The notes under the pieces: generated by a model
Seen by the model: the letters and a program-made list of their open reading frames with translations, nothing else
Told to the model about the DNA's origin: nothing
Database searches by the model: none
Program-made: the position numbers and the translations under genes
Source: a virus
Direction: 5' to 3' (one strand)
DNA length: 27,234 nucleotides
Virus record (IMG/VR): IMGVR_UViG_3300042375_000181
Coordinates: 1-27,234 of that record
Shown: piece by piece, positions 1 to 27,234 of the stretch
Numbering within the stretch: position 1 is the first letter of the stretch
How the letters are laid out: every line of letters begins with the position of its first letter

Positions 1-2
1 TT

Positions 3-65
3 GAGAGCCAATTGCACAGCGTATACATCTGGGACAATCATCGCAAAGATATTGTACTGATATGA
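3..65 (+). CDS. 3' end of an upstream gene (partial)
   Basis: An open frame enters from the left edge and reads 20 residues (ending RKDIVLI) before a TGA that overlaps the ATG of the next gene as ATGA. This stop/start overlap is the same arrangement seen between most genes here, which is the main reason to think this is the true reading frame. Too little is visible to name the product. By position it would belong to the head/structural block that ends just before the small basic genes. Confidence 0.45.
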   Translation, partial: ESQLHSVYIWDNHRKDIVLI

Positions 66-208
66 AAACTAAAGCCCAAAAGAAGATCAGCAAAGTGATG
101 ACTGAGTTTGGTAAGGGCAAGTTGACTACCAATAAAAAGGTCGTTACTAACCCAAAACAGGCTGTGGCTATTGCTTTGTCTGAGGCGGGAAAGGCTAAGA
201 AGAAATGA
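62..208 (+). CDS. Small basic protein, DUF6496-like (48 aa)
   Basis: This encodes a very lysine-rich 48-residue protein. It contains VMTEFGKGKL, then VVTNPKQAVAIALSEAGKAKKK. The 'vm.EF..GkL......V.n.kQAiAIALSEAgk.kk' pattern matches what I recall as the DUF6496 family, small basic proteins common in phages and bacteria and of unknown function. It overlaps the preceding stop and the next start by 4 nt each, so it is translated in a coupled series. A nucleic-acid-associated or virion role is possible but unproven. Confidence 0.75.
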   Translation: MKTKAQKKISKVMTEFGKGKLTTNKKVVTNPKQAVAIALSEAGKAKKK

Positions 209-378
209 AGTCTAAGGTCAACCAAGCAAAGGTTTACACCAAACCTACCATGCGTAAAGCCTTGTTTGAGAAGATCAAGGCGGGTGGCTCGGGTGGTGAT
301 CCTGGTGAATGGTCTGCCCGTAAAGCACAACTGTTAGCTAAAGAATACAAAGCCAAGGGTGGCGGTTACAAATCTTAA
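205..378 (+). CDS. Small basic conserved phage protein with WSARKAQLLAKEY motif
   Basis: This 57-residue protein starts at an ATG overlapping the previous TGA. Its C-terminal half reads GGDPGEWSARKAQLLAKEYK and ends in a Gly-Gly-Gly-Tyr-Lys tail. I recognise this G.WSARKaQLLAkeYk...GGGY signature as a domain recurring in phage and giant-virus small proteins; I recall it as a DUF but am not sure of the number. It is positively charged and probably soluble. Function is unknown. It sits in a run of five short lysine-rich genes between the head genes and the tail genes. Confidence 0.72.
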   Translation: MKSKVNQAKVYTKPTMRKALFEKIKAGGSGGDPGEWSARKAQLLAKEYKAKGGGYKS

Positions 379-390
379 CTGGAGAAAATT

Positions 391-498
391 ATGCGTATTA
401 TTGAAATCAAAGCTGCTAAAACCTTTAAGCCTTGCGCTGGTTGCCCAACACCTAGCAAGTGCAAATCTATGGGTAAATGCGCTAAAAAGATGAAATGA
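391..498 (+). CDS. Cysteine-rich 35-aa peptide
   Basis: A tiny gene with a clear ribosome-binding site (GGAGA, 381-385) ahead of the ATG. The product begins MRIIEIKAAKTFKPC and has four cysteines in the order CAGC, then KC, then GKC, embedded in lysines. The spacing could hold one zinc ion. Its TGA overlaps the next ATG. Similar four-Cys basic peptides occur beside the neighbouring gene types in environmental phages, from memory. Function is unknown; gene callers with a 60-residue limit would miss it. Confidence 0.62.
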   Translation: MRIIEIKAAKTFKPCAGCPTPSKCKSMGKCAKKMK

Positions 499-728
499 AA
501 GCCCCTCAAAAGAGTTTAAAAGATTGGGGCGACCAGAAATGGCGCACCAAGTCTGGTAAGCCTTCCTCTGTAACGGGTGAGAGATATTTACCCGAGGCGG
601 CTATCAAATCTTTGTCGGCTAAAGAGTATGCGGCAACCACTAAGGCCAAGCGTGAAGGCACAAAGGCTGGTAAACAGTTTGTTGCCCAACCTAAAGCAAT
701 TGCAAAGAAAACAGCAAAATTCAGATGA
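495..728 (+). CDS. Basic conserved phage protein (KSLKDWGDQKWRTKSGKPS type)
   Basis: This 77-residue protein is strongly basic. It carries a conserved block, DWGDQKWRTKSGKPSS...TGERYLPEAAI, then SLSAKEYAATTKAKREG and a lysine-rich tail ending KKTAKFR. I recognise this arrangement as a recurring small phage protein family (possibly DUF5872, not verified). It has no membrane segment or signal. The abundance of Lys and Arg suggests nucleic-acid or capsid-surface contact, which is inference only. It starts on a 4-nt overlap with the cysteine-rich gene. Confidence 0.72.
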   Translation: MKAPQKSLKDWGDQKWRTKSGKPSSVTGERYLPEAAIKSLSAKEYAATTKAKREGTKAGKQFVAQPKAIAKKTAKFR

Positions 729-735
729 GGTAGAT

Positions 736-1029
736 ATGAAGACTCCTGCTTGGCAAACAAAAAAAGGAAAATCTGCTTCAGGGGGCTTGAATGCTAAAGG
801 CAGAGCATCGTATAATGCAGAAACAGGTGGCAATTTAAAACCACCAGTCAAGTCGGGAGATAACCCTCGTAGGGCATCCTTTTTAGCACGAATGGGCAAT
901 ATGCCTGGCGCTGAGATGAAAGATGGAAAGCCTACCCGACTTTTACTTTCTCTTAGAGCTTGGGGCGCAACGTCCAAGGAAGACGCTAAAGCTAAAGCTA
1001 AAGCGATCTCTAAGAGGAATATGAAGTGA
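736..1029 (+). CDS. Basic conserved phage protein (GGLNAKGRASYN type)
   Basis: The start is the ATG at 736, chosen because GAGG at 727-730 precedes it at good spacing; upstream in-frame starts would run through the previous gene. The 97-residue product contains GGLNAKGRASYNAETGGNLK, a PRRASFLARMGNMPG segment, and KPTRLLLSLRAWG before a repetitive Ala/Lys tail. The 'glnakGRasyn...g.nLk.pv....prr.SF.aRm.gm.g....GkptR....l..W' layout recurs in marine and freshwater phages, function unknown. It ends overlapping the GTG start of the next gene. Confidence 0.72.
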   Translation: MKTPAWQTKKGKSASGGLNAKGRASYNAETGGNLKPPVKSGDNPRRASFLARMGNMPGAEMKDGKPTRLLLSLRAWGATSKEDAKAKAKAISKRNMK

Positions 1030-1361
1030 GACCAACCTCAGTCGGAATTAGCCCTACAGCAAATACGCTGACAACTGTTTATACAGTTCCTACGGGTTAT
1101 TACGCCAAGTTTACTGTGATGTACATTCACAACACTGGCGGTTCGACTAAGCACATTACTGTTCAATGGTATGACGCAAGTGCGGCTACTACCTTGGATA
1201 TTCTTACTAACTACGACTTTACTTCAAAGCAATACCTTCAGTTTGATGGCAATGCTTATATCGTTTTAGAAGAAGGCGATAGAATTCAAATTACTACTCA
1301 ATCTGCTAGTAGCTTTAGTTTTATTGCAACATTTGAGGTTCAGGGAGCACAACGAACATGA
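1026..1361 (+). CDS. Putative beta-rich virion protein (111 aa)
   Basis: Translation starts at GTG 1026, with AGAGG at 1013-1017 as ribosome-binding site; no ATG is available in frame. The product is rich in Thr, Ser, Tyr and Val in alternating patterns (for example TLTTVYTVPTGYYAKFTVMYIHN), as expected for a beta-sandwich. The segment EEGDRIQITTQS fits a phage structural or decoration protein. It is immediately upstream of the head-tail adaptor-like gene, overlapping it by 4 nt. Candidate roles are head decoration, neck or fibre component; the exact role is unknown. Confidence 0.6.
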   Translation: MRPTSVGISPTANTLTTVYTVPTGYYAKFTVMYIHNTGGSTKHITVQWYDASAATTLDILTNYDFTSKQYLQFDGNAYIVLEEGDRIQITTQSASSFSFIATFEVQGAQRT

Positions 1362-2002
1362 CCTACTTAGAACTTGTAAATGACGTTCTCACCCGTTTGC
1401 GTGAGACTAATGTTTCTACAGTCTCAGAAACAACTTATTCCGCATTGGTTGGCAAGTTTGTCAACGATGCCAAACGTCAGATTGAAGATTCCTATAATTG
1501 GAATGTCTTAGGACAAACAATTACAGTTACTACCACCAGTGGCACAAGCTCATACGCTTTGACAGGTGCGGGTCAGAAGTTTCGTATCAATGATGCTATC
1601 AATACCACAAGTGTTATAACTTTAGATAACACCACTACTGCGGACATGAACCGCAAGTTAAACTTCGGTACACCATCACAGTCTATTCCTTCAGAGTTCT
1701 GCTTTAACGGGGTAGATGGTAGTGGAGACACAAAGATTGACCTGTTTCCCGTTCCTGATGGTGTCTATACACTGAAGTTTGATTTGACCATCCCACAGGC
1801 TAATCTGTCTGCTGATGGCACTTCAGTCAAAGTATTGGACTATTTGGTGACTCAGAGTGCCTATGCTCGTGGTTTGATTGAGCGTGGTGAGGATGGAGGG
1901 ACTGCTTCTAATGAAGCATACGCTTTGTTCCGTGGAATGCTATCTGACGCTATTGCATTGGAAAGCACTCGTTACCCTGAAGACAACTTTGTGGCGGTCT
2001 AA
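1358..2002 (+). CDS. Head-to-tail adaptor / tail tube A-like protein
   Basis: This 214-residue protein begins MTYLELVNDVLTRLRE, then a helix with VNDAKRQIEDSYNWNVL, followed by a long Thr/Ser-rich beta region and a C-terminal helix. That helical N-terminus plus 'vndAkrqieds.nW..l' is typical of podovirus gp11-like tail tubular A/adaptor proteins that join the portal to the tail nozzle. The order adaptor, nozzle, fibre supports this. The start overlaps the previous stop by 4 nt, and the stop overlaps the next start by 1 nt (TAATG). Assignment is by motif and gene order only. Confidence 0.68.
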   Translation: MTYLELVNDVLTRLRETNVSTVSETTYSALVGKFVNDAKRQIEDSYNWNVLGQTITVTTTSGTSSYALTGAGQKFRINDAINTTSVITLDNTTTADMNRKLNFGTPSQSIPSEFCFNGVDGSGDTKIDLFPVPDGVYTLKFDLTIPQANLSADGTSVKVLDYLVTQSAYARGLIERGEDGGTASNEAYALFRGMLSDAIALESTRYPEDNFVAV

Positions 2003-3546
2003 TGTCTGCTCCTCTACAAAGTCAAAGCATTAGCGCACCAGGCTTTTATGGCCTGAACACGCAAGATTCGCCCCTAGATTTATCTTCTGGCTTTGCTTTA
2101 ACTGCTTCTAATTGCGTGATTGACCAATTTGGTCGTATTGGCGCACGTAAAGGCTTTACTCTTGTTAACGCTTCATCAGGCAATCTAGGCTCTAACAATG
2201 TGGGTGTTATCCACGAATTAGTCCAAACTGATGGCACTTTGACTGTTCTGTTTGCGGGAAACAACAAGCTATTCAAACTTGGTACTTCTAACGCAGTGAC
2301 TGAATTGACTTATGGTGGTGGGGGTTCTGCCCCTACTATCACGGCATCTAATTGGCAATGTGCATCTTTGAATGGCATTGCTTATTTCTTCCAAACTGGT
2401 CACGATCCACTAATATTTGATCCTGCTATAAGCACTACAACATTTAGACGGGTATCTGAGAAGTCAGGCTATGTAGGAACTGTTCCTTTAGCCAACATTG
2501 CTATCTCAGCATTTGGTCGTTTGTGGGTGGCTAATACATCTACAGATAAGGTTACGATTACCTTCTCAGACCTGATTGCGGGTCATGTATGGTCTGGTGG
2601 TACTTCAGGAACATTGGATGTTTCTAGGGTTTGGCCTAATGGTGCTGACGAGATCATGGGTCTAGCGGCTCACAATGATTTCTTCTTTATCTTTGGTAAA
2701 CGTCAGATTCTTGTTTACTCTGGTGCTTCTACTCCCGCATCCTTGGTTCTGTCAGACACAGTAGGCTCTATTGGGTGCATTGCTAGAGACACTATTCAGT
2801 CAATTGGCACTGATGTGATTTTCTTGTCTGACTCAGGTGTTCGCTCACTGATGAGGACTATCCAAGAGAAGTCTGCACCACTTAGAGACTTGTCCAAGAA
2901 TGTGCGTTCTGACCTTATTTCATCTTTGGCAGTAGAGACTCTAGCTAATCTGAAGTCTGTTTACTCAGAGAAGAATGCCTTTTACTTGTTGACTCTTCCA
3001 GTTACAGGTCAAGTCTTTTGCTTTGATACAAAGATGCAATTGCAAGATGGTGCTTTTAGAGTAACCAAGTGGGACTCTATTACTCCTACTGCTCTGTACT
3101 CACTCAGGAATGGTGATCTGTACATTGGTAAATTAGGTTTTATTGGCAAGTATGGAAGTTTCTTAGATAACACTTCTACTTACCGATTGAGCTACTTTAC
3201 CAACCATGCAGACCTTGGTAATGAGAATCAGATTTCTATTCTCAAACGAATCAAGGCAATCGTTATTGGCGGCTCTGACCAGTTTGTGACGATCAAGTGG
3301 GGCTTTGACTTTGCTGCCAACTATTTGTCAGGCAATGCTTTTATTCCTGAACAAGCAAACTATGAGTACGGCCTTGCTGAGTACGGAGTAGCAGAATACT
3401 CTGGTGGACTCTTGATTAAGACACTAGACGTAAATGCTTCTGGTGCGGGTAAAATTGTTCAAACAGGTTACGAAACCACTATCAACGGCACTCAACTGTC
3501 AATTCAGAAGATTGAAATTCAGTCTAAGAACGGCAAGATTTCGTGA
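2002..3546 (+). CDS. Tail nozzle / tail tubular B-like protein
   Basis: This 514-residue protein opens with APGFYGLNTQDSPLDL, then a conserved ASNCVIDQFGRIGARKGF segment. The N-terminal 'pGl.tqdsp.dl..g.a..a.N.v.d..GrigaRkG' pattern is typical of phage proteins forming the distal tail tube (P22 gp10/T7 gp12-like nozzle). The remainder has repeating hydrophobic strands consistent with a beta-propeller, including FIFGKRQILVYSG and VIFLSDSGVRSL. It lies directly after the adaptor-like gene and before the tail fibre, as expected for a nozzle. Confidence 0.7.
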   Translation: MSAPLQSQSISAPGFYGLNTQDSPLDLSSGFALTASNCVIDQFGRIGARKGFTLVNASSGNLGSNNVGVIHELVQTDGTLTVLFAGNNKLFKLGTSNAVTELTYGGGGSAPTITASNWQCASLNGIAYFFQTGHDPLIFDPAISTTTFRRVSEKSGYVGTVPLANIAISAFGRLWVANTSTDKVTITFSDLIAGHVWSGGTSGTLDVSRVWPNGADEIMGLAAHNDFFFIFGKRQILVYSGASTPASLVLSDTVGSIGCIARDTIQSIGTDVIFLSDSGVRSLMRTIQEKSAPLRDLSKNVRSDLISSLAVETLANLKSVYSEKNAFYLLTLPVTGQVFCFDTKMQLQDGAFRVTKWDSITPTALYSLRNGDLYIGKLGFIGKYGSFLDNTSTYRLSYFTNHADLGNENQISILKRIKAIVIGGSDQFVTIKWGFDFAANYLSGNAFIPEQANYEYGLAEYGVAEYSGGLLIKTLDVNASGAGKIVQTGYETTINGTQLSIQKIEIQSKNGKIS

Positions 3547-3573
3547 GTATGAAACTCACACAAGGAGAATAGA

Positions 3574-5946
3574 TTGTCAAATTATACAAAAAGTACTAAT
3601 TTCGCCACCAAGGATAACCTCACGCCTGGTGATCCACTCAAGGTCGTCCGAGGTACAGAGATTGATACTGAGTTCAATAACATTGCTACTGCTGTTGCGA
3701 CTAAGACAGACAACTCTGCTGCCGCAATTACTGGTGGTTCTATCACTGGTATTACAGACTTAGCGGTTGCTGATGGCGGTACTGGTGCTTCCACAGCGGC
3801 TGGTGCTTTGAATAACCTATTGCCTAGCCAAACCTCTGCGGCTAACAAGTATCTCCAATCGGATGGTACTAACGCTTCATGGGATGCGGTTACTCTCTCT
3901 ACTGCTGACATTACAGGAACTCTTCCTGTTGCTAATGGTGGTACGGGTGTAACTAGCTCTACAGGTACAGGCTCAGTAGTGTTGTCAAACTCGCCAACAC
4001 TGGTGACTCCCGCATTGGGAACTCCTGCTTCTGGTACTTTGACAAACGCCACAGGATTGCCGATCTCTACGGGTGTGAGTGGTTTGGGTACGGGTGTGGC
4101 TACCTTTTTAGGTACGCCATCATCTGCCAACTTAATCTCTGCGGTTACTGATGAGACAGGTACGGGTTCTTTGGTGTTTGCCACTAGCCCAACCTTGGTA
4201 ACTCCCGCTTTAGGCACTCCATCAGCCTTGGTAGGTACAAACATCACAGGCACTGCTTCTGGCCTGACTGCGGGTAACGTCACAACTAACGCTAATTTAA
4301 CAGGTGCAGTCACTTCTGTTGGCAACGCAACATCTTTGGGTTCATTTAGCTCCTCCAACCTTGCGGGTGCTTTGACAGATGAAACAGGATCAGGTTCAGC
4401 AGTCTTTGCTACCTCTCCTACCTTGGTGACTCCTATCCTTGGAACACCCACTAGCGCAACCTTAACAAACGCTACAGGGCTTCCTATCGCTACAGGGGTA
4501 TCAGGTCTAGGAACTGGTATTGCGACTGCTCTAGCGGTTAATACAGGCTCTGCGGGTGCGCCAGTATTGTTCAATGGTGCATTAGGCACACCCTCTAGCG
4601 GTACTGTAACTAACCTTACAGGTACAGCCTCTATCAATATCAATGGTACTGTTGGTGCTACTACTGCTTCTACTGGTGCGTTTACTACCCTAACAACATC
4701 TTCTACAGTTACACACAATGGTGGAACAGCCAACGGAGTAACCTATCTCAATGGTTCAAAGGTTCTGACAAGTGGCTCTGCGCTAGTCTTTGATGGTACT
4801 AATTTGGGTTTGGGAGTTACTCCGAGTGCTTGGGCAAGTACCTATAAAGCATTTCAAATGGGTGGTGGCTCTTTAATTTCATTTACTGGCAACGATAGAA
4901 TTTTGCTAGGTATGAACACCTATTTAGATTCAGGCGGTAATTACACTTATGTTGGTTCAACATACGCAAGTGGTTACAACCAAGTGCAAGGTCAACATCA
5001 ATGGTACAACGCCGCATCAGGCACAGCAGGAAGCGCTATCTCCTTTACTCAGGCGATGACTCTGGATGCCAGTGGGAATTTGCTTGTTGGTACGACATCA
5101 TCAACTTACAGCTCATCAGGTCGAGGTGTGATTGAAGTTAACGGCTCATCAAACTCTTTAATAGCACTAAAGCATAGCAACACAGTTGGTGGCTATATTT
5201 ACGATGCAGGCTCAGAATTTAGTTTTAATGGTGGAACTAATCTGCCAGTAGCGATAAATGCTAATGGTACTGGTTACACCTACTTTTCAACAGGTGGTTC
5301 AGAACGAGCCAGAATAGACTCTAGCGGTACATTTAGAGTAAAAGGTGCAGGAACTGCGGGTAGCACAGATGCGTTCCAAGTGTCAGGTTCAGCACCAGCG
5401 AGTGCCGCCTCACTAGACTCTAGCGGTAACTTGCTGGTGGGGACTACGAGTGCTATTAGTTCAGGAAGTTCAATAGTAAATTTAGGAACTGCTAGACAAG
5501 TTTTAACTGTTAAAGGAGATGCCGATGGTTCATACACACAAGGCATTTGGAGTGCAACTACAACTGGCGACAATCAATTTACTTATTTTGCTACAGAGAC
5601 ATCAATAACTGTTAGAGGTTCTGTTTCATACAACCGAGCAGGTGGCGTAGTTCTTTACAACACAACTTCTGATTACCGAGCAAAAGACATTACTGGCCCT
5701 GTAACTGGTAGCGGTGAATTGATTGACTCTGTGCCTGTTTACATGGGCAAGATGCACGGGGCTACACAAGAACGCCCAATGTTCATTGCTCACGAAACAC
5801 CCGCCTATGCACACACTGGCGTAAAAGACGCAGTAGATGCAGATGGAAATCCCGTGTATCAGCAAATGGATGCCTCTGCACTTATCCCTGTAATGTGGGC
5901 TGAAATTCAATCACTACGTCAGCGTCTTTCTGCCGCTAATCTTTAA
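3574..5946 (+). CDS. Long repetitive tail fibre with S74-type C-terminal chaperone domain
   Basis: Translation starts at TTG 3574, with AAGGAG (3562-3567) ideally spaced; no ATG fits. The first 70 residues probably attach the fibre to the tail. Residues of about 70-400 are Thr/Ser/Gly/Ala-rich with repeated units such as GTPASGTLTNATGLPI, SPTLVTPALGTP and TGVSGLGTG, as in trimeric beta-helical shafts. A GLGVTPSAWAS segment and repeated DSSGNLLVGTTS motifs follow. The last 92 residues begin at SDYRAKD (Ser near 699, Lys near 704) and contain FIAHE, matching the peptidase S74 intramolecular chaperone that trims itself after trimer folding. It is probably the receptor-binding protein. Confidence 0.82.
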   Translation: MSNYTKSTNFATKDNLTPGDPLKVVRGTEIDTEFNNIATAVATKTDNSAAAITGGSITGITDLAVADGGTGASTAAGALNNLLPSQTSAANKYLQSDGTNASWDAVTLSTADITGTLPVANGGTGVTSSTGTGSVVLSNSPTLVTPALGTPASGTLTNATGLPISTGVSGLGTGVATFLGTPSSANLISAVTDETGTGSLVFATSPTLVTPALGTPSALVGTNITGTASGLTAGNVTTNANLTGAVTSVGNATSLGSFSSSNLAGALTDETGSGSAVFATSPTLVTPILGTPTSATLTNATGLPIATGVSGLGTGIATALAVNTGSAGAPVLFNGALGTPSSGTVTNLTGTASININGTVGATTASTGAFTTLTTSSTVTHNGGTANGVTYLNGSKVLTSGSALVFDGTNLGLGVTPSAWASTYKAFQMGGGSLISFTGNDRILLGMNTYLDSGGNYTYVGSTYASGYNQVQGQHQWYNAASGTAGSAISFTQAMTLDASGNLLVGTTSSTYSSSGRGVIEVNGSSNSLIALKHSNTVGGYIYDAGSEFSFNGGTNLPVAINANGTGYTYFSTGGSERARIDSSGTFRVKGAGTAGSTDAFQVSGSAPASAASLDSSGNLLVGTTSAISSGSSIVNLGTARQVLTVKGDADGSYTQGIWSATTTGDNQFTYFATETSITVRGSVSYNRAGGVVLYNTTSDYRAKDITGPVTGSGELIDSVPVYMGKMHGATQERPMFIAHETPAYAHTGVKDAVDADGNPVYQQMDASALIPVMWAEIQSLRQRLSAANL

Positions 5947-5954
5947 GGACTGAT

Positions 5955-6473
5955 ATGACTTTGACACAAGATGAAGCGCACAGATTGTTTGAATACAGAG
6001 ATGGACTGTTGTTCTGGAAGATTAGACCTTTGTCTGATTTCAAAACAAAAGGTCGCCATGAGCATTGGAACGAAAGATATGGTTACAAGCAGGTTGGAAG
6101 TTGTGCGGGTATATATGTAAATGTTTCAATTAACAAAATACGCCATCAAGTGCATAGAATAATTTTCTTAATGCAACATGGTTATTTGCCCAAAGTTGTT
6201 GACCATATAAATGGAAATACACAAGACAATAGAATTGAAAATCTTAGAGCCGCAACACATACTGAAAACATAAGAAACTCTAAAATTGCTAAGAATAGTT
6301 CTTCAGGAGTTAAAAATGTTGTTTGGCATAAGCAACGTCAAAAATGGGCTGTAAGGATTATTGTTGACAAGAAAAGCAAATCTTTTGGTTTGTACGATGA
6401 CATTGAACTTGCTAACCTTGTTGCACATGAAGCAAGAAATAAATACTTTGGCTCTTTTGCTCGTCACTTTTAA
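5955..6473 (+). CDS. HNH homing endonuclease with AP2-like DNA-binding domain
   Basis: The 172-residue protein has a classic HNH core at residues 67-99: VHRIIFLMQHG, VVDHINGN (DH at 83-84), then DNRIENLRAAT. An AP2-like beta-sheet DNA-binding region follows at about 117-155 (SGVKNVVWHKQRQKWAV...SFGLYDD). Such HNH-AP2 proteins are mobile endonucleases that cut cognate DNA lacking the insertion. It has its own ribosome-binding site (AAGGA before the ATG) and sits between the tail fibre and the next tail gene with short gaps. It reads more A+T-rich than its neighbours by eye, fitting a free-standing selfish gene. Confidence 0.88.
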   Translation: MTLTQDEAHRLFEYRDGLLFWKIRPLSDFKTKGRHEHWNERYGYKQVGSCAGIYVNVSINKIRHQVHRIIFLMQHGYLPKVVDHINGNTQDNRIENLRAATHTENIRNSKIAKNSSSGVKNVVWHKQRQKWAVRIIVDKKSKSFGLYDDIELANLVAHEARNKYFGSFARHF

Positions 6474-6482
6474 AGGAAAATT

Positions 6483-6785
6483 ATGACTATTGCATACACA
6501 TGGAAAATTACCCAGACCGACTATGAAACCTCCAACGGGTTCATTATTACGGGTCACTGGACTGCAACTGCGGTTGACGGAGACTATACGGCTTCCATCT
6601 ACTCCACAGCGTCTTGGCAAGCAGGAACACCCACTATCCCCTATGCCTCGGTTACTGAAGCAGAAGTATTGAATTGGGTATGGGAAACAGTTGATAAACA
6701 AGTCACAGAAGATGCTCTAGCGGCTAATATTGCTTTGCAGAAGAATCCTGTAACTGCTACTGGCACACCTTGGAGTGCAACATGA
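6483..6785 (+). CDS. Conserved phage tail-region protein (MTIAYTWKI type)
   Basis: This 100-residue protein begins MTIAYTWKITQTDYE, then beta-rich segments (GFIITGHWTATAVDGDY, YTASIYSTASW) and a C-terminal helix with VLNWVWETVDKQVTEDALAANI. This pattern (beta-rich N-terminus, then 'vl.WV...g...ve..l...i') is one I recall as a small phage family often found just after tail fibres (perhaps DUF7936, unverified). It may be a fibre-associated or assembly factor. AAAGGA precedes the ATG. It was probably adjacent to the fibre gene before the HNH gene was inserted. Confidence 0.65.
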   Translation: MTIAYTWKITQTDYETSNGFIITGHWTATAVDGDYTASIYSTASWQAGTPTIPYASVTEAEVLNWVWETVDKQVTEDALAANIALQKNPVTATGTPWSAT

Positions 6786-6922
6786 AATTAGAGTTAGAAA
6801 TTAACGAGATTAACTTTGTATTACAAACTTTGGGGCAACTGCCCTCTAGTAGTGGCGTGTGGCCTCTTATCGTAAAGATTAAAGAACAGGCTGAAGCGCA
6901 AGTTCCTAAAGAAGCGGAGTAA
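6782..6922 (+). CDS. Small conserved phage protein (46 aa)
   Basis: This starts on an ATGA overlap with the previous gene. The product, MKLELEINEINFVLQTLGQLPSS and onward, is a short helix-turn-helix-sized protein with a repeated Leu/Ile pattern and an acidic C-terminus. Proteins with the outline 'mklelevneIn.vl..Lg.lP...v..li.kI..qa..q' are frequent next to phage tail genes from memory. No function is known. It may be a small chaperone or virion-associated helical protein. Confidence 0.62.
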   Translation: MKLELEINEINFVLQTLGQLPSSSGVWPLIVKIKEQAEAQVPKEAE

Positions 6923-6927
6923 ACATC

Positions 6928-8922
6928 ATGGCCGTAACCAGTCAACAAATTATAGATTTCTTGCTTGCTAATCCAGGCATGAGTGACGCTCAGATCGTTG
7001 CGGCTATGGAGCAATATGGAGTGTCTCCTGCTCAAATGGCTACGGCTGTTGGTTTACCAGAGGGTGAGGTTGCGGCTCGTGCTGCGGCTGTTATTCCTCA
7101 AGGACAGACTATTACCCTTGGAGATACTGTTGTTCAGCCTGTTTACCAAGTAACTGGTTCTGGTGACAGCGAACAAGTAGGTGGACTTGAGAATGTTATT
7201 ACCTACAAAGCTACTGATAACAAGGCGGGTGGATCGTATACCCAATACACATCTACTGGTGAAGTAGAACAAACTGGCACTCAACAAGAAGTTAAAAGTG
7301 GTGTAAAAGAGTTTGTAATAGGTGCGGGATTACTCCTTGGTTTGCCAACCATATTAAATGCGGGTGCGGCTACAACTGGCCTAACTGCAACTGAACTTGC
7401 TCAACTAGACTTGGCTACAGGTGGTGTTGGCGGTGCGGGTGGTATTGGTACGGGTGTTACCGCATTGGCTACAGGCGCACCTACAGTAGCAACTACTGCT
7501 TTAACAGGTGGTAGTGGTTTAATTACAGGTGTTAATGCAGGTTTAACTGCGGCAGAAATTGCGGCATTAACTGCTCAAGATTTAGCTATTGGTGCGGGTA
7601 CTCCTAGTGCGGCAAGTACAGCGGGTTTGCTAAGTCCTGCTGTAGCAAGTGGGGTAGCTCCTGCTGTTGCGGGAATGGGTACAGGTACAGGACTTACAGT
7701 AGGTGGCACTACTGGTCTTGGCGGTTCATCAGGATTAGCAAGTCTTGGTGGCGCACCAGGTGCAGGAGTTACTTTGGGAACTGCGGGTCTGGGTGCTTTA
7801 GGTACAGGTGCAGGACTTGGAACTTCAGCACTAACAACTGGCGGTTTATTGGGTGCTAACACTTTACTTGGTGGTGCTGGCCTTGGTACAACATTGTCGG
7901 GTCTTGGTGCGGGTGCTTCACTTTTAGGGACGGCAGCAACTGGTTTGGGTGCAAACAACCTTGCTAATCTGCTTTCTGGTGGACTAGGTACTGCGGGTAG
8001 TTTGCTTCAGATGCAACAGTCTAAGGAAGCGGCTCTTGCGGCTCAACAAAGGATTGATGCCGAGACTGCTGCGGCTAAACAAGCGGCTCAGTTTAGACCT
8101 ATTGGAATGACCACAAGGTTTGGTACTTCACAGTTTGCAGTCGATCCCGTAACGGGTCAGTTGACAAGCGCAGGATACACACTAAGTCCTGAAGCTAAGA
8201 ATGCTCAAGATCGTTTGGTTAAGTTGGCTGAGTCTGGTTTAGTACAAGCAGAAGGAGCACAAAAGGCTTTTGAGCCACTCCAAACTGGCGCAGAGAGTCT
8301 GTTTAAACTTGGTCAAGGCTATCTTGCTAAAACTCCAGAATCGGTTGCAAGTGATTACATGAAATCACAATTGGCACTTCTAGCACCTGGTCGTGAACAA
8401 CAATATGCTTTCTTGCAAAACCAATTACAACAGCAAGGTCGTGGTGGTTTATCTGTTGCTCAAGGTACTGGACTAGCTCCAACATCTCCAGAGTTGGCTG
8501 CCTTTATGAATGCAAAGATTCAAGAAGATGCAAGACTTGCGGCTAATGCCCAACAATTTGGTCAGCAAAATGTGTTGTTTGGTGCAGGTCTATTGGGTCA
8601 AGGCTCACAAGCTATGGGTCAGTACTATGGTGGTCAACAAGCGGCTTATACGCCCTATACGACTGCTTTGGGACAAGTACAAGGTCTTGAGACTGCGGCA
8701 CAACAACCACTCACAATGGGTCTAGCTCTTGGTAAAGAGGCATCTCAGGCGGGTGCAAGGGTTGGCGAATTGGGATTAGGCGGTGCTAGATTAAGTACAG
8801 CCTTGGGAACAAGTGCAAATGCTACTACTAATCCTTATGCTCAAGCATTGATGGCGGCAGGTAATCCTAATGCTATGTTTGGTCAATCACTTGGCAATGT
8901 GTTTGGCGGTCTATTTTCGTAA
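6928..8922 (+). CDS. Large Gly/Ala-rich internal virion (ejection) protein candidate
   Basis: A 664-residue protein. Residues 1-60 form a small helical domain (SQQIIDFLLANPGMSDAQIVAAMEQYG). Residues of about 125-360 are extraordinarily rich in Gly, Ala, Thr and Leu, with hydrophobic stretches (VIGAGLLLGLPTILNAGA) that could cross a membrane. The rest is Gln/Ala-rich and helical (QMQQSKEAALAAQQRID onward). Podovirus ejected proteins typically combine such low-complexity membrane-active and helical parts. It is the first of three large consecutive genes between tail and lysis blocks, the usual site for internal virion proteins. No lytic enzyme motif is seen. Confidence 0.55.
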   Translation: MAVTSQQIIDFLLANPGMSDAQIVAAMEQYGVSPAQMATAVGLPEGEVAARAAAVIPQGQTITLGDTVVQPVYQVTGSGDSEQVGGLENVITYKATDNKAGGSYTQYTSTGEVEQTGTQQEVKSGVKEFVIGAGLLLGLPTILNAGAATTGLTATELAQLDLATGGVGGAGGIGTGVTALATGAPTVATTALTGGSGLITGVNAGLTAAEIAALTAQDLAIGAGTPSAASTAGLLSPAVASGVAPAVAGMGTGTGLTVGGTTGLGGSSGLASLGGAPGAGVTLGTAGLGALGTGAGLGTSALTTGGLLGANTLLGGAGLGTTLSGLGAGASLLGTAATGLGANNLANLLSGGLGTAGSLLQMQQSKEAALAAQQRIDAETAAAKQAAQFRPIGMTTRFGTSQFAVDPVTGQLTSAGYTLSPEAKNAQDRLVKLAESGLVQAEGAQKAFEPLQTGAESLFKLGQGYLAKTPESVASDYMKSQLALLAPGREQQYAFLQNQLQQQGRGGLSVAQGTGLAPTSPELAAFMNAKIQEDARLAANAQQFGQQNVLFGAGLLGQGSQAMGQYYGGQQAAYTPYTTALGQVQGLETAAQQPLTMGLALGKEASQAGARVGELGLGGARLSTALGTSANATTNPYAQALMAAGNPNAMFGQSLGNVFGGLFS

Positions 8923-8931
8923 GGAATCATC

Positions 8932-10371
8932 ATGGCAGAAAGTAATATCGTAGCGGGTCTGTTTGGCATGACTCCTGAAATGTATCAGGGGCAACAGTAC
9001 CAACAAGACTTAAAAAGAAGTTATGAATTAGCTCAACTCGATCCTGGTGCTGCGGCAAGAGCACAGTTGGGTGCAAGTGTTGGTCAACTTGGTCGTGGCT
9101 TTGCGGGTGCTTTGGGCATTGAAGACCCACAACTGAAGCTAATCAGTGCTAGAAACACTATTGCCCAACAGATAGACCAGACTAACCCTGAGTCAATCTT
9201 AAAAGGCGCACAGATGTTGGCACAAGCTGGTGACCAACAAGGTGCTATGGCATTGGCTCAATATGCTCGTCAAGCACAGAGTGAGATGGCTCAAACACAA
9301 CAGCGTTTGTCAGCAAGTAGAGCATCTGAGGCTCAAGCTACTCGTGAGCGAATGACCCCTCAACAACAGAATGCAATGGCGTATGCCTCAACTGTTGCTG
9401 AGCCAGGCACTCCACAGTTTAATTCTGTTTATCAAAGGACTTTACAAGACTTGATTAACAAGGAAAAACCTGATTTAACATCTACCGAGCAGAAAAATGC
9501 CAAAGCCTTGGCTTTAACTGCTGGCCCTGAAGGTTCAGCTCCTTACATTGAGAAATTTAATGCAGAGATGCTTCGCTTAACAACTAAGGCTGAAGGTCGC
9601 CCTGTGATTAAAGAAGTTGGTGTTGCTGCCAATACTCGTGAGCCTGTTTATACATATCAAGAAGGTAATAATCCTCCTCAACAAATCATCTATAGAAATG
9701 TTGATGGAAAACAACAGATGATTCCTTATACAGGTGGTGTTGACAGAACAACTGCCACATCAAAAACAGAGGTTAAATTGCCTGAAGGTGAATCAGAGTT
9801 TCTAAAAGAAATGGGCAAGTTAGACGCTAAAAAAGTTGCTGACGCTATGGTCACACGGGAAACGGCCTCCTCTACAATTAAGTCACTTAATAAATTAGCT
9901 ACATTGCCAGACAATGAGTTAATAACGGGGCAGTTTGCTACAGGTCGTGTTGGTATTGCTAACTTAATTCAAACGCTTGGTTTGGCTTCTGCCACAGATG
10001 CTAAAAGAGTAGCTGGAAGCCAAGAATATCAAAAGGTTGCGGGTGATGTTATCTTGCAAACACTTGGTGGCAAATTGGGTTCTGGCTTCTCCAATGCGGA
10101 TCGTGAGTTTATCCAAGGACTTATTCCACAGTTGGAAACAAATCCTGTGGCTCGTCGTCAACTTATCACGTTCATGCAACAAAAAAATCAAGATATTGTT
10201 GCAGAGGCAATTCGTACCGAAACTTATGCTCGCAAAAACAAAGGTTTATCAGGTTTCGAGCCTAAAATTCCAATGTCAGTTGAGCCTGTTAAACCAAGAC
10301 CTTATTCTGGCTTAACAGATGAACAACTCAATGCAAAAATTCGAGCCGCACAAGCTCAACAACCACGATAA
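8932..10371 (+). CDS. Internal virion / ejection protein candidate (479 aa)
   Basis: The start ATG follows AAGGA. The N-terminus, AGLFGMTPEMYQGQQYQQDL, leads into long Gln/Ala-rich helices (ILKGAQMLAQAGDQQGAMAL; QTQQRLSASRASEAQATRER), typical of phage proteins packed in the capsid and ejected with DNA. The C-terminal third contains FATGRVGIANLIQTLGL and GGKLGSGFSNADREFIQGL, which I also associate with this protein class. The middle is predicted helical and soluble. It is the second of three such genes. The assignment rests on composition, position and general resemblance. Confidence 0.55.
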   Translation: MAESNIVAGLFGMTPEMYQGQQYQQDLKRSYELAQLDPGAAARAQLGASVGQLGRGFAGALGIEDPQLKLISARNTIAQQIDQTNPESILKGAQMLAQAGDQQGAMALAQYARQAQSEMAQTQQRLSASRASEAQATRERMTPQQQNAMAYASTVAEPGTPQFNSVYQRTLQDLINKEKPDLTSTEQKNAKALALTAGPEGSAPYIEKFNAEMLRLTTKAEGRPVIKEVGVAANTREPVYTYQEGNNPPQQIIYRNVDGKQQMIPYTGGVDRTTATSKTEVKLPEGESEFLKEMGKLDAKKVADAMVTRETASSTIKSLNKLATLPDNELITGQFATGRVGIANLIQTLGLASATDAKRVAGSQEYQKVAGDVILQTLGGKLGSGFSNADREFIQGLIPQLETNPVARRQLITFMQQKNQDIVAEAIRTETYARKNKGLSGFEPKIPMSVEPVKPRPYSGLTDEQLNAKIRAAQAQQPR

Positions 10372-10381
10372 GAGGTAAAGC

Positions 10382-12586
10382 ATGGCTGATTCATTAGCAG
10401 AACTGATTGCTGAAAGAGAAAGACGCTCTGGTCGTGTTACTGGTGGTGTTCGTAGTGTTCTTGAGCAACCTGAAGAAACAACTAATCTAGAAGAGATTAA
10501 AAGGGCTGTTACATCTCTTTTAAAAGGCTCAACTGTTAGTGTTATTGGAGCAGTAGGTGGCTGGGGTAATGTTTATGATGCAATTAGAAAAAGTAAAGAC
10601 CCAAATCCTTTATCTAGTCGTGGAATAGTAAACGCTCTTGCTAAAGTTGGTGGCCCTGACTTAATGAAAATTCAGGGATACAAAGGTTTATACGATCTTG
10701 GTCAGGCAGGAGCTTTCCCAGCGGTGATGTCGGCAGTAGCACCAGGCAGTAGTCTGTTTAGATTGTCTACTCCTGCTAGAACTGCGGGTGCTGAATTTAC
10801 TACCGCAGGTACTTTAGGTTTGCTGTCTCAACAAGTTGCTCCTGAAAGCATGGCGGCTCAGTTAACCATGCAAACCTTGCCATACTTGGTTGTGGGTGGT
10901 GTTCGAGGTTACAGTGCTAAAGGTCAGCAAGACAAAATAAACGAATACAAGAAGTTGCTTCCTGAAGGCGACAAGAACATCTTTGATGAGTTTATGCTTC
11001 GTGGTCAGGCATCATCTGACCCTGTTATTGCTGCTGATATTGCAAGACTTTCTAGGTCGCCAAAGTATTTAGAGCTTATTACTGCTTTGAATGAAGGTGC
11101 TGCCAAAAAAGCTGTATTAGGTATTGAGCCTAAAACATCTGTACTTACTCAAGAACAAGCAAAAACAGCAATTATTCAAAGTATTGAAGACAAACTTTCT
11201 GGTATGAGAGACAGTAAAACTGGCAGTTTGTTTGAAAAAGCCAAAGGTTATGGTGCAAATATACCTTTAGTTGACCCATCAACTACATTGGCAAATATTG
11301 ATAACTTGATTGCTAGATATTCTGAAAAAACAACACCAAATGCTGATCGTGCTGTCCAAGTATTACGAAATATTAGAGAGCGTTTGGCTACAGAAGTTCC
11401 TGTTAATCCAGAGCAAGTTGCTTTAAGGGGTGCTACTGGCCCTATTGAAATGACAAATAAACGTACTGTTGAGCAAGTTCAAGGTGTTTTGTCTGAGTTT
11501 GGTAAAAAAGCATCTGTTGGCGACAACTTAATTAAAGACTTGTCTATTTCTGATGAACAAATCATAACAAGTGCTATTTTTGGCGGTATGAAGCAAGATT
11601 TAAGGGCGGCTGTTAGAACTTCATCTGGAAGCGATAGGGCGGCTTTAAACTTATTATCAGAAGCTCGTGATCGTGTTGCAAAATCTAGTGAGGCATATAA
11701 CGAAGCAATTGCTCAAGGCTTACCTAAGTTCTTGCAAAACAAGAGTCTTATTGAGGTATCGCCAGAACAACTATTTCAAGCATACAAAGAATTGACTCCT
11801 GCTCAACGAGGAACAATGAGGTCTTGGGTGTCTAAAAATGACTCAGAAGCCTTATCTGTTTTAGACAAACAAGTATTTGATGAATTTGTTAATAGTGCAA
11901 GAACTCCCAATGCTCTTGGCGTAGAGACTGTTAACTTAGAGTTAATGGCTAAGAACTGGCGTGGTTTAAATACTGTTGACAAGGATGCTTTGGCTACCGC
12001 TTTGGGTACTAATGCTTCAGCGTTTAGTGATCGGATGAAAGATGCTGAGTTGATGACTCGCAAAATGAGTGTTTCTAAACCATCAGAGCCTCCAATCGTT
12101 AGTGGTGAGGTTGTGAGAGAGGCTTCTGCTGTCTTAGGTGCGGGTTTAAATTATGGTGCATCTAAGGTTGGTCAACTTGGTTTAGATATTGTTAATTCAT
12201 TTAGCAAAAATGGTTTAAATGAAGACCAACTTATGAAGGCTTTACTTACTCCTGAAGGTGCTAAATTCTTGAAAACTGCGGCACTAAGCCCAAGGTCTGC
12301 AAATGTTTTAACAGATTTGACCAAAATGGAGAATTCAAATCCTGTTGCTCGATGGATGATTGGAACTACTGCTCGATTCGGCCCACGAATGGCTAGTGCA
12401 GAGCAACCTACTGTCCAAACACAAGAACAAGCAACTGCTGGTGAAGATGAACTTGCTGCCTTGCTTCAAGAACAAGCAATGCGTCAACAACCTGCTCAAG
12501 CACCTGCTGAAGAAAATGGTTTAGCTAGGCTTTTGCAGGATAGGGCAAATCAAATGCAACAGAATCAACCACAACCTGTTCAGTAA
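10382..12586 (+). CDS. Internal virion / ejection protein candidate (734 aa)
   Basis: AGAGG just upstream of the ATG supports the start. This 734-residue, mostly helical protein has a mildly hydrophobic section near 55-160 (STVSVIGAVGGWGNVYDAI; AGAFPAVMSAVAPG) and a long charged helical body with many Lys/Glu/Gln. It ends in a Gln/Pro/Ala-rich repeat-like tail (LAALLQEQAMRQQPAQAPAEE). Size, composition and location before the lysis genes fit the largest ejection protein of a podovirus. I see no lytic transglycosylase ES motif, so any peptidoglycan-cutting role is unsupported. Its TAA overlaps an ATG at 12586. Confidence 0.55.
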   Translation: MADSLAELIAERERRSGRVTGGVRSVLEQPEETTNLEEIKRAVTSLLKGSTVSVIGAVGGWGNVYDAIRKSKDPNPLSSRGIVNALAKVGGPDLMKIQGYKGLYDLGQAGAFPAVMSAVAPGSSLFRLSTPARTAGAEFTTAGTLGLLSQQVAPESMAAQLTMQTLPYLVVGGVRGYSAKGQQDKINEYKKLLPEGDKNIFDEFMLRGQASSDPVIAADIARLSRSPKYLELITALNEGAAKKAVLGIEPKTSVLTQEQAKTAIIQSIEDKLSGMRDSKTGSLFEKAKGYGANIPLVDPSTTLANIDNLIARYSEKTTPNADRAVQVLRNIRERLATEVPVNPEQVALRGATGPIEMTNKRTVEQVQGVLSEFGKKASVGDNLIKDLSISDEQIITSAIFGGMKQDLRAAVRTSSGSDRAALNLLSEARDRVAKSSEAYNEAIAQGLPKFLQNKSLIEVSPEQLFQAYKELTPAQRGTMRSWVSKNDSEALSVLDKQVFDEFVNSARTPNALGVETVNLELMAKNWRGLNTVDKDALATALGTNASAFSDRMKDAELMTRKMSVSKPSEPPIVSGEVVREASAVLGAGLNYGASKVGQLGLDIVNSFSKNGLNEDQLMKALLTPEGAKFLKTAALSPRSANVLTDLTKMENSNPVARWMIGTTARFGPRMASAEQPTVQTQEQATAGEDELAALLQEQAMRQQPAQAPAEENGLARLLQDRANQMQQNQPQPVQ

Positions 12587-12678
12587 TGAGAGACTATGCC
12601 GAAGCCATCATCGCTGCGGTATGTATTAGTGCTTTTGTCATTTTTTGTAGCTATATTATTGTTTGGTGTTTTCCGTGA
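12586..12678 (+). CDS. Possible 30-aa membrane peptide overlapping the next gene
   Basis: An ATG at 12586 sits in a TAATG overlap with the preceding stop, the signature of translational coupling. It opens a 30-residue frame: MRDYAEAI, then a hydrophobic stretch IIAAVCISAFVIFCSYIIVW and a short tail CFP. That is one membrane-spanning helix with charged N-terminus. There is no Shine-Dalgarno site, so translation would depend on reinitiation. It shares 83 nt with the 62-residue gene in another frame. I favour it being real because of the coupling and the clean membrane topology, but it may be chance. Confidence 0.42.
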   Translation: MRDYAEAIIAAVCISAFVIFCSYIIVWCFP

Positions 12679-12784
12679 TCGTCTAAGGGCGGCAACCATA
12701 GAGTACCGATGTATTAAATGGACTTGGGTTGGAGACGTATATAACCGAAGGGTTATCTGTCTTAAATGGGAGAAGGTGAAATGA
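12596..12784 (+). CDS. Small membrane protein with WTWVGDVYNRRVICLKW domain
   Basis: This 62-residue protein has a hydrophobic helix at about 9-25 (YVLVLLSFFVAILLFGVF) followed by a compact charged/aromatic domain, EYRCIKWTWVGDVYNRRVICLKWEK. The latter resembles a recurring phage C-terminal motif ('C..W.WtGDVYNR.v.CL.W'), which supports translation of this frame at least in its second half. The ribosome-binding site is weak (GAGAG close to ATG). It could be a lysis or superinfection-exclusion membrane protein; function is unknown. Its 3' end overlaps the next gene by 4 nt. Confidence 0.6.
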   Translation: MPKPSSLRYVLVLLSFFVAILLFGVFRDRLRAATIEYRCIKWTWVGDVYNRRVICLKWEKVK

Positions 12785-13275
12785 TTGATCCGATGACGGC
12801 TCTAGCTGGCATTCAGCAAGCTATTTCGATGGTTAAGAAGGCGAGTAAGGTCGCCAATGATTTAGGTTCTCTTGCCCCGATGATTGGCAAGATGTTCGAT
12901 GCCAAGAGTACCGCTACTAAGGCATTGATCGAGGCTAAGAAGGGCAAAGGTTCCAATATGGGAACTGCTCTCCAGATTGAGATGGCTCTTGAACAGGCTA
13001 GAGCATTCGAGGAAGAGTTAAAGATGCTCTTCATGACCACAGGTAAGGTTGACGTTTGGAACAAGATTAAGGCTCGTCAAGACCAGATGGATGTGGACGA
13101 TGCAAGAGAACTCAGGGCTTTAGAGAGAGCAGATAAGAAGGCTAAACAAGAAGAAGAAGAGATGCAAGAGTTAGCCATGATTATTGGCGGTGTGGCTTTT
13201 GTTTTGTTTCTGGTCGGCATTGGCATCTATGAACTCATGGAGTTTTGCGATACCACTAAAAGGTGTGGTCGGTGA
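12781..13275 (+). CDS. Coiled-coil protein with C-terminal membrane anchor
   Basis: ATG 12781 is preferred over an in-frame ATG at 12766 because GGGAGAAGGTG lies directly before it and it makes an ATGA overlap with the previous gene. The 164-residue product begins MIDPMTALAGIQQAISMVKK, has long Lys/Glu-rich helices, and ends with a membrane segment (AMIIGGVAFVLFLVGIGIYEL) plus a short tail with two Cys. I recognise the 'mIdP.TAla.i..ai..vkka' start and 'W..i.arq.q...d...eLrale.a' body as a widespread phage family near lysis genes, with no proven role. Confidence 0.65.
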   Translation: MIDPMTALAGIQQAISMVKKASKVANDLGSLAPMIGKMFDAKSTATKALIEAKKGKGSNMGTALQIEMALEQARAFEEELKMLFMTTGKVDVWNKIKARQDQMDVDDARELRALERADKKAKQEEEEMQELAMIIGGVAFVLFLVGIGIYELMEFCDTTKRCGR

Positions 13276-13427
13276 ATGAGTATCAGAAGACTTTTGACCT
13301 GTGCCTTAAGATATTCGTTTACGGGTGTGTGGCATTATGGTTTCTTGGCTTCTTAAAGTTCTTGCCTGACGATTTGTCGGACAGGATTGTTAATCTTCTA
13401 CTTGGAAGGGTTGGTCTAGGGAAATGA
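13272..13427 (+). CDS. Small one-helix membrane protein (51 aa)
   Basis: This starts at GTG 13272 in a GTGA overlap with the preceding TGA, and stops in an ATGA overlap with the next gene, so the 51-codon frame fits the coupled series exactly. The product is MNEYQKTFDLCLKIFVYG with a hydrophobic segment continuing CVALWFLGFLKFL, then DDLSDRIVNLLLG. One membrane helix is likely. A competing ATG at 13276 opens only 26 codons and lacks the fit. In this cassette it could be a holin-like or antiholin-like peptide, but nothing decides this. Confidence 0.58.
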   Translation: MNEYQKTFDLCLKIFVYGCVALWFLGFLKFLPDDLSDRIVNLLLGRVGLGK

Positions 13428-13732
13428 TTGAAACAAATGAAAAACACGCTCTGATCGAAAAAGTGGCATTTGCCATATTGCCAATTCTTTTCACTTGCGT
13501 AGTGTATTTAATGAACTCACTGTCGCATCTATCCCATGAGGTTACTGTACTAAACAACAAGATCAGCCTAGTGGTCACTTCAGACAACAAGCAAGCTACC
13601 AACACTGGTGCAGAACTAGCCCGTGAAAAACTGCGTCAGGACTTGGAAAAAGAGATTCAAAAGAATCGTGACGACATCATGCACAATCGTCAGGACATTG
13701 CTGTAATTTACGAAAAAATGAAAAGCAAATGA
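13424..13732 (+). CDS. Membrane-anchored coiled-coil protein (DUF7201-like)
   Basis: The 102-residue product has an N-terminal cytoplasmic stretch, a single membrane helix (VAFAILPILFTCVVYLMNSL, about 14-33) and a C-terminal coiled coil rich in Glu, Lys and Gln (ELAREKLRQDLEKEIQKNRD; RQDIAVIYEKMKSK). The ILP.LFtC.VYLM and 'lvvt.dNkqatNtgAELAREKLRqd' signatures recall a family (I believe DUF7201) common in phage lysis regions. It may organise other membrane proteins there. It is linked by 4-nt overlaps on both sides. Confidence 0.65.
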   Translation: MIETNEKHALIEKVAFAILPILFTCVVYLMNSLSHLSHEVTVLNNKISLVVTSDNKQATNTGAELAREKLRQDLEKEIQKNRDDIMHNRQDIAVIYEKMKSK

Positions 13733-13899
13733 GAATTACCACTTACCAACAGAATGCTCAAATGTTGTCAGAGGCTCACCGAGTGATCCACCAACAGAAT
13801 ATGAAGCGTTTAGCAGAACTAACCAGACAAGCTGAACAACAACAGAAAATCCATGAGATTAAGACTCAATGGGCTAAATCTGTGGACATCAAAGCATGA
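13729..13899 (+). CDS. Small Gln-rich helical protein (56 aa)
   Basis: The frame opens and closes with 4-nt overlaps (ATGA) to its neighbours, which strongly supports it despite being only 56 residues. The product, MRITTYQQNAQMLSEAHRVI and onward, is one long amphipathic helix rich in Gln, Lys and Glu with no membrane segment. It could be a partner of the preceding coiled-coil membrane protein. I know of no described function. Confidence 0.58.
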   Translation: MRITTYQQNAQMLSEAHRVIHQQNMKRLAELTRQAEQQQKIHEIKTQWAKSVDIKA

Positions 13900-14087
13900 G
13901 ATATCTATTGCTTCTTTTACTGCTCAGTGGCTGCAAAGATGTTTACCGCTATCCCTGCCAGAATCCTGATAACTTTCATGCACCTGATTGCCAAAAGCCT
14001 AAATGCTTGTTTACTCAGATGTGTCCAGAATACTTAGTAGCCCCTATCTTGGAGAAAAAGGTCAATGACATCCAACCAGAAAAATGA
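13896..14087 (+). CDS. Small outer-membrane-type lipoprotein
   Basis: This encodes a 63-residue protein with an N-terminal run of leucines ending in the lipobox LSGC (Cys 13), so it should be exported, lipidated at Cys 13 and cleaved by signal peptidase II. The mature part has KDVYRYPCQNPDNFHAPDC, then CLFTQMCPE, giving several cysteines that may form disulfides in the periplasm. The 'SGCkDVYRYPCQnPdn...peC.kp.C' pattern is a familiar phage lipoprotein of unknown role. Candidate functions are superinfection exclusion or help in envelope disruption; it is not the o-spanin, which is elsewhere. Confidence 0.78.
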   Translation: MRYLLLLLLLSGCKDVYRYPCQNPDNFHAPDCQKPKCLFTQMCPEYLVAPILEKKVNDIQPEK

Positions 14088-14580
14088 GCCATTGAGTACA
14101 GAGGCTTTTGAGGTCAGAATTTGGGGCTTTGTAGTGGTTGTAGTCACTCTTATTCTGTGCATCATTGTTATTGCACTACTTTATTCTGTTACTTTTGTAA
14201 CACAACCTATCAAGAGTATGGCCCCGATTGACCAAGCCTACACCAAGATGCTGAACGACATTGTTCTTTTGATTGTTGGCGGTATCGGTGGGGTGATGAC
14301 TAAAAGGGCGGCAGGTGCGGCTTCTAAGATGTTTAACCCTCCACCAATGTGTCAACCAATGGGCTATGGAGGCTCTCAGGGCGGTTTTAACTCGTCCTAT
14401 GCACCTTCTCAGTCAGCCTATGGTTTGCCTTCTCAACCTTTTGGGGCTATGCCTGTTTGGAAGAACCCAGAATTGGATGAGTCTTGGACTCCTGGCCCTC
14501 CTCCCACTACACCTCCTGACCACTTAGAAGATGACCATGAGCGTGAAGAATTAGCACAAGCAAGAAAAGAGGCTGAATAA
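14065..14580 (+). CDS. Two-helix membrane protein, holin candidate
   Basis: This 171-residue protein has two hydrophobic segments: VVVVVTLILCIIVIALLYSV (about 23-45) and DIVLLIVGGIGGVMT (about 65-79). A Pro/Gly/Ser-rich, charged C-terminal tail ends in Glu/Lys/Arg-rich sequence. Two helices joined by a short loop containing APIDQAYTKMLND, placed directly before the spanin and endolysin genes, make it the best holin candidate. The long cytoplasmic-type tail is unusual for a holin. It overlaps the lipoprotein gene by 23 nt and ends on the start of the i-spanin gene. Confidence 0.5.
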   Translation: MTSNQKNEPLSTEAFEVRIWGFVVVVVTLILCIIVIALLYSVTFVTQPIKSMAPIDQAYTKMLNDIVLLIVGGIGGVMTKRAAGAASKMFNPPPMCQPMGYGGSQGGFNSSYAPSQSAYGLPSQPFGAMPVWKNPELDESWTPGPPPTTPPDHLEDDHEREELAQARKEAE

Positions 14581-15077
14581 TGTTCCCAATCCCTTTACCT
14601 TGGTTAATCGTGGGTGTCTTGGTATCTCTCTTTGGTACATACCGAGTTGGACACCACTATGGATGGCTAGAACGTGATGGAGATATGAAAATAGCCATTG
14701 CTAAGAAGAATGAAGAATCTCGTAAAACAGAACAGCAACTGAACGAACAAATCAACCAAAACGCTACTAAATTACTGGAGGCTACCAATGCTATCAATCA
14801 AAAGACTTCTGCCCTTGCTGTTGCCAATCGTGCTGGCAAGTTGCGCCTCTGCCCCACCAGTTACGTACAAGCCCCCACAAGTTCCCCCGTTGCCCCCACA
14901 AATACAGAAGCAACCCGTGAACCTGACAGACAGGCTAATGAACCTTCTGATGCCGAAAGAGCAACCATCGAAGCCATCGCAGAAATAGTTGCCCAAGGGG
15001 ATAAGAATACTGCCGCATTGAATGCATGTGTGGACGCATATGAGAATGTAAGGAATCTGCTAAATGATAAGTCTTGA
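14580..15077 (+). CDS. Rz: Inner-membrane spanin subunit (Rz-like)
   Basis: This starts in TAATG, overlapping the previous stop by one base. The 165-residue product has an N-terminal membrane anchor (PWLIVGVLVSLFGTYRVG, residues 7-24) and a periplasmic coiled coil (EESRKTEQQLNEQINQNATK onward, to about 75), then a Pro/Thr-rich stretch and a final helix with one Cys (NACVDAYENVRN). That topology is the i-spanin one: it joins an outer-membrane lipoprotein partner to fuse the two membranes at lysis. The partner is encoded inside this gene in another frame. It overlaps the endolysin gene by 14 nt. Confidence 0.82.
   Translation: MFPIPLPWLIVGVLVSLFGTYRVGHHYGWLERDGDMKIAIAKKNEESRKTEQQLNEQINQNATKLLEATNAINQKTSALAVANRAGKLRLCPTSYVQAPTSSPVAPTNTEATREPDRQANEPSDAERATIEAIAEIVAQGDKNTAALNACVDAYENVRNLLNDKS
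14788..14988 (+). CDS. Rz1: Outer-membrane spanin lipoprotein (Rz1-like), nested
   Basis: A 66-residue frame lies wholly within the i-spanin gene in the +1 frame. It has a signal peptide, MLSIKRLLPLLLPIVLASC, with lipobox LASC (Cys 19). The short mature part is proline-rich (APPVTYKPPQVPPLPPQIQK), exactly as in Rz1 proteins. CTGGAGG lies upstream (14775-14781). The nested arrangement, lipobox and proline content together make the call strong. It would be lipidated in the outer membrane and bind the periplasmic end of the i-spanin. Confidence 0.88.
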   Translation: MLSIKRLLPLLLPIVLASCASAPPVTYKPPQVPPLPPQIQKQPVNLTDRLMNLLMPKEQPSKPSQK

Positions 15078-15657
15078 GCAACTTAAACAACTTCACATTG
15101 GTGCTGAGTGGCTAGATGGTCTAAATGCTACTTTTGAGCGTTTTGACATCATGAATCCACTTAGAAAAGCGGCCTTTATTGGTCAATGTGGGCATGAAAG
15201 CGGTAACTTTAAGATGCTTACCGAGAACCTGAACTATCGTGCAGAGGCTTTACAGAAGTTATGGCCTAAAAGGTTTGATGCTGCCAAGGCTCAAGCGTGT
15301 GCGAGAAATCCAAAGCTCATTGCCACGACTGTATACAGCAACCGAATGGGCAACAGGGATGAGGCTTCAGGGGATGCCTGGCGGTTTATTGGCAGAGGAT
15401 GTATCCAACTAACTGGCTCGGCTAATTATTTCCATGCAGGGAAGGCTCTGGGGGTTGATCTCATTATGAACCCCGAGTTAGTGGCTACTCCTATGTATGC
15501 CGCACTAACTGCGGGTTGGTTCTGGGATACGCATAAGCTAAACCAATATGCTGATTCCCGTGACTACAGAACCATGACCAAAAAGATAAATGGTGGTTTT
15601 ATCGGTCTTGATGACAGAATTAAACACATTAATCATGCGATAGAAGTTCTTACCTAA
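15064..15657 (+). CDS. Endolysin, glycoside hydrolase family 19-like
   Basis: The 197-residue enzyme should cut peptidoglycan glycan strands at lysis. Seen motifs: GQCGHESGNFKMLTENLNYR, with the GH19-type catalytic Glu at 45; YSNRMGNRDEASGDAWRFIG, with a second acid near 100; GRGCIQLTGSANY; and KINGGFIGLDDRI near the end. This set is the chitinase-like endolysin hallmark. There is no signal peptide, so release needs a holin. It is a single-domain enzyme without a cell-wall-binding module. Its stop codon overlaps the stop codon of the convergent minus-strand gene. Confidence 0.9.
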   Translation: MISLEQLKQLHIGAEWLDGLNATFERFDIMNPLRKAAFIGQCGHESGNFKMLTENLNYRAEALQKLWPKRFDAAKAQACARNPKLIATTVYSNRMGNRDEASGDAWRFIGRGCIQLTGSANYFHAGKALGVDLIMNPELVATPMYAALTAGWFWDTHKLNQYADSRDYRTMTKKINGGFIGLDDRIKHINHAIEVLT

Positions 15658-15869
15658 GAAATCCTCGCAGGGCAATCTCTACCTTGATTGCAAGTGTTTA
15701 AACAGGGTGGACACCTTTTCATATCCCTCACAAAACTAGCAAAACTCTGTGCTGTGTCACCAAAGGATTTCATCTTGTCAAACTCCTTGGCAACCTCCTC
15801 AAGCACCTCGTTTCGGTCTGGTCTATCAATGAAATCATGGTCATTGAGCCATGTCCTGATGATTCCCAT
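15654..15869 (-). CDS. Small zinc-binding phage protein (C-terminal Cys cluster)
   Basis: A 71-residue protein with a strong ribosome-binding site (GAGGAGG) before its ATG. The N-terminal half is charged and helical; the C-terminus reads CPPCLNTCNQGRDCPAR, a CxxC...C...C cluster likely to hold zinc. The ending 'C..C...CnqGRdCPAR' is one I recognise from many small phage proteins, function unknown. It is last in a leftward operon. Its TAG overlaps the endolysin TAA, so the two transcripts run into each other. Confidence 0.72.
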   Translation of the reverse strand: MGIIRTWLNDHDFIDRPDRNEVLEEVAKEFDKMKSFGDTAQSFASFVRDMKRCPPCLNTCNQGRDCPARIS

Positions 15870-16055
15870 TTATCTTACCCTCCTCAAGGGTACTTCTGTT
15901 CTCTCAGGAGGTGGTGGTGGGGTCATACTCTCTGAGGGAGGAATCCAACCATGCTTTCTCCACAGAGTTTGAACGTCTGATCCAGACTCCCATTTGAAGT
16001 CTTTTAGAGGGACTGAAGGGTAGCTAATCTTGGAATGTGGTGGTTTTTCAATCAT
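15870..16055 (-). CDS. Conserved small protein with VQTLWRKHGWIPP motif
   Basis: This 61-residue protein abuts the downstream gene exactly and overlaps the upstream one by 4 nt. Its recognisable part is FKWESGSDVQTLWRKHGWIPP, matching a recurring small phage protein pattern ('f.yvp...TDV..tWrr.GW.PP'), followed by a poly-proline stretch. No catalytic motif or membrane segment. Function is unknown. Its place in the recombination-type operon suggests early expression. Confidence 0.65.
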   Translation of the reverse strand: MIEKPPHSKISYPSVPLKDFKWESGSDVQTLWRKHGWIPPSESMTPPPPPERTEVPLRRVR

Positions 16056-16384
16056 TTTGTTGCCCTCATAATCCGTTGATTTCTGCCAAACCGACCTCGT
16101 TTGACACCCGAAACTTCAATAAATCCCTTGTCTAACAAAGCACGATACCTTGCCGTTATTGAGGAATATGGGTAGTTTGGATACATCGCTAGTATCTCGT
16201 CTGAAATACACCCGTCAGGAAAGCCCTTTATAGCCTCATAGACAAGAGTTTCTAGCTTGGTGGTATCAACTGCTTGAGCCGCCTGATGGCTCGTTGTGGG
16301 GTCTTCTCTTCTAGCCAGTTTAAACGCTGGTGTGCCAAAGAATCTACCGACTGTCTCATTCATGTTATCAAAAAATGTACTCAT
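16052..16384 (-). CDS. Winged-helix DNA-binding protein candidate
   Basis: AGGAG lies just before the ATG. In the 110-residue product, residues of about 25-105 (RREDPTTSHQAAQAVDTTKL, DGCISDEILAMYPNYPYSSI, ARYRALLDKGFIEVSG) form the helix-helix-recognition helix-wing order of a winged helix. The C-terminus is basic (KRGRFGRNQRIMRATK). Proteins with 'R.eDP.TS..Aa..v...kle..v...i..fp.G.tsdEi....p..pY.sit.R...L...GfIe' are common in phage and are treated as DNA-binding. It may regulate the operon or act in recombination. Confidence 0.68.
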   Translation of the reverse strand: MSTFFDNMNETVGRFFGTPAFKLARREDPTTSHQAAQAVDTTKLETLVYEAIKGFPDGCISDEILAMYPNYPYSSITARYRALLDKGFIEVSGVKRGRFGRNQRIMRATK

Positions 16385-16448
16385 TATTAACTCCTATTGG
16401 GTGGGGCTACGACTGCTCGCCTACTAGCTTTCAAAAAAGTAAAAACAG

Positions 16449-16466
16449 CTTTCACCCCGATGAAAG
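16449..16466 (-). terminator. Weak hairpin after the SSB-like gene (possible attenuator)
   Basis: On the minus strand, 4 nt after the stop of the SSB-like gene, CTTTCA pairs with TGAAAG around a 6-nt loop, followed a few bases later by GTTTTTA. The stem is only 6 bp with two G-C pairs and the T run is not adjacent, so it would be a weak terminator or attenuator. The 86-nt gap it occupies is the largest in this leftward operon. Confidence 0.3.
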
Positions 16467-16470
16467 TTTA

Positions 16471-16713
16471 TCAAAAAGGCATTGATTCGTCATCAAAGTT
16501 GGTTGTTTTAGAACGCTCAGAAGGCTTTGGCTTATATTCTTCTTTAGGAGACACCGCTAACCCCATGAATTTGCCTGACTTTCCTTCTTTCACCCAAGCA
16601 GAAATCCAGTAGTCTTTTCCTTCTACTGTGATATTTCCCTTGTACTGGGGAGACCTTTCGTTTTCAATTTTGTCGGATTTGAACAAAACACCACTGTTAT
16701 CACGCTTTTCCAT
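16471..16713 (-). CDS. SSB-like protein with acidic DDESMPF tail
   Basis: The 80-residue product begins MEKRDNSGVLFKSDKIENER, then beta-rich segments (YKGNITVEGKDYWISAWVKE; GKSGKFMGLAVSPK). It ends in an acidic tail with a final Met-Pro-Phe, close to the DDDIPF end that single-stranded DNA-binding proteins use to recruit partners. A small OB-like ssDNA-binding protein would fit its position directly after the annealing protein gene. It is much shorter than a bacterial SSB. AAGGAG precedes the ATG. Confidence 0.6.
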   Translation of the reverse strand: MEKRDNSGVLFKSDKIENERSPQYKGNITVEGKDYWISAWVKEGKSGKFMGLAVSPKEEYKPKPSERSKTTNFDDESMPF

Positions 16714-17322
16714 TTAAAACTCCTTGGCTTTTTTCAAAGCTGAACGCACTTTACTAGGTAGGAGTGTCCACAGAGCAATCTTTTGTTGATCGTCTAGGTT
16801 CTCTCCCTCTAACTTAACCCAAGCTGCCTTGGGGTCGCCTTGCTCACACATGGCAATCAATTCCATTGCCATCTCTTGTAAGTACTGTAATTCCTCTGGA
16901 GGAATATTATCTTGTGCGCCTTGAGTAGGCGTAATCACTACTGATCTGCCCTCTTCAGGTAAGTCTTCACCCGCAAAAATGTATAGCCCGAGTCCATGTA
17001 GTGCTAGGGCTTTGGTCATACACCGCATGATGGCTGTATTGACCGCAAAAGCATCGGGAGTGGGGATTGCTTTGTTTCTGTAGTCCATCACAGGCAACTG
17101 GCAAGTCATTGGTTTGCCAAACATGGTAGCAGTAACAAACACCATTGCCGTACCATTTATGTCCATGAAACACTTGTCGCCAAACATCTCTACCTTGTAG
17201 GTGGCGGTAGGATCAGCTTTGAGAGCTTCTGCCCATGCCCAAGCCCATGACAGGTAGGTCAGGTTGTTTTTCTTCTCTGTATGAGAATTGACATCTTTTT
17301 TAAGTAACGCTTCTATTGACAT
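16714..17322 (-). CDS. Single-strand annealing protein, Sak3/DUF1071 type
   Basis: This 202-residue protein carries the family signature EKKNNLTYLSWAWAWAEALK, then PTATYKVEMFGDKCFMDING and the core AFAVNTAIMRCMTKALALHG followed by LGLYIFAGEDLP. This is the Rad52-like DUF1071 (Sak3) recombinase pattern; such proteins anneal complementary single strands during phage recombination and replication. The C-terminal third is helical and variable. AAAGGAG precedes the ATG. The downstream SSB-like gene begins immediately after it, a usual pairing for phage recombination systems. Confidence 0.88.
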   Translation of the reverse strand: MSIEALLKKDVNSHTEKKNNLTYLSWAWAWAEALKADPTATYKVEMFGDKCFMDINGTAMVFVTATMFGKPMTCQLPVMDYRNKAIPTPDAFAVNTAIMRCMTKALALHGLGLYIFAGEDLPEEGRSVVITPTQGAQDNIPPEELQYLQEMAMELIAMCEQGDPKAAWVKLEGENLDDQQKIALWTLLPSKVRSALKKAKEF

Positions 17323-17323
17323 A

Positions 17324-17539
17324 TTAACTCCTTTGATTTTCGTTTAACTCTTGTTGAATAATCTCTTTTTGTTGTTCAGGATACAAATCCTTGAACTCGA
17401 TAAAGTCTGCTTCTTGGCAGCAAACTATTTTATCCCCTTTGATTGTCAAACAATAGGGGCAGTAGTGTATGTCTGAGAACTCTGACACATAGGTTCGGAA
17501 TAGGCTTTTCAATGGAAGCTCTCGTAAGCCATTGTCCAC
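17324..17539 (-). CDS. Small Cys-containing conserved phage protein
   Basis: This 71-residue frame uses GTG at 17539 and overlaps the upstream gene by 31 nt; the ribosome-binding site is poor (GGGTG about 10 nt away), and an internal TTG nearer LKSLFRTYV is an alternative. The product contains SEFSDIHYCPYCLTIKGDKI and VCCQEADFIEFKDLYPEQQKE, with CPYC...CC as a probable zinc site. The 'yCP.C........CC.E..Fi.FkDl..e.q' outline recurs in phage operons beside annealing proteins. Function is unknown. Confidence 0.62.
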   Translation of the reverse strand: MDNGLRELPLKSLFRTYVSEFSDIHYCPYCLTIKGDKIVCCQEADFIEFKDLYPEQQKEIIQQELNENQRS

Positions 17540-17709
17540 AGAACATCACCCGCCAGATCGGTAAGTTTATTCAACTCATCTTCTGTTAGTGGTGTTCCAT
17601 CTTCATAGCATCCACCTGAAAAGTAGGCATCAGAGAAGTCTGGAAAGTCTCTGCTATCTACTCCATCTATCTCTAGGTCTACAACCTTTTTTCCATTAAG
17701 AATCGGCAT
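17509..17709 (-). CDS. Conserved acidic phage protein (VDLEIDGVDSRDFPDFSDAY)
   Basis: The ATG at 17709 is chosen because CAGGAG stands 7 nt upstream; longer in-frame extensions cross the promoter region. The 66-residue acidic product is VDLEIDGVDSRDFPDFSDAY, then FSGGCYEDGTPLTEDELNKL and a C-terminal MAYESFH. It is a familiar small phage family ('VdleidGid..DyPdFcDAyi..A.y.DG..LteeELe.l') of unknown function. It is first in the leftward operon, right beside the divergent control region. Confidence 0.7.
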   Translation of the reverse strand: MPILNGKKVVDLEIDGVDSRDFPDFSDAYFSGGCYEDGTPLTEDELNKLTDLAGDVLWTMAYESFH

Positions 17710-17775
17710 ATTTACTCCTGTTAAGCGTGGGTTACTGTTTGCCCACACCCATAATGTGCCACACCTTTTTAGCCT

Positions 17776-17797
17776 TTTATATAGGGATAAACCCTTA
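17776..17797 (-). promoter_or_regulatory. Candidate operator and minus-strand -10 box in divergent control region
   Basis: TAGGG-ATAAA-CCCT(T)A at 17782-17797 is a short palindrome. On the minus strand it is followed directly by TATAAA (17781-17776), a good -10 box for the leftward operon starting at 17709; a matching -35 is not evident. The 15-base core ATAGGGATAAACCCT recurs exactly at 23809-23823. A regulator bound here would touch both the leftward promoter and the rightward -35 at 17798. Confidence 0.45.
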
Positions 17798-17825
17798 TTG
17801 ACTTGCATAAAAACAACACTACTAT
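17798..17825 (+). promoter_or_regulatory. Candidate rightward sigma70-like promoter, near-leaderless
   Basis: TTGACT (17798-17803) matches five of six -35 positions and is followed after 16 nt by TACTAT (17820-17825), a four-of-six -10. Transcription would begin about 6-7 nt later, at or beside the ATG at 17832, so the mRNA would have no leader. No Shine-Dalgarno sequence exists before that ATG, which fits. Confidence 0.5.
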
Positions 17826-17831
17826 TTGCGT

Positions 17832-18011
17832 ATGAACATCGAAAAAATTGAACTCCAATGTGCCGAAACCTTGCTTGCTTATGCAGAGACAATGGCTGAC
17901 GCTTATACCAACTTACCAGAGGACACAGAGGCTACTTTGACCGCTTTAATTGGCAGAACACTAGAACTACACCTGAACCGCAAAATCAATCTGGAGAACC
18001 TTTACAAATGA
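17832..18011 (+). CDS. Small acidic helical protein, first gene of rightward unit
   Basis: ATG 17832 gives 59 residues: MNIEKIELQCAETLLAYAET, then MADAYTNLPEDTEATLTALI and a basic end (LELHLNRKINLENLYK). It looks all-helical and soluble. An upstream in-frame TTG at 17826 is possible but less likely. The absence of a ribosome-binding site and closeness to the promoter suggest leaderless translation. It is coupled by a 4-nt overlap to a helix-turn-helix gene, so it might be a co-regulator. No family recognised. Confidence 0.6.
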   Translation: MNIEKIELQCAETLLAYAETMADAYTNLPEDTEATLTALIGRTLELHLNRKINLENLYK

Positions 18012-18376
18012 CCCAAGAAGCCATCATCCAATGTCTGCAAAATGGATCGCTAAACTCATACCAAATAGAGAATATGACAGGCATCCCAAGATTACATATC
18101 GTGGCTGCTTGCAAACATTTATTTCGCAAGAAAAAGATTACAGTTGAAAAAGTTAAGTTAGGACGTTCTTGGGTTTGTAAGTACACTTTAGAGCCACACA
18201 TGGTTGAGGTTGAAAAGGTAGAAGAACCTCGTGATCTGCTAAACCCGTTTGACATAAGGAACGCAGTTGGTATCTTTTCTAAGTCTGAATATGCGGTGAT
18301 GAATGCCCAAGCTAGAAGATTACTAAATGGTAATCAAGATTACAAAAATGCAATAACTAATAATCAGTTCATTTGA
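18008..18376 (+). CDS. Helix-turn-helix regulator candidate (122 aa)
   Basis: The N-terminal 65 residues read EAIIQCLQNGSLNSYQIENM, TGIPRLHIVAACKHLFRKKK and VEKVKLGRSWVCKYTL, matching a winged-helix layout: helix, turn, recognition helix, then a two-strand wing. The C-terminal half contains DIRNAVGIFSKSEYAVMNAQ and may mediate pairing. Position as the second gene from the divergent promoter suits an early transcription regulator, perhaps of the repeated TAGGG...CCCTA palindromes, which is speculation. Start overlaps the preceding stop by 4 nt. Confidence 0.62.
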   Translation: MTQEAIIQCLQNGSLNSYQIENMTGIPRLHIVAACKHLFRKKKITVEKVKLGRSWVCKYTLEPHMVEVEKVEEPRDLLNPFDIRNAVGIFSKSEYAVMNAQARRLLNGNQDYKNAITNNQFI

Positions 18377-18382
18377 TATAAT
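18374..18382 (+). promoter_or_regulatory. Extended -10 promoter (TGATATAAT)
   Basis: TGA-TATAAT is a perfect extended -10 element overlapping the end of the preceding gene; the TGA of that gene is the TGA of the motif. No good -35 is visible at 17-18 nt, as is usual for extended -10 promoters. Transcription would begin near 18389 and cover the structured leader and then the replication gene at 18492. Confidence 0.6.
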
Positions 18383-18388
18383 GTTTTG

Positions 18389-18491
18389 AAACACGGCTAG
18401 GTGGGGAGTAATTATCCCACCGAAAAGGGTTCCCACTTTTTCCTCTGCCGAGGTTTCTTTGCTTCTAAGTGGCTTTTAAAGTGGAAATTGT
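18389..18491 (+). promoter_or_regulatory. Structured 5' leader with alternative hairpins
   Basis: The roughly 100-nt untranslated leader contains GGTGGG (18400-18405), which pairs perfectly with CCCACC (18416-18421) around a 10-nt loop. The same GTGGG could instead pair with CCCAC at 18432-18436, which is followed immediately by TTTTT (18437-18441), making a terminator-like structure. A small CCTC/GAGG hairpin follows (18442-18453). Two mutually exclusive pairings suggest an attenuator or a regulated leader for the replication gene. No known riboswitch recognised. Confidence 0.45.
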
Positions 18492-19265
18492 ATGCACTAC
18501 TACAAGAGAAATCTTGGCGACTATGCCAAGAAAGCGGGTCGTTTGACAATGCTTCAACACGGAGCGTACACGCTTCTTATTGATTCGTGTTATGACAGAG
18601 AACTATTCCCAACATTAGAACAAGCACTTGAATGGACTTGGGCTTCAACAGAGGCTGAAGTTGAGGCGGTAAAGTTTGTTCTCAGTAGGTTCTTTACGCT
18701 TGATAAAGATGGTTGCTATGTGCAAGATAGGATACTTGCAGAGCTACTTCACTATCAGAAAAATGCCGACACAAACAAACGAATCGCTGATGAAAGAGAA
18801 GCAAAGCGTAGAGAGAAACGCACGAATCGTGTACAAGTCGTAGACGAAGCTCCACCTAACCAAGAACCAAGAACCACTAACCATAAACCAATAAAGAATA
18901 CAGCAACTAGCGTTGCACCACCTAGCGGTGTTTCTGATTCTGTTTGGCAGGAATTCAAATCTTTGAGGAAAGCCAAGAAAGCTCCGATAACCCAAAGAGC
19001 CATTGACAAGATTTCAGAGGAAGCCAACTTAGCAGGTTGGACACTTGAGAAAGCCTTAGAGGAATGTATTGTGCGTGGTTGGCAAGCATTCAAAGCAGAG
19101 TGGGTTGCGAAAAAAGGAAACCCTGCCGACAACATAAGGCTCACAGTTCCAGCATCAAATGAGCCTGACCCTGCTTTGCTGAAGATTGCAGAAGATGCGA
19201 AAAAAGCCGCACCTATTCCGCTTGCAGTGTTGGCAAAAATGGCTGAGTTAAGGAGAAATGTATGA
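18492..19265 (+). CDS. DUF1376/YdaU-type replication-associated protein
   Basis: This 257-residue protein begins MHYYKRNLGDYAKKAGRLTM, then LQHGAYTLLIDSCYDRE and PTLEQALEWTWASTEAEVEA, the DUF1376 (YdaU) signature found in phage replication initiator or primosome-loader-like proteins. A charged linker rich in Arg, Pro and Asn (130-160) leads to a second helical domain (WQEFKSLRKAKKAPITQRAI...GWQAFKAEWV) seen at the end of many such proteins. The ribosome-binding site is weak (GTGGAA). It probably acts at the phage origin with host replication proteins. It is coupled to the methyltransferase gene by a 4-nt overlap. Confidence 0.82.
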   Translation: MHYYKRNLGDYAKKAGRLTMLQHGAYTLLIDSCYDRELFPTLEQALEWTWASTEAEVEAVKFVLSRFFTLDKDGCYVQDRILAELLHYQKNADTNKRIADEREAKRREKRTNRVQVVDEAPPNQEPRTTNHKPIKNTATSVAPPSGVSDSVWQEFKSLRKAKKAPITQRAIDKISEEANLAGWTLEKALEECIVRGWQAFKAEWVAKKGNPADNIRLTVPASNEPDPALLKIAEDAKKAAPIPLAVLAKMAELRRNV

Positions 19266-20329
19266 ACAAGATTGAATTTGGTGATTGCAGAGAGATTATG
19301 CGTAAATGGGCATCACAAGGCGTTAAGGCTCAAACTTGTATAACAAGCCCACCTTATTACGGGTTGCGAGACTATGGGACTGCTAAGTGGGAAGGAGGCG
19401 ATCCTGACTGTGAGCACTCTATCTCAATGCCTACAAAGTGGAATGATCCCAAGCGAGGCACAGTTCTACGTCCAGAAGTTGGTCACAGAGGAGGATCATC
19501 CTCAAACTGCCATCTCTGTGGTGCTAAACGCATTGATGAGCAATTAGGCTTAGAAGATACCCCTGATGACTACATAAAAAGCATGGTCGAAGTGTTCCGA
19601 TGTGTTTGGGATGTTCTGGAAGACGATGGCACTCTATGGGTCAACATTGGTGACAGCTATTGCAACAGCAATGGTTTCGCCAGAGCAAGCCCTGAGTATC
19701 AGCGTGAGGGCAGAAACAATATGCCAGCCAATGACAGAAAGTTAGACAAGTTACACGCCACTGGTTTGAAAACAAAAGACCTAATAGGTATTCCTTGGAT
19801 GCTTGCGTTTGCTTTGAGGGCAGATGGTTGGTATTTGCGTCAGGACATTATTTGGAGTAAACCAAATGCTATGCCAGAACCTGTACAAGATAGATGCACA
19901 AAATCGCATGAGTATGTATTTTTATTAAGCAAATCACATAAATATTATTACGATATTGAGGCTATCCAAGAACCTGCTATTTATGCTGGAGATGATAGAG
20001 GCTCTAGGACTGACTCAAGAAGGGGGACAGAAGCCAATTCTGTTTCTGGTAAAACTGGAGAATTTAAAAACAAGCGTTCCGTTTGGACAGTAACGACAAA
20101 GCCATATTCAGGAGCACACTTTGCGGTTTTCCCAACAGAATTGATTGAACCCTGCATTCTTGCTGGCGCACCACTTGGAGGGATTGTTTTAGACCCATTT
20201 ATGGGGTCAGGAACTACCGCCCAAGTAGCCCAAGACCTTGGTAGGCAATACATTGGTTGCGAGTTAAACCCTGAGTATGGAAAACTACAAAAGAAACGCA
20301 CAGCTCAAACATCATTGGATTTCGCATGA
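19262..20329 (+). CDS. DNA methyltransferase (beta-class, SPPY motif)
   Basis: This 355-residue enzyme has motif IV, TSPPYYGLRDYG (29-39), near the N-terminus and the AdoMet-binding motif I, DPFMGSGTTAQVAQDLG (from about 311), near the C-terminus, followed by YIGCELNPEY. That order defines the beta class, so it methylates adenine N6 or cytosine N4 in DNA; SPPY leans to N4-cytosine but does not decide. CxH (50-52) and CxxC (83-86) may form a zinc knuckle. No restriction enzyme gene lies nearby, so it is an orphan that could protect phage DNA. AAGGAG precedes the ATG. Confidence 0.9.
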   Translation: MNKIEFGDCREIMRKWASQGVKAQTCITSPPYYGLRDYGTAKWEGGDPDCEHSISMPTKWNDPKRGTVLRPEVGHRGGSSSNCHLCGAKRIDEQLGLEDTPDDYIKSMVEVFRCVWDVLEDDGTLWVNIGDSYCNSNGFARASPEYQREGRNNMPANDRKLDKLHATGLKTKDLIGIPWMLAFALRADGWYLRQDIIWSKPNAMPEPVQDRCTKSHEYVFLLSKSHKYYYDIEAIQEPAIYAGDDRGSRTDSRRGTEANSVSGKTGEFKNKRSVWTVTTKPYSGAHFAVFPTELIEPCILAGAPLGGIVLDPFMGSGTTAQVAQDLGRQYIGCELNPEYGKLQKKRTAQTSLDFA

Positions 20330-20433
20330 GCCATGCAGACGCAATGAAACTACTGGACAAGGTGCGTGAGGGAGTGCCTTACCCTCTCCACCTGATAAAC
20401 AAAGCACTGGAGCTTACTGGTGATTTGGAGTAG
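20326..20433 (+). CDS. Tiny conserved phage protein (35 aa)
   Basis: This begins on an ATGA overlap with the methyltransferase stop. The product is MSHADAMKLLDKVREGVPYP, then LHLINKALELTGDLE, one or two helices joined at a proline. The pattern 'mshadAmklLdkvr.GvpYp..lInkALeltGDl' is one I have seen repeated in phage early regions. Function unknown. It overlaps the next gene by 14 nt in another frame. Confidence 0.6.
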   Translation: MSHADAMKLLDKVREGVPYPLHLINKALELTGDLE

Positions 20434-20632
20434 GCGCAATAAAGAAAACCCTGGTGACAGAGTAATCCTCGAACAAGCAGAAGCCCGAGAACTCTACCGC
20501 ACTTGGGAGACAAACAAGGATAGAGACTTTGTGCGTGGCAGATTGGAGAGAGCAGAACGAATTTACGGCACTGGTGCTAGAGATCGCATAAGGGAATATA
20601 TGAACAGAATTAAAGACGGGACATTGCTATGA
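20420..20632 (+). CDS. Small basic conserved phage protein (70 aa)
   Basis: This starts at GTG 20420 with GGAG about 8 nt upstream; no ATG precedes the conserved part. The product is highly charged: RVILEQAEARELYRTWETNK, FVRGRLERAERIYGTGARDR and IREYMNRIKDG, an all-helical basic protein. The 'lYr.w......fv.gRl.RAErkyG.GarerIreYM..ik' outline recurs in phages, usually near RusA-type resolvases as here. Probably binds nucleic acid; function unproven. Its stop overlaps the resolvase start by 4 nt. Confidence 0.62.
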   Translation: MIWSRRNKENPGDRVILEQAEARELYRTWETNKDRDFVRGRLERAERIYGTGARDRIREYMNRIKDGTLL

Positions 20633-21057
20633 GCTTTATGGTGACTTTTATGGTGGAAGGAACACCAGTACCCAAGGGTAGGCCAAGGTTTGCTAGAAGG
20701 GGCAAATTTGTGTCAACTTACAGTCCTAAAACTACTGTTGACTATGAAACTAAGGTCAGCGAGGCAGCACAAGTGGCAATGGGCAGTAGCGAACCCCTAG
20801 AAACCCCTGTGGGAGCGTACATCTACATAACCTTACCGATTCCCGCTAGTTACAGTAAAAAGCGAACTCAAGCCTGTTTATCAGGAGAGGAACGCCCAAC
20901 AAAGAAAAGTGACATAGATAACTTCTGCAAAGCGGTATTTGATGGGATGAACGGGATTGTTTTTGTAGATGACAGTCAGATTGTTTCACTTCATTCTACG
21001 AAGGTTTACGGGACTGTTGGCATGGTTGAAGTAATGGTGAAAGAAGAGCTTATCTAA
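20629..21057 (+). CDS. rusA: RusA-like Holliday junction resolvase
   Basis: This 142-residue enzyme has GTPVPKGRPRFARRGKF near the start and SDIDNFCKAVFDGMNG followed by DDSQIVSLHS. The acidic residues D95, D97 and the DD at 114-115 correspond to the metal-binding acids of RusA, which cuts four-way DNA junctions. The usual length is 120-140, so it is full length. It would resolve recombination intermediates before packaging, complementing the annealing protein on the other strand. An internal ATG at 20638 is an alternative start; the 4-nt overlap favours 20629. Confidence 0.92.
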   Translation: MSFMVTFMVEGTPVPKGRPRFARRGKFVSTYSPKTTVDYETKVSEAAQVAMGSSEPLETPVGAYIYITLPIPASYSKKRTQACLSGEERPTKKSDIDNFCKAVFDGMNGIVFVDDSQIVSLHSTKVYGTVGMVEVMVKEELI

Positions 21058-21123
21058 GGGTAAGTCCCAATAGAAAAACAAACAAACAAGAGTAAATTAA
21101 AGGTTTTAACAAGGGTGAATATT

Positions 21124-21357
21124 ATGAATACATGGGAATTTGACACAACAGTAGGTGCGGGTAGCGAAGTGGTAACAGTGGTCTATGAATACGAGCAAGA
21201 CCATGACGACACATTTAACGAGTCCATTCGGGAAGTTTGGTTCGAGGGGCGTAATTGCATCGGTTTGTTTAGCGATGAGTCATTTAAAGAACTAGAGTGC
21301 GAAGCAGCAATGCGTTTCCAGCATCACAAACTCAATTTCAAAATGGAGGATGTATGA
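21124..21357 (+). CDS. Small acidic conserved phage protein (MNTWEFDTTVGAG)
   Basis: ATG 21124 is preferred over GTG 21115 because AAGGGTG (21111-21117) is then a correctly spaced ribosome-binding site. The 77-residue product begins MNTWEFDTTVGAGSEVVTVV, followed by YEYEQDHDDTFNESIREVWF and a C-terminal amphipathic helix. It matches a recurrent small phage protein with an acidic middle and beta-rich start. No catalytic motif. Unknown function, in the early replication block. Confidence 0.65.
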   Translation: MNTWEFDTTVGAGSEVVTVVYEYEQDHDDTFNESIREVWFEGRNCIGLFSDESFKELECEAAMRFQHHKLNFKMEDV

Positions 21358-21548
21358 CCATAGAAGGCATTATCCGCATGGCAAAAGAAGCAGGGTTTGC
21401 TGATGAAGAAATTGATACTTGTCAACAGATATTGATACACTTTGCCAAACTGGTAGCAGAGCATGAACGCAATGAAATAATCGAAATTTTGGATGCTTCA
21501 ACTGGCTATGTTCACATGGATGCAATCAGGGAAAGAGGGCAAACATAA
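21354..21548 (+). CDS. Small conserved phage helical protein (64 aa)
   Basis: ATG 21354 is chosen because GGAGG precedes it and it overlaps the previous TGA by 4 nt; longer frames upstream lie inside the previous gene. The product is MTIEGIIRMAKEAGFADEEI, then FAKLVAEHERNEIIEIL and VHMDAIRERGQT. The 'li.MA.eAGf......l..Fa.lVa..Er......AIRaRG.t' outline is one of the most common small phage proteins near replication genes. Its function is not known. Confidence 0.68.
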   Translation: MTIEGIIRMAKEAGFADEEIDTCQQILIHFAKLVAEHERNEIIEILDASTGYVHMDAIRERGQT

Positions 21549-21871
21549 TGGATTATCCACAAAAGGCCATAGAATATTTAATAACTACAGCACCACTTTA
21601 TGCCGAGGCTAAATCGGACAGAATGTACTTAGAGGGTTTTATTAAATCAAAAAAAGCCCAGTTAATGTCACAAGCGGGAACTGAGGTTTTAGGTAAACAA
21701 GAGACATTTGCCTATGCTCATGCAGAATATATTGAGATATTGCAAGGGATAAGGGATGCAGTATTAAGGGAAGAAAATTATCGCTGGTTAATGACCGCTG
21801 CACAGGCAAAAATAACTGTATGGCAAACGATGCAATATAACGCTAGATTAGAGATTAAAGCAACCCAATAA
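21548..21871 (+). CDS. Conserved helical phage protein (107 aa)
   Basis: This starts in TAATG overlapping the previous stop. The 107-residue product is helical: YAEAKSDRMYLEGFIKSKKA, AQLMSQAGTEVLGKQETFAY, AHAEYIEILQGIRDAV and REENYRWLMTAAQAKITVWQ. The core 'YleeFrKskkAlLm..a........re.yAyah.eY...l.glr.Av..Ee..rw.l..A...i..wr' pattern is frequent in phage early regions beside HNH/Ref-like genes. The role is unknown; it looks like a DNA-metabolism accessory. Confidence 0.68.
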   Translation: MDYPQKAIEYLITTAPLYAEAKSDRMYLEGFIKSKKAQLMSQAGTEVLGKQETFAYAHAEYIEILQGIRDAVLREENYRWLMTAAQAKITVWQTMQYNARLEIKATQ

Positions 21872-22173
21872 TGCAAAGCAAAAACAAGGCTAAACCCACC
21901 GCTAGTGAGAGATTACATATTGCTAGAATCAAGGGTATGCCTTGCATTATCTGTGAAGCATCAGCACCCAGCGAGTGCCATGAAATAAATCAGGGTCAAT
22001 GGTTTACATCAATGCCACTTTGTGCAGATTGTCACCGAGGGTCATTAAATGGAATACATGGTCAACGTAGGTTATGGAACGTCTATAAAATGGATGAACT
22101 GTCAGCATTGAATGAAACCATACGCAAACTAAGCGAGGGAATGCCCCAAGAAACGACTAGAAGCCCCTTTTAA
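21871..22173 (+). CDS. HNH/Ref-like nuclease domain protein (100 aa)
   Basis: The 100-residue product has MPCIICEASAPSECHEINQG (C25xxC28, H37), then MPLCADCHRGSLNGIHGQRR (C51xxC54, H55, H63) and a helix WNVYKMDELSALNETIRKL. The CxxC pairs would hold zinc, and the H...H/N residues fit an HNH-like nuclease of the DUF968/Ref type, where Ref is a RecA-directed nuclease. It lacks the long N-terminal arm of P1 Ref. It could process recombination or packaging substrates. It is last in the rightward unit, followed by a terminator. Confidence 0.72.
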   Translation: MQSKNKAKPTASERLHIARIKGMPCIICEASAPSECHEINQGQWFTSMPLCADCHRGSLNGIHGQRRLWNVYKMDELSALNETIRKLSEGMPQETTRSPF

Positions 22174-22210
22174 GCCGTTTTCAGGCACTAAGGAATAGCG
22201 TGGGAAGGGT

Positions 22211-22243
22211 TAAGCCCCTTAGAGCCTTAAACAAGGGCTTTTT
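22211..22243 (+). terminator. Rho-independent terminator, rightward
   Basis: AGCCCCTT (22213-22220) pairs with AAGGGCT (22233-22239), with one bulged C and a 12-nt loop, followed by TTTTT (22239-22243). It lies about 40 nt past the nuclease gene stop, the natural end for the rightward replication unit. Confidence 0.68.
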
Positions 22244-22251
22244 ATAGACGT

Positions 22252-22277
22252 AAAAAAACCCGCTTTTTAGTGCGGGT
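22252..22277 (-). terminator. Rho-independent terminator, leftward
   Basis: Read on the minus strand, ACCCGC (22277-22272) and GCGGGT (22263-22258) form a perfect 6-bp stem with an 8-nt loop, followed by seven T (22258-22252). It ends the leftward accessory cluster about 60 nt after its last gene, back-to-back with the rightward terminator. Confidence 0.85.
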
Positions 22278-22335
22278 CTGAGGGTTTAGCGTTTGCCTGA
22301 CAGAATTCTAAGGATTAGGGCAATACAGGCATAAA

Positions 22336-22527
22336 TCAATTTACTTGCAAAACTGGCTCATATTTCCAGTCTGCCCCATCGTGTTCGTCTAAAAAAACCC
22401 ATTCAATCAATTCCTCGCTTTCATAATTAGGGTTTTCGGTCATTATCTTATTTTTGGCTTCTTCTAATGTTTCAGCTTCAATAAAATATTCATAAGACAC
22501 GTTTCTAAATAGTTGAAAAGTTTTCAT
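22336..22527 (-). CDS. Small acidic hypothetical protein (63 aa), last of accessory cluster
   Basis: The 63-residue acidic product is FQLFRNVSYEYFIEAETLEE, AKNKIMTENPNYESEELIEW and VFLDEHDGADWKYEPVL. The 'f.v.r.vsye..IeAet.eEA...i' opening resembles small beta-alpha proteins that pair through a sheet. GGGGTG precedes the ATG, which overlaps the upstream gene's stop. Strong acidity is a trait of some phage anti-defence DNA mimics, but there is no direct evidence here. Otherwise unrecognised. Confidence 0.6.
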   Translation of the reverse strand: MKTFQLFRNVSYEYFIEAETLEEAKNKIMTENPNYESEELIEWVFLDEHDGADWKYEPVLQVN

Positions 22528-22694
22528 TGTTCACCCCATAATTTAATTGCAGCTTGTTTGCACTGGTTTACTTGTTTTTTGGTCAACCCGTGGGCTATTT
22601 GTTCCGCTAATTCGGCAGCTTGTTGCGCTTTTTGGTCACTAGGTGCAGTTAAGGCCAAAACTAGGCATTGTGTTAGTGCTTCAATTTGGCTCAT
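22524..22694 (-). CDS. Small helical protein (56 aa)
   Basis: The frame is framed by 4-nt overlaps on both sides, so it fits the operon exactly. The product is MSQIEALTQCLVLALTAPSD, then QKAQQAAELAEQIAHGLTKK and QVNQCKQAAIKLWGEQ. The 'aLt.alvLAltAPtd.ka..a.elAe.ia.glt..qv..Ck..A' pattern recurs in small phage and plasmid proteins, with two amphipathic helices. Function unknown. It is short enough to be skipped by default gene finding. Confidence 0.63.
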   Translation of the reverse strand: MSQIEALTQCLVLALTAPSDQKAQQAAELAEQIAHGLTKKQVNQCKQAAIKLWGEQ

Positions 22695-22954
22695 ATTTCC
22701 GCCCTAAATTCTGAAAGTGTTAAATTTTTAGCGTAATAGTTATCCCCTGATTTTTTAAAGCATGAATAAATTGGATAACCCTCTGCATTGTCGCTAAGTG
22801 GTTCACCCACTAAAAAGCCCCTAGAATTTTGAGCACGTGGCGGCACTGATTCCAACATATCCCAATACATTTTTTTAGTGGTTTCAATCCATTCGCTAGG
22901 GTTTGCTTCCATTGCATCCCAAAGTGGCTGCCATTCAAGTTTTTGAGTGTTCAT
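22691..22954 (-). CDS. Conserved protein with EPLSDNAEGYPIYSCF motif (87 aa)
   Basis: ATG 22954 is chosen because AAGGGG lies upstream; the longer frame runs into the neighbouring gene. The 87-residue product is WQPLWDAMEANPSEWIETTK, MYWDMLESVPPRAQNSRGFL, VGEPLSDNAEGYPIYSCF and a final YYAKNLTLSEFRAEI. The 'f.e.WemlevlPP.......FlvGEp...n..G.pvy.cf.......yyA..lT..EF' pattern resembles the DUF1419 family of plasmids and mobile elements, from memory. No known function. Confidence 0.62.
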   Translation of the reverse strand: MNTQKLEWQPLWDAMEANPSEWIETTKKMYWDMLESVPPRAQNSRGFLVGEPLSDNAEGYPIYSCFKKSGDNYYAKNLTLSEFRAEI

Positions 22955-22965
22955 TTTTATCCCCT

Positions 22966-23226
22966 TTATGCTTGAATCCAAGGGCCGCCCATATCTGCAA
23001 AACTTTTCCAGCTTGTCAGATAATGGGAATTTGGATAAGAGGGTTTTGTAGTGCAAAAATTGACGTATTTCATTTCATAGCGTTTTCGTGCGTTTTTCTC
23101 TATCAAAAATGCTTGATCTGGATTTTCGCATTCAATAACTAATTTATTGATTTTTCCCGTAGCATCACCCCATCCCGACATGAATTTGTCGGTCATTGTG
23201 ATGTAGTATTTGCGTTCTTTTTTCAT
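22966..23226 (-). CDS. Conserved mobile-element protein with YITMTDKFMSGWG motif
   Basis: AAGG stands before the ATG. The 86-residue basic product opens YYITMTDKFMSGWGDATGKI, then NKLVIECENPDQAFLIEKNA and KRYEMKYVNFCTTKP. I recognise this 'yyiTMtDkFMSGWG.a.gk.nKlviecd...qA..iek.A..R.emk.vni' outline in proteins of plasmids, integrative elements and phages; none has a known function. It is first in the last module of the cluster, after repeat A. Confidence 0.66.
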   Translation of the reverse strand: MKKERKYYITMTDKFMSGWGDATGKINKLVIECENPDQAFLIEKNARKRYEMKYVNFCTTKPSYPNSHYLTSWKSFADMGGPWIQA

Positions 23227-23250
23227 ATTGAACCTTAAAAAATATTAAAC

Positions 23251-23302
23251 CCTAGGGAAACACCTAGGCCAATAACCCCCAATTAGAGGGTTATCAGTCT
23301 AA
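23251..23302 (-). repeat. Intergenic hairpin repeat A
   Basis: Two hairpins fill the gap between two leftward genes. CCTAGG (23251-23256) pairs with CCTAGG (23263-23268), and ATAACCC (23272-23278) pairs with GGGTTAT (23288-23294), followed by CAGTCTAA (23295-23302) next to the upstream stop codon. The second hairpin and the CAGTCTAA box are shared with repeat C. There is no T run, so they are unlikely simple terminators. Confidence 0.6.
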
Positions 23303-23305
23303 ACA

Positions 23306-23503
23306 TTAGGATAAAAGGGCTTTGCAAAGTAGATCGGCCTCATGTAGATCAATGGCTGACCGAAAAGCCTCTAAGTAGTCGGCAAATTGTGGGTGATCTG
23401 GTTTCATGTTGACACCGCCAGCCTTGCGAGTTGATTCGACAATGATTCCAGCACTGTTAGCCAGATATGCAGCGTAATTGCTTGAATTGTGTAGAGTGAG
23501 CAT
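23306..23503 (-). CDS. Small hypothetical protein (65 aa)
   Basis: ATG 23503 is preferred over GTG 23512 because the conserved leader TATAGGTG then acts as ribosome-binding site. The 65-residue product is MLTLHNSSNYAAYLANSAGI, then VESTRKAGGVNMKPDHPQFA and YLEAFRSAIDLHEADLLC. It seems a soluble alpha/beta mini-protein. No family recognised with confidence. It is the last gene of its module, followed by repeat A. Confidence 0.58.
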   Translation of the reverse strand: MLTLHNSSNYAAYLANSAGIIVESTRKAGGVNMKPDHPQFADYLEAFRSAIDLHEADLLCKALLS

Positions 23504-23520
23504 TTTTAACACCTATAAAA

Positions 23521-23754
23521 TTACATATAAAAGCGGGTTTTATCAGCGGTCAACTCATTAAAGCGGTCAATGTAACGCTTAATTTGAGCTTGATTGTCGT
23601 TGAATGTATTGTGAATAACGCTTGATCTTTCCTTGATAAGCCACTGGTGATAGTAGTCTGAGCCTTCAGTTTCAAATAAGCTCAAGGCAAAATCAGCGTC
23701 TATTGTGGCTTGATCTTCGGGGAAATTGTCGATTGCAGCTTGATAAAAAGTCAT
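23521..23754 (-). CDS. Small acidic hypothetical protein (77 aa)
   Basis: ATG 23754 is preferred over GTG 23763 because the leader TTTATAGGTGTTCAC places AGGTG correctly. The product is MTFYQAAIDNFPEDQATIDA, DFALSLFETEGSDYYHQWLI and a helical C-terminus NDNQAQIKRYIDRFNELTAD. It is acidic in its first half. No family recognised. First gene of the module between repeats B and A. Confidence 0.58.
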   Translation of the reverse strand: MTFYQAAIDNFPEDQATIDADFALSLFETEGSDYYHQWLIKERSSVIHNTFNDNQAQIKRYIDRFNELTADKTRFYM

Positions 23755-23784
23755 TGTGAACACCTATAAATTAAAAATTAGATT

Positions 23785-23824
23785 CTAGGGGCATGAAACC
23801 CCTAGGCAATAGGGATAAACCCTA
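23785..23824 (-). repeat. Intergenic hairpin repeat B with TAGGG-ATAAA-CCCTA palindrome
   Basis: CTAGGGG (23785-23791) pairs perfectly with CCCCTAG (23799-23805). Then TAGGG-ATAAA-CCCTA (23810-23824) forms a second small palindrome that overlaps the stop of the upstream gene. The 15 bases from 23809 are identical to 17781-17795 in the divergent control region. The two-hairpin layout parallels repeats A and C. Confidence 0.6.
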
Positions 23825-24001
23825 GTTTTTATCAATAGAATACATTGTGTGTCCTATTGTGATAACCATAGAACCCGATTCTATAAGAGTACTTATCCAG
23901 CTTCTATCAATTTTGCACCATTGTGCGCTATCAATAGGCAATGATTTTATGGTTTGCCATCCGTCATTATCGGTTTTTTGATGTAGTGTGATAGTTGTCA
24001 T
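23822..24001 (-). CDS. Small hypothetical protein (59 aa)
   Basis: ATG 24001 is chosen for its AAGGGG ribosome-binding site; the longer frame upstream overlaps the neighbour out of phase. The product is MTTITLHQKTDNDGWQTIKS, then LPIDSAQWCKIDRSWISTL and SMVITIGHTMYSIDKN, mainly beta-strands by pattern. No family recognised. Its stop lies within repeat B. Confidence 0.55.
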   Translation of the reverse strand: MTTITLHQKTDNDGWQTIKSLPIDSAQWCKIDRSWISTLIESGSMVITIGHTMYSIDKN

Positions 24002-24011
24002 GTTTAGCCCC

Positions 24012-24257
24012 TTAAACCTTGTTAGCCCACTGTAAACCCGCATCAGTAGCGTGATAAGTGTTAGCGTCAACATCATGCGATAAAAAACCATGACGTTCTA
24101 ACGTGCTCATTATTTGCTGGAATTGATTAAAAGTAGCCCCGTGTGACATGAGAGCACTATAGATAACGCCACTAGGTGCACCGATTGAATCAATATTTGC
24201 AGCTTCAATTATTCCCTTGCCTATTGATTGAAGGGCTAAAATTTGTTGTTTAGTCAT
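24012..24257 (-). CDS. Winged-helix-like protein (81 aa)
   Basis: The 81-residue product is MTKQQILALQSIGKGIIEAA, GAPSGVIYSALMSHGATFNQ, QQIMSTLERHGFLSHDVDAN and YHATDAGLQWANKV. The order helix, helix (GAPSGviYsALM), recognition helix (fqqiMstLerhGfl) and wing ending in 'y..TdaGl.wa' is that of a MarR-like winged helix. It might regulate the cluster. The conserved leader TATAGGCGTTCACA precedes its ATG. Confidence 0.62.
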   Translation of the reverse strand: MTKQQILALQSIGKGIIEAANIDSIGAPSGVIYSALMSHGATFNQFQQIMSTLERHGFLSHDVDANTYHATDAGLQWANKV

Positions 24258-24288
24258 TGTGAACGCCTATAAAATGTTGAAAAAACCC

Positions 24289-24338
24289 CAGTGAGACACT
24301 AGGCCATAAACCCCTATTACTAAGGGTTTACAGTCTAA
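24289..24338 (-). repeat. Intergenic hairpin repeat C
   Basis: A small imperfect hairpin (AGTG-AGA-CACT, 24290-24300) is followed by TAAACCC (24307-24313) pairing with GGGTTTA (24324-24330), then CAGTCTAA (24331-24338) directly beside the upstream stop. The second hairpin and box match repeat A in order and spacing, with compensating changes in the stem (ATAACCC/GGGTTAT versus TAAACCC/GGGTTTA). Confidence 0.58.
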
Positions 24339-24644
24339 TCACTGTATCGCATCAGTTTGTGAAATGTGAAAAACAGTAGAACGCCTACAAAGCATGAAAG
24401 AACTTTCACTGTCTTTTTGTTTTGCTGGAATCCATGTAACAACTTTCACGCCCTTTTCACCCTTACGAACTTGTCTATTAAGGGCAAGCCAGGCATTGTA
24501 AGTAAACACGTTTTCACGGGGAATAATGTCATTGGCTGCTATTCCCTTATCGGCAAAACCTTGCATGATTGCCTGATAATTGGCTAATGAGTCCCCGTTT
24601 TTAGCCCTATTGAGTGATTCTATTGATTGTGTGATTTTGTCCAT
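24339..24644 (-). CDS. ArdC-like antirestriction N-terminal domain protein (101 aa)
   Basis: ATG 24644 follows the conserved leader (ATAGGCTATACATC). The 101-residue product contains NVFTYNAWLALNRQVRKGEK, then GVKVVTWIPAKQKDSES and a C-terminal STVFHISQTDAIQ. This corresponds to the single-strand-DNA-binding N-terminal domain of ArdC-type (DUF1738) antirestriction proteins, whose pattern is 'n...lal..rhvrkGekGvkv.tw.p......fr...vFh.sQTe'. The metallopeptidase domain that follows in full ArdC (about 300 residues) is absent. It could protect incoming phage DNA by binding it. Confidence 0.78.
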   Translation of the reverse strand: MDKITQSIESLNRAKNGDSLANYQAIMQGFADKGIAANDIIPRENVFTYNAWLALNRQVRKGEKGVKVVTWIPAKQKDSESSFMLCRRSTVFHISQTDAIQ

Positions 24645-24675
24645 GATGTATAGCCTATTAAAAAAGAAAAGAAAA

Positions 24676-24771
24676 TTATTTGACCAAAACGTCAAAATAA
24701 TCGAGTAAACCTATGCAAAGCACAAGGGCTATTGCAAGGGCAGCGGCATAGTCTAAAAATTGATCGTTCAT
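24676..24771 (-). CDS. 31-aa membrane peptide
   Basis: AGGGGTG precedes an ATG that overlaps the upstream stop by 4 nt. The product is MNDQFLDYAAALAIALVLCI followed by GLLDYFDVLVK: a single membrane helix with a short acidic N-terminus. Such peptides can act in superinfection exclusion or as toxin-like or regulator peptides. The strong ribosome-binding site and exact overlap argue that it is translated, despite its size. Confidence 0.6.
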   Translation of the reverse strand: MNDQFLDYAAALAIALVLCIGLLDYFDVLVK

Positions 24772-24965
24772 GCTGTCACCCCTAAAATTGAGGGTGAATC
24801 GGTGCAAATACACGCAACACGCTGGAATTTTGGTGCATTGTCTAATGTGCAAGCAATTAGATTGCGGCCCGTGTGTGTGTAGCTTTCAACACGCATAGAT
24901 TGCCCGTGTACTTGGATAATTTGGCCTATTGTGTATTGGCCCTTAGGGATAAAAGCAAATTTCAT
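24768..24965 (-). CDS. Small beta-rich protein (65 aa), first gene of accessory cluster
   Basis: The 65-residue product is MKFAFIPKGQYTIGQIIQVH, GQSMRVESYTHTGRNLIACT and DNAPKFQRVACICTDSPSIL, with alternating hydrophobic residues typical of a small beta-barrel. No family recognised with confidence. The leader TTTATAGGCGTTACATC, shared with other genes of the cluster, stands before its ATG. It follows the A+T-rich control region at 24966-25094. Confidence 0.58.
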   Translation of the reverse strand: MKFAFIPKGQYTIGQIIQVHGQSMRVESYTHTGRNLIACTLDNAPKFQRVACICTDSPSILGVTA

Positions 24966-25034
24966 GATGTAACGCCTATAAATTGCACTTTCCTATTGAA
25001 AGTAAAGTAATTTTATGGCCTAAAAAATAAAAAA

Positions 25035-25063
25035 CTATTAGGACAAACCCTAATAAAGTACAA
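25035..25063 (-). promoter_or_regulatory. Candidate leftward promoter with ATTAGG...CCTAAT operator
   Basis: On the minus strand TTGTAC (25063-25058) and TAATAG (25040-25035) are 17 nt apart, weak matches to -35 and -10. Between and overlapping them is a perfect palindrome ATTAGG-ACAAAC-CCTAAT (25037-25054). This is the only plausible start for the leftward cluster in the 129-nt A+T-rich gap. Palindrome-in-spacer layout resembles that at 17776-17797. Confidence 0.35.
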
Positions 25064-25094
25064 TTATTTCAAATTATTTATTTAAGGTTAAACA

Positions 25095-25334
25095 ATGGCC
25101 CGCCCGCCTAAGGTAGATACAGTGCAATTTAGACGCAAGCTGGATAACCCTAAGCTGCAAATATTGCTAAGTGCTGGGCAAGGCAATATTAGTCAGGGTT
25201 TTGAAAACCTATTGAGCCTTTACCATTACTTGCATGGAATCGGATATAGAACGGATAGCCCCTTAGAGACAATAGGGTTAGTAACTAACCTAGATCAAAG
25301 TAAAACAGATAGCCCGTATCAAGTGAACCAGTAG
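25095..25334 (+). CDS. Ribbon-helix-helix-like DNA-binding protein (79 aa)
   Basis: The 79-residue product is MARPPKVDTVQFRRKLDNPK, LQILLSAGQGNISQGFENLL and SLYHYLHGIGYR, with a flexible tail. A basic N-terminus, a strand (VQFRRKL), a helix, a turn (GQGNISQ) and a second helix fit the ribbon-helix-helix fold of small repressors. It stands alone in its own control region, divergent from the accessory cluster, so it is a candidate repressor of that cluster. An inverted repeat GGTTAGT-A-ACTAACC lies within its coding sequence at 25276-25290. Confidence 0.5.
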   Translation: MARPPKVDTVQFRRKLDNPKLQILLSAGQGNISQGFENLLSLYHYLHGIGYRTDSPLETIGLVTNLDQSKTDSPYQVNQ

Positions 25335-25418
25335 GGTAATAGACAAGGGATAGATAAGACTAGATCAATTCAAGTACATCAAAAAAGGTGCATCGCTCTT
25401 TCATGCTCTTACAAACGC

Positions 25419-25439
25419 AAATAAGAATCATTCGCATTT
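25419..25439. promoter_or_regulatory. Fur-box-like inverted repeat
   Basis: The left half AAATAAGAAT and right half ATTCGCATTT are separated by one C. The right half reversed is AAATGCGAAT, matching the left at 8 of 10 positions. The minus-strand reading (AAATGCGAATGATTCTTATT) closely resembles ferric uptake regulator boxes of Gram-negative bacteria. It overlaps the -35 position expected for the TATAAA at 25449. Confidence 0.45.
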
Positions 25440-25448
25440 AGACCACTG

Positions 25449-25454
25449 TATAAA
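25449..25454 (+). promoter_or_regulatory. TATAAA -10 candidate for the terminase unit
   Basis: TATAAA matches five of six -10 positions. The -35 place (25426-25431) falls inside the Fur-box-like dyad and is not a good sigma70 hexamer. Transcription would start about 25461, at the first TAGGG motif, and give a 155-nt leader before the small terminase gene. Confidence 0.35.
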
Positions 25455-25461
25455 TAATCAG

Positions 25462-25486
25462 TAGGGTAAACCCTGATAGGGTAAAC
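25462..25486. repeat. TAGGGTAAACCCT operator-like repeats
   Basis: TAGGG-TAAA-CCCT (25462-25474) is the palindrome seen at 17782 and 23810 with one base fewer in its centre. It is followed after 3 nt by a direct half copy, TAGGGTAAAC (25477-25486). Together these look like an operator with a second half site downstream of the possible transcription start. Confidence 0.42.
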
Positions 25487-25519
25487 GAGTAGGTAGAAAC
25501 CCTAGGTGGTGAGATGTAT

Positions 25520-25546
25520 GGGGGGGGAGGGGGTAGGTTGGGTTGG
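25520..25546 (+). other. G-rich tract, G-quadruplex candidate
   Basis: A run of eight G, an A, five G, then TA-GG-TT-GGG-TT-GG. At least four G-tracts of two or more lie within 27 nt, enough for a G-quadruplex in DNA or in the leader RNA. It lies 70 nt upstream of the small terminase gene, so it may also belong to a packaging site. The G8 run is prone to sequencing error in length. Confidence 0.5.
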
Positions 25547-25615
25547 TAGATATTTGTGTACCCGCTCCCATTCTGAAAAAGCTAAAATAAACTAATCCAT
25601 TCCAAGGAGGACAAA

Positions 25616-25981
25616 ATGGAAAAAAGAGGAAGAGGAAGACCAAAGGGAAGTGTCAAGATGACCATACAGAGGTTTGCTGACAATCCACCCCTTGTACTAC
25701 CTAAGACAGACCATCAACGTCTGAAGGAGCTTAAAGAGCTAATGATTAGGAGTGGTGGTAAGGATGTGGCTCAGAAGGTTATTGAGATAGCCCTTAATGA
25801 TGAACATCCTCACCAATTAGTAGCACTTAAGATGTGTTTGGATAGGACTCTACCTGTTTCTTTGTTTGAAAAGGATAAGTCTCAGAGAAGTGCCGTAACC
25901 ATCAATATCACTGGTTTGGGACAAGAGCCACTGGTAGTGGACACTGAACAACCTGAAGATGTAGAGGCTAAATATGGTTAA
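25616..25981 (+). CDS. terS: Small terminase subunit candidate (AT-hook-like)
   Basis: The product has 121 residues and AAGGAGG stands before the ATG. The N-terminus KRGRGRPKGSVK is an AT-hook-like, minor-groove-binding segment. A helical core follows (KTDHQRLKELKELMIRSGGK; VAQKVIEIALNDEHPHQLVA; ALKMCLDRTLPVSLFEKDKS), then a beta-rich end (AVTINITGL). The 'l.deHp.Q..AlKmcmDR.lP.s.Fek' pattern precedes large terminases in many podovirus-like genomes. It should recognise the packaging site and recruit the large subunit. Small terminases vary greatly, so the call leans on context. Confidence 0.75.
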   Translation: MEKRGRGRPKGSVKMTIQRFADNPPLVLPKTDHQRLKELKELMIRSGGKDVAQKVIEIALNDEHPHQLVALKMCLDRTLPVSLFEKDKSQRSAVTINITGLGQEPLVVDTEQPEDVEAKYG

Positions 25982-26147
25982 TTGGATTCTTACTGTAAAC
26001 AGACCTGAGTACTGTGAAACCAAAGACTTGTTAGTTCCAAAAGACAAGTTGACTGAGTTGTTAAGAAACGTATTAGAGAGTGATGATTGGTCTATTAGTT
26101 CTTCAATAACGATTAAACCCACAGATATGGAGTACTTTGATGGCTGA
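25974..26147 (+). CDS. Small hypothetical protein between terminase genes (57 aa)
   Basis: The ATG at 25974 and TGA at 26147 each overlap the neighbouring gene by 8 nt, so the frame fits tightly between the terminase subunits. The product is MVNWILTVNRPEYCETKDLL, VPKDKLTELLRNVLESDDWS and a beta-like end ISSSITIKPTDMEYFDG. A short alpha/beta fold is likely. It may be a terminase accessory; no family recognised. Confidence 0.6.
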   Translation: MVNWILTVNRPEYCETKDLLVPKDKLTELLRNVLESDDWSISSSITIKPTDMEYFDG

Positions 26148-27234
26148 TCTGAACTTCTCTCTACTTCCTTGGCAACAAGAGGTATTTAAGGATACGACTC
26201 GGTTCAAGGTTGTGGCTGCTGGGCGTAGATGCGGTAAGTCACGTATGGCGGCAGTTACCCTACTGATTGAAGGACTCAAGTGTCCACAAGGCTCTGCGGT
26301 TCTCTACGTTAGTCCCACTATGGGACAATCAAGACAAATCATCTGGGACTTACTGCTAGACCTTGGTAGAGAGGTTATTCAGAGTAGTCATGTAAATAAC
26401 CTAGACATTACCTTGATAAACGGGGCTAGGATATACGTTCGTGGTGCGGATAGACCTGATACCCTTCGTGGCGTTAGCTTGACCTATGCCGTACTAGACG
26501 AGGTTGCTGACATTAAACCCGAAGCATGGGAACAGGTCATTCGTGCCTCTCTATCTGATAAACGGGGAAGAGCACTCTTTATCGGCACTCCCAAAGGACG
26601 CAACTGGTTCTACGACACCTTCAAACTAGGTGAGTCAGAAGATGACCCTGATTGGAAGAGTTGGCACTTTACCACTGCTGATAACCCCCTGATTGACCAA
26701 GCAGAGATAGATTCCGCTAAAAAGACCCTGAGTTCCTTCGCTTTCAAGCAAGAATTTATGGCTTCTTTCACCAATGCGGGTTCGGATATTTTCAAAGAAG
26801 AATGGATCAAATACGGGGTTAAACCTGAACATGGAAGCTATTACATCGCTGTTGACCTTGCGGGGTTTGAGGAAGTTGCCAAACAAGCCGCTAACGCTAA
26901 GAAGCGTCTGGACGAGTCTGCTATCTCAATCGTTAAGGTGACAGACGATGGTAAGTGGTTTGTTGAGAAGATTGAACACGGAAGATGGGACATCCGTGAG
27001 ACTGCCTCCAAGATATTGATTGCTATTCGGGACTACCGCCCTTTAAGTGTGGGGATAGAGAGGGGGGCGTTAAAGAACGCTGTTTTGCCTTATCTTTCAG
27101 ACTTGATGCGAAAGAACAACACCTATGCTCACATTATAGATTTGACCCACGGGAATAGAAAAAAAGCAGACAGAATCATCTGGGCTTTACAAGGTAGGTT
27201 CGAGCATGGCAGAATTGTGTTAAATTCGGAAGAA
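26140..27234 (+). CDS. terL: Large terminase subunit (partial, runs off the right edge)
   Basis: The frame is open for 365 codons to the window end. Seen motifs: Walker A in VVAAGRRCGKSRMAAVT (K33, S34); VLYVSPTMGQSRQIIW; Walker B in SLTYAVLDEVAD (D120-E121); the coupling motif LFIGTPKGRNWFYD (148-159); and the first nuclease acid in YYIAVDLAG (D239). It is the motor that pumps DNA into the procapsid and cuts it at the start and end. IERGALKNAVLPYL fits the C-terminal nuclease domain. The remaining nuclease acids lie beyond the edge. Confidence 0.95.
   Translation, partial: MADLNFSLLPWQQEVFKDTTRFKVVAAGRRCGKSRMAAVTLLIEGLKCPQGSAVLYVSPTMGQSRQIIWDLLLDLGREVIQSSHVNNLDITLINGARIYVRGADRPDTLRGVSLTYAVLDEVADIKPEAWEQVIRASLSDKRGRALFIGTPKGRNWFYDTFKLGESEDDPDWKSWHFTTADNPLIDQAEIDSAKKTLSSFAFKQEFMASFTNAGSDIFKEEWIKYGVKPEHGSYYIAVDLAGFEEVAKQAANAKKRLDESAISIVKVTDDGKWFVEKIEHGRWDIRETASKILIAIRDYRPLSVGIERGALKNAVLPYLSDLMRKNNTYAHIIDLTHGNRKKADRIIWALQGRFEHGRIVLNSEE

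Follow-up and report, generated by a model that had tools for sequence, protein, structure and literature searches.

Elements A (23251-23302) and C (24289-24338) both belong to an RNA family of uncultured phages that is strongly conserved and hitherto undescribed. They lie in the window, by which we mean the whole stretch of 27,234 bases analysed here (IMG/VR record IMGVR_UViG_3300042375_000181, classed as linear), and both score strongly in covariance models. On the coding strand the members of the family follow the plan TAA-N3-UUAGA-hairpin 1 (12 bp)-hairpin 2 (CCUAG..CUAGG)-UUU-ribosome binding site-ATG. Judging from the comparison of sequences, we think that the chances are about even that they act as weak, conditional intrinsic terminators or attenuators between cistrons, and that they probably respond to the ribosome at the stop codon upstream.

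The elements and their gene setting

The minus strand of the window carries the genes from 22336 to 24965, therefore A and C must be read on this strand, where the shared unit is UUAGACUG-hairpin 1-UGG-hairpin 2-UUU. Element A reads TAA-TGT-UUAGACUG-AUAACCC..GGGUUAU-UGG-CCUAGG..CCUAGG-GUUUAAUAUU. The TAA of the upstream gene (23306-23512) and the three nucleotides after it (TGT) occupy 23303-23308, the box UUAGACUG 23295-23302, hairpin 1 (CUGAUAACCCUC..GGGGGUUAUUGG, 12 bp including C-G, U.G and G.U pairs at its base) 23269-23297, the terminator-like hairpin 2 (CCUAGG UGUUUC CCUAGG) 23251-23268 and the U-containing tail GUUUAAUAUU 23241-23250, with the ATG of the next gene at 23226. Element C reads TGA-UUAGACUG-UAAACCC..GGGUUUA-UGG-CCUAGUG..CACUGGG-GUUUUUU. 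It follows the TGA of an ArdC-N-like gene (24339-24644; stop at 24339-24341) directly, at distance 0, and consists of the box at 24331-24338, hairpin 1 (CUGUAAACCCUU..AGGGGUUUAUGG) at 24304-24333, the terminator-like hairpin 2 (CCUAGUG UCU CACUGGG) at 24287-24303 and the U tract GUUUUUU at 24280-24286; the next gene (24012-24257) has its ATG at 24257. Hairpin 1 of both elements was assigned from folding and covariation, hairpin 2 from folding and a terminator scan and in A also from covariation. The box of C was assigned from sequence, fold and model R2 (see below), the stop of A from sequence, and the tails from sequence and the terminator scan, that of A also from the tail analysis.

The preliminary description of this DNA recognised A and C as related repeats with a compensatory stem difference. 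That difference is real, and many more stem versions were found among the relatives. Its 'CAGTCTAA box' stands as a box, whose coding-strand reading is UUAGACUG and whose last three bases (CUG) form the base of hairpin 1: in the lowest-energy fold they extend this hairpin by C-G, U.G and G.U to 12 bp, UUAGA remains single-stranded, and hairpin 2 is set directly against hairpin 1. The repeats had also been described as lacking T-runs, which is true of the non-coding strand only. On the coding strand all three gaps are terminator-like, C having the tail GTTTTTT, and in the terminator scan of the minus strand hairpin 2 of each element was flagged (A 23268-23251, B 23805-23785, C 24303-24287).

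Element B (23785-23824), which had been listed as the third repeat, is related to A and C; it is a distinct class, matched by neither of our two covariance models. Its first hairpin, read from the sequence (UAGGG..CCCUA, 23810-23824, minus strand), overlaps the TAG stop codon of the upstream gene (23822-23824), and its hairpin 2, flagged by the terminator scan (CUAGGGG UUUCAUG CCCCUAG, 23785-23805, minus strand), is terminator-like and is followed by AAUCUAAUUUUU. The class is defined by CTAGGGTTTRTCCCTATTGCCTAGGGGTTTCATGCCCCTAG and a T-run, and related copies are present at gene gaps in 15 other loci. In the loci L005, L039 and L077 (elements at 2818, 2905 and 6537, read in coding orientation) an intact standard element is immediately preceded by a B-like sequence with signs of decay, which are clearest in the 3' arm of its hairpin 2; these three standard elements begin 40-44 nt after the stop codon. 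In these three cases only, B seems to decay after it has ceased to border a gene, the remnants being apparent relics of a lost gene.

The minus-strand operon consists here of small, mostly uncharacterised genes. The product of one of them (24339-24644) has 101 aa and is a stand-alone relative of the N-terminal domain of ArdC, an anti-restriction protein. IMG/VR contains at least 80 relatives; a protein search of cultured phages found no relative of this gene, and the terminase gave only distant matches (below 60% identity; the long matches among those listed had 27-29%). The element-bearing phages are apparently uncultured freshwater phages, an impression gained from the type of metagenome contig and from the lake-phage literature. 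A conserved motif of the minus strand, UUUAUAGGYGUU, is repeated at 23507-23519, 23758-23770, 24261-24273, 24379-24391 and 24970-24982, four of the five copies adjoining a start codon on its upstream side; it looks like the ribosome binding site of this phage group, without a full GGAGG core. Two similar inverted repeats of the TTAGG..AAACCCTAA type (25027-25060 and 25450-25483) flank the divergent start of the leftward operon and of a small gene at 25095, and are possibly operators or terminators. The convergent end of the leftward operon has a terminator-like hairpin (22256-22279, minus strand). Elsewhere in the window, a frame at 5955-6473 that resembles HNH-type endonucleases, judged from its translation, directly follows a long repetitive tail-fibre-like gene.

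Conservation of structure and position

A sequence pattern derived from A and C matched 46 viral stretches, many with two or three copies. Covariance model R1 was built from 14 A-type sequences including A and excluding C; it recovered C with 60 bits (E 6e-13) and matched more than 100 further copies outside its training set. Model R2, built from 137 sequences with A and C both among them, gave these two training members 82.5 and 74.2 bits, respectively, and found 265 non-overlapping matches in 145 IMG/VR loci; E-values of 1e-22 to 1e-25 are far beyond chance expectation. A broader pattern scan indicates that the family is larger than these matches. The search for further copies with a covariance model, suggested in the preliminary description, was in this way successful in IMG/VR phages. 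Twenty longer virus records had 1-6 matches each at E <= 0.001, some of which lie on the opposite strand over a better match because the element is nearly palindromic, so the true element counts are somewhat lower. Rfam, searched with the region and with A alone, returned nothing relevant above the gathering threshold, a DNA search of cultured phages found no element, and we found no earlier description of it in the open-licence literature. The one pattern match in bacterial genomes, in a Dehalococcoidia MAG (L129), was unsupported by R1 and was dismissed.

The two hairpins are, as the comparison shows, conserved structures of the coding-strand RNA. Among 106 distinct sequences standard pairs fill 99.4% of the hairpin cells, compared with 84.8% for shuffled partners and at most 67% for slid pairings, and 213 cells carry double changes compared with 61 in shuffles; such counts are biased towards the model structure, since the alignments had been fitted to it. 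Because the sequences are related, the changes were counted also on a tree of the elements made with FastTree. Both sides of hairpin 1 changed on 27 branches, on all of which pairing was kept, and both sides of hairpin 2 on 14 branches, with pairing kept on 13, whereas chance predicts about one pair-keeping double change per helix (about two in total); control column pairs had little excess. In 107 distinct elements the cells comprise 1403 Watson-Crick, 165 G-U and 7 A-C combinations, about 107 of the G-U cells being one conserved U.G pair. That G-U lies so far above A-C indicates that the selected molecule is the coding-strand RNA, and for the same reason a DNA cruciform or a protein-binding palindrome was ruled out. 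Selection on RNA structure, which had been proposed from the A/C difference, is strongly supported by the covariation, the tree count and the G-U excess.

On the transcribed strand a U tract comes immediately after hairpin 2, as in an intrinsic terminator. T is present in 85-96% of the copies at positions 2-4 after the hairpin, and the mean tail score is 2.27 compared with 0.88 for background; 31 of 165 tails start with two Us or fewer. In intrinsic terminators the first three Us behind the stem have been described as the best conserved ones and as critical (PMC8955417). In most copies here hairpin 2 has a stem of only 5-7 bp, and often just 3-4 Us follow it, which is weak for a terminator.

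For 248 of the 265 elements a called upstream gene ends within 60 nt, and in nearly all of the other 17 a shorter frame stops at roughly this place. The spacing between stop codon and box is exactly 3 nt in 156 of the 248 and 0-4 nt in 228, which is the fixed distance from the position of the ribosome expected of a translation-coupled attenuator; the 3-nt spacing was found with 28 upstream gene families. The stop codon is TAA in 90% (223/248), compared with 48% in the long frames of the same contigs, an imperfect control, as short genes may prefer TAA. In most copies about 8 nt separate the stop codon from the start of hairpin 1, and the next ATG mostly follows 5-24 nt after the element. This is too close for a separate promoter, thus a terminator at this site must be leaky or regulated. 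A ribosome on a stop codon covers about nine further bases, so that the spacer and most of the box would be covered. The fixed spacing could also reflect a compact gene border instead of coupling to the ribosome.

An alternative pairing of the box

Pairing is possible between UUAG of the box and CUAG of the 5' arm of hairpin 2, and would exclude hairpin 2. In 97 of 107 distinct elements nucleotide 2 of the box has a pairing partner in this arm (mean of shuffles 80, maximum 86), and there are three-way variants in which box, 5' arm and 3' arm match one another (TTAG/CCTAG/CTAGG, TAAG/CCTTGG/CCAAGG and TCAG/CCTGC/GCAGG). In divergent copies the box is CTAGG or ATAGG, a better match to CCTAG, and the inner CUG/UGG pairs are lost. 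On the tree the box:arm helix has only four pair-keeping double changes (two at nucleotide 2, one each at nucleotides 6 and 8, none at nucleotide 1), and A5xC36 is mismatched in most copies. Ensemble folding of RNA truncated before the 3' arm gave box:arm pairing a median probability of 0.99, compared with a mean of 0.20 for shuffled boxes; the truncated RNA forms a hairpin of roughly 16 bp with one mismatch. In the full RNA hairpin 2 was predicted at 0.82, and at 0.998 when the box was masked. Taken together, this is moderate evidence, from sequence comparison and predicted folding, that the pairing of the box with the 5' arm and hairpin 2 are mutually exclusive. A switch of translation initiation was rejected, since the predicted accessibility of the ribosome binding site and start codon is nearly equal in both forms.

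Possible functions and relation to known systems

If the elements are conditional terminators, RNA polymerase would partly terminate at hairpin 2 and its U tract, and each element would lower the expression of the genes beyond it. Less well supported are the steps by which this would be regulated. Hairpin 1 may place the UUAG box beside the CUAG of the 5' arm, so that in the emerging RNA the box would pair first with this arm, giving an antiterminator form, and would be displaced when the 3' arm emerges, giving the terminator form. With a ribosome on the stop codon the box would be covered and hairpin 2 would form at once, whereby translation of the upstream gene would control termination. A more far-reaching version, which we regard as rather doubtful, is that these phages use the elements throughout as 'double stop' modules, in which a UAA stop codon is coupled to a refolding terminator placed precisely at the point where the terminating ribosome ends, and the finishing of a small gene decides whether the polymerase passes to the next gene, whatever genes flank the module.

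The distance of hairpin 1 from the stop codon and the fixed spacing across many gene families would suit also a translational brake similar to REP elements, in which a stable hairpin within 15 nt of the stop stalls ribosomes and lowers the yield of the upstream gene. We consider such a brake unlikely, because it leaves the covarying hairpin 2, its U tract and the complementary box unexplained, and because enrichment of TAA, the strongest general stop codon, is unexpected for deliberate stalling. REP sequences are likewise intergenic hairpins close to stop codons (PMC12306157), but they are chromosomal repeats, and the available text of that paper does not describe a terminator tail or an alternative pairing partner for them. 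We see a similarly small probability that the hairpins are cleaved by RNase III- or RNase E-type enzymes, or are obstacles to 3' exonucleases, and so provide every cistron with a stability of its own. This would agree with the presence of two stable hairpins at nearly all affected gaps, with the long hairpin of the truncated RNA, and with loops and stem sequences that are free while pairing is kept; the conserved U tract directly after hairpin 2 and the mutual exclusion of hairpin 2 and the box are not predicted by it. Processing or stability had been suggested originally for want of a T-run, a premise which is lost as a conserved U tract does follow hairpin 2 on the transcribed strand.

Recombination sites were the other early suggestion, and the gene content around the elements is indeed variable. 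Their neighbours belong to 46 families upstream and 32 downstream, which occur in 81 combinations; the same element and downstream gene can stand beside unrelated upstream genes, and the reverse (e.g. A of the window compared with L039 and L016), near-identical downstream genes keep their own tail beside unrelated upstream genes and vice versa, and breakpoints fall at the edges of the element or inside it. With rough gene calling, the next gene differed between near-identical upstream genes in 57% of the pairs at junctions with the element and in 42% at other junctions, and the preceding gene differed between near-identical downstream genes in 52% and 75%, respectively. Turnover being comparably high at neighbouring element-free junctions, the element does not depend on gene identity, and it is not a demonstrated recombination site; a recombination hot spot was rejected on the same control, which gave no more exchange at element junctions than elsewhere. 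That the element is a mosaic linker, a short shared sequence kept for phage recombination and gene exchange, is in our view improbable: its junctions are not special, compensatory RNA changes make the DNA copies less alike, whereas a homology linker would need the reverse, and the G-U excess speaks for a function in RNA. One gene of about 210 aa (L003:269-907 and relatives) has elements on both sides. It matches a phage family labelled RusA-like resolvase, and also DNA polymerase processivity factor, with a match to the Pfam sliding clamp below the cut-off; the resolvase label may be wrong.

Mutually exclusive hairpins, the choice between which can be set by a ribosome, are found in the trp/his-type leaders and in tna. 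In contrast to these attenuators, the ribosome sensed here would be that on the stop codon of an ordinary gene, not of a leader peptide, and the element is present in many copies. The put RNA of phage HK022 (about 70 nt; PMC9378689) is, like our elements of about 60 nt, a phage RNA of two adjacent hairpins, and our elements are associated with non-structural phage genes. Put RNAs bind RNA polymerase, suppress termination, have a triplex structure and are present as two copies per genome, downstream of early promoters (PMC9378689). The elements described here have free loops and a hairpin 2 with a U tract, their copies stand in gaps between internal genes, and neither Rfam nor the cultured phages gave a sequence match, so a cis-acting antitermination RNA of this kind, with two hairpins that modify RNA polymerase, is very improbable. 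A ligand-binding riboswitch was dismissed, as the loops vary and the downstream genes belong to 32 families.

Several U-tract hairpins inside one operon are known from long operons of mobile elements, for example the pLS20 conjugation operon, where conAn provides antitermination (PMC8955417). Our elements differ in forming one covarying family with an additional upstream hairpin and a box at a fixed distance from the stop codon, and, unlike conAn of pLS20, no antitermination factor was identified for them. The SAS/ESAS repeats of Cluster K mycobacteriophages are also conserved inverted repeats, upstream of many non-structural genes of different families (PMC3203893). According to their authors RNA pairing is unsupported for ESAS, whereas the phage elements here have strong RNA covariation, and neither anchoring at stop codons nor a U tract is described for ESAS in the available text. 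No 13-bp SAS of the GGGATAGGAGCCC type was seen by eye in the element tails.

The comparative support for the family is unusually strong, and its placement after stop codons is precise to the base. If the proposed function is correct, the expression of freely exchanged non-structural genes in these phages would be set by a portable signal tied to the gene border instead of the gene, and also by the translation of the preceding gene. A compact part of about 60 nt would then make it possible to test the coupling of transcription and translation at natural gene borders.

Follow-up and report, generated by a model that had tools for sequence, protein, structure and literature searches.

A dyad with the appearance of a ferric uptake regulator (Fur) box lies ahead of the terminase genes in a viral record of 27,234 bp, which was analysed as a whole (the window) and terminates within the terminase large subunit gene. 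This raises the question of whether a site for a bacterial iron regulator is present in this phage DNA and, if so, what it would do there. An earlier note had placed the dyad in a promoter through which host iron status would gate the packaging genes, with a decoy for Fur as the alternative.

The dyad and its neighbours

The dyad is indeed present before the terminase genes (Table 1). AAATAAGAATCATTCGCATTT is a 10-1-10 inverted repeat whose arm positions are complementary in 8 of 10 cases; it has the Fur-box layout (7-1-7 / 9-1-9; TAAGAAT-C-ATTCGCA) and agrees at 10 of the 12 fixed positions of the 7-1-7 core. When the window was scored with a Fur matrix of 10 E. coli promoters, the dyad was the best match. 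Its score of 14.1 fell inside the range of the training sites (12.4–22.1) and was reached by 44 of 300 dinucleotide-shuffled windows. Thus, the single site alone cannot carry the Fur claim, and on its own the dyad is just moderately striking against chance; it rises above chance expectation because it is conserved in relatives.

Table 1. Features at the terminase end of the window (positions in the window)
Feature	Position	Strand	Basis
Predicted Fur box, 21-bp dyad AAATAAGAATCATTCGCATTT	25419..25439	+	Layout, conservation, matrix recognition
Predicted LexA (SOS) box CTGTATAAATAATCAG, CTG-N10-CAG	25446..25461	+	Spacing, SOS-promoter recognition
AGGGTAAACCCT dyad, third element class	25463..25474	+	44/53 distinct relatives, among the matches listed
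79-aa gene upstream of the cluster	25095..25334	+	Homologue in 49/49 distinct regions scored, among the matches listed
G-run and conserved stretch to GAAAAAG, putative genome end (cos)	25520..25581	+	Analogy with contig G014
121-aa gene at the place of terS, N-terminus GRPKG	25616..25981	+	
Terminase large subunit gene, truncated where the contig stops	26137..27234	+	

Six bases past the dyad begins the CTG-N10-CAG element, a LexA partner that was overlooked in the earlier note. The TATAAA to which that note had assigned the role of a −10 element is found at 25449–25454, but it lies in the interior of the LexA-type box, and the −10 role could not be upheld. The CTGT-N8-ACAG form presumably points to a beta- or gammaproteobacterium as the host. 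A search for the host by TerL in species genomes gave one distant match, in a Flavobacteriales MAG; among annotated phages there was no TerL with at least 60% identity to that of the window, and the tail protein and endolysin were uninformative as host clues.

The 79-aa gene has no Pfam or PHROG family, and its product appears ribbon-helix-helix-like by eye only; a dyad similar to the third element, TTAGGACAAACCCTAA, precedes this gene near 25040. For the 121-aa gene in the terS position, no PHROG family and no Pfam family above the cut-off were found. We also observed AACGCCTAT at 24262–24270 and 24971–24979, directly ahead of leftward gene starts (0.09 expected), which is perhaps a shared translation or promoter signal.

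Conservation in relatives and recognition of E. coli promoters

A TerL search gave at least 80 related contigs, or 81 loci with the window's own. The 59 loci with at least 800 bp upstream of terL were used, and the 22 shorter ones were left out. Conservation in relatives was one of the tests by which the earlier note would have had its reading refuted, and the dyad withstood it. The results showed that the dyad occurs with 0–3 mismatches in 33 of the 59 loci (window copy counted, among the matches listed); two further loci carry an inverted form with 5–6 mismatches, and the others have none better than 7. From 58 loci, 53 distinct 330-bp terS-upstream regions were derived. The Fur-box score was reached by 34 of these, with two or more boxes in 16 and none in 19 (among the matches listed), counts that are descriptive and not a test, as the matrix was trained on the same phages and the related mosaic sequences are not independent of each other. 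In the 34 regions the columns of the box are mostly 88–100% conserved and those of the flanks mostly about 30–60%, so that the dyad stands out as a conserved block with variable sequence on either side.

The LexA-type element is likewise recurrent: CTG-N10-CAG was present in 40 of the 53 regions, with 60 occurrences representing 33 distinct 16-mers; shuffles gave a mean of 2.5 and a maximum of 6, and none of the other spacings tested, 2 to 17, gave more than 14 occurrences (all among the matches listed). The third dyad is frequently multi-copy in the regions of relatives.

Two side observations were made in these loci. In relatives such as L004, L026, L054 and L062, other short repeats occupy or adjoin the place of the Fur box, namely TTATGCAAAAAACGCATAA, tandem copies of AACTTAACATAAC, and GTTATAAATCATAAC; the picture resembles a cassette-wise exchange of regulator sites. 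The 68218-bp contig G016, which contributes L075 and L081, carries two terL copies that are not alike, lie about 34 kb from each other and differ in their upstream clusters; it is two joined phage genomes, either natural or by assembly.

Matrices built solely from the phage elements were then applied to 12 stretches of the E. coli K-12 genome, 415 kb in total, with the promoter list and regions chosen from knowledge of the regulons and with 1,607 windows of 250 bp as the null set. The results showed that: (i) with the Fur-like matrix the AUC was 0.991 for the 10 Fur promoters but 0.50 for the 7 SOS promoters, (ii) the LexA-like matrix gave an AUC of 0.9995 on the SOS promoters and 0.40 on the Fur promoters, and (iii) none of 60 position-permuted matrices equalled the real ones, for Fur and LexA alike. 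The weakest of the ten Fur promoters was fiu (p 0.058), and the sulA region, though SOS, was also high with the Fur-like matrix. In the first 350 kb, the top two matches of the Fur-like matrix lay outside the promoter list, near tff and near dps. Thus, the phage matrices pick out Fur and SOS promoters, each specifically. Independence from the family-trained matrix is limited to this E. coli comparison, the scrambled palindrome and the LexA and DnaA neighbour tests below. Recognition of E. coli Fur promoters by a phage-built matrix bears out the Fur-box identity first proposed from the window, and we regard it as very probable that the dyad is a Fur box and the CTG-N10-CAG element a LexA box.

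With proteobacterial Fur boxes (those of E. coli fecI, fhuA, exbB and others) the phage box shares the 7-1-7 inverted repeat and matrix recognition; in contrast to those, the phage box lies in phage DNA, with no iron gene beside it and no conserved promoter overlap.

Occurrence in other phages and at genome ends

The 20-mer AATRAGAATCATTCGCATYT matched at least 119 IMG/VR stretches, compared with 4 for a scrambled palindrome of near-equal composition. The 113 new loci behind these matches formed 31 DNA-similarity groups, 29 of them without a member of the window family, and 20 of the 29 non-family representatives had two or more Fur boxes (among the matches listed). LexA boxes within 400 bp of Fur boxes numbered 7 in 30,354 bp, against 3 in 223,518 bp elsewhere (Fisher p 3e-5; the 29 non-family groups, among the matches listed). 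The DnaA box TTATCCACA occurred 13 times near Fur boxes (2.15 expected) and 5 times far from them, in 5 of the 29 groups, one of which has a tandem array; 30 permuted 9-mers averaged 0.47 near Fur boxes. Motifs of CRP, FNR, Cra, MetJ, ArgR, PurR, TyrR, NrdR, Zur, OxyR, PhoB and TrpR were not enriched near Fur boxes. The IHF pattern was (11 against 4.1 expected), perhaps just because intergenic DNA is AT-rich. At five loci (L084, L096, L110, L117 and L154) the Fur box is translated in frame as NENHSHL within the N-terminal portion of a terS-like protein; its distance to the conserved part of the protein differs among the five, suggesting that the DNA, not the peptide, is what is kept.

The position relative to terL was determined in 40 records, i.e. 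the 29 representatives and 11 added from linked groups, 28 of which had a TerL match. The box is 5' of terL in 27 of these 28 and within 14.2 kb in 26 (among the matches listed; one record was read as circular, and one TerL match is a fragment with stops). Counted by protein-similarity groups, it is 5' of terL in 13 of 14 (p 0.002).

In the window, a run GGGGGGGGAGGGGG is followed by the conserved stretch up to GAAAAAG. In the complete 34.9-kb relative G014 both ends of the contig join at a point about 45 bp ahead of terS, and a second contig begins 2 bp from this junction. By analogy, the stretch in the window may be a cos site. The Fur box of G014 is some 140 bp from the end, and the cluster of the window family is about 150 bp from the putative genome end. 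Contig ends as proof of a cos site were rejected, as one complete contig and one start 2 bp off are too few. If the contig ends are physical and packaging proceeds as in lambda, the cluster would be at the end that enters the cell first.

T5 (AY543070) has an annotated injection stop signal at 9140–10149 (our locus L202). Strong Fur boxes with scores of 17.9–28.3 lie within it at about 9551–9711, together with a near-consensus LexA box, TACTGTATAAATATACAGTA, at 9409–9428 and a DnaA box; the strong Fur boxes and the LexA box are also found in the repeat copy of the signal. TGTGCAAATCCGAC repeats were observed beside the boxes in this signal. Taken over whole records, the terminal repeats hold 10 of the 11 Fur matches with at most two mismatches in T5 and 18 of 18 in My1; all 14 of DT57C form two sets separated by about 100 kb, which is what its terminal repeats would give. 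LexA matches with at most three mismatches are confined to the repeated terminal copies (T5, 2; My1, 4; DT57C, 2). The passage on the T5 signal in PMC13250531 describes it by repeats, palindromes and DnaA boxes, calls its mechanism poorly understood and does not name Fur or LexA. Like the cluster at the putative genome end of the window family, the T5 signal brings LexA and Fur boxes together in terminal non-coding DNA, with a DnaA box among them. T5 differs in that it is an unrelated phage with staged DNA entry and a multi-box array about 9.5 kb from the end.

What the cluster may do

The cluster could be an operator for a phage promoter leading into terS and terL, comparable to LexA control in GIL01 or in colicin promoters; Fur-Fe2+ and LexA would shut this promoter off until iron runs short or DNA is damaged. 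Such a role would suit the placing of the main box, mostly about 178–238 bp before terS in relatives, the Fur-to-CTG gap of 6 bp in 8 of 27, and the tandem LexA boxes, 2 bp apart, in some relatives. There is also a precedent of LexA control in GIL01, where host LexA-type dinBoxes, sometimes tandem, lie in non-coding phage DNA as they do here; according to the passages on this phage in PMC4551915, however, it is temperate and the boxes are in a mapped promoter, whereas in the window family they are paired with Fur boxes. In a crude consensus scan of the 34 relatives with a box, the best sigma70-like score was 7.96, compared with 7.69 in shuffles, and no −35/−10 pair, nor any −10 outside the box, was conserved. 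Box number and order vary among relatives, and integrase (PF00589) and the CI-like repressor domain HTH_3 (PF01381), as would be expected of a temperate-phage control region, were absent in 12 of 12 family records, several of them partial. T5-like phages, which are virulent, carry the same set in non-coding terminal-repeat DNA, and copies of the box lie in frame within genes. Thus, with no conserved promoter, no conserved −10 outside the box and the TATAAA inside the LexA-type box, the iron-gated terminase promoter proposed from the window is not supported. A promoter switch is disfavoured, and we consider the operator rather unlikely.

The decoy alternative would fit better than promoter gating of the packaging genes, because of the many copies, the arrays, the occurrence in unrelated phages, the in-frame copies in terS-like genes and the terminal-repeat arrays of T5-like phages. 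The most likely reading, to which we give a little less than an even chance, is a host-repressor docking cluster that captures Fur and LexA on phage DNA. The Fur box, accompanied by one to three LexA boxes, would form a conserved docking cluster at the putative genome end, in the stretch that separates the 79-aa gene from terS. Host Fur-Fe2+ and LexA would bind to it and would be captured at the first-entering end, in copy number rising during replication. The consequence would be either derepression of the iron-uptake and SOS genes of the host or a mark or shield on the end of the phage DNA; switching a terminase promoter would not be the purpose. Multicopy Fur boxes on laboratory plasmids titrate Fur (FURTA), which would be the way for a multicopy phage site to deplete it, although those are plasmids and not phage genomes. 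An E. coli cell contains Fur molecules in the thousands and LexA molecules at about a thousand; with hundreds of phage genomes of one to ten boxes each, arrays could titrate them, but single boxes only doubtfully. The capture reading is weakened by the one Fur box per genome in the window, few against thousands of Fur molecules, and also by the 19 of 53 relatives without a scoring Fur box (among the matches listed).

It is also conceivable, but unlikely, that the cluster is a DNA-entry element comparable to the T5 injection stop signal, with host Fur, LexA and DnaA on the incoming DNA acting as a roadblock or a ratchet. The strong Fur boxes and LexA box in that signal and its repeat copy would agree with this, as would its poorly understood mechanism, for which the passage in PMC13250531 names palindromes and DnaA boxes, and the location upstream of terL in 27 of 28 records (among the matches listed). 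However, the cluster of the window family, about 150 bp from the putative end, is too near for a pause after partial genome entry. If the cluster belonged to a replication origin, a place in which sites for DnaA, LexA and Fur gather, the excess of DnaA boxes around the Fur boxes of other phages would be explained. But this excess comes from 5 of 29 groups, with a tandem array in one of them, and the window's own cluster has no perfect DnaA box; an origin is highly improbable. The elements might instead be operators of a phage-encoded regulator that merely resemble Fur and LexA boxes, or RNA hairpins. Every one of the 49 scored regions has the 79-aa gene together with the cluster, for which reason Fur-box presence cannot be correlated with this gene, and the third dyad is commoner still. 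Against both variants stand the cross-recognition of E. coli promoters by both element classes and the same boxes in unrelated phages. As regards hairpins, the inner LexA positions 5/12 pair in 0 of 33, the Fur arms retain a mismatch at positions 6/16 in 21 of 24, and there was no Rfam match; an RNA element was rejected for the wrong pairing pattern and the missing Rfam match. Taken together, a phage regulator or hairpin is quite improbable.

The passage of PMC6024767 on host iron-uptake genes reports that PAK_P4 and NCTC12673 raise them and that PAK_P3 does not. We found one weak Fur match in PAK_P4, none in PAK_P3, and 7 in NCTC12673 against 15 for a reversed control pattern. Fur boxes as the cause of the induction by PAK_P4 and NCTC12673 were rejected, there being one weak match in the one and fewer than the control in the other.

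Mobile DNA that reads the iron or SOS state of the host, as the cluster may do, is found in the Fur-controlled stx1 promoter and in the LexA boxes of colicin promoters; unlike the cluster, these drive a cargo gene from a defined promoter. In the open-access literature, outside of which most subscription papers lie, nothing was found on Fur boxes in phage terminal DNA or on phage Fur-LexA clusters.

More broadly, and with more doubt than the capture reading itself, tailed phages that infect Proteobacteria, T5 as well as uncultured families, might in many cases carry at the first-entering end a docking cluster (Fur, LexA and in some DnaA) that captures these regulators, releasing the iron-uptake and SOS regulons and making the injection stop in T5. 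If Fur and LexA bind such clusters, this would provide a concrete molecular candidate for the unexplained T5 signal and a sequence-based predictor of phages that disturb host iron control. The clusters in unrelated phages, including T5, raise the idea that phages use or soak up host Fur and LexA, and if these proteins bind the clusters, phages would act on the iron and SOS control of their hosts via DNA alone.
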